A stretch of 64,000 nucleotides of DNA from Opitutia bacterium (lineage in GTDB: Bacteria > Verrucomicrobiota > Verrucomicrobiia > Opitutales > Opitutaceae): assembly GCA_016187925.1 (NCBI GenBank), contig JACPIS010000037.1, positions 124,001-188,000 on the forward strand, in the 5' to 3' direction. The translations under genes were made by a program, and so were the position numbers. Below are positions 1 through 64,000 of the stretch, in pieces. A model generated the notes under the pieces. It made no database searches. It was not told where the DNA came from and worked only from the letters and a program-made list of their open reading frames with translations. Each line of letters begins with the position of its first letter. Within the stretch, counting starts at the first letter, position 1.

Positions 1-649
1 AATTGTCGTTGGCCGGGATGCCGGGCGGACCGTAGAGCTGCTGCGCGCCGTCGATGTCGTCACTCGTCTGGGCGTCGATATTGCTGACGTGACTGTTCAT
101 GATCGCCGCCACGGTCTGTCCGCCTTCGTCGGGATGATCGAGACCGAGGCTGTGGCCCAGCTCGTGAATGGCGACGCGCCGCAGATCGACGAGATTCGCC
201 CGGCGGATGCCGCGGTAGGAGTCCCAGGTCCACTTGGTGTTGAAGATGATGTCGGACTCGGCGCGGTCGTTGCCCCGATGCCAGACGGTGGTGACCGCGA
301 GCGTGTTGGTTTCAAACGGGTCGCCGTAAATCGTGTCGCTGAAGGTGATTTCATTGATACGATTGCCGTCGGCGCCAGTGCCGGAGGCCAAAACCTGTGT
401 GGTAAGTTGCACGTTACCGAGCAAAGGATTCCAGCTGTCGGCGGCCGCTTGAAAGCTCGTGTTGTAATTCGTGCCATCACTCAGAGTTGAGCTGGAGCCG
501 AGCGTGACGCGGAATGGAATGCTGCCCGGGGGCCATTTGAGCGGCAGGCCAGTGTTCGAATTGATGATGAAAGTGAAACCGGCGAGCAGCGTCGTCAGGG
601 CCAGCAGCACCGCGAAGAGCAGAGGATGTTTTTTCACGGCGGAGCTCAT
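1..649 (-). CDS. Matrixin-like zinc metalloprotease, C-terminus cut by window edge
   Basis: Probable secreted or membrane-anchored metalloprotease of the matrixin/M10 type. The reading frame, reconstructed from the minus strand, starts with a short basic segment and a hydrophobic helix (about residues 9-28; signal peptide or anchor). It carries the zinc-binding motif HELGHSLGLDH near residue 165, which fits HExxHxxGxxH, followed by an IMNSHV stretch resembling the Met-turn. A segment like DIDGAQQLYG follows, as is common just after the catalytic domain. The ATG at 649 overlaps the stop of the upstream gene (ATGA), so the two are translationally coupled. At least 216 codons are present and the C-terminus is missing. 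The family call rests on the zinc motif; the substrate is unknown. Confidence 0.8.
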   Translation of the reverse strand, partial: MSSAVKKHPLLFAVLLALTTLLAGFTFIINSNTGLPLKWPPGSIPFRVTLGSSSTLSDGTNYNTSFQAAADSWNPLLGNVQLTTQVLASGTGADGNRINEITFSDTIYGDPFETNTLAVTTVWHRGNDRAESDIIFNTKWTWDSYRGIRRANLVDLRRVAIHELGHSLGLDHPDEGGQTVAAIMNSHVSNIDAQTSDDIDGAQQLYGPPGIPANDN

Positions 650-1257
650 TTGAGGCGCTTCTGTTGATTACGATTTTCGACCTGCGCGCGGATGCGCGTG
701 CTGAAAGCAGCTGCGGTCATCGGCTTGGCCTGGGCGTTCACGGCCTTGGTCGCGCTGAGCTGCATCATCGGCAGGGCGACGTCCTTTTCGCTGTAGAGCG
801 GCATGCCGTTGCTGCGCACGACGTAGTCCGAGCCGGATGCCTTGTCGTGGAAAATGGGGTAGAAGCCGTGCATGACGCCGACGAGCGGATAGAAGACCGT
901 GCCGTTGCCTTGGACGAAGAGAATATCCTCCTCACCGACCGTGAGCCGGGGCGCGCCCTCGACGCGCAATTCGTCATCGCCCACCCGGCCGCCAAGGAAG
1001 TCCAGCACAACGGTGGCAGGCGGAGTGCCCTTGATGACTTCGCGCACCTCCAGCGTCACCTTCGTGGCGATGTAACGGTGGCCGGCCTTCTCGCGCCACT
1101 CGGATTGGGATGATTTGATGACGGCGCGGACGACGTAGTCGGCCTGGTCGACCAAGGCGGGAAATTCGGGGGGCTGCACGGTGGTGGCGCGCGCGAGGCC
1201 GGGGGAGAGAGCCAGCAACAGGCCAAGGCCCAAGCTGGCGAAACGGTTGTATCGCAT
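646..1257 (-). CDS. Secreted protein of unknown function, coupled to the metalloprotease
   Basis: A 203-residue protein with a clear signal peptide (hydrophobic residues about 9-24, likely cleaved near LARA-TT). The body has a beta-rich look with the stretch VVRAVIKSSQSEW and a VTLEVREVIKG segment, and a basic, Lys/Arg-rich C-terminus. I do not recognise an enzymatic motif. It overlaps the downstream metalloprotease start by 4 bp, so the pair form one operon. A role as substrate, inhibitor, chaperone or partner of the protease is inference from this coupling only. The start at 1257 gives a textbook signal peptide and is well supported. Confidence 0.75.
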   Translation of the reverse strand: MRYNRFASLGLGLLLALSPGLARATTVQPPEFPALVDQADYVVRAVIKSSQSEWREKAGHRYIATKVTLEVREVIKGTPPATVVLDFLGGRVGDDELRVEGAPRLTVGEEDILFVQGNGTVFYPLVGVMHGFYPIFHDKASGSDYVVRSNGMPLYSEKDVALPMMQLSATKAVNAQAKPMTAAAFSTRIRAQVENRNQQKRLK

Positions 1258-1355
1258 AGGTAGTGGGATGGAATTCTGGCCCGTGAGTTCCGACGCTGAA
1301 CGATTGTAACGCCGCCATTGGCGTCAATCCCTACGTATCCCGAATGCGCTTTTTA

Positions 1356-2921
1356 TCAACCTTTGCGGGTCGCGACCTCGATCACGTCGTGCGGCGAAGC
1401 TTCCTTCTGGCCGGCCGGGGTCACGCGCACGTAGCGGGCCTTGGCTTTCAAATCGGGCAACGTCCTGGCGCCGAGATAGCCCATGCCGGACTGCACGCCG
1501 CCGATCAGCGTGCCGAGCACGTCGTCGACGGAGCCGGAAACTTCCTTGAGCGCCTCGATGCCCTCGGCGGCGACCTTGCGGGTCGTGTCGGTCTTGTCGT
1601 GGCCGTAGCGGGCGGCCGAGCCGGCCTTCATGGCGGCGATGGAGCCCATGCCGCGGTACTGTTTGTAGAGCTTGCCGGAGATTTCCATGATCTCGCCCGG
1701 CGCCTCGCGGCAGCCGGCGAGCAGACCGCCGAGGATGACGGCGTCGGCGAGCGTGAGCGCCTTCACGATGTCGCCCGACTTGGTGATGCCGCCGTCGGCG
1801 ATGACGCGCACGCCCCGCTTCGCGGCGCTCTGGCCGGCGACGTAGAGAGCGGTGAGCTGCGGAATGCCGACGCCCGCCACGATGCGGGTCGTGCAGATCG
1901 AGCCGGGCCCCTGGCCGACCTTGATGGCGCTCGCGCCGCAATCGGCCAGATACTCGACGCCGGAGCCGCTGGTGACGTTGCCGGCGATGATGGAGAGATG
2001 AGGAAACGCGCCGCGGATCAGCTTCACCATGTCGCCGACGCCGGCGGTGTGGCCGTGGGCAGTGGAGACGGCCACCGCATCGACCGCCTCGTCGACCAGC
2101 GCGCCGACATGGGAAATGATCTTCTCGCGGTCGAGTTCGCCGTTGGATTTGCGCACGGGTGAGACCGCCGCGCCGACAACGAGCCGGAACTGCGAATCAC
2201 GCGCGGGCTTCCGGCGGGATTTGGCTTCCGTGGTGATGCGCTCGACGTCCGAGATGGTGATGAGGCCGCGCAGGTGGTCCTTGTCGTCGACGACGAGAAT
2301 CTTGTGGATGCCGACGTTTTCCGTGAAGAACTTGTCGGCCTCCTTGATCGGGTCGGCGGCCATGCGCTTTTCCGGGACGGTGATGAGCTGCTTGCGCGGC
2401 GTCATCACGTCGGCGACCTTCTTGGCCTTGTAGCGGTCCCGGACGAGATTGCCGGCGAGCAGGCCGACGAGCTTGCCGCCGCTGTCGGCGACCGGGAAGG
2501 TGCGGAAGTCGAAACGGCGCTGCTCGATGAGCGCGAGCACGTCGCCCACCAGCATGTCGGGCGAGACCGTCATCGGATCCTGGATGAGGCCGTGGATGTG
2601 GTGCTTCACGCGCGCGACCTCCTTGATCTGGTCCTTGGCGGGAAGGTTGTAATGGACGAGGCCGAGGCCGCCGTTCAGCGCCATGGCGATGGCCATGCGC
2701 GACTCGGTGACGGTGTCCATGTCGGACGAGATGATCGGAATCTGCAGCCGGAGCGCGTCGGAAATCGACGTGGCGAGGTCGGCGTCCTTCGGGAGGATCT
2801 CGCTGTAAAGCGTGGCCAGCGAGACGTCGTCGTAGGTCAGCGCATTCGGCAGATTGGCCGGGAAGAAGCGGTCGGCCGGCAGGTAGAAATCGGAGTCAGC
2901 GGAGGCAACGGGCTTGGTCAT
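1356..2921 (-). CDS. guaB: IMP dehydrogenase
   Basis: Oxidises IMP to XMP with NAD+, the first committed step of GMP synthesis, in the cytosol. The catalytic barrel starts with [10 protein letters not shown] near the N-terminus. It is interrupted by a CBS pair (about residues 100-225), including [13 protein letters not shown]. The catalytic loop [15 protein letters not shown] holds the nucleophilic Cys, and [13 protein letters not shown] is the phosphate-binding region. The length of 521 residues is slightly longer than the usual ~490. The ATG at 2921 is preferred; a start 11 codons further upstream would need a weaker codon and adds unconserved residues. It is divergent from menC and stands alone. 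Confidence 0.96.
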
Positions 2922-3085
2922 GTTGCCGCAGACTGAATAATCCCGGCGCGGCAAAGCTCAAGCGATTCCTCGAAAATTTTTCGGCGAAACGTGTCATCGC
3001 GGCGCAGCCGCTCCCATGCGCCGGGCCGACCCGCGGGCATGCGCGGCGTTGCGTTCCGGGACTTCCGTGTATTCCGTGGGCGGCA

Positions 3086-4084
3086 ATGAATTACCTCTTC
3101 GCCAGCAAGCGCTACCGCCTGCCGCTGCGCGCCCCGCTGCGCACGGCGCACGGGCTGTGGCGCGAGCGCGAAGGGCTGCTGGTGCGCCTGACGGACGAGA
3201 CCGGCCGCGTTGGCCTGGGGGAAATCGCTCCGCTTGAGTGGTTCGGCACGGAGAGGCTGGCCGAGGCCGAGACGCTGTGCCGCGGTTGGGGCGACCGCCT
3301 CACTGAGGCGCAGATGGCCGCAATCCCCGCGCGTTTCGGTTGCCTGCGCTTCGCGTTGGCGGCGGCGAAACCCGCGGCGGAGGCGAAGGCGCCGGCGGAT
3401 CAACGGTTGCCCGTGGCCGCGCTGCTGCCGGCCGGCCGGGCGGCGTTGGAAGCGCTGCCGGCGCGGCTCGAGGCAGGATTTCTTGCGTTCAAATGGAAGG
3501 TCGGTGTCGGGCGCGTGGAGGACGAACTGGCGATTTTGGACGACTTGCTCGGCGCGTTGCCGGCATACACGCGACTACGGCTCGATGCCAACGGCGCATG
3601 GGAACGCCGGGCGGCCGAGCGCTGGCTGGCATATTGCGCGGAGCGTCCGCTGGAGTTCATCGAACAGCCGGTCGCGCCAGCCGAGGTCGATCTGCTGCTC
3701 GGACTGGCCGAGGATTACCCGGTGAAACTGGCGCTCGACGAATCGGTCACAGGACTGGCGGCGGCGCGCGAGTGGCAGGCGCGCGGCTGGCGGGGTGTCT
3801 TTGTGATCAAGCCCGCGCTGGCCGGGCCGCTCGCAGAGTTGGAAGCTTGGATTCGCGAATCCAAGGCGGACGTGGTTTTCTCGAGCGCCATCGAGACGGC
3901 GCTCGGGCGCGCGGCGATCCTGCGCTGGATTTTGTCGGCAAGACTGACCCAGCGGGCGCTCGGCTTCGGCATCGGAGAGATTTTCGGTTCGCGTGTCTGG
4001 GATGGCCCTCCGGTGGGGCCGTTGCTCGACGCCGGTTGGTGCGACGCGGTTGATCCGGAGGAGTTATGGAACGCGCTGAATTAG
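3086..4084 (+). CDS. menC: o-Succinylbenzoate synthase (enolase superfamily)
   Basis: Dehydrates SHCHC to o-succinylbenzoate in menaquinone synthesis. The 332-residue protein has the enolase-superfamily layout: an N-terminal capping domain (residues 1-105) and a barrel with visible active-site residues. These are the KxK pair in FKWKVGVG, metal ligands in LRLDANGAW, EFIEQPV and LALDESV, and the late Lys in FVIKPALAG. Its end overlaps menE by 19 bp. Dipeptide epimerases share this fold, but the direct coupling to an OSB-CoA ligase-like gene settles the call. No other men genes lie in the window. Confidence 0.9.
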   Translation: MNYLFASKRYRLPLRAPLRTAHGLWREREGLLVRLTDETGRVGLGEIAPLEWFGTERLAEAETLCRGWGDRLTEAQMAAIPARFGCLRFALAAAKPAAEAKAPADQRLPVAALLPAGRAALEALPARLEAGFLAFKWKVGVGRVEDELAILDDLLGALPAYTRLRLDANGAWERRAAERWLAYCAERPLEFIEQPVAPAEVDLLLGLAEDYPVKLALDESVTGLAAAREWQARGWRGVFVIKPALAGPLAELEAWIRESKADVVFSSAIETALGRAAILRWILSARLTQRALGFGIGEIFGSRVWDGPPVGPLLDAGWCDAVDPEELWNALN

Positions 4085-5304
4085 CCAGCTTGCTCGGAGG
4101 ACGGAGGTCGGAAGTCAGCGGGAAACGCGACGCCGGACGCGTGTGCATTTCCGAGTCCGCGCCGCAGAGTTTCCTGTCGGCCTTGGCCAATGCGGTGGCA
4201 GGGGAGGAGGAGATTTTTCTCTGCAATCCGGCCTGGAGCACCGCCGAGCGAAAACAAGTGGATGAATTGCTGGCTCAGACTGCACCGCAGCGCGGCGCGC
4301 GCGGCTGGCTGATGATTCCGACCGGCGGCTCGTCGGGCTCCATCAAGTTCGCCCGGCACGACGGCTTCACGGTGGCCGCGGCGGTCGCTGGCTTCGCGCG
4401 GCACTTCGGGCTTTCCCCGGTCAACGCTGTGGGCGTGCTGCCGCTCTTCCACGTCAGCGGGTTGATGGCCGCACTGCGCTGCGCGCTTACTGGCGGGACG
4501 TATCTGCCGGCGGATTGGAAAAACATCGAAGCCGGGCAACGCCACGAGCTGCCGGCCGGAAAGGACGGTTGGGTGATCTCACTCGTGCCGACGCAGCTCG
4601 AGCGGCTGTTGCGCGACGCGGCGGCGGTCGACTGGCTGCGCCGTTTCAAGATTGTCTTCCTCGGCGGCGCGCCCGCCTGGCCGGAGCTGCTGGAGCGCGC
4701 CGCCAACGCGCGGCTGCCGTTGTCGCTCGGCTACGGCATGACGGAGACGGCGGCCATGGTCGCGGCGTTACGTCCGGCGGAGTTTCTCGCCGGCGACCGC
4801 AGTTGCGGGACGGCGATGCCACATGCCTCGCTGGCACTCGATGCCGAGGGACGAATCACCGTTTCGGGAGAATCGATTTTCCACGGCTATTATCCGGCGC
4901 CAAGTGACAGCCGGAGCTTCACGACGGAGGACTTGGGCTCGCTGGACACGGCCGGACGACTGCGGGTGCTCGGCCGGCGCGACGGCGTGATCATCACCGG
5001 CGGAGAAAAGGTGCAACCGCTCGACGTCGAGGCTGCCTTGCGCGACACAGGTGAATTCGCCGATGTGATCGTGCTGGGCCTGCCGCATCCGGAGTGGGGA
5101 CAGCAGGTGGTCGCGGCCTATCCCGCCGCCAGCCGGCCCGATCTCGCGAAGGTGGAGCAGGCACTCAGCCGGCGTTTGACCGCGTTCAAGCGCCCGAAGC
5201 GTTACCTCGCGTTGGCGGATTGGCCGCGCACCGCGCACGGGAAAATCAACCGCACTGAATTGCTCGCCCGGATAACGGAGTTGGTACAGGCCGGCGGCCG
5301 CTGA
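4066..5304 (+). CDS. menE: o-Succinylbenzoate--CoA ligase
   Basis: ANL-family adenylating enzyme that activates OSB to OSB-CoA, the step after MenC. Visible signatures are the phosphate-binding loop PTGGSSGS (about residue 85), the A5 motif LGYGMTETAAM, the hinge motif LGRRDGVIITGGEKV, and the C-terminal catalytic Lys region HGKINRTELL. At 412 residues it is short for the superfamily because the N-terminal subdomain is reduced, which is usual for compact MenE proteins. The ATG at 4066 follows a good ribosome-binding site (GGAGGAG) located inside the end of menC, so the two genes are translationally coupled. Confidence 0.88.
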   Translation: MERAELASLLGGRRSEVSGKRDAGRVCISESAPQSFLSALANAVAGEEEIFLCNPAWSTAERKQVDELLAQTAPQRGARGWLMIPTGGSSGSIKFARHDGFTVAAAVAGFARHFGLSPVNAVGVLPLFHVSGLMAALRCALTGGTYLPADWKNIEAGQRHELPAGKDGWVISLVPTQLERLLRDAAAVDWLRRFKIVFLGGAPAWPELLERAANARLPLSLGYGMTETAAMVAALRPAEFLAGDRSCGTAMPHASLALDAEGRITVSGESIFHGYYPAPSDSRSFTTEDLGSLDTAGRLRVLGRRDGVIITGGEKVQPLDVEAALRDTGEFADVIVLGLPHPEWGQQVVAAYPAASRPDLAKVEQALSRRLTAFKRPKRYLALADWPRTAHGKINRTELLARITELVQAGGR

Positions 5305-5348
5305 TACTTGCTTCTTGTCGGCCGGTATTGCCCGGCTACCTTTTATCC

Positions 5349-5588
5349 ATGGATTTCAGCCACCCAATGACGGTGACTCCGCGTTTGCCGGTGGAGGAGC
5401 CGCTCGACCCGCAGTTGCTCGCGCGGTATCGTGTGGCGACGCCCGAGGCCAAACTGGCGGTAGTGGCCCGACTGAACGCCACGTTGATCGGTCTGAAGGA
5501 GGCGCAACTGGCGGCGACTTGCGGAGAACTCTCCCTCCCGGCCCGCCGACTCAAGCTGCGTAACTGGTGGCTGGGGACCCGGGACTGA
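5349..5588 (+). CDS. Small protein paired with a nucleotidyltransferase
   Basis: A 79-residue protein with no signal peptide or membrane segment. It contains LLARYRVATPEAKLAVVARL followed by a charged helical stretch. Similar short helical proteins are often encoded directly before AbiEii/DUF6036-type nucleotidyltransferase genes. The ATG at 5349 is preferred over a TTG at 5328. The downstream gene begins 6 bp after its stop, so co-expression is very likely. An antitoxin-like or partner role is inference from gene order; no activity can be read from the sequence. Confidence 0.65.
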   Translation: MDFSHPMTVTPRLPVEEPLDPQLLARYRVATPEAKLAVVARLNATLIGLKEAQLAATCGELSLPARRLKLRNWWLGTRD

Positions 5589-5594
5589 TCGCGT

Positions 5595-6152
5595 ATGTGG
5601 GATTGGCTTTTCGCCTTCATCGACCCGCTGGAGCGCCTATCGATTCCGTATGCGCTGGTCGGCTCAGTCGCGGCATCGATTTATGGCGAGCCGCGCGCGA
5701 CGAATGACGTGGATGTGGTCATCCAGGTGAAAGCGTCGGATGTCCCGCGGTTGATCGCGGCCTATCCCGCCGATCAATTCTATCTGCCGCCGGAGGAGGT
5801 GATGGCTGCCGAGCTGGAGCGCACCGAAGGCGGTCATCTCAACATCATAGCCTTGGATGTCATGGCCAAAGCAGATTTGTACCCGCTGCCTGCCGGCCAG
5901 CAAACCTGGTTTGCCCGCCGCCGCAGTCTGGCCGTGGCGGGGCGTGCCTTGTGGGTGGCGGCACCGGAGGTCGTAATTCTGCAAAAGCTGCTTTTTTTTC
6001 GCGAAGGTCGGTCGGAAAAGCATCTGCGCGACATTCGCGGCATGGTGGCGGTGTCGGGCAGCCAACTGGATGCGCCTTGGTTGCAGGGCGAGGTCGCCCG
6101 GTTGCACCTCGCCGACGAATGGCGTTTGGTATCAGGACCCGGAATTTCTTAA
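5595..6152 (+). CDS. Nucleotidyltransferase-fold protein (AbiEii/DUF6036-like)
   Basis: A 185-residue protein with the minimal nucleotidyltransferase core: YALVGSVAASIYGEPRATND followed by VDVV supplies the GS motif and the paired metal-binding aspartates (residues about 20-42). A later segment, VVILQKLLFFREGRSEKHLRD, matches the Lys-rich helix common in this group. Family members transfer a nucleotide to a protein or RNA target, and some act as toxins. It is the second gene of a tight two-gene unit. Whether this pair is a toxin-antitoxin system or an ordinary modifier is not decided by sequence. Confidence 0.75.
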   Translation: MWDWLFAFIDPLERLSIPYALVGSVAASIYGEPRATNDVDVVIQVKASDVPRLIAAYPADQFYLPPEEVMAAELERTEGGHLNIIALDVMAKADLYPLPAGQQTWFARRRSLAVAGRALWVAAPEVVILQKLLFFREGRSEKHLRDIRGMVAVSGSQLDAPWLQGEVARLHLADEWRLVSGPGIS

Positions 6153-6161
6153 TCCTCAATC

Positions 6162-7919
6162 GTGAACAAAACTGAAATCGCCGCCGTGCTGGTCGACATC
6201 GGCACGCTGCTGGAGCTGAAGGGGGAGAATCCCTTCAAGATTCGCGCCTACCAGTCCGGTGCGCGCGTGGTGGAGTCGCTCGGCGAGGAGGAACTGGCAC
6301 AGCGCATCGCGGCGGGCACGCTCGAGGAGGTGAAGGGCATCGGCGAAGCGCTCGCGCAGAAGATCACCGAGCTGGCGCAGACGGGCAGACTGGGTTTCTA
6401 CGAGAAGTTGAAGGCGTCGATTCCCGCCGGGTTGGTCGAGATTCTCTCCATCCCCGGCATCGGACCGAAGAAGGTGAAGGCGCTGCACGACAAGCTCGGC
6501 ATCGATTCCATCGCGAAACTCCAGCAGGCCTGCGCGGCGGGCCGGGTGGCCGAGCTCGAGGGTTTCGGCGAAAAGACGCAGGAGAAGATCGTCGAGGGCA
6601 TCCGCAACCGCGAGGCCTACGGCAAGCGGCACCTCTGGCTCGAGGCGTGGCAGGTGGCCGAGCCGATCCTGCTGGGGCTGCGCGTGCTCAAGGGCGTGCT
6701 GCACGCCGAGGCTTGCGGCAGCCTGCGCCGCCACATGGAGACCGTGGGCGATCTGGATTTCCTCGTGGCGACGAAGACGCCGGAGCCCATCGTCGCGTGG
6801 TTCGTCCAATGGCCGGGCGTCAAGGAAGTCACGGCGCAGGGCGAGACGAAGGCCAGCGTGCGGCTCGGATCGGGCATCCAGGCGGACCTGCGGCTCGTGC
6901 CGCCCGAGCAGTTCGTGTTCGCATTGCACCACTTCACGGGTTCGAAGGACCACAACATCCAGATGCGCCACCGCGCGCTGCAGCGCGGCCTGTCGATGAG
7001 CGAGTGGGGCCTCGTGCCGGCGGAGGGCGAGGGCACCGCCAAGCAGAAGGCCGAGGAGCGCGGCCGTCAGACTGATATCAAGACCGAGGAACAGCTTTTT
7101 GCCCATCTCGGCCTCGCGTTCATCCCGCCCGAGCTGCGCGAGGGGCTCGGCGAGATCGAGCTGGCGGAGGCGAAGAAACTGCCCCGCCTCGTCGAGGAGT
7201 CGGACATCCGCGGAGTTTTCCACAACCACACGACGGCCTCCGACGGACACAACACGCTCGAGGAGATGACCGCGGCCGCCGAGGCGCTGGGCTTCGAGTT
7301 TCTCGGCATCGCGGATCACTCGAAATCGAGTTTCCAAGCCCGCGGGCTCGACGAGGCCCGGCTGGAGGAGCAGGTGGCAGCCATCAAGCAGCTGAACGCG
7401 GCGAAGAAATTCAAGACGCACGTCTTCAGCGGCACCGAGTGCGACATCCTGCCGGACGGGCGGCTCGATTTCTCCGCGAAGACGCTGGCGCAGCTCGATT
7501 ACGTGGTCGTTTCCGTGCACTCGAGCTTCAAGCAGAGCCGCGAGGAGATGACGAAGCGCCTCATCAAGGCCATCGAGCATCCGCACGTCACGATGCTGGG
7601 GCACCTGACCGGCCGGCTGCTGCTGGAGCGCGAGGGCTACGAGGTCGACGTGGACAAGATCGTCGACGCCGCCATCGCGAACGGCGTCATCATCGAATTG
7701 AACGCCAGCCCGTGGCGGCTCGACATGGATTGGCGGCACTGGCGCAAGGCGGCCGAGAAAGGCCTGCTCTGCGCGATCAATCCCGACGCGCACTCGACGG
7801 CGGGGCTCGCGCATTTTCGGTGCGGCGTCGGTGCGGCGCGCAAGGGCTGGCTGACGCGGGAGAACATCCTGAACACCCGCCCGCTGCGCGCGGTGGTGGA
7901 TTTCTTCGCCCGCAAATGA
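6162..7919 (+). CDS. polX: DNA polymerase/3'-5' exonuclease PolX
   Basis: Bacterial family-X polymerase with a C-terminal PHP nuclease domain, acting in base-excision and gap repair. The N-terminal helix-hairpin-helix region ([15 protein letters not shown] and [19 protein letters not shown]) is followed by the palm motif [19 protein letters not shown] with catalytic aspartates (about residue 185-205). The PHP domain (about residues 345-585) shows [27 protein letters not shown] and [10 protein letters not shown]. The length of 585 is typical for bacterial PolX. The start is a GTG at 6162, 9 bp after the preceding gene's stop. Confidence 0.95.
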
Positions 7920-8014
7920 GCGCCGGCCGCGCGGACCGGAATCGACGCGGCGGCGATTTCCGCTAAACCGGGGCGCGCGGATGCCGATGTAACGCAATTT
8001 CTCTCTACGTTTCC

Positions 8015-9607
8015 ATGCTGTTTGATGCTGTTAGGAATCCCTTGAACAATCTCAGTTGGGTCCGTCCGGCCACCGGGCTGGCCCTGGGCGCCTACGTGAT
8101 CATCGCGATTCTGGGCTATGCGCTGTTCGCCGAGCCGCTTTCCTGGTTCCTGGTCGAGCTCGGCGCGTGCGCCTTGTGCGCGCTGGGCTTGGGGTGGGCC
8201 GAGCGGAGGCCCGCGCGGGCCGCGGCGCTGGTCATTGGGACGATCAGCGCGGAAATGCTCTGGTCGTTTTTCCGGCTCGGCACCTTCGATATCACGGCGA
8301 CACTGGTCTTTCCGGCGTTGGTGGTGGGGGTTGGCCTGGTCTGGGGCTCCCGGGCAATGGTGCTGGCGGCGGTGGCCGCGGGGGGACTGATCCCGGCGGC
8401 GGTGCTGGCGGGCCGCCTGCACCGGAGCGAGCCGTTCTTCCACGGCCAGGAAATCTTTGCGCTGATCATCCTGCAAGTCGTCCTGCTGACCGTGACGCTG
8501 TTCGGCCGCGCCGTCCTGCTCGCCTACGGAAGGATGCTGGATGCGGTGGCCCAGTCGCGGCAGCATTATGCGGAGCTTTTCCGCTCTTCGCCGGACGGGC
8601 TGGTCGAGCTCGACGAGCACCATCGGATCATCGAGGCCAATCCCGCGGCGGCGGCTTTGCTCCAGTTGGGAACCCGCGGAGGCAGGCGGCGTCCCTTGGC
8701 CGAAGTTTTGGCGGACGCGGGTGCGCCGGCGGACTTCGACATCGCCCGGCTGCGTCCGGCCGAAATCGCGACGCTCGAGCTGGATTCCGGCCGGCGGGTC
8801 GTCGAGGCCGTCGCCCGCAACCCGCGCGGGGCCGCCGGGCGCGCGTTGCTGGTGTTGCGCGACGTGACCGAGCACCGGCGCTTGGCGCAACATCACGCGC
8901 AGATGCAGCGGCTCGAGACCGTGGGCCAGCTCGCGGGCGGCATCGCCCACGAGTTCAACAATCTCCTGACCGCCATCGGCGGCAACGCCGGCCTCATGCA
9001 GGATCACCCGGCGGACGACGTGCGGTCGCTCGCGGGCGGCATTCTCGAGGCGCAACGCCGGGCCGCGAGCCTGACCAGGAAGCTGGTTTCCTTTGCCCAG
9101 CACGATTACCGCAATCCCGAGGCGCTTTCCCTCGCGCGGGAAATTTCGGAAATGGGCGAACTGCTGCGCCGCACGGCTGGGCCGGAGCACCGGGTCGTGC
9201 TCAAGGGCGGCGGGCCGGGCTGGGTCATGGCCGACCGTCTGCAACTCGAGCAGATGACCGTCCAGCTGGTGGCCAACGCCCGCGATGCCGCGCCCCGCGG
9301 CTCCGTCATCGAGGTGCGCGTGGCGGTCCTGACCCGCGAGGAAGCGGCCGCCGCCGGCTCGCCGCTGACGGGCGGCAAGCAGCTTTGCGTCGAAGTAGCC
9401 GACCAGGGACCGGGATTGAGCGACGAGGTGAAGCGCCGGTTGTTCGAACCGTTTTTCACCACCAAGCCGCCGGGGGCGGGTGCCGGCCTCGGCTTGGCCG
9501 CGGTACACGGCATCATGGCGCAACATGCCGGCGCCGTGACGATCGAGAGCCGGGATGGCCAGGGCGCGACTGCGCGGTTGTTTTTCCCCGAAGTGGTGCG
9601 CGGCTGA
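8015..9607 (+). CDS. Membrane-bound PAS sensor histidine kinase
   Basis: A 530-residue orphan sensor kinase. The N-terminal third (about residues 15-170) is strongly hydrophobic with five or six predicted membrane helices and no large periplasmic loop, suggesting a signal sensed in or near the membrane. A PAS-like domain follows (FRSSPDGLVELDEHHRIIEA, about residue 187). The dimerisation/phosphoacceptor helix contains GGIAHEFNNLLTAIGG, with His near residue 311. The ATPase domain shows the N-box VANARDA, a DQGPGLS G1 box and GAGLGLAAVHGI. No response regulator gene is adjacent, and there is no fused receiver. Confidence 0.9.
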   Translation: MLFDAVRNPLNNLSWVRPATGLALGAYVIIAILGYALFAEPLSWFLVELGACALCALGLGWAERRPARAAALVIGTISAEMLWSFFRLGTFDITATLVFPALVVGVGLVWGSRAMVLAAVAAGGLIPAAVLAGRLHRSEPFFHGQEIFALIILQVVLLTVTLFGRAVLLAYGRMLDAVAQSRQHYAELFRSSPDGLVELDEHHRIIEANPAAAALLQLGTRGGRRRPLAEVLADAGAPADFDIARLRPAEIATLELDSGRRVVEAVARNPRGAAGRALLVLRDVTEHRRLAQHHAQMQRLETVGQLAGGIAHEFNNLLTAIGGNAGLMQDHPADDVRSLAGGILEAQRRAASLTRKLVSFAQHDYRNPEALSLAREISEMGELLRRTAGPEHRVVLKGGGPGWVMADRLQLEQMTVQLVANARDAAPRGSVIEVRVAVLTREEAAAAGSPLTGGKQLCVEVADQGPGLSDEVKRRLFEPFFTTKPPGAGAGLGLAAVHGIMAQHAGAVTIESRDGQGATARLFFPEVVRG

Positions 9608-9839
9608 GCGGATGCCTCGCCCTGGCGCCCTTTTGGCGGGACAACCGCCGTTCAGAGCTAAGTGACGGACGAAGGCGGGTTTCTGCGAAGGACCACCGGC
9701 GACCAGCAACTAAATTGGCGGGAATCTGGGTAGGGGTTATGACGCAAACGTAGGTTAGTGGGGATTATGGGAGGCATAAGTTCTGCTCTCATGCATGGCG
9801 TACAGCCACCCCTGTCACCTCACTGAAAAAGGATCCCCC
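9608..9839. other. Intergenic region, no clear element
   Basis: A stretch of 232 bp between the sensor kinase and the cytidylate-kinase-like gene. A small hairpin (GGCGGG-ACAA-CCGCC, around 9634) could weakly terminate the kinase transcript but has no T-run. The last 100 bp become notably less GC-rich and G/T-biased (GGGTAGGGGTTATGACGC), so a promoter or leader is plausible. No consensus -35/-10 pair was recognised. Confidence 0.3.
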
Positions 9840-10547
9840 ATGAGCTTGCCGGACGCCCTCGCGAGAACCGATAGCTATTTCAGCGCCGAATGGCGCGGAT
9901 CGCGCGCCCCTTGGGTGCGCAAGCCGACGAACATCTTTGTGACCATTTCGCGCGAAGCGGGTTCGGGCGGCTCGAGCCTGGCCCAGCTGGTGGCGAAGCA
10001 GCTGGCGGAGACGGATGGCAGCGCGGTGCCCTGGCAGGTCTACGGCGGCAACGTCGTGGACCGCATGCTGGAGGCGAACCACCTCTCGGACCGTCTGGCG
10101 CGTTTTCTGCCGGAGGATCACGTTTCCGAACTCGTCGCCTCGATCGGCGAATTGGTGGGGCTGCATCCCAGCCTCTGGGAACTCGTGCAGAAGACCAACG
10201 AGACCATGCGCGACCTCGCCAAGGGCGGCCAGGTGATCCTGGTCGGCCGCGGCGCCAACTTCGCCACCGTCGGCATCGCGGGCGGGGTGCATGTGCGGCT
10301 CATCGCTCCGCCCGAAAACCGGGCGCGTGCGTGGGCGGAGTTCAAGGGCATCCCGGAAGCCGAGGCGCTCGCGCAGATCGCCAAGGTGGATGCCGCGCGC
10401 CGCCGCTATGCCTCGCGCACTTTCAACGCGGATCAGGAGAATCCCGCGGCCTACGATCTGGTGATCAACACCGGACTGCTCCCGCTCGCCGAAGCGGCCG
10501 CCTTGGTGGCGGCCCGGGTGCGGGCCCGCCTGGCCGTCGCCGCCTAA
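9840..10547 (+). CDS. Cytidylate kinase-like family protein
   Basis: A 235-residue soluble protein of the cytidylate-kinase-like group (Cytidylate_kin2 type). The P-loop sits in VTISREAGSGGSSLAQLVAK (about residues 32-51), and a second family segment is VILVGRGANFAT (about residue 130). Related proteins resemble CMP kinase in fold, but the natural substrate is not established. The ATG at 9840 follows AAAAAGGATCC, a reasonable ribosome-binding site. An upstream in-frame ATG at 9795 is less likely. It stands alone, with about 230 bp upstream and 330 bp downstream that hold no gene. Confidence 0.75.
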   Translation: MSLPDALARTDSYFSAEWRGSRAPWVRKPTNIFVTISREAGSGGSSLAQLVAKQLAETDGSAVPWQVYGGNVVDRMLEANHLSDRLARFLPEDHVSELVASIGELVGLHPSLWELVQKTNETMRDLAKGGQVILVGRGANFATVGIAGGVHVRLIAPPENRARAWAEFKGIPEAEALAQIAKVDAARRRYASRTFNADQENPAAYDLVINTGLLPLAEAAALVAARVRARLAVAA

Positions 10548-10880
10548 CCCGGACGCTCCGGGTCCATCTCGCCGCGCCTCGGCCCAGCCGATCGGCCACC
10601 CCCGTCTTTGACCGGGCGGAGCCGCGCGGCGGGTTTCGCTTATACACAGCCGGCCCCGCTTGCTTGGCACGCAGGCTGCATTTCCATGGGCAAGGGTGAC
10701 GCTCCGGCGTTGCCCGGTGTTCTTTCGCAATTTCCCCACCTGAGGATCAGTTGGCGGTGAGTTACCCGCGTCCCCAAACGCGATTTCATCCATCGGTGTC
10801 CGTGCAAACGGCCCGGAGGATGGAGCCGGCGCCTGCACCTGCGTGCGGCCCGGATGTTCAACCAGTAAACCAACCAAAAA
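10548..10880. other. Intergenic region, only a weak hairpin
   Basis: This 333-bp gap contains a 6-bp hairpin directly at the preceding stop (ACCCGG at 10547, CCGGGT at 10558) without a T-run. The rest is GC-rich sequence with an isolated TTATAC at about 10640. I checked it against the cyclic-di-GMP and cobalamin riboswitch consensus patterns I remember and saw no match. No gene is supported. Confidence 0.3.
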
Positions 10881-11273
10881 ATGAAAACCGTCAGCAAACT
10901 GATCCTAAGCCTCGGCTTGATTGCCGCTCCGCTCGCCGCTTTGGCCGCGGAGTCCGAGAAAGCCTATCTCGAGTCGTATCGTGGTCGTCCCGATACTCCC
11001 GTGCCCGTCAAAGCCGTCATGCCTCGCGTGGACCGGGAGTACGCCGGCACCACGGTCAAGCTCACGTTCGTCGTCGACGCCAAGGGCGTGCCGCAGGACA
11101 TCTCCGTCCCCGGCGAAGTCCCGGCCTCGCTGGCGAACGAGCTCACCGACGCCCTCGCGCAGTGGAAGTTCATCCCGCTGCTCCGCGACGGCAAGCCCGT
11201 GGCCTCGAAGGTCGTTCTGCCCTTCAAGGTCGTGGACTCGTTCGAGTCGGCCTCCAAGCTCGCGGCTAACTGA
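10881..11273 (+). CDS. Secreted TonB_C-like protein
   Basis: A 130-residue protein with a signal peptide (cleavage near AALAAE) and a C-terminal TonB-like fold: the stretch VKLTFVVDAKGVPQDISVP followed by LAQWKFIPLLRDGKPV. Canonical TonB has an N-terminal anchor and a Pro-rich linker; both are absent here. It is therefore probably a periplasmic protein with the TonB C-terminal domain alone, not an energy transducer bound to ExbBD. A strong intrinsic terminator follows directly. A second protein of this kind lies at 25368-26099. Confidence 0.75.
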   Translation: MKTVSKLILSLGLIAAPLAALAAESEKAYLESYRGRPDTPVPVKAVMPRVDREYAGTTVKLTFVVDAKGVPQDISVPGEVPASLANELTDALAQWKFIPLLRDGKPVASKVVLPFKVVDSFESASKLAAN

Positions 11274-11290
11274 CCCCGTCCAAGCAAACC

Positions 11291-11338
11291 GGCCGGGCCG
11301 CTTCTGCGCAGCGATGCGCCGGGGCGGCCCGGCCTTTT
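11291..11338 (+). terminator. Rho-independent terminator
   Basis: An 11-bp perfect stem (GGCCGGGCCGC at 11291-11301 with GCGGCCCGGCC at 11324-11334) is followed by TTTTCGTTTTT. It ends the TonB_C-like gene. Confidence 0.9.
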
Positions 11339-11380
11339 CGTTTTTCGGAGAGGGAAATGGAGCGGACCGCGCGGCGGCGG

Positions 11381-12424
11381 TCACTCCTTGTCGCCGAAGG
11401 TGTAGAGGGCCACGAGGGCGGCGCCGATCGCCTGGGAGAGCTCGCCGAGCGTGGCCGGCACGACCTTGATTTTCTCGCGCTGCACCGGCCAGAGGTACGG
11501 CTCGGCCGCCGCGCGGATGCCGCTGAGGTAACGCTCGCGAAACTCCGGCGTCGTGGCCTCGGGATCGATCAGGCCACCGCCGATGACGACGAACTCCGGA
11601 TCGACCGCCATGGCCAGGTTGGCGAGGTGGAGCCCGAGGACGCGGGCTTGAAAGTCGAAGATATCCAGCGCCAGCGCGTCGCCCTTCTGGGCGAGGCCGC
11701 GCAGCGAAAGGGCCTTCTCCTTGGGCGAAAGCGGAGAGGTGGCGAGCGGGTGGTTCGGGTGCTTCTTGAGCATGACCTCGAGCAGTTGCGGCAGGCCCGA
11801 GATGGTCGTGTAGGCCTCGACGCAGCCCCAATCGCGGCCGCAGCCGCAGCTGAACGGGCGGATGTTGCCGAGCAACTGGAGCGGTGCGGGCATGTGGCCG
11901 CCCTCCATGCCGGAGAGCGTGTCACCATCGAGCGGCATGCCATGCGGGTCGACGTAGGCGACGCCCAGGCCGGAGCCGGGAGCGAACATCAGCACGCCGG
12001 CCTTGCGGCCCGCGCGCACGCGGTGGGCCTCGGCCACGCCGCCGTAGTTCCCGTCGTTGCCGACGACCAGCGGCACGGCGCGGCCCGCCGCCTCGGCGAG
12101 GGCGCGGCCGTAGTCGGCGTGGAAATTCCAGCCGGCGAAGCTCGCGGGCAGGTTGGCCGAGCGGCCGAGCACGCCGTAGGCCTCGTAGGGACCGGGGATC
12201 GCGAGACCGACGCCGCGCACCTGGCCCCAGGTGAAATTGTTCTCGGCGAGGAAGCCGTTCACGCCGTCGATCCAGCCCCGGATGACGGCCTCGCGGCCGG
12301 CCTGGGAATTGGTGGAGCTCTGGCGGAGCTTGTGCGAGATGATGGAGCCGTCGGCGCGGATGCCGCCGGTCTTGGAGGTGGTCGCACCGCTGTCGGTGCC
12401 GATGAAGATGCCGGTGTCAGACAT
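11381..12424 (-). CDS. ROK-family sugar kinase (probable glucokinase)
   Basis: A 347-residue ATP-dependent sugar kinase of the ROK family. It has the N-terminal phosphate-binding loop IGTDSGATTSKTGG, the catalytic-region VVGNDGNYGG, and the structural zinc site CGCGRDWGCVE. That site has one extra residue compared with the common CxCGxxGC spacing. No DNA-binding domain precedes the kinase fold, so it is an enzyme and not a NagC-like repressor. The ATG at 12424 gives the family start; a longer frame upstream is arginine-rich and unconserved. The sugar is uncertain: glucose fits the surrounding glycogen genes, but other hexoses or hexosamines are possible. Confidence 0.85.
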   Translation of the reverse strand: MSDTGIFIGTDSGATTSKTGGIRADGSIISHKLRQSSTNSQAGREAVIRGWIDGVNGFLAENNFTWGQVRGVGLAIPGPYEAYGVLGRSANLPASFAGWNFHADYGRALAEAAGRAVPLVVGNDGNYGGVAEAHRVRAGRKAGVLMFAPGSGLGVAYVDPHGMPLDGDTLSGMEGGHMPAPLQLLGNIRPFSCGCGRDWGCVEAYTTISGLPQLLEVMLKKHPNHPLATSPLSPKEKALSLRGLAQKGDALALDIFDFQARVLGLHLANLAMAVDPEFVVIGGGLIDPEATTPEFRERYLSGIRAAAEPYLWPVQREKIKVVPATLGELSQAIGAALVALYTFGDKE

Positions 12425-12627
12425 GGGGGATAAGAGAGTCCGCCGCGTTTTGCGGACGGTTCGCTCAGGCTGGCGGGCGCGTCCGTCAGCGCAAGGCCGC
12501 AAATCGTGTCATGCCCCGGCGCGAGCCGTGCGGGTGCCAGACCGGCTGGCGACGCGATATTCACGGAGCGGAGGATTGATGCGCTTGCCGGGTGCGGTCG
12601 GTTCTGTAGCGTCGGGTGGCTCTTCCG

Positions 12628-14046
12628 ATGCTGCTCAACCGTCACCGTGGGCTCACGAATCTGCACAACGCCGCGACGCTGCTCGTGGTGGCGGTGTTTT
12701 TCTGGCTGTACGCGGAGTTCATCATCAACTGGTTTTCCGACGTGGTGCGGCTGACGCGCGAGGCGCAGATCATGCCGTATTTTCTGAGCGTGGTGGTCGG
12801 GCTGCTGTTTGGCTGGCGGCAGGTCGTGCAGGAAGGTCCGCGTTTGACGCGGTTGGGCGGCGGCGAGGCGGCGGCGCTGGCCGGCCGGCAGGTGGCGATC
12901 GTGGCGCTGGTGGTCTTCAGCCTGATGTTCGCCACGCAGGATCGCAGCATCAGCCGTCTGTTTCTCGGCACTTTCCTGCTGTTCGCGTGGCTGGGGCTGA
13001 CGGCGCTGCACCGTGTGCTGCCGCACCGGCTGGCGGAGCTGTTCTACGGGCGCGGTCAGAAAGTGCCGACTTTGTTCGTGGGACGCACGGCGCACCTGGC
13101 CGGGGTGGAGGACTGGGTCCGGCAGCGTCATCACCTGGGAGTGCAGCCGATCGGCTACGTCACACTCGACGCCACCGGCTCGACCCCGCCGCTGGGTTCA
13201 TGGCTGGGGTCGCTGGCGGAGCTGCCGGCATTGATCGAGAAGTTTTCGGTGGGACAGGTGATCATGATGGAGCTGCCGGCGAGCGATGCGCAGACGCGCG
13301 CGGTGATCGAGGCCTGTCAGGATCGCGGCTGCCGGCTGCTGCTGCACCACGACATCGAGGAGCGGCTGGGGCACCCGGTCGTGTCGACCGAGGAGGACGG
13401 GCACCATTTCTTCACGCTGCACGAGGAGCCGCTGGAGGAGCCGATCAACCGCGCCCTGAAGCGCCTCTTCGATCTCGTGGTCTCGCTGCCGGTGGTGGTG
13501 CTCATCCTGCCGCCGCTGTGCCTCGTGGTCTGGCTCGTGCAGCGGGTGCAGTCGCCGGGCCCGCTGTTTCACATCCGGCCGCGGGCGGGCGAGCAGCGCA
13601 CGCAGTTTCGGATGCTGAAGTTTCGCACGATGCACGTGGCGCCGCCGGACGAGCGGGCCGAGGTGAAGCAGGCGCAGGCGGACGATCAGCGCATCTTCCC
13701 CTTCGCGCGCTGGCTGCGCCGGCACAGCCTGGACGAATTTCCGCAATTCTGGAACGTGTTCACCGGGCAGATGAGCATCGTGGGGCCGCGGCCGGTGATG
13801 CCGCTGCTCGACGCGGAGTTCGAGCGGCAGGCGCGCGCCTATCGCACAAAGCACCTGGTGAAACCCGGCATCACGGGGCTCGCGCAGAGCGAGGGTTTCC
13901 GCGGCGAGATCAAGACGCCGGAGCAGTTGCAGGAGCGCATCCGGCTCGACCTGCACTACATCGCGCATTGGTCGTTCTGGCTCGACGTGCAGGTGACGGC
14001 GAAGACGCTCTGGCAGGTTTTCTTCCCGCCGCCGAGCGCTTACTGA
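12628..14046 (+). CDS. Polyprenyl glycosylphosphotransferase (WbaP/WcaJ-like)
   Basis: Membrane enzyme that transfers a sugar-1-phosphate from a nucleotide sugar to undecaprenyl phosphate, starting a surface polysaccharide repeat. The N-terminal half has about four membrane helices and a nucleotide-binding-like domain. The C-terminal sugar-transferase domain (about residues 275-470) opens with RLFDLVVSLPVVVLILPP and contains MLKFRTM, the ARWLRRHSLDEFPQFWNV stretch and MSIVGPRPVMP. The ATG at 12628 is chosen; a GTG at 12616 is possible. It is divergent from the ROK kinase and converges on the GspB-like gene 20 bp away. Confidence 0.9.
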   Translation: MLLNRHRGLTNLHNAATLLVVAVFFWLYAEFIINWFSDVVRLTREAQIMPYFLSVVVGLLFGWRQVVQEGPRLTRLGGGEAAALAGRQVAIVALVVFSLMFATQDRSISRLFLGTFLLFAWLGLTALHRVLPHRLAELFYGRGQKVPTLFVGRTAHLAGVEDWVRQRHHLGVQPIGYVTLDATGSTPPLGSWLGSLAELPALIEKFSVGQVIMMELPASDAQTRAVIEACQDRGCRLLLHHDIEERLGHPVVSTEEDGHHFFTLHEEPLEEPINRALKRLFDLVVSLPVVVLILPPLCLVVWLVQRVQSPGPLFHIRPRAGEQRTQFRMLKFRTMHVAPPDERAEVKQAQADDQRIFPFARWLRRHSLDEFPQFWNVFTGQMSIVGPRPVMPLLDAEFERQARAYRTKHLVKPGITGLAQSEGFRGEIKTPEQLQERIRLDLHYIAHWSFWLDVQVTAKTLWQVFFPPPSAY

Positions 14047-14067
14047 GCGGACGCGGCGGGCCGCGGC

Positions 14068-14802
14068 TCAGAAGTTGCGCGTGTAGGTGGCGCCGCGCCC
14101 GTCTTCGAAGGTGAGCGAGTTGGTCGTGACGCCGGTGAGCCGGATGTTCAACTCGTGCTCGATGGTGTCGTTCAGACGGTAGACCCGGTCGTTCATGAGC
14201 ACCTTGCTCTCGGCACCGGCGGACCGGATACCGGCGACCTTGAGCGCCTCGATGATGGCGATCATGCGCGGGGAGGGTTTGAGTTTCTCCACCGGCTTGG
14301 GCGTCTCCTGACTCGGAATAACCGCGGGCTTGATGCTCGCCGTAGCCGGAGCGGCCACGGCAGGCGTCGTGGTTGTCGGAAGAGTGACAGCCGGAGCAGG
14401 GGATGTGGTGGCGGTCGGGGAAACAGCGGCGGGCGGAATGGCGGAAGTCGTGACGGGCGGAGTGACCGTCGCCGGGGCTTGAGCCGGAGGCGCGGTCGTG
14501 GTGGCCACGGGAGCAGGTGGTGCCTTGACGGGTTGGGCGACGCTCGGCGCGGGGTTGGCGGGCACCTCGGGTGATTTCGAGCGCAGGAGGAAAAATCCCG
14601 CGACGACGAGAGCGCAAATGAGGGCCAGTCCACCGCCGGCGAGCAGGAGCAGTTGCGAGCGGAAATCGGTCGGCTTGTCGCGCTTCACCACGCGCGGCCC
14701 GGCGCTGGCCGCGGGATCGACCGGAGGCGGAGGAGGGAGGGGCGCGCCGCCCTCCAGGCGTTGCCGCTGGGCTTTTTTGAGGGCTTCGTTGATGAGGCTC
14801 AT
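14068..14802 (-). CDS. GspB/ExeB-like secretin-assembly protein
   Basis: A 244-residue bitopic membrane protein. The N-terminus MSLINEALKKAQRQR is typical of GspB-like proteins. A membrane helix (about residues 49-72) is followed by a long Pro/Thr/Ala-rich periplasmic linker (about 75-165). A compact C-terminal domain (ISxL-type, RLTGVTTNSLTFEDGRGATY) closes the protein. In type II secretion, GspA/GspB help insert the secretin through peptidoglycan. The gene lies 8 bp downstream of an ExeA-like ATPase gene on the same strand. The matching secretin here may be the one at 39148-41253; that link is inference. Confidence 0.75.
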   Translation of the reverse strand: MSLINEALKKAQRQRLEGGAPLPPPPPVDPAASAGPRVVKRDKPTDFRSQLLLLAGGGLALICALVVAGFFLLRSKSPEVPANPAPSVAQPVKAPPAPVATTTAPPAQAPATVTPPVTTSAIPPAAVSPTATTSPAPAVTLPTTTTPAVAAPATASIKPAVIPSQETPKPVEKLKPSPRMIAIIEALKVAGIRSAGAESKVLMNDRVYRLNDTIEHELNIRLTGVTTNSLTFEDGRGATYTRNF

Positions 14803-14810
14803 GGGGGCGG

Positions 14811-15626
14811 TCAATCGAGCAAGCGGTCCATATCCTTGGCGGCGCGTCGGGCGTCCCAGTAGTTAACCTCGTCGGAGTCGCGAATAAAGGCGGAAAGCAG
14901 CGCCTTGTCGCAAAGATTGTTGATGACGCGGGGGATTCCCCGGCTGACCTTGTGGATGTGCCGGAGCGCCCAAGGGGTGAAACTCGGGCGGCCCATGCCG
15001 CCGGCGAGCGTGATGCGGTGCTGCACGTAGTGGTCGAGCTCCTCGCGGGTGAAGGTGCGCAGTTCGTAGTGGACGAGGATGCGCTGGCGGAGCTGGCGAA
15101 GCTCGTCGGCGGCGAGTTTCTCCTTCAGCTCGGGCTGGCCCATCAGGACGATTTGCAGGAGCTTCTGCTTGTCGGTTTCGAGATTGGAGAGCAGGCGGAC
15201 CTGCTCGAAGACCTCGAAGGAAAGATTCTGCGCCTCGTCGATGATGAGCACGATCTCGCGGCCGGCGGCGATGCGCGTAAGCAGGACCTCGTTGATCTGC
15301 GAAATGAGGTCGCTTTTGCCGCGGTTGATCTTGCCCTCGCCCAGCTCGGTGAGGATCGCCTTGAGCATCTGCGTCTCCGACATGCGCGGATTCAGGATGA
15401 GCGCGGTGTCGTAGTGCTGATTGTCGAGGTCGGCCAGAAACTTGCGGCAGAGCGTGGTCTTCCCGCAGCCGACTTCGCCCACGAGGACGATGAACCCCTT
15501 GCGTTCCTGCACCCCGTATTTGAGGTGCTGCAGGGCCTCCTGGTGGGTCGGACTGAGGTAGAGAAATTTCGGGTCCGGAGTGATGTGGAACGGCATCTCC
15601 GTGAAACCGTAATAGCTCTGATACAT
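14811..15626 (-). CDS. ExeA/GspA-like AAA ATPase
   Basis: A 271-residue AAA ATPase. It starts with MYQSYYGFTEMPFHITPDP, the classic ExeA opening, and has Walker A GEVGCGKTTL (about residue 50) and Walker B VLIIDEAQNL (about residue 130). A sensor-like segment, RGIPRVINNLCDKAL, is also visible. Aeromonas ExeA is about twice as long and carries a membrane helix and a peptidoglycan-binding domain after the ATPase; both are absent here. The ATG at 15626 is chosen because it restores the family N-terminus. It is divergent from the ftsB-like gene and forms an operon with the GspB-like gene. Confidence 0.85.
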   Translation of the reverse strand: MYQSYYGFTEMPFHITPDPKFLYLSPTHQEALQHLKYGVQERKGFIVLVGEVGCGKTTLCRKFLADLDNQHYDTALILNPRMSETQMLKAILTELGEGKINRGKSDLISQINEVLLTRIAAGREIVLIIDEAQNLSFEVFEQVRLLSNLETDKQKLLQIVLMGQPELKEKLAADELRQLRQRILVHYELRTFTREELDHYVQHRITLAGGMGRPSFTPWALRHIHKVSRGIPRVINNLCDKALLSAFIRDSDEVNYWDARRAAKDMDRLLD

Positions 15627-15740
15627 CGCGCCGGAGTATCCGGTCCGGAGGTGAAAACGCACGCCAAATCGGTGTCAAAATCGGCTCAAAAACTATTGCT
15701 TGGCCCCGGTCGCGCGGCATTAACCTGACGCCCTGCGAAC

Positions 15741-16034
15741 GTGAATTGGCACAAGCTCACCTCCGGTTTTTTCTTCGCGCTTTTCGGCGCAGTGGCGGTG
15801 TGGTCGGGCATCTTCTTTCTCCAGATGCACCGCGACCTCACGGCCCTGCGCGCGCAGGAAGCAGCCAACCAGCGCCGGCTCGCCGAGGCCCGGACCAAGC
15901 TGGAGACGCAGGAGAAATACCTCGACCAACTGCGGCACGACCCGGCGCTGGTCGAGTCCGTGATCCGCAAGAAGCTCGGCTACGTCCGCGCGCAGGAGGT
16001 CGTTTTCCGTTTCGAAGATAATCGCACCCCGTGA
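15741..16034 (+). CDS. FtsB/DivIC-like septum formation initiator
   Basis: A 97-residue bitopic protein with one membrane helix (about residues 8-28), a coiled coil (about 30-65, LRAQEAANQRRLAEARTKLE) and the conserved C-terminal DivIC segment ending GYVRAQEVVFRFE. Family members link divisome subcomplexes at midcell. The start is GTG at 15741, and the stop overlaps the GTG start of the next gene (GTGA), so division and sugar-nucleotide genes are translationally coupled here. Confidence 0.85.
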   Translation: MNWHKLTSGFFFALFGAVAVWSGIFFLQMHRDLTALRAQEAANQRRLAEARTKLETQEKYLDQLRHDPALVESVIRKKLGYVRAQEVVFRFEDNRTP

Positions 16035-17458
16035 CGCATCATCCGTTCATCGAAAAATTCCGCCAGGCCGGCCAGGCGCAGGTCTTCGCTTTCTGGGAAC
16101 AATTATCCGCGGCCGAGCGCGCGTCGCTCATCGCGCAGGCCGGCGAGATCGACCTCGCCGAGGTCGACCGGCTCTTCCGCTCCTTGGTGGCTAAGTCCGC
16201 CGGGCAGGCGGGCGTCTCGCTCGAAGGGCTCACCCCGCCGCCATGCGAGCGTCTGCCGGAACACGGAGGCGATGCAGCCGCATGGGCCAAGGCCCGGGCG
16301 GCGGGCGAGGCCGCGTTGCGCGGCGGACACGTCGCGGCTTTCACGGTCGCGGGCGGACAGGGGACGCGGCTTGGTTACGACGGTCCGAAGGGCACGTTCG
16401 CCGTCACGCCCGTCTCGGGGAAGTCGCTCTTCCAGGTTTTTGCCGAGAAGATCGCCGCCGCCGGCCGCCGCTACGGCCGGCCGCTGCACTGGTTCATCAT
16501 GACCAGTCATGCGAACCACGAGCAGACCGAGGGATTCTTCCGCGACCACAAATTCTTCGGCCTCGACCACGCCCGGGTGCATTTCTTCCGCCAAGGGCGC
16601 ATGCCGGCGGTCGATTTCTCGGGGAAAATTCTGCTCGAGGACAAGGCGGCCATCGCCCTCAGCCCCGACGGTCACGGCGGTTCACTCCGCGCCCTGCACC
16701 GCAGCGGGGCGCTGGACCTCATGAAGTCCGAGGGCGTGACGACGCTCAGCTATTTCCAAGTCGACAACCCGCTCGTGCGCTGCGTCGACCCGGCGTTCCT
16801 CGGTTTCCATCTGCTGCGGCAGTCCGAGATGTCGAGCAAGATGGTGCCGAAGGCCTACCCCGAGGAGAAGGTCGGGCTGTTCTGCCAGCGCGGCGATGCT
16901 CTCGTCGTCGTCGAATACAGCGACATGCCGATGGCGATGCAGCGCGAGACCAATGCCGACGGCTCGCTGCGCTACGGCGCGGGCAACATCGCCATCCACG
17001 TCCTCGACCGGGAATTCGCCCGGCGCCTGGCCGCCGGTGGCGAAGGCGTGGCGCTGCCTTTTCACCGGGCCGACAAAAAGATCGCGACGATCGATGCCGC
17101 GGGCCGCGCCGTTCGGCCGGACCAGCCCAATGGCGTGAAGTTCGAGCTCTTCGTCTTCGACGCGCTCCCGTTCGCCCGTAACCCCGTGCTCATCGAGACA
17201 GCGCGGGCCGACGACTTCAGTCCGGTGAAGAACGCCGAGGGCGTCGACTCACCCAAGACCTCGCGCGAGGACCAGCTCCGGCAGTTCGCGCGCTGGTTCA
17301 AGGCCGCCGGCGCCAGCCTGCCGGTCGATGCGAGCGGGCTGCCTGCGCTCGCGCTGGAGGTCTCGCCGCTGTTCGGCTACGACACAGAAACTTTTGTCGA
17401 ATCCTGGCGCAAGCTCGCCCCGCCGCCGCAACCGCGCGACGGTCTCTACCTTGAATAA
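16031..17458 (+). CDS. UDPGP-family nucleotidyltransferase (UDP-sugar pyrophosphorylase)
   Basis: A 475-residue eukaryotic-type UDP-sugar pyrophosphorylase, nearer to UAP1/UDP-GlcNAc pyrophosphorylases than to GalU. It has the nucleotide-binding signature VAGGQGTRLGYDGPKGTF (about residue 108), the catalytic region GRMPAVDFSGKILLEDK, and the sugar-binding stretch YFQVDNPLVRCVDP. It makes UDP-GlcNAc or UDP-glucose from the sugar-1-phosphate and UTP; the exact sugar cannot be fixed by eye. The GTG start overlaps the ftsB-like stop, and a phosphohexomutase gene follows 7 bp later, giving a plausible sugar-6-P to UDP-sugar route. Confidence 0.88.
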   Translation: MTHHPFIEKFRQAGQAQVFAFWEQLSAAERASLIAQAGEIDLAEVDRLFRSLVAKSAGQAGVSLEGLTPPPCERLPEHGGDAAAWAKARAAGEAALRGGHVAAFTVAGGQGTRLGYDGPKGTFAVTPVSGKSLFQVFAEKIAAAGRRYGRPLHWFIMTSHANHEQTEGFFRDHKFFGLDHARVHFFRQGRMPAVDFSGKILLEDKAAIALSPDGHGGSLRALHRSGALDLMKSEGVTTLSYFQVDNPLVRCVDPAFLGFHLLRQSEMSSKMVPKAYPEEKVGLFCQRGDALVVVEYSDMPMAMQRETNADGSLRYGAGNIAIHVLDREFARRLAAGGEGVALPFHRADKKIATIDAAGRAVRPDQPNGVKFELFVFDALPFARNPVLIETARADDFSPVKNAEGVDSPKTSREDQLRQFARWFKAAGASLPVDASGLPALALEVSPLFGYDTETFVESWRKLAPPPQPRDGLYLE

Positions 17459-17465
17459 TTCCCCC

Positions 17466-19415
17466 ATGAACGTCCTAGAAAAAGTCCGCGCCGCCGGTCA
17501 GGCGGGTCAACTGATGCCTTCCACTGTCGAGAACCTGTCCGCCTGGTGGCAGGGCGGGTTGCCCGAGTGGGCGACGCAGAGCATCGCCGAACTCGTCGAG
17601 CGCGGCGCGTGGGGCGAGCTCAACGACCGTTTCTACCGCTACCTCGAGTTCGGCACCGGCGGCATGCGCGGACGCACGGTCGGCGCCGTCGCAGCCCAGG
17701 CGGAGACGGGCAAGCTCTCCGCGGCCGGCTCACCCGAGCACGCCGGCATCGGTTGCAACATGCTGAACGATTTCACGCTGGTGCGCGCCACCCTCGGCCT
17801 GCACCGCTACGTCAGCCGCTATCTCCGGGAGCAGCAAAGCACGGCCAAGCCGAAGATCGTCATCGCGCACGACGTGCGGCACTTCTCCCGGCACTTCTGC
17901 GAACTGGCCGCGTCGACCTGGACACGCCTCGGCGGCGAGGCGGTCATCTTCGACGGCCCGCGCTCCACGCCGCAGCTCAGCTTCTCGGTGCGCTGGCTCA
18001 AGGCGCATTGCGGCGTCGTCATCACCGCGAGCCACAATCCCCCGCACGACAACGGCTACAAGGCCTACTTCAACGACGGCGCGCAGGTCACGCCGCCGCA
18101 TGACAAGGGCATCATCGCCGAGGTCAACGCCGTGCCGCTCTCCGGCGTGCATGAGTTTCTCGCGAAGGACCTGGCGAAAATCACCACGCTCGGCCGGGCG
18201 GCCGACGACGCCTATCTCGCCGCGGCCGCGCAGGCGGCGATCGACCACGACATCATCCGGAAGGCGAAGCTGCGCGTCGTCTACACGTGCATCCACGGCG
18301 TCGGCGCCGTCTCCACCGTGCCGTTGCTCAAGGGCGCCGGGGTCGACGTGACCGAGGTACCGGAGCAGGCGGCCTTCAATCCGAATTTTCCCACCGTCAA
18401 ATCACCCAACCCCGAGAACGCCGAGGCGCTGGCCCTCGCCGTCAAACTGGCGGAGCAGGGTGGGCAGGACGTCGTGATGGCGACCGACCCGGACAGCGAC
18501 CGCATGGGCGTCGCCGTGCGCAACCGCACGGGGAAGCTTGAACTGCTCACGGGCAACCAGGTCGGCGTGCTGCTGGCCGACTACCGCATCGCGAAATACA
18601 AGGAGCTCGGCTGGATTCCGCGCGAGGGCACGCAGTCGGCGTGCCTCGTGAAGACGTTCGTCACGACACCGCTGCAGGATGCCGTCGGCCGCGCGCACGG
18701 CGTGAAGGTCATCAACACGCTCACCGGCTTCAAGTGGATCGCCGGCAAGATGCGCGGCTACGAGGAGAAGCTCACCGCCGCGATGGGGCCGGGCTTCGAC
18801 TACGACACCACCCCGTTCAAGGAGCGCGCCGCGCTGCTGCAGAAGCACAGCACGTTCTACCTCTTCGGCACGGAGGAAAGCTACGGCTACCTGCCGAACG
18901 ACCTGCTGCGCGACAAGGACGGCAACGCTGCCTGCCTGATGTTCGCCGAGCTGTGCGCGTGGGTGAAGTCCCGCGGGCTCACGGTGCCGGAGTATCTCGA
19001 CGAGATCTACCTGCGCTGCGGCTTCAACCTCGAGGGCGTGATCAACATCTACTACGAGGGCGCCTCGGGCGCGGCGAAGATCAAGCGCATCCTCGACGGC
19101 TACCGCGCCAGCCCGCCCCAGGCGTTTGGGGAGGTGAAGGTGACGAAGTTCCAGGACTTCGGCCGCGAAAAATTCTTCGACGCCGACGACGAGCAGATCC
19201 CGGCGCAGGACCTCTACCTCGTGACACTCTCGAACGGCTATTCGTTCGCGGCGCGGGGCAGCGGCACCGAGCCGAAGATGAAATTCTACCTGTTCGCCGC
19301 GGAGCCGGTGAAGACCGCCGCCGACCTGCCCGCCGCGAAAGCCAAGGCGAAGGCGACGCTCGATCAGCTGCGCGCACTGATCGAAGCCGACGCGCGGCAC
19401 CGCGCCGAGGGCTGA
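17466..19415 (+). CDS. Phosphohexomutase (phosphoglucomutase/phosphomannomutase family)
   Basis: A 649-residue alpha-D-phosphohexomutase that interconverts sugar-6- and sugar-1-phosphates. The phosphoserine loop ITASHNPPHDNGYKAYF (about residue 187), the Mg-binding loop ATDPDSDRMGVAV (about 339), the sugar-binding FGTEESYGY and the phosphate-binding RGSGTEPKMKF are all present in order. It is longer than single-purpose PGMs (~550) and resembles PgcA/PGM2-type enzymes. The ATG at 17466 is chosen because an upstream extension lies entirely over the previous gene. It is likely co-transcribed with the UDPGP gene. Confidence 0.93.
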   Translation: MNVLEKVRAAGQAGQLMPSTVENLSAWWQGGLPEWATQSIAELVERGAWGELNDRFYRYLEFGTGGMRGRTVGAVAAQAETGKLSAAGSPEHAGIGCNMLNDFTLVRATLGLHRYVSRYLREQQSTAKPKIVIAHDVRHFSRHFCELAASTWTRLGGEAVIFDGPRSTPQLSFSVRWLKAHCGVVITASHNPPHDNGYKAYFNDGAQVTPPHDKGIIAEVNAVPLSGVHEFLAKDLAKITTLGRAADDAYLAAAAQAAIDHDIIRKAKLRVVYTCIHGVGAVSTVPLLKGAGVDVTEVPEQAAFNPNFPTVKSPNPENAEALALAVKLAEQGGQDVVMATDPDSDRMGVAVRNRTGKLELLTGNQVGVLLADYRIAKYKELGWIPREGTQSACLVKTFVTTPLQDAVGRAHGVKVINTLTGFKWIAGKMRGYEEKLTAAMGPGFDYDTTPFKERAALLQKHSTFYLFGTEESYGYLPNDLLRDKDGNAACLMFAELCAWVKSRGLTVPEYLDEIYLRCGFNLEGVINIYYEGASGAAKIKRILDGYRASPPQAFGEVKVTKFQDFGREKFFDADDEQIPAQDLYLVTLSNGYSFAARGSGTEPKMKFYLFAAEPVKTAADLPAAKAKAKATLDQLRALIEADARHRAEG

Positions 19416-19473
19416 GCCGCCTTCGCCAAGGCTACGGCGCGCCCGGCCGCCTCCGCTAAAGCTACGGCGCGCC
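19416..19473. repeat. Tandem pair of 28-bp dispersed-type repeats
   Basis: Two copies of GCCGCCTYCGCYAARGCTAC followed by GGCGCGCC lie at 19416-19443 and 19446-19473, starting right after the mutase stop codon. They match at 25 of 28 positions. The core resembles widely scattered GCCAAGGCTACGG-type intergenic repeats seen in many bacterial genomes (recollection, not checked). Confidence 0.75.
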
Positions 19474-19654
19474 AAGAGGGGGACTGTGTGCTTCAGCCGG
19501 GGTAGGGCGAATCCTCCGGATGAGCCGTGTCTCGCCCTGCCCATGGCGCGCAACCGTCGCTCCGGCGGCTGCCGTAATCCTCCGCTCGCCGGGCCCGGCC
19601 GGGCCGGTCTTACTCCACAGCCGTCCCACAAGAACTCGTTTCGGTCCTCCTTTG

Positions 19655-19746
19655 CCTGTCATCCTGAGCGAAGCGAAGGATCCACGTGCTCGGGCGCGAT
19701 GCAGGATTCGCACGCGTGGATTCTTCGCTGCGCTCAGAATGACAGG
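19655..19746. repeat. Inverted repeat with 32-bp arms (REP/MITE-like)
   Basis: The arm CCTGTCATCCTGAGCGAAGC continues to 19686, and its inverted partner lies at 19715-19746; 29 of 32 positions pair, around a 28-bp spacer. This 'TCATCCTGAGCGAAGCGAAGG' class of palindrome is dispersed in many genomes. It sits in the convergent gap between the mutase and glgP. A related half-site lies at 32701-32726. The rest of the 380-bp gap (19416-19795) holds no gene. Confidence 0.85.
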
Positions 19747-19795
19747 ATACGAAGTTGGCGCCGGAAGTCGGGTGCGCTGTGGGATGTCTGTAGTC

Positions 19796-22282
<2,487 letters not shown>

Positions 22283-22576
22283 GCGCTCTCCTTGATGGGT
22301 GAAGCAGGAAACGCGGCCGGGCTGCTCTGCCTGCGCGGGTGACGGCGGGCCAAGTCGTGACGCCAGATGAGCCGGCGCGAACCACCAATATCCCGCTCCG
22401 CGCGCCGGGCCAAGCCGAAAGACCCGGATGGTCGAGGCCCTTCTGCCGCTTCAGCAAAAAGGCGCACCCCGGAGTGCGCGGCGGCTCTGATTGGACGGAC
22501 AGCGGATATGACAAAAATTCCTTGGGGAAAAATGCGTTCGCGATGGGAAAGCGGACTCGACCGGTTTTATACCATT
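22283..22576. other. Divergent promoter region of glgP and the DUF5916 gene
   Basis: This 294-bp region separates two divergently read genes and must hold both promoters. Near the right end, a less GC-rich segment (GACAAAAATTCCTTGGGG, about 22508) and a TTTTATACCATTATG run just before the start codon are the most promoter-like parts. No exact pair of hexamers with normal spacing was found. Confidence 0.3.
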
Positions 22577-25204
22577 ATGCTCATGTCCTACCCCTCCGCT
22601 CGCGCTGCGCTTTGGCGCAGCCTGCTTCCCTGGCGCAGTCTGCTGTGGGCGACAGTGTTCGTCGTCACTTCGGTGGCTGGGGCCGGGCCGGCTGCTGTCC
22701 GCCCGAAACGCGTCTATCAGGCGACGCGCCTGACGGGCGCCGCACCGGTGATCGACGGACGCTTGGATGACGCCGCCTGGGCCGAGGCCGGCGAGTGGGC
22801 GGGGCACTTCACGCAATTCGCGCCGCAGCACGGCGGCTCGCCCTCGCACGCCACGGAGCTCAAGATTCTCTTCGACGAGCGGCACCTCTATGTCGCCATG
22901 CGCGCTTACGACGATCCGGTCAACCAGCGCTCGCGGCAGGCGGGCGACCGCGACGTGTTCGCCGGCGACATCATGGGCATCGATTTCGACAGCTACCACG
23001 ACCAGCGCACGGGCTTCGAGTTCAACCTGACCGCCAGCGGCCAGAAGATCGACTTGCGCCTGGCCAACAACTCCTGGGACACGACGTGGAACGCCGTCTG
23101 GGAGGGCAAGGTCGCGCACGAGGCGGATTGCTGGACGGCGGAGTTCCTCATCCCGCTCAGTCAGCTGCGCTACGATCCGCGCAATCCCGTCTGGGGCCTG
23201 CACGCGTGGCGCTGGATCGACCGCCTGAAAGAGGAGTCCGATTGGCAGCTGCTCGTCAACGACGACTCCGGCTTCGTGAAATCCTTCGGCGAACTGCGCG
23301 GCCTGACCGGCCTGCGTCCGGCCCGCCGCATCGAGGTGCTGCCGTTCGGGTCGGTCCGGACCGAGACCGGCGCCGGTGGCGCCACCCGCACCGAGTTTCA
23401 GGCCGGGCTCGACGCCAAGATCGGCCTGACCAGCAACGTCACGCTCGACGCCTCGCTCTTGCCGGACTTCGGCCAGGTCGAGGCCGACCCGGCGGTGATG
23501 AACCTGACCGCGTTCGAGACCTTTTTGACCGAGAAGCGCCCGCTGTTCCTCGAGGGCAAGGAGATCTTCGATTTTCCGTTCAACGACGACACGCTGTTCT
23601 ACTCACGCCGCATCGGCCAGGCTCCGTCCTATTTTCCGCCCGGAGCGGTCGAGGCCATGCCGGAGGCGTCCACGCTGCTCGGCGCCGTGAAGGTGTCGGG
23701 CAAGACCGGGCGGGGGCTCTCGTTCGGCCTGCTGACGGCGGTGACCGATCGCGAGGAGGTCGCGGTCGACGACGCTTTGGACCACCGCCGGGTGGACGTG
23801 GCGCCGCGGGCCGCGCAGCTGGTGTTGCGCGCGCAGCAGGACTTCCGGCACGGCGACACCGTCGTGGGTGGCATCGTCACCCACGTGCGGCGCGACATGC
23901 CCTCGGATGAACTCGCCGCGGAGATGGCCGACCGGGCGACCGCGGCCGGCGTGGACCTCGTGCACTACTGGGCGGACCGGGAGTATTTTCTCTCGGCGTC
24001 GGCCGTCGGGAGCGAGGTCCGCGGCGATCCGCGCGCCATCAGCCGCCTGCAGCTGAGCTCAGCCCGTTTCTATCAACGCCCCATCGCCGGGCGCAGCGCC
24101 TATGATCCCCGCCGGGAAAATCTTGCGGGCACCGGGCTGTGGCTGAAGGCCGGCAAGGCCAGCAAGGGTCACTGGCGCTGGAGCGAGGAGCTGACCGCGA
24201 AGAGCCCCGGGCTCGAGCTGAACGATCTCGGCTACCTCGCGCAGGCCGACCAGCTGCGGCAAGGCACCGCGGTCGCCTATATCGAACGGACGCCCGCGGC
24301 CTGGTATCGCAGCTACGAGTTGAAGCTGGCCCAGAACAACGCCTGGACCACGCGCAGCGAGTTCCTCGGGTCCGGACTCGAGCTGAACGCTTCGGCGGAG
24401 TTCGCGAACAAGTGGGGCGCCTACGTCCGCGTCGGTGGCAACGGCGCGGGGCGCGACCCCGTGGCGCTGCGCGGCGGCCCCCTGCTGCGGGTGCCGGCGA
24501 ACTGGAACTGGTCCGGCTCGCTCAACACCGACGGTTCGCGCCGCGTCTCGGGCGAGGTCTATGCGCAGGGCGCGCAGGCGCGGTACGACGCCTCCAGTTC
24601 CACCGGCTACGGTGGCAAGATCAGCGTCCGCCCGGTGCCGACGCTGCAGCTCTCGCTCGCCGCCGATGCAAACACGCAGACGGACCGCCAGCGTTACCTG
24701 CCGCTCACGTCCGTTAACGGCGCGGCGGACGGCTGGTTCGTCTCGCAGATCGAGGGCGAGTCGCGCTCCCTGGCCTTGCGGGCGGAGTGGAACATCCGGC
24801 CGGAATTCAGCGTGCAGTATTACGGCAATCCGTTCGGTTCGACGGTGCGCTTCGCCGAGTTCCGGCGCGTGCTCGCACCCGGGGCGGACGACCACGCGCA
24901 GCGCTACGGCGGCGTGTTGCCGGCGTCGCTGGCGGGCGGGCTCTATGCCTTTGACGAGAACGGCGACGGCCTGACCGACTACGAGCTGGGCGATCCCGAC
25001 GGCAACTGGGCCAGCTTTCACTCCAATCTGGTTTTCAAGTGGGAGTATCGCCGCGGCTCCATGCTCTACTTCGTCTGGGCCCAGCAGCGCGAGGGTGCCG
25101 CGGCGGGCAAGGACGAGGATGCGTGGTCGACCCTCGGAGGCTTGCGCCAGCGCCCGGCGAGCAACCAGTTCATGGTCAAATGGACCTATTGGTTCTCCTC
25201 CTGA
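22577..25204 (+). CDS. DUF5916 outer-membrane protein with N-terminal CBM9-like domain
   Basis: An 875-residue exported protein. A signal peptide (hydrophobic WATVFVVTSVAGAG) is followed by a carbohydrate-binding family-9-like domain (about residues 45-225; APVIDGRLDDAAWAEA is its usual opening). The remaining ~600 residues, with EKRPLFLEGKEIF and a C-terminal FMVKWTYWFSS, fit the DUF5916 family of predicted outer-membrane beta-barrels. The ATG at 22577 (or 22583) gives a proper signal peptide; an upstream extension is Arg-rich and unlikely. Function in the family is unproven; a role in glycan binding at the surface is inference. Confidence 0.82.
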   Translation: MLMSYPSARAALWRSLLPWRSLLWATVFVVTSVAGAGPAAVRPKRVYQATRLTGAAPVIDGRLDDAAWAEAGEWAGHFTQFAPQHGGSPSHATELKILFDERHLYVAMRAYDDPVNQRSRQAGDRDVFAGDIMGIDFDSYHDQRTGFEFNLTASGQKIDLRLANNSWDTTWNAVWEGKVAHEADCWTAEFLIPLSQLRYDPRNPVWGLHAWRWIDRLKEESDWQLLVNDDSGFVKSFGELRGLTGLRPARRIEVLPFGSVRTETGAGGATRTEFQAGLDAKIGLTSNVTLDASLLPDFGQVEADPAVMNLTAFETFLTEKRPLFLEGKEIFDFPFNDDTLFYSRRIGQAPSYFPPGAVEAMPEASTLLGAVKVSGKTGRGLSFGLLTAVTDREEVAVDDALDHRRVDVAPRAAQLVLRAQQDFRHGDTVVGGIVTHVRRDMPSDELAAEMADRATAAGVDLVHYWADREYFLSASAVGSEVRGDPRAISRLQLSSARFYQRPIAGRSAYDPRRENLAGTGLWLKAGKASKGHWRWSEELTAKSPGLELNDLGYLAQADQLRQGTAVAYIERTPAAWYRSYELKLAQNNAWTTRSEFLGSGLELNASAEFANKWGAYVRVGGNGAGRDPVALRGGPLLRVPANWNWSGSLNTDGSRRVSGEVYAQGAQARYDASSSTGYGGKISVRPVPTLQLSLAADANTQTDRQRYLPLTSVNGAADGWFVSQIEGESRSLALRAEWNIRPEFSVQYYGNPFGSTVRFAEFRRVLAPGADDHAQRYGGVLPASLAGGLYAFDENGDGLTDYELGDPDGNWASFHSNLVFKWEYRRGSMLYFVWAQQREGAAAGKDEDAWSTLGGLRQRPASNQFMVKWTYWFSS

Positions 25205-25342
25205 GCTCCGCCAACTCCGGCCCGCTCGCCGGACCGCGGCTGTTGCGGCCGGGCCGGGTCGTCCGGGCGGGAGCCGGCCGTCGCGGGCCGAGTGGCAATG
25301 GCGGGCAGGATGGTTTGCTTGAAGGGCAACCAGCGTCCCCGG

Positions 25343-25351
25343 TGTTATACT
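25343..25351 (+). promoter_or_regulatory. Possible extended -10 element
   Basis: TGTTATACT fits TGnTATAAT at all but one position and lies 17 bp before the ATG of the TonB_C-like gene, implying a very short leader. No good -35 is visible at the normal distance. Confidence 0.35.
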
Positions 25352-25367
25352 CGGCAACACGTCCATC

Positions 25368-26099
25368 ATGAAACCCAACTTGCTCCCGCTCTTCTCGGTC
25401 GCCCTGCTGCTCGCCGCGCCGCTCTCCGCCCAGTCCAACCAGGCGACGGCCGCCGGGGACTCCTCCCTCGATATCCTGCAGACCCAGCCGACGCGCTTCC
25501 CGTATGCGCTCACTCAGCTCGGCGTCTTGCGGGGCGAGGCCTGGCTGGTGCTCAGCGTCGATGCCGAGGGTCGGTTGCAGGATGTGCTGGTCACGGGCTA
25601 CACCCGGCGCGAGTTTGCCGACGAGGCGACGGACGCCGTGCGGCGCTGGCAATACAAGCCCGCCAAGGTGCGCGGCGAGGTGGTGCCGGTGGTGCGCGAG
25701 GTGCATTTCACCTTCACCCGCACCGGCGTGGTGATCGACAGCATCACCGGCCTCGACATGGTGGCGCGCAGCATCGACCGGCTGAATCGCAATACGCTGG
25801 GCTACCGCGCGCGGACGATGCAGGAGTTGGATCGCATTCCCGTGCCGGTGAACGTCGTGCAGCCGTCGTATCCGGAAACGCTCGCCCCGGGCGAGACCGT
25901 CGCCGTGACCGTGGAATTCTACATCGACGAGACCGGCCAGGTGCGCATGCCGGCCGCGCTCGAGCGCAACTCGTCGGAGCTGGCTTACCGGGCGGTGGAG
26001 GCCGTGCGCGCCTGGAAGTTTGAGCCGCCGGTCAGCAAAGGCCGGCCCGTGCTCGTGCTGACCCGGCAGGTCTTTCACTTTCTGCCGCCGAAGTCCTGA
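25368..26099 (+). CDS. Secreted protein with two TonB_C-like domains
   Basis: A 243-residue protein with a signal peptide (cleavage near LSAQ-SN) and two tandem TonB C-terminal-like units. The first is GEAWLVLSVDAEGRLQDVLV ... AVRRWQYKPAKVRG and the second TVAVTVEFYIDETGQVRMP ... AVRAWKFEPPVSKG. As in the protein at 10881-11273, there is no inner-membrane anchor with Pro-rich linker, so it is unlikely to be a classic TonB. A periplasmic partner for one of the many TonB-dependent receptors of this lineage is possible. A terminator follows 28 bp after the stop. Confidence 0.78.
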   Translation: MKPNLLPLFSVALLLAAPLSAQSNQATAAGDSSLDILQTQPTRFPYALTQLGVLRGEAWLVLSVDAEGRLQDVLVTGYTRREFADEATDAVRRWQYKPAKVRGEVVPVVREVHFTFTRTGVVIDSITGLDMVARSIDRLNRNTLGYRARTMQELDRIPVPVNVVQPSYPETLAPGETVAVTVEFYIDETGQVRMPAALERNSSELAYRAVEAVRAWKFEPPVSKGRPVLVLTRQVFHFLPPKS

Positions 26100-26126
26100 C
26101 CCGCAGGCAACTCGGTTTTTCCCCTT

Positions 26127-26163
26127 GGCCGCCAGGTGCTCACCGGCGGCCGGTTTTGTTTTT
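26127..26163 (+). terminator. Rho-independent terminator
   Basis: Stem GGCCGCC (26127-26133) with GGCGGCC (26145-26151), extended inside by GGTG/CACC with one bulge, then GGTTTTGTTTTT. It ends the double TonB_C gene, just before the convergent sigma-factor gene. Confidence 0.85.
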
Positions 26164-26171
26164 CGGCCCGG

Positions 26172-26771
26172 TCAAGACCGGGCCAGGGGCTCGTCGAGCC
26201 AGACGGCGAGCGACTGCTTGAGCTGCTGGCGGGCGCGGTAGAGCCGCGTCTCGACGCCGCGCTCGGAGCAGCCGGCGATGGCCGCGATCTCGCGGTAGGA
26301 AAGCCGTTCGTAGTGGTGCAGCAGCACCGCGACCTTGAGATCATGCGGCAGCGCGTCGATCGCGGCGCGCACGGCGCTCACCGTCTCGTCCTGCACCAAG
26401 GCGTCGCCCGGCGTGGGCGCCGTGGCCATGGGCTCGGGCAGGGACGTGCCGAGGGAGCCGTCGGCACGGGCGGTCTCGTCGAGCGTGACGGAGGGATGCC
26501 GGCGCTGCCAGCGGTGGTGGTTGTGGCAGAGATTGGCCAGCGCGGTGAAGAGCCAGGCGGAGAGATTGGTGTCCGGGCGCAGGCGCTCGCGCTGCAGGTA
26601 GAGCCGGCTGAAGGCCGTGGCCACGAGATCGTGGGCGTCCGCGTGGTTCTGGGTGTAGCGGTAGGCGAACGCGAGCAGCGGGCGCTGCCAGCGGGCGATG
26701 ATCTCGTTCAAGGCCGCCGCGTGGCCCTGTTGCAGAGCCTGCAGACTGGGGGAAGGGGTGTCGTCCGGCAC
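26172..26771 (-). CDS. ECF-type RNA polymerase sigma factor
   Basis: A 199-residue sigma factor with only regions 2 and 4. Region 2 includes AYRYTQNHADAHDLVATAF and SAWLFTALANLCHNHHRW (about residues 35-85). Region 4 includes LPHDLKVAVLLHHYERLSYR and EIAAIAGCSERGVETRLYRA (about 135-180). The GTG at 26771 is the only suitable start between the preceding stop and region 2, with a 5-bp gap to the upstream gene. It is the last gene of a three-gene operon behind a membrane protein and a periplasmic-sensor-like protein. Direct targets may include its own operon and the divergent TonB-dependent receptor; that is inference. Confidence 0.88.
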   Translation of the reverse strand: MPDDTPSPSLQALQQGHAAALNEIIARWQRPLLAFAYRYTQNHADAHDLVATAFSRLYLQRERLRPDTNLSAWLFTALANLCHNHHRWQRRHPSVTLDETARADGSLGTSLPEPMATAPTPGDALVQDETVSAVRAAIDALPHDLKVAVLLHHYERLSYREIAAIAGCSERGVETRLYRARQQLKQSLAVWLDEPLARS

Positions 26772-26776
26772 GGGCT

Positions 26777-27229
26777 TCAGTTGAGCAGGTCGCGGGCGGC
26801 GGGGCTGGCGTGGCCGACGAGGTCGAGGTAGCGGGTGCGTTGGGCCGGAGTCATGACCTCGGCGGCGGCGAGCACGAGCTGGCGCGTGGAGTCGAGGCAG
26901 GCGCGGTTCACCTGACGGCGGGTATCCACGTAGCGGGCGAACTCGATGAAGTCGACCTGGCCGCGGTCGCGCCGGGCCGACTCGAACGCCAAGAACTCCG
27001 TCCGCAGTTGGCTGACCTGGGCCGAGAGGGCGAGCAATTGCGGGCCCGAGGCCTCGTGCAGGGCCTTGATGCGGGCGTATTGGGCGTCGCTCAGCTGGAG
27101 CTCGGTCTTCATCCACGCGAGGCGTCCGTCGAGGGTGCCGCCCTCCGGAGCCTGCAGGCGGTAGTAACCGAGGTGCGCGGCCGTGCCGACCACGAGGCCG
27201 AGGACGAGAAGGGTGAGGGAGCGTTTCAT
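26777..27229 (-). CDS. Membrane-anchored CnrX/Spy-like sensor protein
   Basis: A 150-residue protein with an N-terminal hydrophobic helix (LTLLVLGLVVGTAAHLGYY) and an all-helical periplasmic part: WMKTELQLSDAQYARIKALH, a middle helix, and MTPAQRTRYLDLV. This layout matches heavy-metal-resistance/Spy/CnrX-like proteins, which bind metals or unfolded proteins. Its ATG overlaps the stop of the upstream membrane-protein gene (ATGA). In Cupriavidus, CnrX is the metal sensor that works with CnrY to free the sigma factor CnrH; the same order is seen here. The ligand here is unknown. Confidence 0.72.
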   Translation of the reverse strand: MKRSLTLLVLGLVVGTAAHLGYYRLQAPEGGTLDGRLAWMKTELQLSDAQYARIKALHEASGPQLLALSAQVSQLRTEFLAFESARRDRGQVDFIEFARYVDTRRQVNRACLDSTRQLVLAAAEVMTPAQRTRYLDLVGHASPAARDLLN

Positions 27230-27567
27230 CGGCGCGGTTGGCTGTTGGCCGCGGTGAGCAGCGGATCGATGAGCTGCAGGTAGCTGCGGGCGAGCTCGGC
27301 GTTGCGCTCGCGCTGCAGGCGGCTGACCCGCACCTCGGCGAGGAACAGCCCCAGCAGGACGCAGCTGACGAGGAACAGCGCGGCGAACGACGGACGCGTG
27401 AACCACGCGTCGACCGCCGCCAGCCAGCGCGGCGTGCGCCGGGCGCCCTCGTGCGCCGCGATGCGCTGCCACACGTCGGCCGCGAGGCGCGGCGAGGGCT
27501 CGGGCGCGGCCGACCAGCGGTCGAGCAGGGGATCAAGCGGATCGGGGGGAGTGGAGGGCGAAGTCAT
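27226..27567 (-). CDS. Single-pass membrane protein, probable anti-sigma factor
   Basis: A 113-residue protein with a cytoplasmic N-terminal segment (PLDPLLDRWSAAPEPSPRLA and VWQRIAAHE), one membrane helix (about residues 61-80, FAALFLVSCVLLGLF) and a short periplasmic tail. It is the first gene of the operon that ends with an ECF sigma factor, so an anti-sigma role (CnrY-like) is the natural reading. No zinc-type anti-sigma motif is present. The ATG at 27567 is chosen over a start 10 codons upstream because it begins a compact MTSPSTPPDP N-terminus. Confidence 0.68.
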   Translation of the reverse strand: MTSPSTPPDPLDPLLDRWSAAPEPSPRLAADVWQRIAAHEGARRTPRWLAAVDAWFTRPSFAALFLVSCVLLGLFLAEVRVSRLQRERNAELARSYLQLIDPLLTAANSQPRR

Positions 27568-27839
27568 GGGCGGCAACGTTACTGCTTGAAACTGCATAAC
27601 ACCGCCGCCGCGCGAAGCCCTGCAAAAAATCGCTTAGCACACGCATAGTTTTCCGCGCGCGGATTCTGCCCGACGGCCGTGAAGGGGTGCGCGCGTTTCT
27701 GGTGTTAAGCACGCGATCACTTTCCGGCCGGAGGCCTTGCTCCGCGGTCATCCGTTCGCCGGTGCGGTGCTCACCCCCGGCCTCTTTCCCTGTCCCGCAC
27801 CGAGCCATCGGTGCGCCAAACCAACCCGCAAACATCGTT

Positions 27840-30773
27840 ATGATTCCGCAACCCCGTTTGACATTACGCGCCGTCCTTCTGGCCGGCTGTTCGCTCCTGG
27901 GCGTATGGCCGACCAGCGCCTGGGCCCAATCAGCCGACCCCGACCCCGAGGAGAAGGTCATCGCGCTCTCGCCCTTCAAGGTATCGGCCGACAAGGACAA
28001 GGGCTATCGCGCCACCAACTCCGTTTCCGGCTCGCGGCTCGACACGCCCATCAAGGAGATCCCGATGCCCATCGAGGTCATCACGGAGAAATTCCTCCGC
28101 GACACCGGTGCGCGCGACCTGCGTGAATCGCTGCGCTACAGCGCGGGCATTCTCCTGCAGAGCCAGAACGATTACGGCACGCCGGGCGGAGCGTATCAGG
28201 GGCCGGGCGGCGTGAACAATGCCGAGGGCTCCACCGCCAACCCGAGCCGCACGAGCATCAAGCTCCGCGGCTTCGTCACCGAGTCCGTGCTGCGCGACGG
28301 TTACCTCCGGCTCAACGCCACCGACTCCGTCAACATCGCCCGCATCGAGGTCGTGCGCGGTCCGGCGGCGCTGCTCTACGGCGTCGGCAACTTCGGCGGC
28401 ATCGTCAATTACCTGCCGAAGCTCCCCGAGGCCAGGGCCCGGGCCGAGTTCGGCCTCGGCGTCGGCACCTACGGCTTCCGGCGCTCAACGCTCGACGTCA
28501 CCGGGCCGCTGGCAAAAAAGTGGGAATTCAATTACCGCCTGACGGGCGCGTATGAGCAGGCAGACGACTACACGCAATACCGCCAGGGTTCCCACCACTT
28601 CCTCTCGCCGGTCATCACGTTCAAGCCGACGGAGACCACGGAGGTTCTGGTGGACTACGAGGACGGCATCGCGCACGACGCCGGCATCGGCTTCCAGCGC
28701 GTGCGCTCCTCCGTCGGCCCCGGGGTGAACAACGACCAGAACGAGCATGCCGACTTCTACACGCTGCCCGGCACGGATCCGCGCACCTTCCGGTGGAGCG
28801 GCCCCGACACCTACCTGAACAGCCACGCCACCAATCTCCGCCTGCAGGTCTCGCAGCACATCGGGGAGAACATCGATTTCATCGCCGGCTACAACCGCTC
28901 GCGGGTGCGCTCCGCGAAGCGCGACGTGCAGGGCAATTTCCAGCCTTGGACGGACCAGTTCGCGAATCCCGACTCGGCCTTCAGCGATGTGCTCGTGCAA
29001 ACGATCGATCCGGCCAACGGGGACGCCAGCGGCGGCCTCGGCAACCAGAGCGGCTACTCGCGGGCGACGCTCGCGTATCGCTGGGTCGGGGAGCAGAGCG
29101 AGACGGCGCGCGACCAGGTCCGCGCCGAGGCGACCTACCGGCTCAAGCTGTTCGAGGGTGCTGCTTGGAAATGGGCGCAGATGGACAACACCCTGCTCGT
29201 TGGACACACCGAAATGCGCGCCGACGTGCACAAGACCAACTCCCAGACCGCGTGGAACCAGGCCAACGACAATTTCTGGGTGACGAACTACCACAACCCG
29301 TCGAACTACGGCCCGTTCCGCTTCGGTCAGGCGCAGGCCAACGGCACGCCCGAGATGCCGGTCCTGCCCTATAACGGACAGGACACGACCTCGTGGAACC
29401 AGGGCAGCTACGCGGTCTATCAGGGCAAGCTCCTGCACAACCGCGTGACACTGATCGGCGGTGTCCGGCGCGACCGCAACGAGACGGAGGTGACGGTGAA
29501 GCAAATCATCGGCATGCCGTCGTCGACGACGACCCGCCGGCCCACGACGACGCAGACGACCACGCAGCTCGGCGCGACCTTCGCCGTCAGCCGCGCGCTG
29601 TCGGTCTACGTGCTCGAGTCGCAGGGCCTGCAGCCGAACCTCGACGGCAAGCGCGACGTCAACGGCGTGCCGCTGCCGGCCACGATGGCGAAGAGCCGCG
29701 AAGCCGGCCTGAAGGTCGACCTGGTCGACGGCCGGATCAGCGGCACGGTCAGTGCGTTCAAGATCCGGCGCACGGACGCCCCGATGTTCTACTGGTGGGC
29801 CCCGACGTCGAACCGCTCCGACCGTTTCAATCCCAACAAGGACATCGTCTATCGCGTCACCGACCTGCAGCCGCCCAGCCTCGGGGGCGCGCAGGTGAAC
29901 AACGGTGCCGCCGAGGCGGCCCTCGCCCAGTGGAATGCCGGCCTCGCGGCGGGCTCCATCTACAAGATCGGCATGCAGTGGTATGTGAACGCTTCCCAGC
30001 CGACCGGCGCCGAGCTGCTCGACACCGTGTTCGACTACACCAAGGCGCACAATTACACGATGCCGGGCTGGATCTACGAACCGGACGCGAACACGAACAA
30101 CACCTTTCCCACCCGCGCCAGCGGCAACGGCGGCGACGAGTTCGTGATCGGGACGGATAACTCCACGGGCTGGGACGCCCAGCTGTTGTTCGCGCCCAAC
30201 GACCACCTCCAGTTCCTCCTGAGCTACGCCCACGTGACCCGCGAGGTCGAGTTCCCGGGCCATTTTGCGAAGTCGCCTTATCCGCAGGACCGCTGGGCGC
30301 CGTGGTATTTCCCCAATAGCGACTGGGGCCTGACCCGCGTGCCTCTCGACCAAGCTTACGGCGATCCCGCCGACACCTCCACCTGGAACGGCATCAACTG
30401 GGGCAAGGGCCTGCCGATGGACGACACGCCCGAGCACCACTTCGCGATGTGGGCGAGCTACAACTTCACGACCGGCCTCGCCAAGGGGCTGACGCTCGGC
30501 GCCGGCGGCTACTACGAGTCGCCCCGCCTGTATGTCTCCGGTCTCACCCACGGCGGCGGCCAGCAGATCACGGACAAGAACGGCAAAAATGTCATGCTCG
30601 AGACGCGCTCGCGGACCAACGTCGACCTCATGGTTCGCTACGGCTTCAAGCTCTCCGGGCGCGACGCCAGCGTGCAGCTCAACGTGAACAACGTGCTGAA
30701 CGACCAGAAACGCTACGGCTTCGTCTACGCGGCGCCCACGACGGCGCGCCTGGAGTTCAGCTGCAAGCTCTGA
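27840..30773 (+). CDS. TonB-dependent receptor
   Basis: A 977-residue outer-membrane receptor. The signal peptide (AVLLAGCSLLGVWPTSAWAQ) is followed by LSPFKVSADKDKGYRATNS, a TonB-box-like region characteristic of Opitutaceae receptors. The plug domain carries PMPIEVITEKFLRD and IARIEVVRGPAALLYGVGNF. The rest is a 22-strand-type barrel ending in ARLEFSCKL. The substrate is not evident; siderophore-type receptors share the RGPAALLYG block, but so do many others in this family. The ATG at 27840 is chosen because it opens a normal signal peptide. It is divergent from the anti-sigma/sensor/sigma operon. Confidence 0.93.
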   Translation: MIPQPRLTLRAVLLAGCSLLGVWPTSAWAQSADPDPEEKVIALSPFKVSADKDKGYRATNSVSGSRLDTPIKEIPMPIEVITEKFLRDTGARDLRESLRYSAGILLQSQNDYGTPGGAYQGPGGVNNAEGSTANPSRTSIKLRGFVTESVLRDGYLRLNATDSVNIARIEVVRGPAALLYGVGNFGGIVNYLPKLPEARARAEFGLGVGTYGFRRSTLDVTGPLAKKWEFNYRLTGAYEQADDYTQYRQGSHHFLSPVITFKPTETTEVLVDYEDGIAHDAGIGFQRVRSSVGPGVNNDQNEHADFYTLPGTDPRTFRWSGPDTYLNSHATNLRLQVSQHIGENIDFIAGYNRSRVRSAKRDVQGNFQPWTDQFANPDSAFSDVLVQTIDPANGDASGGLGNQSGYSRATLAYRWVGEQSETARDQVRAEATYRLKLFEGAAWKWAQMDNTLLVGHTEMRADVHKTNSQTAWNQANDNFWVTNYHNPSNYGPFRFGQAQANGTPEMPVLPYNGQDTTSWNQGSYAVYQGKLLHNRVTLIGGVRRDRNETEVTVKQIIGMPSSTTTRRPTTTQTTTQLGATFAVSRALSVYVLESQGLQPNLDGKRDVNGVPLPATMAKSREAGLKVDLVDGRISGTVSAFKIRRTDAPMFYWWAPTSNRSDRFNPNKDIVYRVTDLQPPSLGGAQVNNGAAEAALAQWNAGLAAGSIYKIGMQWYVNASQPTGAELLDTVFDYTKAHNYTMPGWIYEPDANTNNTFPTRASGNGGDEFVIGTDNSTGWDAQLLFAPNDHLQFLLSYAHVTREVEFPGHFAKSPYPQDRWAPWYFPNSDWGLTRVPLDQAYGDPADTSTWNGINWGKGLPMDDTPEHHFAMWASYNFTTGLAKGLTLGAGGYYESPRLYVSGLTHGGGQQITDKNGKNVMLETRSRTNVDLMVRYGFKLSGRDASVQLNVNNVLNDQKRYGFVYAAPTTARLEFSCKL

Positions 30774-30800
30774 CGAATTGGGTTGGAAAGAAATACACCG

Positions 30801-30834
30801 CTGCGCGCACCAGAGAGTTCACTGGTGCGCGCAG
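30801..30834. terminator. Strong hairpin at the end of the receptor gene
   Basis: A perfect 13-bp stem (CTGCGCGCACCAG at 30801-30813 with CTGGTGCGCGCAG at 30822-30834) with an 8-nt loop lies between the convergent receptor and DUF1294 genes. No T-run follows on either strand, so it may terminate less efficiently or protect mRNA ends. Confidence 0.6.
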
Positions 30835-30859
30835 TTGGTCTCCGGCGGACCGCCGCCGG

Positions 30860-31249
30860 CTAGAGGCCGAGCCCGGCGCGCACGGCGCCGAGGATCTGCC
30901 AGCCGAGCAGGGCGTCGAGCGCCACGGCCTGATGGAGCACGATGCTGCCCCACAGCAGAAACCGATAGCCGGCCTTCGCGGTCTTGTGCCGCAGGAGTTG
31001 CTGGGCCAGCAGCGCCCCGGGCCAGCCGCCGAGCAGCTCGCCCAGATGCAGCGTCGCCTCCGGCACGCGCCACTGCTGGCGCCCGGCCCGGCGTTTGTCG
31101 CTCCAGTTGAGCAGCAGCGTGGCCGCATTGGCCGCCAGCCCGAGCAGCAGGACGAGCCCGAGGTGCGCGCGCGGCACGCCCTGCCAGAGCGCGAGGCCGG
31201 GCAGGACCAGCAGGAACGGCAGGGCGACCAGGGCGGCGGGCGGTTTCAC
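30860..31249 (-). CDS. DUF1294 membrane protein
   Basis: A 129-residue integral membrane protein with three or four hydrophobic helices. The family signature is clear: NWSDKRRAGRQQWRVPEATLH and then GGWPGALLAQQLLRHKTAK and FLLWGSIVLHQA. The usual N-terminal cold-shock domain found in some members is absent here. The function of DUF1294 is unknown. It lies between the convergent receptor gene and the pdh operon terminator and is transcribed in the same direction as pdhC. Confidence 0.85.
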   Translation of the reverse strand: MKPPAALVALPFLLVLPGLALWQGVPRAHLGLVLLLGLAANAATLLLNWSDKRRAGRQQWRVPEATLHLGELLGGWPGALLAQQLLRHKTAKAGYRFLLWGSIVLHQAVALDALLGWQILGAVRAGLGL

Positions 31250-31253
31250 GGGG

Positions 31254-31285
31254 AAAGAAAAGAGGCGCGCCGGTGGGCGCGCCTC
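31254..31285 (-). terminator. Rho-independent terminator of the pdh genes
   Basis: On the minus strand, a 10-bp stem GAGGCGCGCC/GGCGCGCCTC (31262-31271 and 31276-31285) with a CACC loop is followed by TTTTCTTTCC. It lies 22 bp after the pdhC stop. Confidence 0.88.
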
Positions 31286-31307
31286 GGGGAAGGGGTGGCG
31301 GCGAGAC

Positions 31308-32654
31308 TCAGACCAGCAGCAGGGCCGGCTTCTCGAGGAGATCCTTGAGAGCGCCGAGATACTGGGCGCCGACGGCGCCGTCGAACACGCGGTGATCGGC
31401 GCTGAGCGTCACGGTCATCGTCTGGCCCACGACGATGGCGCCGTTCTTCACGACGGGCTTGGTGACCGTGGTGCCGACGGCGAGGATCGCGGAGTTGGGC
31501 GGGTTGATGATGGCGGTGAAGCGCGGGATGCCCATCATGCCGAGGTTCGAGACGCAGAAGGTGCCGCCGGTGTATTCGGCGGGCTGGAGCTTTTTGCCCT
31601 TGGCCTTCTTGCCGAGGGCCTTCGCCTCGGTGCTGATCTGGAAGACGCTCTTGAGGTGGGCGTCGCGGATGACCGGAGTGATGAGACCGTCTTCGAGTGC
31701 GACCGCGAACGCCATGTGGGCGGCTCCGAAGTAGCGGATGCCCGCCTGCCCTGAGCCTGTCGAAGGGGTGCCTTCCCACGAACTGTTGACGGCGGGCACG
31801 CGGCGCAGCGCCGCGGCGCAGGCCTTGAGCACGAAATCGTTGACCGAGAGCTTCACACCCTGGGCCTCGAGACCGGCGTTGAGCTGGGCGCGGATCGCGA
31901 GCAGCGGTTCGACGTCGATCTCGATGTCGAGGTAGATGTAGGGGATGGTCGTGGTGGACTCGACCATGCGCTTGGCGATGACGCCGCGCATCGTGGAGAT
32001 GGGGACGACGCGCTCCTCCTGGATCGGGCCCTGGTTGGACACGCCGCCGCCGGTGAAGGTGGCGGCGGGTCGGGACGAGGACGGCACGGCGCCCGGGGCG
32101 GACTTGAGCAGGGCGGGATTGGCCGCGGCGGCGAGCACGTCGGCCTTGACCACGCGGCCGTGCGGGCCAGTGCCGGCGATGCGGGCCGGATCGAGATTGC
32201 TCTGCGCGGCGATCTTGCGGGCCAGCGGGGAGATTTTCACGCGGCCCTCAGGCTGCGGAGCGCTGAGCGCGGAGGGCTGAACGCTGGGCGTGGGAGCGGG
32301 GACGGCAATCGGAGCGGGCGGCGGAGGAGCGGCTGGCGCGGGGGCCGGGGCAGCGGCGGCCGGCGCCGGTGCGGCGGCCTTGGGGGCCGGAGCGGCGGGA
32401 GCCTCGACGGTCTCGCCGGGTTTGCCGACCGCGCAGAGCGCGGCGCCGATGGCGATCTGCGAGCCGGCGGGGGCGAAAATCTTGAGCAGCGTGCCGTCGA
32501 AGAACGACTCGAGCTCCATCGTGGCCTTGTCGGTCTCGACCTCGGCGAGCATGTCGCCGGCCTTGACGGCATCGCCTTCCTGCTTGAGCCACTTGACGAG
32601 GGTGCCCACCGACATCGTGTCGGAGAGCTTCGGCATATCGATGATTTGGGCCAT
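31308..32654 (-). CDS. pdhC: Pyruvate dehydrogenase E2 (dihydrolipoamide acetyltransferase)
   Basis: The acetyltransferase core of the PDH complex. It has a single N-terminal lipoyl domain with EVETDKATMELESFFDG (Lys about 44), an Ala/Pro linker (about residues 85-150), a peripheral-subunit-binding domain (VKISPLARKIAAQSNLDP) and the catalytic domain with the active site DHRVFDG near the C-terminus. The length of 448 is normal. One oddity is the segment PSTGSGQAG (about residues 298-306), which interrupts the conserved stretch between SSWEGT and IRYFGAAH. It is encoded by a dispersed-repeat motif and keeps the frame. It is the last gene of pdhA-pdhB-pdhC. Confidence 0.94.
   Translation of the reverse strand: MAQIIDMPKLSDTMSVGTLVKWLKQEGDAVKAGDMLAEVETDKATMELESFFDGTLLKIFAPAGSQIAIGAALCAVGKPGETVEAPAAPAPKAAAPAPAAAAPAPAPAAPPPPAPIAVPAPTPSVQPSALSAPQPEGRVKISPLARKIAAQSNLDPARIAGTGPHGRVVKADVLAAAANPALLKSAPGAVPSSSRPAATFTGGGVSNQGPIQEERVVPISTMRGVIAKRMVESTTTIPYIYLDIEIDVEPLLAIRAQLNAGLEAQGVKLSVNDFVLKACAAALRRVPAVNSSWEGTPSTGSGQAGIRYFGAAHMAFAVALEDGLITPVIRDAHLKSVFQISTEAKALGKKAKGKKLQPAEYTGGTFCVSNLGMMGIPRFTAIINPPNSAILAVGTTVTKPVVKNGAIVVGQTMTVTLSADHRVFDGAVGAQYLGALKDLLEKPALLLV
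31745..31771. repeat. Dispersed-repeat insertion inside pdhC
   Basis: The plus-strand motif CCTGCCCTGAGCCTGTCGAA followed by GGGGTG lies within the pdhC coding region and adds about nine residues in frame. The core CTTCGACAGGCTCAGGGC is, from memory, a common dispersed element that yields 'FDRLRAG' or 'STGSGQA' peptides in annotated proteins. Confidence 0.75.
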
Positions 32655-32700
32655 GGGGTGGGCGCCTTGCGGCGCAGTTGAGAGTTGAGGGATGAAAGAT

Positions 32701-32726
32701 GGATTCTTCGCTGTGCTCAGAATGAC
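32701..32726. repeat. Half-copy of the 19655-19746 inverted repeat
   Basis: GGATTCTTCGCTGTGCTCAG followed by AATGAC matches the right arm of the palindrome at 19715-19746 with one change. It lies in the 84-bp gap between pdhB and pdhC and has no inverted partner nearby. Confidence 0.7.
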
Positions 32727-32738
32727 ACGCGACGGAAG

Positions 32739-33716
32739 TTATTTCAGCACATCCAGCGCGGCGGCGTAGATGCGGTCGACGGTGGGCAGTTGGAGCTTCT
32801 CGAGCGGCGGGCTGTAGATGGCCGGCGAGTCGATCGAGGTGACGCGCTTCACGGGGGCGTCGAGGTAGTCGAACGCTTTTTCCTGGATGAGGCAGGCGAG
32901 CATGGCGCTGACGGAGCAGAAGGGCTTGGCTTCCTCGACGAGCAGGACGCGGCTGGTCTTCTTCACGGAGTTGAGCACGGTCTCCTCGTCGAGCGGGCGG
33001 ATGGAGCGGAGGTCGACGACCTCGACGGAGACACCGTGCTTCTCGTGGAGCAGGTCGGCGGCCTTGAGGGCCATCTGGATGGCGCGGCCGTGGCCGATGA
33101 TCGAGAGCTGCGAGCCTTCGCGCATGACGTTGGCCTGGCCGAGCGGGATGAGGTATTCGCCGTCCGGCACTTCGCACGACTCGCCGTAGAGCATGGTGTT
33201 TTCCATGAACAGCACGGGGTCGTTGTCGCGGATGGCGGACTTCATGAGGCCCTTCGCGTCGTAGGCGTTGGACGGCACGACGACCTTGATGCCGGGATGG
33301 TAGGCGGCGATGGACTCGGGCGTGTGCGAGTGCGTGGCACCGACGTTCGTGCCACCGTTGGCGGGGCCGCGGAGCACGATGGGGCAGTTGATCAGGCCGC
33401 CGGACATGTAGCGGATGTTGGCGGCGTTGTTGAAGATCTGGTCGAAGGCGACGGAGTAGAAGCTGAAGAACATCAGCTCCATGATCGGACGCACGCCGAG
33501 CATGGCGGCGCCGACGCCCATGCCGATAAAGCCGGCTTCGCTGATGGGCGTGTCGATGATGCGTTTCGGGCCGTACTTGGCCAACATGCCTTCGGAGACC
33601 TTGTAGGCGCCGTTGAACTGGCCGACTTCCTCGCCCATGAGGACGACGTTCGGATCGCGCTCGATTTCCTCGGACATGGCGTGCCGGAGGGCTTCGCGGT
33701 AAGTGATGACGGGCAT
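32739..33716 (-). CDS. pdhB: Pyruvate dehydrogenase E1 component, beta subunit
   Basis: The beta subunit of the heterotetrameric E1. The 325-residue protein starts with ITYREALRHAMSEEIERDP. It has the TPP-contact region VVLMGEEVGQFNGAYKVSEG, the conserved DTPISEAGFIGMGVGAAMLG and the C-terminal transketolase domain with VEVVDLRSIRPLDEETV. All blocks typical of PdhB/AcoB are present. It lies 57 bp downstream of pdhA; pdhC follows after 84 bp containing a repeat fragment. E3 (lipoamide dehydrogenase) is not in the window. Confidence 0.95.
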   Translation of the reverse strand: MPVITYREALRHAMSEEIERDPNVVLMGEEVGQFNGAYKVSEGMLAKYGPKRIIDTPISEAGFIGMGVGAAMLGVRPIMELMFFSFYSVAFDQIFNNAANIRYMSGGLINCPIVLRGPANGGTNVGATHSHTPESIAAYHPGIKVVVPSNAYDAKGLMKSAIRDNDPVLFMENTMLYGESCEVPDGEYLIPLGQANVMREGSQLSIIGHGRAIQMALKAADLLHEKHGVSVEVVDLRSIRPLDEETVLNSVKKTSRVLLVEEAKPFCSVSAMLACLIQEKAFDYLDAPVKRVTSIDSPAIYSPPLEKLQLPTVDRIYAAALDVLK

Positions 33717-33773
33717 GGCTGGAAAATTTGAAATTTCAGATCTGGGATTTGGGATGCGCGAAGGGCGCGCGGC

Positions 33774-34871
<1,098 letters not shown>

Positions 34872-35042
34872 GATTGTTTTAAGTTTGAAGCGATTTCTGG
34901 TCGCCGAACTTTTCTCATCCAGAGAATGGCATGGAAAGACAAGCGAAACTTCCGCTTTCCGCTGGTATTAGTGCAGGTATGCGCCCGCCCGAAGCCACGC
35001 CTGCCCGCCGGCTGCCGGCTTCCCCGTCACTCTGGCCCGGCC

Positions 35043-35558
35043 TCAACCTGCCGAATCCGGTCCGGTCGTGATCTGCTCGACGGTGATCTTGATCGGCGAG
35101 ACCGTGCAATCCGCCCGCAGCGACACGAAGCGTTCGCGATACCGGTCGTAGATCGGCCAGAGCGCGGCCTTGTCGGTCTCGGGAATCGGCAGTTCGTTGA
35201 TCCGGGCTCGCGAGAAAAACTTGAAGCTGCCCTCGCTGATGTCGGCCGGCAGGCGGTCGAGCGGCGCCTTGCAGCGAAACAGGAACATCAGCCAGTGCGT
35301 CTGCCCCTGGTAGGCCTTTTCCGCGATCATGGCGAAGAGATGCATGTCCTCCTCGCGCACGTGGTGACCGGTCTCCTCGGCGGTCTCGCGCACGGCGCAC
35401 TGGAACGGTGATTCGCCGGTGGCCATCTCGAGCTTGCCGCCGATCGGCGACCACACGCCGAGGTTCGGCTGCTTGGCTCTTAACATCAGTAACAGCTCGC
35501 CGGCGCGGTTCTCGATGAACACGAGGACGCTGATCTTGTAGGGGAGGACGGGTGACAT
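35043..35558 (-). CDS. NUDIX hydrolase
   Basis: A 171-residue NUDIX-fold pyrophosphohydrolase. The catalytic box reads GGKLEMATGESPFQCAVRET and then AEETG. The REx2EExG helix is intact, but the loop before it is two residues longer than the classic Gx5E spacing. The preceding strand NLGVWSPIGGKLE suggests an MutT/dGTPase-like fold. The substrate is unknown. It is divergent from the pilus cluster, with 80 bp between the starts, so the two may share a control region. Confidence 0.85.
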   Translation of the reverse strand: MSPVLPYKISVLVFIENRAGELLLMLRAKQPNLGVWSPIGGKLEMATGESPFQCAVRETAEETGHHVREEDMHLFAMIAEKAYQGQTHWLMFLFRCKAPLDRLPADISEGSFKFFSRARINELPIPETDKAALWPIYDRYRERFVSLRADCTVSPIKITVEQITTGPDSAG

Positions 35559-35637
35559 GGCGCAAAAAAGAGCGTGACCTTTGCCCGAACTCCGGCAAAC
35601 AAATCCTGCAACGGGCCGCTATCCACGCGAGCCCGTT

Positions 35638-37272
35638 ATGTTTTTCCGCCGGACCACTGTCCTCGAATGCGGCGCCAGCCACACGGCGCTGGGTCGTTTT
35701 TCCCTCACGTCGTCGGGACGTCTCCGGCTCGAGGATTATGCCGTCGAGACCTTCGCGCTGGAGCCCGGCCGCGAGGCGGACTGGCTGGAGCGGACGCGCG
35801 CGGCCCTGGCGCTGTTGCGCTCGCGGATCAGTGACGCGGGCACCGTCGTGCTGGTGCTGCCGGCGCATGCCACGCTGGTGAAATTCATCCGGACACCGCG
35901 GGTATCGCGCGCCCAACAGGAGAAGATCATCCGCTTCGAAGCGCAGCAGAGCCTGCCGCTGGGTGAGGCGGAAGTGGTCTGGGGCAGCGCGCCCGCGGGC
36001 GGCACCGACCGGGAGGCCGAAGTGATGCTCTGCGCGGCGAAACACGACGCCCTCGAAGCGCTTTGCGCCGCGGTCGAAGCCGCAGGCTTCCGGATTGACC
36101 GCGCGTTGCCGTCGCCGCTCGCCACATTGGCGGCGTGTCGCGTGCAGCGGATGGAGGATGATTCTCCCGCGCCGGTTTTGCTCGCCAATCTCGGCGCGCG
36201 GTCGACCACGCTCCTGCTCGTGAAGCCGGAGCGCTTTTGCGCCCGCACATTCGCGCTGGGCGGGAATTCCGCCACCGCGCAGATTGCCGAAGGCAGCGGC
36301 CGCGACTTCGCGGAAGCCGAGAAATTCAAACTCACCGACTGCCCGCGCCACTTGCTGCAGTTCGCGGCCGAGTCGTTTGCCACGCGGCTCGGACAGGAGA
36401 TCACGCGCTCGGTGTTGCACTTTCAGCGGCAATCCGGCGTGTCCGCTCCCGCGCGAATCCTGCTGACCGGTGGTGCCGCGCGCCTGCCGGGGCTCCCCGA
36501 GCTGCTCGCCGCCAAGCTGGGACTGCCCGTCGCGCGCCTCGCTGTTCTTGATGCGCTCGAAATCGGCGCAGCCGCCGCGCAGGCATGGGCGGCCCTGCCG
36601 GTCCCTCCGGTGTCGGATCTGGTCGGCGCGGCTGCCTTGCAATTCGGGCGGACTCTTCCCGGGATGGATTTGTTGCCGTCGCAACTGCGAACGCGGGCGG
36701 CATTTCGCCGCCGCCTGCCGTGGCTGGTCGCGGCCGCGCTCCTGATGCTAGCCGCGCTGCTCCCGCCGATCATGCGGTGGCGCGCGACGAGCGCCGCGGC
36801 CCGGCAAAAGACCGCCGCCATCGAGCGCGAGATCGCGCCTCTGCGTGCGCGCGAGGCCCGCAACCGCGCCAATCTCCAGCGGCTCGACGAACTTCGCCGC
36901 CAGATCGCCATGCTGCAAGGGATCGAGGATCGCCGGGTCGCCTGGCTGGCGCTGCTCGCAGACTTGCAGGACCGCCTTGCGGCCACGGAGGACGTGTGGC
37001 TGGAGCGCATGAGCGTGGCGCCGGCTGGCGGACCTCCGCCGGCTTCGTCCGCGGCTCCGCTGCGCATCGCCGTTTCCGGCCGGTTGCTCGACAAACTCAA
37101 TCCCCGCGGAGTGACGGGCGCGGAAGCCCAGACGCGGGTGAAGCATTTGCTCGGTGATCTCGGTGGGTCACCCCATATCGAGCGGGTGGAGGCGGCGCAC
37201 CTCGATCGCGACCGCTCCGGCATCCTGCAATTCGACTTCGTGCTCGTCGCCAGGCTGGACCGGCCCCTGTGA
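35638..37272 (+). CDS. PilM-PilN-like fusion, Amuc_1101 family
   Basis: A 544-residue protein. The N-terminal ~355 residues form a PilM/FtsA actin-like domain: TTVLECGASHTALGRF at the start, LANLGARSTTLLLVK as a phosphate loop, and ILLTGGAARLPGLPELLA as the adenosine motif. One membrane helix (about residues 360-380) then leads to a coiled coil and a PilN/GspL-like periplasmic domain, so PilM and PilN functions are fused. In the Akkermansia cluster Amuc_1098-1102, the PilM-like gene sits next to the same kinds of genes. The ATG at 35638 starts the conserved domain. The stop overlaps the next gene (GTGA). Confidence 0.78.
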   Translation: MFFRRTTVLECGASHTALGRFSLTSSGRLRLEDYAVETFALEPGREADWLERTRAALALLRSRISDAGTVVLVLPAHATLVKFIRTPRVSRAQQEKIIRFEAQQSLPLGEAEVVWGSAPAGGTDREAEVMLCAAKHDALEALCAAVEAAGFRIDRALPSPLATLAACRVQRMEDDSPAPVLLANLGARSTTLLLVKPERFCARTFALGGNSATAQIAEGSGRDFAEAEKFKLTDCPRHLLQFAAESFATRLGQEITRSVLHFQRQSGVSAPARILLTGGAARLPGLPELLAAKLGLPVARLAVLDALEIGAAAAQAWAALPVPPVSDLVGAAALQFGRTLPGMDLLPSQLRTRAAFRRRLPWLVAAALLMLAALLPPIMRWRATSAAARQKTAAIEREIAPLRAREARNRANLQRLDELRRQIAMLQGIEDRRVAWLALLADLQDRLAATEDVWLERMSVAPAGGPPPASSAAPLRIAVSGRLLDKLNPRGVTGAEAQTRVKHLLGDLGGSPHIERVEAAHLDRDRSGILQFDFVLVARLDRPL

Positions 37273-38201
37273 GCATGAAGTCGCTGAAGCTCACTCCCGG
37301 CGTGCTTGGGCTGCTGTTGCTCTACGTGGCTGCGCTTGGTGGCGGTGGCTGCTGGTTGGTGCGGACACAGCGGCAGGCGCAGCGCGATATCGCGCTGCTC
37401 GACCGGAAAATGCGGGAACGCGACCAACTGATGCGGCTGAATCCGGCGCCGAGCCAGGCCAACGAGGAGGCCATCGCGGCTGAGTTGCGTGTCGCCACGC
37501 AGACGCTGGAGACGTTGCGAGCCGCGTTGCAAGGACGCGAGGCGGACGCGCTCACGGGGCCGCCACCGGCACGGCCGCTCGACATCTATTTCGAGTACGC
37601 TGGCTTTGTGGACCGGGCGCGCGTCCTGGCCGAGCGCATGCACGTCAGGCTGAAAGGCGACGAGCGCTTCGGCTTCGCCAGCTTTACGAAGGAATCGTCA
37701 GCGGCCGCCCTGCTGCCGGTCGTGCATCGGCAGCGAATCGTCGTGCAGCAGATGGTGGAAACCCTGCTCGAGGCGGGACCGCAAGAATTGCTGTTCGTGC
37801 AGCGCGAACGGCCGCTGACTGTGGCGCAGCGATCGCTTCGCCCGGCACTGTCGCCGGTCGAGAACGCGCATGCCGCCTTTGTCGACGGGACGGACGAGAT
37901 CGCAGCGGACTTCTTTCTGCCCGACGAAAGGCTGACGCTGCGGGCGCCGGGGTTGGTGAATACCTCCGCCTTTCGGGTTGAGTTCACGGGGCAAACCCGG
38001 GTCTTGCGCTCGTTCCTGAATTCGTTGGCGGAGTTCCGGCTGCCGCTGGTGGTGCGCAGTGTCGAAGTGGAGCCGCTCGGTACGCCCGCCGGCTCGCTGA
38101 CGCGCGACCCGGCGCCGCTGGTGTCGGCGGCATCCTCGAAGTTTTCGGTCGTCGTCGAATGTCTTGAGATACTGCCGGCCGCGTCCGGCACGCCGTTATG
38201 A
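37269..38201 (+). CDS. Amuc_1100-family pilus-like protein (PilO-like)
   Basis: A 310-residue inner-membrane protein with a short cytoplasmic start, one membrane helix (about residues 10-28), a coiled coil (about 30-95) and a larger periplasmic domain with ferredoxin-like character. The position between the PilM-PilN-like fusion and the secretin matches Akkermansia Amuc_1100, a protein known for host TLR2 signalling in that species. Whether this homologue is surface-exposed is unknown. The GTG at 37269 overlaps the previous stop; an ATG at 37275 is an equally plausible start. It overlaps the next gene by 4 bp. Confidence 0.7.
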   Translation: MSMKSLKLTPGVLGLLLLYVAALGGGGCWLVRTQRQAQRDIALLDRKMRERDQLMRLNPAPSQANEEAIAAELRVATQTLETLRAALQGREADALTGPPPARPLDIYFEYAGFVDRARVLAERMHVRLKGDERFGFASFTKESSAAALLPVVHRQRIVVQQMVETLLEAGPQELLFVQRERPLTVAQRSLRPALSPVENAHAAFVDGTDEIAADFFLPDERLTLRAPGLVNTSAFRVEFTGQTRVLRSFLNSLAEFRLPLVVRSVEVEPLGTPAGSLTRDPAPLVSAASSKFSVVVECLEILPAASGTPL

Positions 38202-39133
38202 ACGTCCGCCTGATCATGTCGTTCGAGAAGCTTGCCGCCTGGGCGGGCTTGGTGCTTTTCGCGGCGGGCGCGGGTTGGGGCTGGACCGGCCGGGAGCAAC
38301 TGGCGCAGTTGCGCGCCATTTCCGAAACGGTCGCACTGTCGGGCGAGAGTTTCCGTCCAGCGCCGCACGTCGCATCCGAGGCATCGGTCGCCGCTTGGCG
38401 CAAGCCGGGCGCGCAACGCGGCGGACCGGGCTGGGTCTACGAGCTGTTTACGCCGCCGGACATCTACTACGACACGGTCGCGCGCGCATTTGATGTGGTC
38501 CCGCCAGCCGTCGAGGCAGAGGGCGCCTTGCCCTTCGGTCTTGAGCTGCTGGAAGTGAAGCGCGCGCCGTATCGTCTGCAGCTCGTCGGCTACTTCGGCT
38601 CGGCGGACGACTACACGGGGACGTTCAGCAGTCCACAGCTACCCGGTGCGTTGCTCGCGCGTGCGGGTAGTCGTTTCACCGAATTGGGTTTGGTGCTCAA
38701 AAGCTTCTCGGTCGGGCTGGTTCCTGTCGGTCCGGGTGAGGACGGCGCCTTGTTCGAGCGCACCGCGAGTGCGGTGCTGGAGGATTTGACCACGGGTGAA
38801 CTCGTCACGCTCGACAGTCGCGGGCGAAAGCTGACGGATATGCCTTTGGCCGTGCTTCGGCTCAAGGGCGGCGCGACCAAACCGCGCGAACTGCGCGAGG
38901 GTGACAGCGTGCAGGACGGCCAAGCCTCCTATCGCGTGGAGCGCATCCAGTTTGATCCGCCGGAAGTCGTCGTGCTGCGGACGCTTCCCGACCGGCCTCG
39001 CACGGAAGCCCGCGTGCTGCGCCTCGCCTCGTCCGAGGCCGGCGCGAAGGAAGAGCGAAGCAAAAATCCTTCCGACGCGCCCGCGCAGCGCCGTTCCGAA
39101 ACCAATCTCGTCAGCGCCGACAAGGAACACTGA
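38198..39133 (+). CDS. Amuc_1099-family pilus-system protein (PilP-like)
   Basis: A 311-residue single-pass protein: one N-terminal helix (about residues 9-26), a linker, a first beta-rich domain with LELLEVKRAPYRLQLVGYFG, and a second with SYRVERIQFDPPEVVVLR. That second segment resembles the PilP/GspC HR-type domains that contact the secretin. The Ala/Lys-rich tail is probably disordered. Position and size match the Amuc_1099 group. The start overlaps the previous stop (ATGA), so it is translationally coupled; the secretin gene follows after 14 bp. Confidence 0.68.
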   Translation: MNVRLIMSFEKLAAWAGLVLFAAGAGWGWTGREQLAQLRAISETVALSGESFRPAPHVASEASVAAWRKPGAQRGGPGWVYELFTPPDIYYDTVARAFDVVPPAVEAEGALPFGLELLEVKRAPYRLQLVGYFGSADDYTGTFSSPQLPGALLARAGSRFTELGLVLKSFSVGLVPVGPGEDGALFERTASAVLEDLTTGELVTLDSRGRKLTDMPLAVLRLKGGATKPRELREGDSVQDGQASYRVERIQFDPPEVVVLRTLPDRPRTEARVLRLASSEAGAKEERSKNPSDAPAQRRSETNLVSADKEH

Positions 39134-39147
39134 ACCGCCTCCACCCC

Positions 39148-41253
39148 ATGCCCACGCCTCCGTCTCATGTCTTTTTTCGATTTATGCTCGGCACTATCCT
39201 GCTCTGGGGCGGTGGTGCCCATGCCGGCACCACGGTGGAGCCACCCGGTGCGAGGCATAGCGTCGAGAGCGTAACCGGAGACGCCGCCGGCCCGGCCGCC
39301 AGCGTGGAGATCACCGCCCTGCTCAAGCGCGGCCGGGCGCAATACCTCGCCGGCGAACCCGGCGTGGCGGCGCAGACTTTCGCGCGGGTGCTGGAACTTG
39401 CCCCGGGAAACACCGACGCCCGGACCTTCCTCGAGCGCATCGCGGCAGCCGGCGTCGACCGCGATCCGAATCGCACCCGGACTTCCGCGCAGATGCTCAA
39501 CGAGGTGCAGCGTGCGTGGCAACGACCCGCGATTGCCGCGGCGGGCGGTGCTGAGACGATGCCGGCCGCCGTCCGCTCGCCGTTGCAGGAAAAACTCGAG
39601 ACCATCGTCCTGCCGGGCGTGAGCTTCCATGGACTGGAACTGAGCCGCGTAGTGCACGCGCTGGGTGCCATCTCCGAGGAATACGACCGATCCGGCGCGG
39701 CGCCGAAGGGTGTGAACATTGTCCTCATCGACCCGGCCAACGCCGATCCGCAAGTCAGTCTGGATTTGCGCAACGTTTCGCTGCAGCGCTTGCTGGACTT
39801 CATCACCCGCTCGGTGGGCTACCAATACGAGGTGCAGGCCGACGCCGTCGTGGTCCGGCCGGGCGGCGGGCAATCGGCCTTGGAAACGGAGATCTTCGCC
39901 GTCTCGCGCTCGACGGTGCTGCGCCTGACCGGACGCGGCGCACCTGGCGCGCCAGCACCGGTGGGAGATCCGCTCGCGGGGCGTGCGGGAGCGGCGCCGA
40001 CCTCCGAAGGCGAGGGGAGGGCGATCCGGAATTTTCTCCAGCTCGCCGGAGTGAACTTCGATGACGAGAAGGGCAGCACGCTCGCCTTCGACGGTTCGCA
40101 GCTCATCGTCACGCAGACCGCGCGCAACCTCGGACGCATCCGCAATATTCTCAGCCGCTACAACGATGTGCGGCAGGTCGAGATCGAGGCGAAGTTCATG
40201 GAAGTGCAGGACGGCGCGCTCGAGGAACTCGGCGTCAACTGGCGCGTCGCCACCAAGGCCACGCAGCGCGGCGCCGGAGCGGTGGCCGCCTACCAATCGG
40301 GCAACCGCTCGCTCGCCGACGCGTTCAGCAGCAGCGGCGCGGGCACACAGGGCAGCATCGTCCGTCCCGCGGTCGAGGCCACCGATAGCACCCCCGCGCA
40401 AGACGGCATCAACCTGCCCATCATCAATCCGCCGCCGCCCATCCCGGGCACGAACAATCTCGGTCTCGGCGCCAACCCGCTCGCCACCGTCACCGGTGTG
40501 CTGGGCGAGTTCAACGTCAACGCCGTGATCCGCGCCCTCTCCCAGAAGACCGGCACGGAGTTGCTCAGCGCACCGAAACTCACCGTGCTTTCCGGCAATC
40601 CGGCCACGATCACGGTCGCGCAGGAGCTCCGTTACCCGCAGTCCTACGGACAGGTGCAGAGCCAGGTCGGCACGGGCAACGCGAGCGGCGGCGGCTCCGC
40701 CGGCGTGGCGATCACCGCGGGCACGCCGCAGGAATTCACCACGCGCAACGTCGGAGTGGAGCTCAAGGTCACGCCCACGGTGGAGGAGGATAATCACAGC
40801 ATCAGCCTCGACTTGAACCCGAAGGTCACCGAATTCGAGGGCTTCGTCGAATACGGCGGTCAGAGCATCGCCATCTCCGGCAGCACGACCGTCACCGTGC
40901 CCTCGGGTTTCTACCAGCCCATCTTCGGCGTGCGCGAGGTCAGCACCCGCGTGACGATCTGGGACGGCGCGACCATCGTCATGGGTGGGCTCACGCGTGA
41001 GGACGTGAAGAAGAACCGCGACAAGATACCCGTGCTCGGCAACGTGCCTGTGCTCGGCCGTCTCTTCCGCAGCAACGGCGAGAGCGCGCAGAAAAGAAAT
41101 CTGCTCATCTTCGTCACCGCCAACCTCGTCAACCCCGGCGGCGGCCTGAGGAAGCAGGCCGTCACCAGCGCCGCGCCCGACTCCCTTTACCAAAACCCGG
41201 TCATCGTGACACCCACCGAGTCCGGCTCCCCCGGGCTTGCCCGGCGCAACTGA
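39148..41253 (+). CDS. Secretin, Amuc_1098-family type IV pilus/type II-like outer-membrane channel
   Basis: A 701-residue outer-membrane secretin. A signal peptide (LLWGGGAHAG) is followed by a TPR-like segment (LLKRGRAQYLAGEPGVAAQT). An STN/N0-type domain follows (about residues 150-245), then an N-domain with IRNILSRYNDVRQVEIEAKF. The C-terminal secretin core shows VNAVIRALSQKTGTELLSAP, the gate region and the signature KIPVLGNVPVLGRLFRS. It is the last gene of the cluster. No pilotin, ATPase or pilin gene is adjacent, so the assembly machinery must be completed from elsewhere. Confidence 0.88.
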   Translation: MPTPPSHVFFRFMLGTILLWGGGAHAGTTVEPPGARHSVESVTGDAAGPAASVEITALLKRGRAQYLAGEPGVAAQTFARVLELAPGNTDARTFLERIAAAGVDRDPNRTRTSAQMLNEVQRAWQRPAIAAAGGAETMPAAVRSPLQEKLETIVLPGVSFHGLELSRVVHALGAISEEYDRSGAAPKGVNIVLIDPANADPQVSLDLRNVSLQRLLDFITRSVGYQYEVQADAVVVRPGGGQSALETEIFAVSRSTVLRLTGRGAPGAPAPVGDPLAGRAGAAPTSEGEGRAIRNFLQLAGVNFDDEKGSTLAFDGSQLIVTQTARNLGRIRNILSRYNDVRQVEIEAKFMEVQDGALEELGVNWRVATKATQRGAGAVAAYQSGNRSLADAFSSSGAGTQGSIVRPAVEATDSTPAQDGINLPIINPPPPIPGTNNLGLGANPLATVTGVLGEFNVNAVIRALSQKTGTELLSAPKLTVLSGNPATITVAQELRYPQSYGQVQSQVGTGNASGGGSAGVAITAGTPQEFTTRNVGVELKVTPTVEEDNHSISLDLNPKVTEFEGFVEYGGQSIAISGSTTVTVPSGFYQPIFGVREVSTRVTIWDGATIVMGGLTREDVKKNRDKIPVLGNVPVLGRLFRSNGESAQKRNLLIFVTANLVNPGGGLRKQAVTSAAPDSLYQNPVIVTPTESGSPGLARRN

Positions 41254-41787
41254 TCTACCAAGCTTCTCGTCTTATGCCAGTCCCCCAAACATCACTTTTT
41301 ATTCCGAAAACCGAATCCTCACGCGACGAGATGCGGAGTTGCCGTGTGCTGGAAAACACCGACATCACTATCCGCAGCCTGACCCTTTTTGCTCGCGACG
41401 AGATGTGGAGTCGCCGTGTGCTGGGAAGCACCCACATCAATATCCGCAGCCTGACCCTTTTTGCTCGGCCCTGAGGCTGCTGCAAATGGACAAACTCCGA
41501 CTCTGCCTGAGGAGCTTCGGGTTGCTGTTGTCGGGAGAGTATAGCTGTTATAAGGCGGCAACCAATAGCGGGCGGCGTGCCAGGCATTTGAAAAATAAAC
41601 GCACGGCCAAGCTTCTCGAAGGTAAGCGTCGTCTCGGGTGCCTCGTAGCTACGAGAGCTACGACGAGGTAGAGTGTCGTAATGGTAACCAATACGACGGC
41701 TACGACAGAGTTGGTGGGAAGGCAGAAAAGGGTCAGGCTGCGGATATTGATATTGACGGTTGAAAGCGTGCGAGCAGCCTACGGGGC
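41254..41787. other. Repeat-rich intergenic region before the transposase gene
   Basis: This 534-bp stretch holds two tandem 72-bp repeats (41322-41465) and an inverted 19-bp end motif (41733-41751). A short palindrome also lies near 41641-41668 (CCTCGTAGCT ... AGCTACGACGAGG). Base composition drops below that of the neighbours around 41520-41600 (for example GAAAAATAAACGC). No protein gene is supported. Confidence 0.7.
41322..41465. repeat. Two tandem 72-bp direct repeats
   Basis: The units 41322-41393 and 41394-41465 match at most positions. Each has CGCGACGAGATG at its start, a short hairpin (GTGCT-GGGA-AGCAC in the second copy) and ends with ATCCGCAGCCTGACCCTTTT. The ending contains the same 19-bp motif that brackets the transposase gene. 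Confidence 0.85.
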
Positions 41788-42768
41788 ATGGCCCGCAAGC
41801 TGCGTCTCGAGTTTCCCGGTGCGTGTTACCATGTGATCAACCGGGGCAATTACCGGGCGGACATCTTCGAGTCGGAGGGGGCGCGGCAGGCGTTCGAGCA
41901 CTGTCTGTTCGAGGCGGCGGCGAAATCCGGTTGGGGGCTCCACGCGTACGTGATCATGCGCAACCACTACCACCTGGCCGTGGAGACGCCGGAGGGGAAC
42001 CTGGTAGCGGGCATGAAGTGGCTGCAGGCGACCTTCGCGAACCGGTTCAACAAGCTGCGGAGCGAGCGCGGCCACCTCTTCCAGGGCCGTTACAAGGCGC
42101 TGCTGGTCGAGGAGGGCGAACCCCTGGCTCAGGTCTGCCACTACATCCACCTCAACCCGGTCCGCGCCGGCTTGGTCGAGGCCGGCCGATTGCGGGACTA
42201 CCGCCCTTCCAGCTACTGGCATCTCTGGCAGCCCAAGACGCGTCCAGCCTGTTACCAGCCGCAACTCACCTTGCAGAGCGTCGGCGGTTTGAGCGACACC
42301 CCGGCCGGATGGCGGAGCTATGCGGACTACCTCGCCTGGCAGGCGGCAGAGGGCCCCGTGGGCAAATCGAAGGCCTATGTGAACCTGAGCCAAGGCTGGG
42401 CGTTGGGCACGGCCGACTTCAAGGCGAGCCTCCGGGCGGATCATGCGCTCGCCGAGGACGCCCGGGCGTGGACGCGCGAAGGAGCCGCCGAACTCCGGCA
42501 AGCCCGGTGGGCGGAGCTGCTCGACCGGGGGTTGGCGACGGCCGGCAAAACGCTCGCTCAGGCCCACCAGGAGCCCAAGTCAGCCGGCTGGAAGCTCGCG
42601 GTGGCCGCCTGGATGAAATCCCGCACGCAGGCGGGCAACGGCTGGCTGAGCGAGCGCCTAGGCCTGGGGGCCCCGGCCGCGTTCAGCCGGAACCTCACCA
42701 CCTACCGGCGCCGGCTTACCCCTGCGGACAAACTATGGAAGTCGCTCACATCAATATCCGCAGCCTGA
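41733..42768 (+). mobile_element. REP-associated transposase unit bracketed by inverted 19-bp motifs
   Basis: ATCAATATCCGCAGCCTGA occurs on the minus strand at 41733-41751 and on the plus strand at 42750-42768, enclosing one Y1-transposase-like gene. The right copy overlaps the stop codon of that gene. Two more plus-strand copies lie upstream (41364-41382 with one mismatch, and 41436-41454). This is the arrangement expected for a REP-associated tyrosine transposase with its cognate REP sequences. Confidence 0.75.
41788..42768 (+). CDS. REP-associated tyrosine transposase (Y1_Tnp domain)
   Basis: A 326-residue protein. The N-terminal Y1/IS200-like domain has the opening RKLRLEFPGACYHVINRGNY, the metal-binding HUH-like motif YVIMRNHYHLAVETPEGNL (HYH, about residue 67), and the catalytic-Tyr region RFNKLRSERGHLFQGRYKAL. 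A long C-terminal extension (about residues 150-326) without a recognised domain follows, as in RAYT proteins. Such enzymes cut and join single-stranded REP palindromes. Flanking inverted motifs and upstream tandem copies support that role here. It is intact, with no frameshift. Confidence 0.9.
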   Translation: MARKLRLEFPGACYHVINRGNYRADIFESEGARQAFEHCLFEAAAKSGWGLHAYVIMRNHYHLAVETPEGNLVAGMKWLQATFANRFNKLRSERGHLFQGRYKALLVEEGEPLAQVCHYIHLNPVRAGLVEAGRLRDYRPSSYWHLWQPKTRPACYQPQLTLQSVGGLSDTPAGWRSYADYLAWQAAEGPVGKSKAYVNLSQGWALGTADFKASLRADHALAEDARAWTREGAAELRQARWAELLDRGLATAGKTLAQAHQEPKSAGWKLAVAAWMKSRTQAGNGWLSERLGLGAPAAFSRNLTTYRRRLTPADKLWKSLTSISAA

Positions 42769-42850
42769 GGTTGCCCTGATTTGGCGGGCAGAGGGAACGA
42801 CGGAGCCGTAATAGGGTTTACGTGCGGAGGATTTTGGCTTTCGTCGCGGC

Positions 42851-43735
42851 ATGGCGAAGTGGCTTCTGGTTGACGGCTTCAACATGGCTTTCCGCGCATT
42901 CTACGGGATGCCGGAACTGACACGCACGGACGGGTTCCCGACGGGCGCGTTGCACGGCTGGGTGAAGACCATGTGGCGGCTGCAGGATCAGATCAATCCC
43001 GACGGGATGCTGGTGTTCTTCGACCTCGGTGGCTCGCAGGACCGGCTGGCCCTTCACCCGGAATACAAGGCGCAGCGCAAGGAAACGCCGGAGCCGTTGG
43101 AGAAACAGATCCCGGTCATCAAAGAGCTGACACGGGCGATGGGGCTCGTAGGCGTGGAGCTGGATGGCGTGGAGTCGGACGACCTGCTGGCGTCGCAGGC
43201 GCGGGTGCTGGCGAACGCCGGACACGAGGTGCTGATCGTGAGCGCTGACAAGGATTTCGCGCAGTGTGTGGACGACCGGATCAAGATTCTGCTGCCGCCG
43301 CCAACCGCCAACCCGAAGCTGGGCTGGCGCGTGATGGATGCGCAGGGCGTAGTGGAGAAATTCGGCGTGCCGCCGGCGCAGATCGCCGAATACTTGGCGT
43401 TGATCGGCGACACTTCGGACAATATCCCCGGGTTGAACGGCGTCGGCCCGAAGACCGCGGCAAAGTGGTTCGCGGAGTTCGGCACGCTGGAGAAGATCAT
43501 CGCTAGCGTGGGTGAGTTGAAGCCCGAGCGTTTCCGCGAGCAGGTGGCGGCGCGGGCGGACGATTTGCGGCGCAATTTGAAGCTGACGATCCTCAGCACG
43601 AAATCGCCGATGCTGATGGTCGGCAAGGGTGAGCCGGCGCCGGTGAAGCTTTTCGCGCTGCTGGAGCAGATGGAGATGAAGTCGACGCTGAACGAGGCGA
43701 AGACGCGCTACAGTGGGCAGGGCGAGTTGTTCTGA
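42851..43735 (+). CDS. Stand-alone 5'-3' exonuclease (Pol I-type flap nuclease)
   Basis: A 294-residue nuclease of the Pol I N-terminal domain family. The metal-binding acidic residues lie in KWLLVDGFNMAFRAFYG, MLVFFDLGGSQDR, VELDGVESDDLLASQA and IVSADKDFAQCVDD. The helix-3-turn-helix DNA-binding motif is LNGVGPKTAAKWFAEF. No polymerase domain is attached, as in E. coli ExoIX or phage T5 exonuclease-like proteins. It probably removes flaps or RNA primers. It lies 82 bp after the transposase gene; that neighbourhood may be accidental. Confidence 0.9.
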   Translation: MAKWLLVDGFNMAFRAFYGMPELTRTDGFPTGALHGWVKTMWRLQDQINPDGMLVFFDLGGSQDRLALHPEYKAQRKETPEPLEKQIPVIKELTRAMGLVGVELDGVESDDLLASQARVLANAGHEVLIVSADKDFAQCVDDRIKILLPPPTANPKLGWRVMDAQGVVEKFGVPPAQIAEYLALIGDTSDNIPGLNGVGPKTAAKWFAEFGTLEKIIASVGELKPERFREQVAARADDLRRNLKLTILSTKSPMLMVGKGEPAPVKLFALLEQMEMKSTLNEAKTRYSGQGELF

Positions 43736-43741
43736 AGGCGA

Positions 43742-43966
43742 GGCTCGACGCAAGGTCGAGCCCTACGGAGAAACGTTCGGCGGTCATAGACCGCCGCTAC
43801 AGGGAGAGGGCGTGCGCCATAGATGGGACCGGCCCACAGGGACGTGGGCCCTCCGGCCCGAATTGGTTGCGGGTCGGTGGGGGCCGGCAGGGAGAGGTTC
43901 TGCGGTCACGGGCCGCCGGTACAGGGGAAGGGTGTGGGGCAAGGGCGGCTCAGCGGGAGCTGAGCC
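43742..43966. repeat. Array of five different palindromes (REP-like)
   Basis: Five hairpins lie in 225 bp. They are GGCTCGAC/GTCGAGCC (43742-43762), GGCGGTC/GACCGCC (43779-43795), GGCCCAC/GTGGGCC (43831-43850), an imperfect GCGG/CCGC (about 43902-43915), and GGCTCAGC/GCTGAGCC (43947-43966). Each is followed by a short tail such as CTACGG, GCTACAG or CTCC. Arm sequences differ while the layout repeats. The 308-bp gap (43736-44043) has no gene. Confidence 0.8.
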
Positions 43967-44043
43967 CTCCACGGGGAGATGATCCACGGAGATTTCCCCG
44001 GTTGGATCTCTGTCTCCTGTCCTCTGTAATCCGTTTTCTGCTC

Positions 44044-44781
44044 TCAGGTCTTCTTCGGCGGCTCGAAGATGTAGCCGATGCCGTGGACGGTCTTGAAGGA
44101 GTCGAGGGAGATGCCGTTCTTGGCGTAGGCGGAGCGGACCTTGACGATGTATTGGTCGAGCGAGCGGCTGCGCACGTCGGCGTGGATGCCCCAGACGGCG
44201 TGGATGAGCTCCTTGCGGGTGATGACTGCGTGGCGATGGGTGTTCAGATAGCCCAGGATGCCGAGTTCCTTGCGGCCGATCTTGTAGGTGGCGCCATTCG
44301 GGAAAGTGACTTCGAGACGGTCGGGATGGACAGTGGAGCCGAGAAATTCGAAGTCCTCGTCGACGGTGCGGATGTTCTTCGTGAGGTTGAAGTCGCGCTG
44401 GCCCTCGGTGCGGCGGAGGACGGCGTGGATGCGGGCGACGAGTTCGGCGTAGCTGAAGGGCTTGGTGATGTAATCGTCACCGCCCAGTTCGAGGCCCTTG
44501 ACGCGGTCGGCCTCCATGATGTTGCCGGTGAGAAAAATCGTGGGGATATGGATGTCCTGTTGCTTGAGCTCCTGCAGGAGCTGAAAGCCGGTGGAGTCGG
44601 GGAGCGTGACGTCGAGGAGGAGCAGGTTGGCAAAATTGCGCTGGAGAAAACGCAGCGCGGGCGCGCAACGGTTGTAGGGCTGGGTCTGCATGCCGGCGTC
44701 TTCGAGATGCTGGCAGATGAGCTTCGAGAGCTCTTCCTCGTCTTCGACGACGATGATCAAGGGGCGGGGTTCAGCGCACAT
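44044..44781 (-). CDS. OmpR-type response regulator
   Basis: A 245-residue two-domain regulator. The receiver domain has the acidic pocket VVEDEEEL, the phosphoacceptor Asp in LLLLDVTLPDSTGF (about residue 55), and the conserved Lys in DYITKPFSYAELVARI. The C-terminal winged helix includes KELIHAVWGIHADVRSRSLD and the closing VHGIGYIFEPP. No sensor kinase gene lies next to it; the orphan kinase at 8015-9607 is far away and pairing would be a guess. The ATG at 44781 is chosen over a start 19 codons upstream because the receiver begins at once after it. Confidence 0.9.
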   Translation of the reverse strand: MCAEPRPLIIVVEDEEELSKLICQHLEDAGMQTQPYNRCAPALRFLQRNFANLLLLDVTLPDSTGFQLLQELKQQDIHIPTIFLTGNIMEADRVKGLELGGDDYITKPFSYAELVARIHAVLRRTEGQRDFNLTKNIRTVDEDFEFLGSTVHPDRLEVTFPNGATYKIGRKELGILGYLNTHRHAVITRKELIHAVWGIHADVRSRSLDQYIVKVRSAYAKNGISLDSFKTVHGIGYIFEPPKKT

Positions 44782-44950
44782 GAGATGGGTGTGTGATGCG
44801 ACTGGCGTGCTTTTTACAATCGTGACGGCGGTTGTCAAAGCCTTGTTCGAGATGAAGTAGGCGGCCGGAGGTGCTCAGAGATTTCTTGTCATTCGTACCG
44901 GGGAGCCGTTCGCTGCTGTCCGCGCGGATACGCGCCAACCTTTTAACGTC

Positions 44951-45826
44951 ATGAAAGTCACTCTTGGACTGCTCCAACACGCCTGCTCCGCAAGCCCGGC
45001 GGAGAACCTGAAGAAGACCCTCGCGCTGGCCGAACAGGCGGCGAAGAAGGGCGCGAAGATCATCTGCACCCAGGAGCTGTTTCGCTCGCAATATTTCTGC
45101 CAGAGCGAGGATCACGAGTATTTCAAGCTGGCGGAGCCGATCCCGGGCCCGAGCACCCAGGCGTTCCAGAAACTGGCCAGGAAGCACGGTGTCGTGATCG
45201 TCGCCTCGCTCTTCGAAAAGCGCGCGAGCGGGCTCTATCACAACACAGCCGTCATCATCGACGCCGATGGCAAACTGCTCGGGGTGTACCGCAAGATGCA
45301 CATCCCCGATGACCCGCTTTTCTACGAAAAGTTCTATTTCACGCCGGGCGACACGGGCTTCAAGGCCTGGCAGACCAAGTACGGCAAGATCGGCGTGCTG
45401 ATCTGCTGGGACCAATGGTATCCCGAGGGCGCGCGCCTCACGGCGCTGCAGGGAGCCGAAATTCTATTCTATCCGACCGCCATCGGCTGGCATCCGAAGG
45501 AGAAGAAGGAATACGGCGTCAACCAGCACGGCGCGTGGGAAACGATCCAGCGTTCGCACGCCGTGGCCAACGGCTGCTACGTTGCCTCGGTCAACCGCAT
45601 CGGACTCGAGCAGCCGATCGGCGGCGACGGCCTCGAGTTCTGGGGGCAGAGCTTCGTGGCCGGCACGAGCGGCCAGATCCTCGCCAAGGCCAGCGTCAAC
45701 CGGGAGGAGATTCTCCTGCACACGGTCGATCTCGGCAAAGTCGACGTCACGCGCACGCACTGGCCCTTCCTGCGCGACCGGCGCATCGATGCCTACGGCG
45801 ACCTGACGAAACGCTTCCGCGACTGA
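44951..45826 (+). CDS. aguB: N-carbamoylputrescine amidase
   Basis: Nitrilase-superfamily enzyme that hydrolyses N-carbamoylputrescine to putrescine, CO2 and ammonia. The catalytic triad is visible: Glu in IICTQELFRS (about residue 42), Lys in VYRKMHIPDDP (about 120) and Cys in VLICWDQWYPEG (about 157). The segment GWHPKEKKEYG and the C-terminal THWPFLRDRRIDAY are typical of AguB. The length of 291 is standard. The agmatine deiminase gene starts 2 bp after its stop, so the two enzymes form a complete agmatine-to-putrescine route. Confidence 0.95.
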   Translation: MKVTLGLLQHACSASPAENLKKTLALAEQAAKKGAKIICTQELFRSQYFCQSEDHEYFKLAEPIPGPSTQAFQKLARKHGVVIVASLFEKRASGLYHNTAVIIDADGKLLGVYRKMHIPDDPLFYEKFYFTPGDTGFKAWQTKYGKIGVLICWDQWYPEGARLTALQGAEILFYPTAIGWHPKEKKEYGVNQHGAWETIQRSHAVANGCYVASVNRIGLEQPIGGDGLEFWGQSFVAGTSGQILAKASVNREEILLHTVDLGKVDVTRTHWPFLRDRRIDAYGDLTKRFRD

Positions 45827-45828
45827 CC

Positions 45829-46884
45829 ATGGCCGCCCAGAAGTCGCCCGCCGCACTCGGTTTCCGCATGCCGGCCGAGTGGGAGCCGCAGACCGCCATC
45901 TGGCTTTCGTGGCCGCACAAATACGCCTCGTGGCCCGGCCAGTTCCGGCCCGTGCCGTACGTCTACGCGGAGATCGTGAAGCAGATCAGCCGCTTCGAGG
46001 AGGTGCGCCTCAACTGCGCCGCGAAGCTGCAGCCGCGCGCGAAGCGCCTCTGCGCCGCCGCGGGAGCGGACATGTCGCGCGTGACTTTCTACAACCACCC
46101 GACGAACGACGCGTGGTGCCGCGATCACGGTCCGATCTTCGTGAAGAACGATCGCACGGGCGAGGTGGCCATCACCGACTGGGCCTATAACGCCTGGGGT
46201 GATAAGTATCCGCCCTACGACCTCGACAACAAGATCCCGCCGAGCATCGCGCAGAAACTGAAGCTGCGCCGCTTCGTGAACGACATGATTCTCGAAGGCG
46301 GCTCGATCGACGTGAACGGGCAGGGGCTCCTGCTCACCAGCGAGCAATGCTTGCTGAACAAGAACCGCAATCCGCAGCTTTCCCGCGCCCACATCGAGCA
46401 GAACCTGAAGGATTACCTCGGCGTGAAGCAGGTGCTGTGGGTCGGCGACGGCATCATCGGTGACGACACCGACGGCCACATCGACGACATCACGCGCTTC
46501 TACAAGCCGGACGGCTTCATCACCTGCGTCGAGTCCAACAAGCGCGACCCGAATCACAAGATTCTCGAGGAAAATCTGGAGCGCTTGTGCGCGTTCCGCA
46601 CGCTGGCGGGCAAGCGATTCGACATCGTGACGTTGCCGATGCCCAAGCCGTTCGCCTTTCAAGGGCAGCAGGTGCCGGCCAGCTACGCGAATTTTCTCAT
46701 CATCAACGGCGCGGTGCTTGTGCCGCAGTTCCGCCAGCCGAAACGCGACGCCGAGGCGCGCGAGATCATCGGTGGCTGCTTCAAGGGCCGCGAGGTCATC
46801 GGCATCGACTGCTATCATCTGATCTGGGGTCTGGGCACGCTGCATTGCATTTCCCAGCAACAGCCAGCTTCCGGCAAGGTCTGA
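45829..46884 (+). CDS. aguA: Agmatine deiminase
   Basis: Converts agmatine to N-carbamoylputrescine and ammonia; product goes to AguB. The 351-residue guanidino-modifying enzyme shows the substrate-contact TNDAWCRDHGPIFV and MILEGGSIDVNGQG, the catalytic His region DDTDGHIDDITRF, and the nucleophilic Cys in LGTLHCISQQQPA at the C-terminus. The start at 45829 gives the usual N-terminus with FRMPAEWEPQTAIWLSWPH. It is coupled directly behind aguB. Arginine decarboxylase, needed to supply agmatine, is not in the window. Confidence 0.95.
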   Translation: MAAQKSPAALGFRMPAEWEPQTAIWLSWPHKYASWPGQFRPVPYVYAEIVKQISRFEEVRLNCAAKLQPRAKRLCAAAGADMSRVTFYNHPTNDAWCRDHGPIFVKNDRTGEVAITDWAYNAWGDKYPPYDLDNKIPPSIAQKLKLRRFVNDMILEGGSIDVNGQGLLLTSEQCLLNKNRNPQLSRAHIEQNLKDYLGVKQVLWVGDGIIGDDTDGHIDDITRFYKPDGFITCVESNKRDPNHKILEENLERLCAFRTLAGKRFDIVTLPMPKPFAFQGQQVPASYANFLIINGAVLVPQFRQPKRDAEAREIIGGCFKGREVIGIDCYHLIWGLGTLHCISQQQPASGKV

Positions 46885-46892
46885 GCTTCCCC

Positions 46893-47360
46893 ATGCGCTC
46901 CTTCGTCTCCCTCTTGGTTCTCTCCGGGCTGCTGCTCGCCGGTTGCGAGTCGATGACCGAGCGCGTGCAGGAGCGCTTTGCGGCGGTTGCGCCCAAGGTG
47001 CGCGATTTCGACGGCGAGCAACGCACGGTCTACTACGCGGCGCAGCTCGCGTTCAAGCGACTGGACTTCGTGCTCACGAGTTCGTCGCTCGGCTCGGCCC
47101 ACATCGAGGCGGGCAGCCGCATCCACACCAGCGAGGCCTTCGGCGACTCGCGCCAATTGGTCGCGCAGGTGCATTTGAGTGAGGTGGCCCCGGGCCGGAC
47201 CGAAGTCGCTCTCACACTTCAGGAACAAGTTGAGAACGCCTCGTTGGGCGGGCCGAGCCAGCAGCCGTTGCGCGAGCATGCTTTCTTCGAGACTTATTTC
47301 GCTACGCTGGAGGCGGTTCTGCTGGAGCAAAGCGCCGAGCTCGCGGCCAAGAAAAACTGA
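46893..47360 (+). CDS. Lipoprotein of unknown function
   Basis: A 155-residue predicted lipoprotein: signal peptide SLLVLSGLLLAGCESMTERV with lipobox LLAG-C (Cys about 18). The residue after Cys is Glu, so outer-membrane sorting is plausible by the E. coli rule. The mature part is a small alpha/beta domain of about 130 residues without a recognised motif. It follows aguA by 8 bp and may share its transcript, though no functional link to polyamines is evident. An inverted repeat at 47426-47458 lies downstream. Confidence 0.8.
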   Translation: MRSFVSLLVLSGLLLAGCESMTERVQERFAAVAPKVRDFDGEQRTVYYAAQLAFKRLDFVLTSSSLGSAHIEAGSRIHTSEAFGDSRQLVAQVHLSEVAPGRTEVALTLQEQVENASLGGPSQQPLREHAFFETYFATLEAVLLEQSAELAAKKN

Positions 47361-47425
47361 TTTTTCTCTTGCCGGGCCCGGTGGGTTAGGGGACTTTCAA
47401 CCCCTTTCGCGGCGTTCTTCAGGTC

Positions 47426-47458
47426 AAGCCGGTGCAGCCGCGGCACTCCCACCGGCTT
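47426..47458. promoter_or_regulatory. Hairpin in the rpsA upstream region
   Basis: AAGCCGGTG (47426-47434) and CACCGGCTT (47450-47458) form a perfect 9-bp stem with a 15-nt loop, about 100 bp before the rpsA start. A smaller AGGGG/CCCCT stem precedes it. It could end the lipoprotein transcript or be part of the rpsA leader; no T-run follows. Confidence 0.45.
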
Positions 47459-47556
47459 AACGTCAGTCAACCACCAACCAATCGGATCCGCAAGGGTCCA
47501 CGCCGGCAGAGGCGGTCGTCAAGGAGTGCGGCGCTCGTTTCCCGGTTCACAGTCCC

Positions 47557-49230
47557 ATGAGTTCGTTAATGCAAGAACTGCTCGCTCAATCCTCCTTCGA
47601 CAAACTGAAGGAAGGCTCGATGATCCCGGGCACGATCACGGAAATCCGCGCCAACGAGGTTATCGTTGATATCGGCGGCAAGGCCGAGGGAGCGATCCCC
47701 GCCAATGAATTCTTCGACCTCGGCGAGCTGCAGATCGGCTCCACGATCGAAGTCCTCCTCGAGAAGCTCGAGGACAAGGAGGGCAATCCCATCCTCTCCT
47801 ACGAAAAGGCCCAGCAGAAGAAGAACTGGGAGAACATCCTGGCCCGTTGCGCCGAGGGCACCATCGTGTCCGGCCGCGTGAAGACCAAGGTCAAGGGCGG
47901 TCTCGTCGTCTCCATCGGCGTCGACTCCTTCCTGCCGGCTTCGCACATCGACATCCAGCCGCCGAAGAACCTCGACCAGTATCTCGGCCAGACCTACGAC
48001 TTCAAGGTTCTCAAGATCAACCACGAGCGGAAGAACATCGTGCTCTCCCGCCGCGAGCTCATCGAGGAGCAGCGCCACCAGAAGCGCCGCGACCTGCTCG
48101 AGAAGCTCCAGCCCGGCCAGATCCGCAAGGGCGTCGTCAAGAACATCACCGACTTCGGTGCGTTCATCGACCTCGACGGCATGGACGGCCTGTTGCACAT
48201 CACCGACATGTCCTGGGGCCGCATCGGGCATCCGTCCGAGCTGCTGAAGCAGGGCGAGGAGATCGAGGTGATGATCATCGACATCAACCGCGAGAAGGAG
48301 CGTGTCTCCCTCGGCCTCAAGCAGACCAAGAACAATCCTTGGGACAACATCGACCACAAGTTCCCGGTCGGCGCCAAGGTCCGCGGCAAGGTCGTCAATC
48401 TCGTGCCCTACGGTGCGTTCGTCGAGCTCGAGCCCGGCGTCGAGGGCCTCGTCCACATCACCGAGATGTCCTGGACGAAGCGCATCACCAAGCCTTCCGA
48501 ACTCCTCAAGGTCGGCCAGGAAGTCGATGCGGTTGTCCTCGGCATCCAGAAGGACGAGCAGAAGATCTCGCTCGGCCTCCGCCAGCTCGAGCCCAACCCG
48601 TGGGACATGGTCCGCCACAACTACCCGGTGGGCGCCCGCGTCCGCGGCAAGGTGCGCAACATGACCACCTACGGCGCCTTCGTCGAACTCGAAGAGGGCA
48701 TCGACGGCATGGTGCACGTCTCCGACATGTCATGGACCCGCAAGATCAACCATCCGTCCGAGCTCCTCAAGAAGGGCGACGAGGTGGACGCGATCGTCCT
48801 CGACGTCGATCCGAACCAGCAGCGCATCAGCCTCGGCATGAAGCAGCTCGCCACCGATCCGTGGACCGACATCGACAGCTTCTTCCGCATCGGCGACGTC
48901 GTGCAGGGCACCGTCTCGAAGATCACCAACTTCGGCGCCTTCGTGGAGCTGAAGGATGGCATCGACGGCCTCGTGCACATCTCGCAGATCCAGGAAGATC
49001 GCGTCGAGAAGATCAAGGACGTGCTCAAGCCCGGCCAGGCTGTGACCGCCCGCGTCGTGAAAATCGACCGCGACGGCCGCCGCATCGGTCTCTCGATCAA
49101 GGCCGCCAACTACTCGGCCGAGCAGCTCGCCCAGGAGACCGCCTCCTACGAGCAGTTCACCAAGAACACGAGCGGCACCGACCTGACGAACCTCGGCGAT
49201 ATCTTCGACGAGGCCGCCAAGAAGGAATAA
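47557..49230 (+). CDS. rpsA: 30S ribosomal protein S1
   Basis: A 557-residue S1 with six S1/OB repeats. The recurring pattern 'GxKVRGKVxxxxxYGAFVELEPGVEGLVHITEMSW' is seen from about residue 190 to 520. The first two repeats are more divergent and bind the ribosome in known S1 proteins. S1 recruits and unfolds mRNA, which matters for genes with weak Shine-Dalgarno sequences, common in this window. The length equals that of E. coli S1. A strong terminator with a TTCG loop follows the stop. Confidence 0.97.
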   Translation: MSSLMQELLAQSSFDKLKEGSMIPGTITEIRANEVIVDIGGKAEGAIPANEFFDLGELQIGSTIEVLLEKLEDKEGNPILSYEKAQQKKNWENILARCAEGTIVSGRVKTKVKGGLVVSIGVDSFLPASHIDIQPPKNLDQYLGQTYDFKVLKINHERKNIVLSRRELIEEQRHQKRRDLLEKLQPGQIRKGVVKNITDFGAFIDLDGMDGLLHITDMSWGRIGHPSELLKQGEEIEVMIIDINREKERVSLGLKQTKNNPWDNIDHKFPVGAKVRGKVVNLVPYGAFVELEPGVEGLVHITEMSWTKRITKPSELLKVGQEVDAVVLGIQKDEQKISLGLRQLEPNPWDMVRHNYPVGARVRGKVRNMTTYGAFVELEEGIDGMVHVSDMSWTRKINHPSELLKKGDEVDAIVLDVDPNQQRISLGMKQLATDPWTDIDSFFRIGDVVQGTVSKITNFGAFVELKDGIDGLVHISQIQEDRVEKIKDVLKPGQAVTARVVKIDRDGRRIGLSIKAANYSAEQLAQETASYEQFTKNTSGTDLTNLGDIFDEAAKKE

Positions 49231-49261
49231 GCCGTTCGCGATCCCCGCGAATCACTTCAAA

Positions 49262-49289
49262 GGCGCTCGCTTCGGCGGGCGCCTTTTTT
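49262..49289 (+). terminator. Rho-independent terminator of rpsA
   Basis: A 9-bp stem (49262-49270 with 49275-49283, one G-U pair) closed by a TTCG tetraloop is followed by TTTTTT. It lies 31 bp after the rpsA stop. Confidence 0.93.
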
Positions 49290-49306
49290 ATTGGAGAGAC
49301 CCGACT

Positions 49307-49783
49307 ATGCCCACCCCGCCCACCTTGCGCCCGTACCGCCCCGAAGACGCTCCCGCCCTGGCGCAGCTCTTCCGCGAGACCATCCACACGGTCAACCGCC
49401 GCGACTACACGCCGGCGCAGGTCGAGGCGTGGGCGCCCGCGCAGATCGATCTCGCGCGCTGGCAGGCGAAGCTGGCGAGCGAGGAGGTCGTCGTGGCCGA
49501 GGTCGGCGGTGAACTCGCCGGCTTCTGCTCGTGGACCGCGGACGGCTACCTCAATTTCATCTTCGTGCATCACGCGCAGCAAAGGAAGGGCATCGCGGCT
49601 GCGCTCTACACCGCCGCCGAGCAGGCGCTGCGCGCTCAGGGGCTCGCGCGCATCCACACCCAGGCAAGCGTCACGGCGCAGCCGTTCTTCGCCCGGCAGG
49701 GGTTCACGGTCGTGAAGCACCAGCTGGTGCACGTGCGCGGCGTCGACCTGCCGAACGCGGTGATGGAAAAATCCCTCGCCTGA
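49307..49783 (+). CDS. GNAT-family N-acetyltransferase
   Basis: A 158-residue acetyltransferase. The N-terminal segment TLRPYRPEDAPALAQLFRET is typical, and the acetyl-CoA-binding motif A lies in FIFVHHAQQRKGIAAALYTA (about residues 80-100). The substrate cannot be inferred; the fold is shared by protein, antibiotic and metabolite acetyltransferases. It starts 18 bp after the rpsA terminator and converges on the sigma-factor gene, with a shared terminator hairpin between them. Confidence 0.88.
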   Translation: MPTPPTLRPYRPEDAPALAQLFRETIHTVNRRDYTPAQVEAWAPAQIDLARWQAKLASEEVVVAEVGGELAGFCSWTADGYLNFIFVHHAQQRKGIAAALYTAAEQALRAQGLARIHTQASVTAQPFFARQGFTVVKHQLVHVRGVDLPNAVMEKSLA

Positions 49784-49786
49784 GCC

Positions 49787-49819
49787 AAAAGAAAGGCGCC
49801 CGCACAACGGCGGGCGCCT
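49787..49819 (-). terminator. Terminator between GNAT and sigma-factor genes
   Basis: A perfect 10-bp stem AGGCGCCCGC/GCGGGCGCCT (49794-49803 and 49810-49819) reads on the minus strand into TTTCTTTT. It mainly serves the sigma-factor gene but may stop both transcripts. Confidence 0.85.
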
Positions 49820-49843
49820 CGGGCATTTGACTGTGGCAAAAAA

Positions 49844-50941
49844 TCAGGCGTTGGCCGGCTCAGGCTGCTTCGAGAGATAATCGCGGATGACCTGCGCGCG
49901 CTCATCGGCGTGACGCTCCTGCTCGACCTCGTCGGCCGTCAGGATCTTGTCCTGCTTCTGGAGCTGGCGGCGGATCTTGCCGAGGGCGAGATACTCGAGC
50001 TGGCGGATGCGCTCGCGGGTGACCTTGAATTTCTTGCCGACCTCCTCGAGCGTGAGCTCGTCCTTGCCGTCGAGGCCGAAACGCAGGCGGATGATCTCGG
50101 CCTCGCGGGGCTCCAGCGAGGCGATCATGGCGTGCAGGCTCTCCTTGAGGTTTTTTTCGCCGAGTCCGGCGTCGGGCGCGACCGTGGCCTCGTCGCCGAC
50201 GAGGTCGCCGAGCGTGGCCGAATCGCTGTCCTCGCCGACGGGGGCGTCGAGCGAGGCCGGGCGGACGCTGACGGTCTTGAGCAGGGCGACCTTGTTGGTC
50301 GGGATCTGCATCTCGGCCGCCACCTCTTCGGTGGTGGGCTCGCGGCCGAATTCGTCGGTGAGCTTGGCGATGGTCTTGCGCATCCGGGAGATCTTGTCGA
50401 CCAGGTGGACGGGCAGGCGGATGGTCTTGGACTGGTTGGCCAGAGCGCGCTTCATCGACTGCTTGATCCACCACGCGGCGTAGGTGGAGAGCTTGCCGCC
50501 CTTGGCGGGGTCGAAGCGCTCGACGGCCTTGATGAGGCCGAGGTTGCCCTCGCTGATGAGGTCCATGAGCGGCAGGCCCATGTCCTTGTAATCGTAGGCG
50601 ATCTTCACGACGAGGCGGAGGTTCGCCTTGATCATGTGGTCGCGGGCCGCCTTGTCGCCGCGCTTGATGCGGGCGGCGAGCTTGATCTCCTCCTCGATGG
50701 TGAGGAGCGGGGTCAGGCGGATCTCGTTCAGGTAAAGCTGGAGGTTGGAACGCTCGTCGCGGCGGTCGACGGGCGAGGCCTTGTCGAACTCGGAGACAGT
50801 GCTGTCGGCGGGTTTGATTTCGGGGCGGAGGCTAAGGCCGGCATCGGCCGTGGGGATGGAAACTGGAACCGAGGCACGCGCCGCGGGCAGCGGGACAACA
50901 CGCGAAGCAGGGCGGGCGGTCTTCTTTGGGCGGGTAGGCAT
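49844..50941 (-). CDS. RpoD/SigA-family sigma factor (short form)
   Basis: A 365-residue sigma-70 factor. Region 1.1 is missing; a short Pro/Ala-rich start precedes region 1.2 (NLQLYLNEIRLTPLLTIEEE). Region 2 contains DLISEGNLGLIKAVERFDPA and AWWIKQSMKRALANQSKTIR; region 3 FGREPTTEEVAAEM; region 4.2 TLEEVGKKFKVTRERIRQLE. It could be the housekeeping factor of this lineage or a group-2 (RpoS-like) factor; length and missing region 1.1 favour group 2 or a compact primary factor. The ATG at 50941 is chosen; a longer frame upstream is unconserved. Confidence 0.85.
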   Translation of the reverse strand: MPTRPKKTARPASRVVPLPAARASVPVSIPTADAGLSLRPEIKPADSTVSEFDKASPVDRRDERSNLQLYLNEIRLTPLLTIEEEIKLAARIKRGDKAARDHMIKANLRLVVKIAYDYKDMGLPLMDLISEGNLGLIKAVERFDPAKGGKLSTYAAWWIKQSMKRALANQSKTIRLPVHLVDKISRMRKTIAKLTDEFGREPTTEEVAAEMQIPTNKVALLKTVSVRPASLDAPVGEDSDSATLGDLVGDEATVAPDAGLGEKNLKESLHAMIASLEPREAEIIRLRFGLDGKDELTLEEVGKKFKVTRERIRQLEYLALGKIRRQLQKQDKILTADEVEQERHADERAQVIRDYLSKQPEPANA

Positions 50942-51052
50942 AGGAGGGACGATAGTTGAGTAGGAAACCAACTCCTTGCATGTAGGATGCCGGAGCCCGG
51001 GAATAAATTCCCGATGCACTGTTTCGACCAAAGATACGCGAGGCTGTGCCCC

Positions 51053-52503
51053 TCAGACGCCCGTTTGGGTCATTTTCTCCGCCACCGCGGCCGCCTTCAG
51101 GATAGCCGAAGCCTTGTTGACCGACTCTTGGTATTCGAGAGCGGGAACAGAGTCCGCGACGATGCCACCACCGGCCTGGACGTGGATCTTGCCATCTTTA
51201 AGCAATGCCGTCCTGAGGGTTATGCAGGAGTCGAGATTGCCATCGTAGCTGAAATACCCGAGCGCTCCCGCGTAACTGCCGCGCTGCAGGCCCTCCATTT
51301 GGGCAATCAGCTGCATGGCGCGGATTTTTGGGGCGCCGCTGACCGTGCCGGCCGGGAAAGTGGCGCGCATCAGGTCAAAAGCGGTGCGTTCTGGCGCAAG
51401 TTGTCCCTCTACCTGTGACACAATGTGCATGATGTGGGAGTAGCGCTCGACCGTCATGAACTCCGGGACCTTGACGGTACCGTAGGTGCAGACGCGGCCC
51501 AAATCGTTGCGGGCAAGGTCGACCAGCATGAGGTGCTCGGCCTTCTCTTTGTCATCAGCCAGCAATTCTTTTTCCAACGCGACATCCTCTTCGTGCGTCT
51601 TGCCGCGCGGGCGGGAACCGGCGATAGGCCGAATCTCGGTCTGCCGTCCGGTGAGTCGCACATGCACTTCGGGCGAAGCGCCGACCAAGGAAAAATCCCC
51701 CGTCTCCAGGATGAACATGTAGGGCGACGGATTCACCGTGCGCAGCGCCCGATAGAGCTCCAGCGGGGAACGAGCGAAGGGCCGGGTGAAGCGCTGCGAC
51801 AGCACGATCTGGAAGATGTCGCCGGCACGGATGTATTCCTTCGAGTCCTCGACCATCTTCTCGAACGCGGGCTTGGTGAAATTGCTCGGCGGCACCACCA
51901 CGGCGCCCGTGTCCACCAGCGGCAGCGGCTGGAGCGGGTTGGGTTGCTGCAGGACTTTGCGCAGGCGCTCCAGCTCGGCGACGGCGCGGTCGTAGGCTGC
52001 GCCGGCATCGCCCTCGATGTGGGCGTTGACGACGAGGCGGAGAATCTGGCGGACGCGGTCGAAGACGACGAGCGAGTCGCACAGCATGAACCACATGACC
52101 GGCAGGCCGAGCTCGTCGCGCGCGGCGAGCGGCACGGTCTTCTCGACGCCATGGATGAATTCGTAGCCGAGATAGCCGACGGCGCCACCCGTGAAGGGAG
52201 GCAAACCCGGAATGGCGACGGGACGATAGCGACGCATCTCATCCTCAAGGACCTTCAGCGGATCGCCGTCGCCGGGGCGGACGCTGAGCACCTTGCGCGG
52301 GTTGCAGCCGATGAAGCTGTAGCGCGAGACGTGCTCGCCGCCCTCGACGGATTCCAGCAGGAAAGCCGGACCGTGCCCGCGCAGTTTCGCGAACGCCGAG
52401 ACGGGCGTCTCGAGGTCGGCCAGCAGGTCCGTGCTCACCGGCACCACATTGCCGGACTTGCTGAGTTGCAGGAAGGATTCGCGGGAGGGTGTGGCGTGCA
52501 TCG

Positions 52504-52507
<4 letters not shown>
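51053..52507 (-). CDS. trpE: Anthranilate synthase component I
   Basis: Makes anthranilate from chorismate with glutamine-derived ammonia, the first step to tryptophan. The 484-residue protein has the N-terminal Trp-binding region with FLLESVEGGEHVSRYSFIG and the chorismate-binding core with SQRFTRPFARSPLELYRALR, the IAGSRPRGKTHEEDV stretch, DLARNDLGRVC and FPAGTVSGAPKIRAMQLIA. The LLES motif suggests normal feedback inhibition. The ATG at 52507 overlaps the glmS stop by 4 bp, so trpE is translationally coupled to glmS. No trpG or other trp gene is nearby. Confidence 0.94.
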
Positions 52508-54354
<1,847 letters not shown>

Positions 54355-54423
54355 AATTTGGGTTTAGGCTGGCGATTTGAGGCGGCCTCCAAAAGATAGG
54401 CAAGGAATTAGCTTTTTACCCCT

Positions 54424-55710
54424 ATGGCGTATACGAAACGTGTTTTGTCAGTGATCATGGGCGGCGGTCGTGGCACGCGGCTGTTTCCCCTCACCAAGGA
54501 GAGGTGCAAGCCGGCGGTGCCGCTGGCGGGCAAGTACCGTCTGGTCGACATCCCGATCAGCAACTGCATCAACTCCGGCTTCAACCGCATCTTTCTGCTT
54601 TCGCAGTTTCTCACGGCTTCGCTGCACCGGCATATTCAGAAGAGTTTCCACTTCGACGCCTTCAACGGCGGCTTCGTCGACATTCTTTCCGCCGAGCAGA
54701 CCAACCTCAGCAACGCCTGGTATGAAGGCACGGCCGACGCCGTCCGCCGCAATCTCGTGCACTTCGACGGCCATGCGCACGAATACATTCTCATCCTCTC
54801 CGGCGACCAGCTCTACCGGATGGATTTCCAGAAAATCGTCCGCCAGCACATCGAGACCAAGGCCGATGTGACCATCGCCGCCATCCCGTTTCCCGTTTCA
54901 AAGGTCGAGGGTCTCGGTCTCATGCGCGTGGCCGACGATCTCACGATCACCGAGTTCGTCGAGAAACCCAAGGATCCCGCCATCATCGACGGCCTCACGC
55001 TCAGTCCCGCGCTCGAGTCCAAGCTCGAAACCAAGTGCGACGAGAAACGCTGTCTCGCCTCGATGGGCATCTACGTCTTCAGCCGCGACGTGCTCCGCCG
55101 TGCGCTCGAGAACGACATGAAGGATTTCGGCAAGGAGATCATCCCCGCGCTCCTCGGCAAGGCCCGTCTCTATGCCCACATCTTCGAGGGCTACTGGGAG
55201 GATATCGGCACCGTCAGCGCCTTCTTCGAGGCCAACCTCGCGCTCGCGCAGCCGCTGCCGCCCTTCAATTTCTTCGACCGCAGCGCTCCCATCTACACCC
55301 ACGCGCGCTATCTGCCCGCCTCGAAGATCAACCGCTGCAGCATCGACCACGTCGTCATCGGCGACGGCTGCATCATCACCAACTCCAGTCTCAAGCACTG
55401 CGTCATCGGCATCCGCTCCATCCTCGGCGAAAATTGCAACCTCGAGGACGTGGTCATGATGGGCGCCGACTATTATCAGGTGACCAAGGAGGTCGATGGC
55501 GACCGCGCGCGCGGCGTGCCGCCCATCGGCATCGGTCGCAACTGCCGCATCCGCTGGGCCATCATCGACAAGAATGCGCGCATCGGCGACGACGTGACGC
55601 TCTCTCCCGAAGGCAAGGCCGACGGCGACTATCCGAACGGCATCGTCATCCGCGACGGCGTCCTCTGCGTCACCAAGGGCGCCTCCATCCCTTCGGGCTA
55701 CAAGCTCTGA
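54424..55710 (+). CDS. glgC: Glucose-1-phosphate adenylyltransferase
   Basis: Forms ADP-glucose from ATP and glucose-1-phosphate for glycogen synthesis. The 428-residue protein has the nucleotide-binding start GGGRGTRLFPLTKERCKPAV and LVDIPISNCINSG, the catalytic LILSGDQLYRMDF, the sugar-binding VEKPKDP region and a C-terminal left-handed beta-helix with VVIGDGCIITNSSLKHCVIG. It resembles plant/cyanobacterial-type sequences in the 'KYRLVDIPISNCINSG' block. It is divergent from glmS and overlaps lgt tail to tail by 13 bp. The enzyme pairs logically with glgP in the same window. Confidence 0.96.
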   Translation: MAYTKRVLSVIMGGGRGTRLFPLTKERCKPAVPLAGKYRLVDIPISNCINSGFNRIFLLSQFLTASLHRHIQKSFHFDAFNGGFVDILSAEQTNLSNAWYEGTADAVRRNLVHFDGHAHEYILILSGDQLYRMDFQKIVRQHIETKADVTIAAIPFPVSKVEGLGLMRVADDLTITEFVEKPKDPAIIDGLTLSPALESKLETKCDEKRCLASMGIYVFSRDVLRRALENDMKDFGKEIIPALLGKARLYAHIFEGYWEDIGTVSAFFEANLALAQPLPPFNFFDRSAPIYTHARYLPASKINRCSIDHVVIGDGCIITNSSLKHCVIGIRSILGENCNLEDVVMMGADYYQVTKEVDGDRARGVPPIGIGRNCRIRWAIIDKNARIGDDVTLSPEGKADGDYPNGIVIRDGVLCVTKGASIPSGYKL

Positions 55711-56525
55711 CGGGGATTCCGGCGCGGGTAAGCGATGAGCGCCACGCCGGCGCCGACGAGGAAGATCGAGTAAAACGTCCCGCGGCTGAGGCCGAGGATG
55801 AGCGCGGCGTCGGGCTCGCGGAAGATCTCCCCGATGGCGCGGGCGAGGGCATACGCGATGAGGAACTCGCCGGCGAGCCGGCCGGGCTTGGCTTTCACCA
55901 CATCGCTGCGCCAGAAGCGCCATTGCGTGTAGGCGAAGAGCAGGGCGCCTTCGAGGGCGGCTTCATACAGCTTGGACGGATGGCGCGGCGGGATGAGCCG
56001 GATCGCCGTGTGCGGCGCACTAAGCGGGAAGACGATCGCCCAGGGCACGTCGGTCGTCTTGCCCCAGAGTTCGCCATTGATGAAGTTGGCGATGCGGCCG
56101 AAAAACAGACCGGCCGGCGCGGTGGTGACGACGAGGTCGCCGAGGTGGAGGAAGCCGATCTTGTGCGACCGCGCGAACCAGGCGAGCGCTCCGACGACGC
56201 CGAGGAAACCACCATGGCTGGCCATGCCGCCTTCCCAGACGCGCAGGAGGGCGAGCGGATCCTGCATCAGCCATTGCGGTTGGTAGAGGAGGAAGTAGCC
56301 GAGACGCCCGCCCACGATCACCCCGACGATGAGCGCGAGCATGAGGTCCATCGCGGCGTTGGGGTCGAGCGGAGTGCGCCCCGCGCGATGGTAGCGCACG
56401 AGCAGCCAGCCGGCGGTGACGAAGCCCGCGAGATAGGCGAGGCCGTAGTAGCGGATGCCGAAGTTCTCGCCGAAGCGGATGAGGAACGGGCTGAGATTGT
56501 GGACCCAGTAGGCGAGGACGGGCAT
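55698..56525 (-). CDS. lgt: Prolipoprotein diacylglyceryl transferase
   Basis: Inner-membrane enzyme that adds diacylglyceryl from phosphatidylglycerol to the lipobox Cys of prolipoproteins. The 275-residue protein has seven hydrophobic segments, the early IRYYGLAYLAGF (with the family Tyr), VIVGGRLGYFLLY, and the Lgt signature GRIANFINGELWGK (about residues 140-153). It lies 2 bp downstream of the CNNM/CorC gene and overlaps the convergent glgC by 13 bp at the 3' end. Confidence 0.95.
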   Translation of the reverse strand: MPVLAYWVHNLSPFLIRFGENFGIRYYGLAYLAGFVTAGWLLVRYHRAGRTPLDPNAAMDLMLALIVGVIVGGRLGYFLLYQPQWLMQDPLALLRVWEGGMASHGGFLGVVGALAWFARSHKIGFLHLGDLVVTTAPAGLFFGRIANFINGELWGKTTDVPWAIVFPLSAPHTAIRLIPPRHPSKLYEAALEGALLFAYTQWRFWRSDVVKAKPGRLAGEFLIAYALARAIGEIFREPDAALILGLSRGTFYSIFLVGAGVALIAYPRRNPRQSL

Positions 56526-56527
56526 GG

Positions 56528-57601
56528 TCAGTTCTTGGGCGGGAAGGGCGCGCCGGTCGCGGGGGCGGGCTTGCGGGAGCGGCCGAGCTTCTGGCTTTTG
56601 CTGCGGGCGAGTTCGCGCATGTCGACGGCGAGATCGTCTTTCTCGAAGATCTCCTTGCCGAGGATATGCTCCATGATGTCCTCCATCGAGAGCACACCAG
56701 TGGTGGCGCCGAACTCGTCGACGACGACCGCGATCTGCTGGTGCGCCTTGAGGAATTGCTGCAGCGCCTGGCCGACCGTGACGGTCTCGGGCACGAACTG
56801 CACCTCCTGCATCAACTTCTCCATCGGGTCGAAATCCTGGTTGCTGGCCTTGGCCTTGAGCAGATCGCGCCGGCGCACGATGCCGGCGATGTCGTCCATG
56901 TTTTTCCCGTAAACCGGGATGCGGGCGAGGGGGATGTTGGGGTGGTCGCGGAAAACCTCACCGACGGTCGCGTTCTTCGGCAGTGCCGTGACGACGATGC
57001 GGGGCGTCATGATCTCGCTGACGCGCACGTCGTCGAGCGAGAGGGCGTTGGTGATGATGCTGGATTCGCTGCGCGTGAGCGTGCCCTCCTGCGCCCCACG
57101 CTCGGCCAGCAGGATGATCTCGCGGTCGGCCTGGTGCTGGTGGGCCTTCTTGCGGATGACGAATTTGACGACCTGCCGGCACAGCCAGGTGATGGGGTAG
57201 AGCACGCGCTTCATCCAAAGCAGCGGATAGATGATATGCGGTTGCAGGGCGGGGCGGTAGACGACCCCGAGGTTTTTCGGGATGACCTCGGAAACGATCA
57301 GGATGCCGAGCGTCATGCCGCCCGAGATGATGCCTAGCGACGGATGGCCGAACAAATCGGCGCCGAGCGCGCCCACGATGACGGAGCCCAGCGTGTGCGC
57401 CATGGTGTTGAGCGTAAGGATGGAGGAGATGGTTTCGTCCATGTTGTGCCGGAAGCGCTCCAGCAGCTCGCCCCGGGGCGGCTTGGCGCGCTTCAGGGCC
57501 TCGACCTCGGCGGTGGTCGTGCTGAGGATAATCGCCTCCAGCAGCGAGCACCAGAAAGAGGTCGCCAGGGTGAAAACCACCGCGAACGCAAAGACGAGCA
57601 T
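56528..57601 (-). CDS. CNNM/CorC-family membrane protein with CBS pair
   Basis: A 357-residue membrane protein. The N-terminal DUF21/CNNM domain has about four helices (LVFAFAVVFTLATSFWCSLL, MAHTLGSVIVGALGADL, GILIVSEVIPKNLG). A short basic linker is followed by a CBS-pair domain (about residues 190-315; DVRVSEIMTPRIVVTALPKN, FLKAHQQIAVVVDEFGATTG). The C-terminal CorC_HlyC transporter-associated domain is absent or reduced to a basic tail. Family members handle Mg2+ or other divalent ions, and some were first linked to haemolysis. The ATG at 57601 is preferred to a TTG at 57640. It is in an operon with lgt. Confidence 0.88.
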   Translation of the reverse strand: MLVFAFAVVFTLATSFWCSLLEAIILSTTTAEVEALKRAKPPRGELLERFRHNMDETISSILTLNTMAHTLGSVIVGALGADLFGHPSLGIISGGMTLGILIVSEVIPKNLGVVYRPALQPHIIYPLLWMKRVLYPITWLCRQVVKFVIRKKAHQHQADREIILLAERGAQEGTLTRSESSIITNALSLDDVRVSEIMTPRIVVTALPKNATVGEVFRDHPNIPLARIPVYGKNMDDIAGIVRRRDLLKAKASNQDFDPMEKLMQEVQFVPETVTVGQALQQFLKAHQQIAVVVDEFGATTGVLSMEDIMEHILGKEIFEKDDLAVDMRELARSKSQKLGRSRKPAPATGAPFPPKN

Positions 57602-57731
57602 GAGGACAGTGTAGGTGGGGCCGGGTCCGGTTGAACACAATATCTTTTAGCCGGCTGCGTCCGGCGTTATGACCACGGTCCCGCCCAAAGTTTCCTTGCC
57701 CGCGCCGCGCCCGGTTCGCTTAGTGGAGCGC

Positions 57732-58829
57732 ATGAGCGCCCTCAAGACCACGCCCCTTAACGCGTTTCACCGGCAGCACGGCGGTCGCATGGTGGATTTC
57801 GCCGGCTGGGACATGCCGGTCCAGTACAAGAGCATCCTCGATGAGCACAAGGCCGTGCGCCAGCGCGTCGGCCTGTTCGACGTGAGCCACATGGGCGAGG
57901 CCGACGTGCAGGGCCCCGAGGCGCTCAAATTCCTCCAGCACCTCGTCACTAACGACTGCAGCAAGCTTTTTCCCGGCCGCATCCTCTATACCGTCATGTG
58001 CTACCCGCACGGCGGCGTGGTCGACGACCTGCTGGTCTACATGCGCGGCGAGGGCGACTACCTGCTTTGCATCAACGCCGGCAACATCGACAAGGACATC
58101 GCCTGGCTCCAGGAGCAGGTGAAGGGCTTCAACTGCACGGTCGTTGATCGCTCGCCGGAGTACGCGCAGCTCGCCATTCAGGGCCCGCGCGGCGCCGAGC
58201 TGGTGCAGACGCTGACCAAGGCGAATCTCGCCGACATCAAATACTACCACTTCGCCCACGGCGAGGTGGCCGGCATCAAGTGCCTCCTCAGCCGCACCGG
58301 CTACACGGGTGAAGACGGCTTCGAGCTTTACTGCGCCGCGGCCGACGGAGTGAAGCTCGCCGAGGCCATCGTGGCCGCCGGCGCGCCGTTCGGACTCGAA
58401 CTGGCCGGCCTGGGCGCGCGCGACAGCCTGCGTCTCGAGGCGGGTTTCCCGCTCTACGGCCACGAGATCACGCAGGACATCAACCCCATCGCAGCCGGCC
58501 TCGGCTGGGTGGTGAAGCTCGACAAGGGCCCGTTCATCGGCTCCGAGGTGCTCAAGGCCGAGAAGGACAAGGGCCCGGCCAGGAAGATCGTGTTCTTCAA
58601 GACCGGCGACCGCCGCATCGTCCGCGCGGGTTCGCCCGTGCTCAACGTCGCGGGCACCGAGGTCGGCATCGTCGTCTCCGGCACGCTTTCGCCGATCATC
58701 AACGAGGCCATCGGCTCCGCGCTCGTCGACTCCGCCGCGGCCAAGGACCAGCTCCAGGTCGACATCCGCGGCACGAAACTGAATTTGTCTCTCGTCAAGC
58801 CGCCCTTCGTCCCCCTAAAGAAGAACTGA
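57732..58829 (+). CDS. gcvT: Glycine cleavage system T protein (aminomethyltransferase)
   Basis: Transfers the methylene group from lipoamide-bound aminomethyl on GcvH to tetrahydrofolate, releasing ammonia. The 365-residue protein has the N-terminal VDFAGWDMPVQYKSILDEH and GLFDVSHMGEADVQGPEA blocks, and the folate-binding Asp region CYPHGGVVDDLLVYMRGEGD. The conserved SRTGYTGEDGFELYC and RDSLRLEAGFPLYGHE are also present. The ATG at 57732 is preferred over a start 21 codons upstream. gcvH follows after 11 bp. The decarboxylase gcvP is not in the window. Confidence 0.95.
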   Translation: MSALKTTPLNAFHRQHGGRMVDFAGWDMPVQYKSILDEHKAVRQRVGLFDVSHMGEADVQGPEALKFLQHLVTNDCSKLFPGRILYTVMCYPHGGVVDDLLVYMRGEGDYLLCINAGNIDKDIAWLQEQVKGFNCTVVDRSPEYAQLAIQGPRGAELVQTLTKANLADIKYYHFAHGEVAGIKCLLSRTGYTGEDGFELYCAAADGVKLAEAIVAAGAPFGLELAGLGARDSLRLEAGFPLYGHEITQDINPIAAGLGWVVKLDKGPFIGSEVLKAEKDKGPARKIVFFKTGDRRIVRAGSPVLNVAGTEVGIVVSGTLSPIINEAIGSALVDSAAAKDQLQVDIRGTKLNLSLVKPPFVPLKKN

Positions 58830-58840
58830 ATTTTCCTTCC

Positions 58841-59224
58841 ATGAGCAACATTCCCGCCGATCTCAAATACGCCAAATCCCACGAATGGCTGAAAGTCGCC
58901 GCCGACGGCACCGCGCTCGTCGGCATCACCGACTACGCCCAGAACAGTCTCGGCGACATCACCTTTGTCCAGCTGCCCAAGGTCGGCGCCGCCCTCAAGG
59001 CCGGCGAATCCTTCGGCGTGGTCGAGTCCGTCAAGGCCGCCTCCGACATCTACTCGCCGGTCGCCGGCACGGTGCTCGAGGTCAACAAGGCGCTCGACGC
59101 CAATCCCGAGAAGGTCAACCAGGTGCCCTACACGGACGCGTGGATGATCAAGCTCAAGCTCGCCAATCCCGCCGACGCCAACGGCCTGCTGTCCGCCATC
59201 GATTACGGCAAGACCACGAGCTGA
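58841..59224 (+). CDS. gcvH: Glycine cleavage system H protein
   Basis: Lipoyl-carrier protein of the glycine cleavage system. The 127-residue protein contains KSHEWLKVAADGTALVGITD, then the lipoyl-Lys motif VVESVKAASDIYSPVAGTV (Lys about 64) and a standard C-terminus with WMIKLKLANP. It is the partner of GcvT, coded just upstream. A terminator follows 30 bp after the stop. Confidence 0.97.
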   Translation: MSNIPADLKYAKSHEWLKVAADGTALVGITDYAQNSLGDITFVQLPKVGAALKAGESFGVVESVKAASDIYSPVAGTVLEVNKALDANPEKVNQVPYTDAWMIKLKLANPADANGLLSAIDYGKTTS

Positions 59225-59254
59225 GCCGCAAAGCCGGCGTTTTTTGTTTCCCGA

Positions 59255-59284
59255 GGCGGTCACGGCTGAGCCGGACCGCCTTTT
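59255..59284 (+). terminator. Rho-independent terminator of gcvTH
   Basis: Stem GGCGGTC (59255-59261) with GACCGCC (59274-59280), with a nested CGGC/GCCG pair in the loop, is followed by TTTT. Confidence 0.82.
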
Positions 59285-59293
59285 GCATTGGGG

Positions 59294-59323
59294 AAATAAA
59301 AAGAGCGGCCCGCGGGCCGCTCT
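59294..59323 (-). terminator. Rho-independent terminator of typA
   Basis: The 22-bp perfect palindrome at 59302-59323 (AGAGCGGCCCG/CGGGCCGCTCT) reads on the minus strand into TTTTTATTTCC. It lies just after the typA stop. Confidence 0.85.
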
Positions 59324-59346
59324 GAAGGGTGAGAGACGGAAGCCGG

Positions 59347-61173
59347 TTACTCGCCGGACTTCTTGGCGGAGCGCTCGGCCTTGCGGCGCTCGACATCCTT
59401 GAGGATGCGCTTGCGCAGGCGGAGGTTTTTCGGCGTGACCTCGACGAACTCGTCGGCGGCGATGTATTCGATCGAGCGCTCGAGCGAGAGCTTGGTTGCA
59501 GGCGTGAGGCCGGCGGCGACGCCTTCGCCCTGGGAGCGGAAGTTGGTGAGCTTCTTCTCGCGCACGGCGTTGACGGAGATGTCCTCGTTGCGGGGATTCT
59601 CGCCGACGATCATGCCTTCGTACACTTGCTCGCCGGGATTGACGAAGAGCTTGCCGCGCTCCTGGCACATGACCAGGGCGTAGGAAGTGGTCTCGCCGGC
59701 CTCGGTGGCGATGAGCGTGCCCGTGATGCGGGTGAGCACCTCGCCGGCGTAGGGGCCGTATTCCTTGAACAAGTGGCTGAGCACGCCGCGGCCGCTGGTG
59801 GCGTTGACGACGTCGATCTCCATGCCGATGAGGCCGCGGGTGGTGATGGTGGCCTCGATCATGGTGGAGTGCGGGAGCTTCTCCATGTTGGTCAGCTGGC
59901 CCTTGCGGTTGGCCAGATTCTGCATGATGGCGCCGACGCACTCGTCCGGGATCTCGATCCAGACGGTCTCGTAGGGCTCCAGGCGTTTGCCGTCGACGAC
60001 CTTCTCGATGACGGTCGGGCGGGAGACGAGGAGCTCGAAGCCCTCGCGGCGCATCGTCTCGACGAGCACGGCCACCTGCATGGCGCCGCGGGCCTTGACG
60101 TTGTAGACGCCGGCCTTGTCGGAGTCCTCGATGTAGATGGAGACGTTGGTCTTCAGCTCGCGCATAAGACGCTCGCGCAGCTGGCGGGAGGTGACGAGCT
60201 TGCCTTCCTGGCCGACGAGCGGGCCGTCGTTGACGCAGAACTGCATCTCGAGGGTCGGCGGGTCGATCTGGGTGAAGGGCAGGGCGTGGGCTTCCTCGCG
60301 GACGTCGAGCGTGTCGCCGATGTCGACATCCTCGAAGCCGGAGAGACCGACGATGTTGCCGGCGGAGGCCGACTCGACCTCGCGCTGGCCGAGGCCGGTG
60401 AACTCGAAAATCTTGGTGATCTTGGCGCGCACGCGCTTGCCGTCGGAGTGGCGGACGACGAAGACGGGATCGCCGACGTTGACCTTGCCGCCGAGGATCT
60501 TGCCGACGGCGATGCGGCCCACGTAGTCGCTCCAGTCGATGTTGGAAACGAGCATGTGGAACGGCTCGTCGGGCTTGGCGAAAGGAGGCGGGACGTGCTC
60601 GATGATGGTTTCGAAGAGGGGCGACATGTCCTTCTTCTCCTCGCCGAGGTGATACATCATGTAGCCGTCGCGGCCGGAGCCGTAGACGACCGGGGCGTCG
60701 AACTGCTCCTCGGTCGCATTGAGTTCCATGAGGAGCTCGAGCACCTTGTCGTACATCTTGGCCGGGTCGGCGTTCTCGCGGTCGATCTTGTTGATGACGA
60801 TGACGACCTTGAGGCCGTGGGCGAGAGCCTTGCGGAGCACGAAGCGGGTCTGGGCCTGGGGGCCGTCATAGGCGTCGATCACGAGCAGCACGCCATCGAC
60901 CATGCGGAGGGCGCGCTCCACCTCGCCGCCGAAGTCGGCGTGGCCGGGGGTGTCGAGGATGTTGACGATCTTGTCCTTCCAGTGGACGGAAGTGTTCTTG
61001 GCCTTGATGGTGATGCCCTTCTCCTTCTCGAGGTCCATGGAATCCATGGCGCGTTCCTCGACGCGTTGGTTGGCGCGGTAGACGCCGCCTTCCTTGAGGA
61101 GTTTGTCGACGAGGGTGGTCTTCCCGTGGTCGACGTGGGCGATAATGGCGATATTGCGGATGTTCTGGTTCAT
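59347..61173 (-). CDS. typA: Ribosome-associated GTPase TypA/BipA
   Basis: Translational GTPase of the BipA type, acting on the 50S subunit during assembly and stress. The G domain starts at once: [20 protein letters not shown] (G1), the switch region [27 protein letters not shown] (G3) and [12 protein letters not shown] (G4). Domains resembling EF-G II, III and V and the BipA-specific C-terminal domain ([38 protein letters not shown]) follow. The length of 608 is standard. The ATG at 61173 is chosen; an upstream extension of 124 codons runs through a terminator-like hairpin and is not coding. Confidence 0.97.
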
Positions 61174-61291
61174 GCCGGGCGGCTCGTTGTGATGCGGAAA
61201 AAGGGTCACGGTGCGGCCCGGGTTGATGCTTGGCAAGAAGGAAGCTGACCAAATCCAGCACACCGCCCAAATCCCACCCCGCCAAGCAGAA

Positions 61292-61376
61292 AACCCCTCA
61301 CGGACAGCGCGCCGGGCCGGGCTAAGGGCCGAGGTTCCGGGCCTAAAGGGCTGCCCGGCGCGCTGCCAAAGGGGTT
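61292..61376 (-). terminator. Large two-part hairpin in the typA upstream region
   Basis: An outer 7-bp stem (AACCCCT at 61292-61298 with AGGGGTT at 61370-61376) encloses a perfect 13-bp stem (CAGCGCGCCGGGC at 61305-61317 with GCCCGGCGCGCTG at 61353-61365). On the minus strand the 3' arm runs into GGGGTTTTCTG. It may be a second terminator behind the RNA candidate or a structured typA leader. Confidence 0.6.
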
Positions 61377-61379
61377 CTA

Positions 61380-61419
61380 TAAAAAGAATAAGGCCCGGGG
61401 ACCTTGCGGTCTCCGGGCC
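61380..61419 (-). terminator. Intrinsic terminator of a minus-strand transcript upstream of typA
   Basis: On the minus strand the stem GGCCCGGAGACC-GCAA-GGTC continues as CCCGGGCC (61392-61419; one A-C mismatch) and is followed by TTATTCTTTTT. Since no protein gene lies just upstream, it implies a non-coding transcript. Confidence 0.88.
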
Positions 61420-62270
61420 AAATTCGGGGGTGGGCGCTCGCCACGCGCTCTTTCCCGTTCGCACCACGTTTGGCGCTCTCGCCGAATGGCGGGCCAGGTG
61501 CTTCCCGACGCTACTCACCGCGGCAGGCGATGATTTCGGTCTCATAGCGGGACCGTTCCGACCCTTTCAGACCGGAATCTCTCGAGTGAGGCCTCTACGC
61601 CCGGTTCGGTGATCATCTGCCGATGATTCGCTCGCCGGACGGGTGCTGGCACGCCTTCAAGTATCTTTCGCACCGGCACCTTGACCACGGGGACGGCCAC
61701 AGTTTTTGGCTGTGCGTTGGCCCCGTGCGACGGGTCTGACCTCTTACCTCTCAGGCTGCGTTTGACTTGGAGTTGGGTGACGCGTTTTTCGCGCCGCCCC
61801 AAGCTTGGAAGGCTGGCGGGTTGTTGCCTATCCCGCGCCGCTCCACGCCGCGCCGTGTCCCTTGCGCGCCCAGCCAGTTGCGCCAGCCGGGCCTTTTGGA
61901 GGGTGCGACCCCTCCCGAACACGTCGCTGCGTCCTGGTCGTGCAGTAGCAGCCATAACCCTCTGGGTAACTGCATCAGTGCAGGGCCCGAAACAGGCCCT
62001 GGACCTGACTCGGCTCGGACGCGGTTTCTGATTTCGCGCCTGGCCGCACAGCTCCTTTGTCGCATGAACTGGATCGGTTGCGACACCGTCCAGAGGAACT
62101 GGTGATATATGCCTGTGCGTGGCTTGCGCCACGGAGGGGTGGACCGCACCAGTTGCGGTCGACCTTTCCCCGGTTGCCCGGGATTATCCCAGCCGCGCTC
62201 TCAGCGGGTTTTTCATGCCGCCGCGCTGCGACTGTTCTATCAAGGAACGAGTAGGAAAATGCGGTTTCTC
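61392..62270 (-). ncRNA. Candidate structured non-coding RNA, about 0.9 kb
   Basis: No reading frame in this block looks like a protein: the longest frames are low-complexity, Arg/Pro/Ser-rich and lack a start with a ribosome-binding site. Stable local hairpins are frequent. Examples are 62118-62133 (CGTGGC-GCAA-GCCACG on the minus strand), 62169-62182 (CCCGG-GCAA-CCGGG), 62142-62160 (GACCGCA/TGCGGTC), 61981-62001 (CAGGGCC/GGCCCTG), 61898-61915, 61686-61727 (nested) and 61612-61627. GNRA-type GCAA loops occur only when read on the minus strand, which agrees with the minus-strand terminator at its end. Signatures of tmRNA, RNase P, SRP RNA, 6S and group I/II introns were looked for and not found. 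The 5' end and promoter are not defined; boundaries are approximate. Confidence 0.5.
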
Positions 62271-62318
62271 CTCTGAAAGTCACGGGTTTGTTGCCCACAT
62301 CTTCTTCACCGGCGCGGA

Positions 62319-62366
62319 GCGGTGAATAACTTGTGAGCGACATTTGCCTCACCGGTTATTCACCGC
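62319..62366. repeat. Perfect 12-bp inverted repeat with nested stem
   Basis: GCGGTGAATAAC (62319-62330) and GTTATTCACCGC (62355-62366) flank a nested GTGAG/CTCAC (62333-62337 and 62348-62352). Each outer arm contains TTATTCACC, one base away from a DnaA-box consensus. It could be an operator or a transcript-end hairpin for the gene at 62507-63133; no T-run is present. Confidence 0.55.
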
Positions 62367-62506
62367 AACGGACGCGCGGCGCATCCCTTGCAACTGCCTC
62401 ATTTGGGCGGCAGTTGAGGGTCCGCCGACAGGCCTGCGCGCTGCCCCCGCGGCAGGTCGGTGCATAAGTTTGCCACCCGGCACGACGCGATTTCTTCGGG
62501 TCAGTT
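62367..62506. other. Intergenic stretch with a small hairpin
   Basis: Between the inverted repeat and the glycosyltransferase-like gene, a 7-bp stem AACTGCC/GGCAGTT (62392-62398 and 62409-62415) is the only structure noted. No gene or promoter was recognised. Confidence 0.4.
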
Positions 62507-63133
62507 TTACCTCTCTGCCAACAGGCCTTGCGCCACTGCCCGATGCCAGTCGGTTAGCGTGTCGACATCGTCGGCCATCGGCAGCTCCGCCAAACTCAAT
62601 CCGCCGCGGCGGATGTGCTCGCGCGTTTGGCCCAGCACGCTGGCAGTGCTCCAGGCGATGCCGGCAAACAAGCCCGGCTGCGGTGCGCGCAGTCCGATCA
62701 GATAGTAGCCGCCGTCGGTCGCCGGCCCGAGGACCACGTCGGCTTGCGCGAGCGCGCGGTCAGCCGAGCGCAAAAGCGCGGCATCCAGCGAGGGACAGTC
62801 GCCGCCGAGCGCGATGACCTTGCGCGCTCCGTGATGGCGGAACGCATCAGCGAAGGCGTCGGCGAGACGCGCCCCGAGGTCGCCCGCGCATTGCGGCTGG
62901 AAGTCGAGCGGGGCGTGGGCGAGCGGAGCGAGCCACGCGCGCATCGCCGGCCCCGCCTCCGGCGGATCGTAATAGACGACGGACCGGTGCTCGCCCGGGA
63001 GTGCCCCTATCTGTCGCTCGACCAGTTGGCGGTAGATGGCGCACGCCTTCGCCGCGCCGATCTCGGCGGCCAGCCGCGTCTTCACCGCGCCGGCGACGGG
63101 CGCCTTGAGCAGCAGGGCGAGGGCGGTGGTCAT
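62507..63133 (-). CDS. TIGR04282-type glycosyltransferase-like protein (DUF2064)
   Basis: A 208-residue protein of the DUF2064 group. It has the nucleotidyltransferase-like start LALLLKAPVAGAVKTRLAAE (the KTRL motif), the metal-site segment VIALGGDCPSLDAALL, and VVLGPATDGGYYLIGL. Family members have a GT-A fold, and TIGR04282 proteins are often encoded in arsenosugar biosynthesis loci. The actual sugar donor is unknown. The start overlaps the stop of the upstream DUF547 gene (ATGA), so the two are coupled. Confidence 0.82.
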   Translation of the reverse strand: MTTALALLLKAPVAGAVKTRLAAEIGAAKACAIYRQLVERQIGALPGEHRSVVYYDPPEAGPAMRAWLAPLAHAPLDFQPQCAGDLGARLADAFADAFRHHGARKVIALGGDCPSLDAALLRSADRALAQADVVLGPATDGGYYLIGLRAPQPGLFAGIAWSTASVLGQTREHIRRGGLSLAELPMADDVDTLTDWHRAVAQGLLAER

Positions 63134-63918
63134 GGCTTCGGCCGGTCGATGGAATTCAGCGACCAGTCGTAAGCGAGGTAGCTGACGCGCCACGGACCGG
63201 GGTCGGCCTCGATCGCGCGGCGCACCTCGTCCGGCGCGTATTTGGCCGCGGCCAAGAGGGCGGCGCGGTCGTCGTTTCCGAAATCCTTCTGATACCACTT
63301 GAAGATGCTCGAAAGCTGTGCGGTCTTCGCCGCCAGGTCGAAGCGGTTGCGGGCACTGTCGCGCAGGAAGAGCCGGCCTTGGTCGTCGAGTTGTGTGTCC
63401 AGCTTGCCGGCCTCGTAGGCCTCCGTGCGGAGGATCGGGCACGAGCCGGATGCGCAGTTGAGGGCGAAGTGCGCGCGGGCGTCCTTGAACTGTGCGCGGA
63501 TCACCTCGTGCTCGATCTGGTTGAGCGTGTACTTCCGGCCGCCGACGACGGCGAGCGCGATGTCCCACGCGGTGGTCTTGAGCAGCGAGCCGAGCGCAAT
63601 GCCGCCGGTGCCGATCTCCGTGATGCTCTTCGCCGGCTCGCGGTCGATTATGAGTTTCAGCGTGTAGGCGTTGTAGGCGTTGAGCCAGAGGGCCAGACGC
63701 TCCTGGTCGCTCGCGAGCCCGGCGGGATCCGTCGCCGCCAGTTGCTCCAGGTAGCGCGGCAGGCGGGCGTCCAGCTTGAGCGCGGCGTAGTCGACCCGAC
63801 CGTCCCTGACGTGCGCCGCCAGCACTTGGCTGAAGAGCGAATGATCCGGCGCGCTGCTGCGGCCGGTGAGTCCGAGCGCGAGAAAGACGAATCCGGTGGC
63901 AAGGAATTGGATTTTCAT
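63130..63918 (-). CDS. DUF547 secreted protein
   Basis: A 262-residue exported protein. The signal peptide (ATGFVFLALGLTGRSSAPD) is followed by the DUF547 domain with LALWLNAYNAYTLKLIID, LNQIEHEVIRAQFKDARAHF and ALNCASGSCPILRTEAYEA. That last block has a conserved Cys pair reminiscent of papain-like folds, although activity in the family is unproven. The start overlaps the stop of a further upstream frame (ATGA). DUF547 genes frequently neighbour TIGR04282 genes in arsenosugar-type loci, and that is the order seen here. Confidence 0.85.
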   Translation of the reverse strand: MKIQFLATGFVFLALGLTGRSSAPDHSLFSQVLAAHVRDGRVDYAALKLDARLPRYLEQLAATDPAGLASDQERLALWLNAYNAYTLKLIIDREPAKSITEIGTGGIALGSLLKTTAWDIALAVVGGRKYTLNQIEHEVIRAQFKDARAHFALNCASGSCPILRTEAYEAGKLDTQLDDQGRLFLRDSARNRFDLAAKTAQLSSIFKWYQKDFGNDDRAALLAAAKYAPDEVRRAIEADPGPWRVSYLAYDWSLNSIDRPKP

Positions 63919-64000
63919 GAAAGGAGGGAGCGGGCGCGGGCCGGTGGGACTGGTTCCGGGCGGTATTCGGCGGAGAGTTGTTCGGGCGGCGTGCCGAACA
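63915..64000 (-). CDS. C-terminal end of an upstream gene, cut by window edge
   Basis: An open frame enters from the right edge and reads FGTPPEQLSAEYRPEPVPPA then RARSLLS before a TGA that overlaps the DUF547 start (ATGA). The tight overlap, the same pattern used by the next two genes, suggests a real upstream gene of the same operon. With only 27 residues visible, the product cannot be named. Confidence 0.5.
   Translation of the reverse strand, partial: FGTPPEQLSAEYRPEPVPPARARSLLS

Follow-up and report, generated by a model that had tools for sequence, protein, structure and literature searches.

The window, by which we mean the whole stretch of 64,000 nucleotides analysed here, contains a minus-strand gene for a MISL RNA (Rfam RF03079) upstream of, and in line with, the typA/bipA gene (Table 1). 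Upstream of the RNA gene are 2 other genes (DUF2064 and DUF547), followed by a gene which, judging by its protein sequence, we take to be hrpB. Such an hrpB-like gene, read away from MISL, was found upstream of it in a cluster of 29 loci. It was also noted that a strong GC-rich hairpin is located at 61305-61365, between the MISL terminator and typA, one 13-mer arm of which occurs 13 times in the genome compared to 4 times for the reversed control. Several relatives have a similar sequence after MISL, and the hairpin is possibly a dispersed repeat or a leader element of typA.

Table 1. Features of the MISL locus, in window positions.
Feature	Position	Strand	Basis
typA/bipA, next gene downstream of MISL	59347..61173	-	Pfam BipA_C
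MISL RNA gene as redefined, about 869 nt	61380..62248	-	Rfam match, 5' domain and terminator-like hairpin
Terminator-like hairpin, GCAA loop, T-rich tail	61380..61425	-	Inverted repeat I4 and pattern scan
Part matched by RF03079 (model 1-751)	61433..62189	-	Covariance model
5' domain beyond the Rfam model, 59 nt	62190..62248	-	Conservation and covariation
Putative -10-like element CATTTT, degenerate	62256..62261	-	Promoter-like pair scoring
Putative -35-like element GTGACT	62278..62283	-	Promoter-like pair scoring
Element GGTGAAGAA(GATGTGGGCAAC)	62302..62310	-	Profile common with dnaA loci
DnaA-box-like site TTATTCACC	62321..62329	-	Motif
Second box TTATTCACC, 35 bp from the first	62356..62364	+	Motif

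Identity and borders of the RNA

The initial annotation had proposed an undescribed structured RNA of about 0.9 kb on the minus strand at 61380-62270, to be checked by an Infernal search against Rfam and by covariation among homologues, and to be regarded as described if a known family was hit. The search against all Rfam models gave a single strong match, which was the only one at the gathering level in the 64-kb window. It covered the complete RF03079 model with a score of 489.6 bits (E = 1.2e-148) at a gathering cut-off of 274.6 bits, so that the identity of the block as a MISL RNA is near certain and the claim of novelty falls. None of the models for OLE, ROOL, and GOLLD gave a match in the window. 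The large folded minus-strand RNA upstream of typA is supported by the covariance model, the folding energy, and covariation in a 5' hairpin. The minus strand of 61380-62248 was predicted to fold with -400.1 kcal/mol (z = -5.27), an energy as low as which was reached by none of 20 dinucleotide shuffles, and the plus strand with -404.4 kcal/mol (z = -4.29). Since both strands fold well, energy alone leaves the strand undecided, and the assignment to the minus strand rests on the Rfam covariance model. Minus-strand GCAA loops, which the initial annotation had also reported, were recognized by eye in the terminator, CCGGGCAACCGGG, and GUGGCGCAAGCCAC.

In the window's family, conservation continued for about 59 nt past the 5' end of the Rfam model, as seen in an alignment of 45 MISL copies with their flanks, from which the low-scoring copies G011a and G011b of genome G011 were excluded. 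This 5' domain consists of a nearly invariant segment, GUUC(C/U)UUGAuaGAAC, followed by a long covarying hairpin with an A-rich loop. Paired cells amounted to 96.4% in 34 copies (31 of them distinct) compared to 90.6% after shuffling, and changes on both sides were observed in 8 of 17 pairs, with 24 such cells compared to 5.8 in the shuffled data. Neither of these values was reached in any of 500 shuffles. The count leaves out the 11 distant copies that are unalignable in this part as well as G011a and G011b. Pairing fell to 19% to 54% in a slide test in which the partner was moved by 1 to 3 columns, although this test is biased towards the 5' structure, which had been derived from the fold of the window itself. 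RNAalifold independently recovered the main hairpin, with both-sided changes in 7 of 12 pairs, and missed the small first helix formed by GUUC and GAAC, which shows no covariation because it is nearly invariant. The proposed check for covariation thus gave a covarying hairpin in the 5' domain of the 34 copies.

At the 3' end, an inverted repeat at 61386-61425 with a tail to about 61380 forms a terminator-like hairpin, which corresponds to the minus-strand terminator of the initial annotation. The pattern scan taken by itself was at chance level, with 2 such hairpins found and a shuffle mean of 2.0. Among 47 copies, 43 have a hairpin with a T-rich tail after the RNA, compared to 203 of 940 shuffled stretches, the exceptions being G032, G011a, G321, and G362 (the counts for 47 copies, here and for typA below, take in the below-cut-off G011a and G011b). 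The 5' domain and the hairpin together suggest a transcript from about 62248 to 61380, which would start near the GUUCCUUGA element and end at the terminator. The exact 5' end is placed near 62248 from conservation and promoter spacing. The borders in the initial annotation agree better with this predicted transcript than those of the Rfam model do. Compared to RF03079, the gene as drawn here extends 59 nt further in the 5' direction and includes a terminator, and a synthetic MISL RNA cut to the Rfam borders would miss the conserved 5' hairpin.

Evidence for transcription was obtained from the IMG/VR contig L231 (1-2347), in which MISL is followed in the same sense by the start of an ssRNA-phage genome. 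The 5' end of this MISL is cut off: cmscan matched it from model position 144 with 254.5 bits, which is below the gathering score, and the alignment is clear to about model position 610. The phage part contains a maturation gene (Phage_mat-A, E = 7.1e-28) and a next frame in which Levi_coat was matched only at E = 0.032, and its nearest record was the ssRNA phage Gerhypos.1_43, with 51% identity. Because ssRNA phages have no DNA stage, L231 should derive from RNA. The contig most likely arose by template switching or by a misassembly that involved a MISL transcript, the alternative being a true recombinant, and either way it indicates that the MISL of a relative is transcribed in the predicted sense.

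Distribution of MISL

Matches to MISL at E = 1e-5 were identified in 25 of 57 genomes that included the window's own genome and its relatives, 22 of which were over the Rfam cut-off, and in 30 of 387 genomes across the phylum, 27 of which were over the cut-off. A conserved 17-mer was found in at least 116 stretches from named genomes, and 114 of the 116 listed carry MISL according to the profile. L116 and L169, titled Chromatiales and Lachnospiraceae, respectively, were set aside as chance pattern matches without MISL. Plasmid and phage records gave no MISL match, and a plasmid- or phage-borne RNA was rejected for this reason. Eight pattern matches in viral contigs (L251-L258) had no MISL inside. 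Two weak matches of 103 and 40 bits in genome G011 (L071 and L072), one of which is still near typA, appear to be decayed or strongly diverged copies.

No recurring family of partner genes emerged from the 19 of 28 nearest neighbours that were scanned for 15 copies outside the typA setting, with the exception of a Mur ligase found in both G055 and G209, which belong to one genus.

Upstream boxes and the dnaA control region

The region upstream of MISL is conserved across copies. The promoter-like pair in Table 1 is degenerate, and a scan of 61100-62700 with a consensus of the sigma-70 type gave 0 promoters. In 31 of 45 copies, the best promoter-like pair nevertheless starts 34 to 37 nt upstream of the 5' anchor, and the mean of the best score per copy is 6.69 of 12 compared to 5.59 after shuffling, which lends modest support to the putative promoter as drawn (G011a and G011b were left out here, as they were from the comparison of gaps and coding potential below). 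By eye, TTGACA or TTGACT was seen at the -35 position of several distant copies.

The boxes upstream of MISL have the form TTATTCAC(A/C), that is, TTATTCACC or TTATTCACA. There are 53 of them in 9,000 nt (200 nt from each of 45 copies) compared to 3 in 689,104 nt of flanks, an enrichment that is relative to mostly coding DNA and not to other intergenic DNA. TTRTTCACM was present within 220 nt of 41 of the 45 copies, and 3 control motifs were found 0, 1, and 0 times upstream, the single hit being TTATGCACM. Since the motif had been noticed before it was counted, the count was repeated on 62 further loci, which are relatives of the first set and not unrelated lineages. These 62 were what was left of 117 loci after removal of 24 that were too close to a contig end, 20 that lacked the 5' anchor, and 11 that had already been counted. 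We found 76 boxes in 12,400 nt compared to 2 in 380,192 nt, with TTRTTCACM in 54 and TTATTCACM in 49 of the 62 loci. Four control motifs gave 0, 5, 0, and 0 hits upstream. The 5 hits were to TTATGCACM, which was found 0 times elsewhere and may represent further drift of the same box. The 8 loci without TTRTTCACM contained TTATCCAC in 3 cases, another variant in 2, and none in 3.

The window's own 4.0-Mb genome has 6 exact copies of TTATTCACC, 2 of which are in the window, and 4 of TTATTCACA. Among its remaining TTATTCACM sites, which were also examined, the site in L109 comes nearest to the module described below. This stretch, L109:1480-1800, carries a TTATTCACA box and is preceded by a gene that we presume from its sequence to be panC-like. 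It gave no Rfam match at E = 0.1 and could be a third promoter of the kind seen at MISL and dnaA.

A second MISL in the same genome (G000b; C44, 502.5 bits) is located beside a signal peptidase gene. This copy and 5 others, namely G002, G201b, L131, L145, and L149, contained no box, and in a tree of 102 sequences, which excluded G011a and G011b, they formed one clade with a support of 0.997. G113, which also has no exact box, was placed outside this clade. Both classes are present in 4 genomes (G000, G201, and 2 assemblies, JAEUGX01 and JANXWT01). The clade is deep, which favours an old paralogue over a recent copy.

The same box was found in front of dnaA: TTATTCACA is located about 50 to 65 nt before the gene in 8 of 11 genomes (L099 covers only 49 nt upstream), and one of the 4 TTATTCACA sites in the window's own genome lies just before dnaA. 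A profile of the control module was built on the upstream regions of 31 of the 45 MISL copies. The sequences searched with it comprised 11 loci of dnaA, the flanking DNA of the 45 MISL loci, 14 other upstream regions of MISL, and 7 other box sites. The 6 best matches were to 6 dnaA loci, in each of which the match lies 300 to 385 nt before dnaA and has the same orientation, with E values of 7.7e-5, 4.8e-4, 7.3e-4, 0.021, 0.037, and 0.33, 3 of which were below 0.001. The sixth was closely followed by a distant MISL upstream region (E = 0.55) and by the stretch in L109 (E = 0.56). The matched loci represent 6 of the 8 with enough upstream DNA, the 3 others of the 11 being too short to contain the site. 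The window's own dnaA locus (L095) and that of G362 (L105) gave no match to the profile at E = 10, although the module in L095 is apparent by eye. Distant MISL upstream regions were hardly reached by the profile, with 2 weak matches.

The spacing is also similar. By eye, GTGAA is 26 nt from a -35-like TTGAAA in the 6 dnaA regions shown, of 7 examined. In the window, the GTGAA of the corresponding element begins 26 nt upstream of the -35-like hexamer, and the stretch from the element to the -35 aligned without gaps in all 31 MISL copies, of which 26 have kept GTGA and 19 GTGAA at this column. MISL and the dnaA region in this clade thus have a module in common, and this likeness in sequence supports a regulator common to both. 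There is no fixed distance between the 2 genes: in 9 genomes examined by hand they are separated by about 4% to 44% of the chromosome, and a location next to dnaA was rejected. It was further noted that dnaA seems to have a leader of about 300 nt after the shared module in L108:1180-1540 and at other dnaA loci, with stretches that look conserved by eye.

Proposed control and function of MISL

DnaA boxes follow the consensus TTWTNCACA, and the E. coli dnaA promoter is under the control of DnaA itself (PMC5835720). For E. coli, this source plots apart a set of boxes of the form TTATNCACA with N = C, A, or G, from which T is omitted. The boxes in the window end in C and have one mismatch to TTWTNCACA, and the TTATTCACA boxes of several distant relatives fit it exactly. 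Like the E. coli dnaA and mioC promoters (PMC5835720), MISL has DnaA-box-like sites before the gene. It differs from them in its box, which is TTATTCACC in the window, and in that its sites are predictions from sequence alone.

We lean, with slightly better than even confidence, towards a stand-alone structured RNA with a synthesis coupled to the dnaA regulator, which is most likely DnaA. A non-coding RNA of about 869 nt would be transcribed from the minus strand, from its own promoter to its own terminator, under a control module placed just upstream of the -35. This predicted module consists of AAGTTATTCACC, about 10 nt, GGTGAAnAAnTTGTG, about 10 nt, and the -35, with further TTATTCAC boxes. 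A module that appears to be built in the same way precedes dnaA in the same bacteria, and hence one regulator most likely sets both. DnaA is the natural candidate because of the likeness of the boxes to TTWTNCACA and the autoregulation in E. coli, and the simplest arrangement would be DnaA acting on the predicted boxes. The production of MISL may then keep pace with the initiation of replication or with growth rate. Activation fits better than simple blocking, because the boxes are upstream of the -35, and would be the probable direction of control. By analogy with OLE, ROOL, and GOLLD, the finished RNA may act as a folded RNA, being a scaffold or an assembly rather than a message, and a regulatory or scaffold role can be envisaged. 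We would go further only tentatively, at somewhat short of an even chance, and regard MISL as a replication-cycle RNA of the Verrucomicrobiota that is driven by DnaA or the regulator of dnaA, with a module gained and lost together with the RNA and a second class of paralogues without the module.

The MISL family was already known in Rfam and reportedly stems from the 224 candidate RNAs of Weinberg et al. in 2017; the boxes and the dnaA-like module are new here as far as the open-licence papers searched show. Large structured bacterial RNAs are, to our knowledge, few and mostly without a known function. Our search of the open-licence literature gave no paper on the function or biology of MISL, only chemical mapping of windows of MISL, and no description of a dnaA-like module or a box-less class. 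The dnaA-like control region gives MISL a first testable role: the shared module suggests when the RNA is made and raises a concrete question on how replication or growth is controlled. OLE, ROOL, and GOLLD are large, highly folded non-coding RNAs with a poorly understood function (PMC12286853), and MISL resembles them in size class, heavy folding, and non-coding nature. It differs from them in that it gave no Rfam match to their models and was not matched in plasmid or phage records. CcnA, a Caulobacter non-coding RNA acting on regulators of the cell cycle (PMC8959179), is similar to the proposed MISL by description only.

The module common to MISL and dnaA may instead be bound by another regulator, such as a growth or stress factor, which we regard as a real possibility though not a probable one. 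This would be in line with TTATTCAC(C/A) not being the best DnaA box and with a longer element in the module (TTGTG..AAnAA) that goes beyond the 9-mer box. However, TTATTCACA fits TTATNCACA and lies directly before dnaA, the site of the known DnaA autoregulation in E. coli (PMC5835720), and some MISL copies carry TTATCCAC or TTATGCAC, the change in TTATCCAC being one that the TTATNCACA site allows.

A regulator shared with dnaA was also compared to a view of the module as mainly a site for titration or reactivation of DnaA, similar to datA or DARS, with the RNA as a partly independent neighbour. The boxes, which are on both strands and away from dnaA, would fit such a site, but the spacing between the GTGAA element and the -35 is maintained, which fits promoter control, and both the RNA and the module are absent upstream of typA in 9 genomes without MISL. 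For these, typA was found over the cut-off in 9 of 10 MISL-less genomes searched, and the DNA upstream of it contained no MISL and no match to the module profile below E = 2.8. A looser box pattern gave TTGTCCAC sites in 3 of the 9 loci, none of which was TTRTTCAC. An hrpB-like gene was present in 2 of the 9, at 159 bp (L243) and 1.1 kb (L247) from the typA match. We consider the titration site improbable.

That the block is a long leader or riboswitch at the 5' end of typA is more doubtful still. MISL and typA are on the same strand and their order is conserved, with typA 3' of and in line with MISL in 30 of the 47 copies within the stretches retrieved (G011a included). This reading is disfavoured because MISL has its own terminator-like hairpin, because the distance between MISL and typA varies from 182 to 4,771 bp, and because typA was not matched in the DNA retrieved around 16 of the 47 copies, some of these stretches being short. 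A 17th copy without typA is G000b, the second MISL of the window's own genome, which has only a distant typA paralogue (28.6%), located upstream, and was left out of the typA count.

Finally, a short conserved protein, suggested by long open frames on both strands and by a longest stop-free run among 30 relatives of 269 codons compared to 222 in one shuffle of each, can be dismissed as very unlikely, since the median longest run of 166 codons is near the 146 of shuffled sequences in this GC-rich DNA and 595 of 628 gaps in the pairwise alignments with the 30 relatives have a length that is not a multiple of three. By this comparison of sequences the block is non-coding, as the initial annotation had supposed when it saw no credible protein gene.
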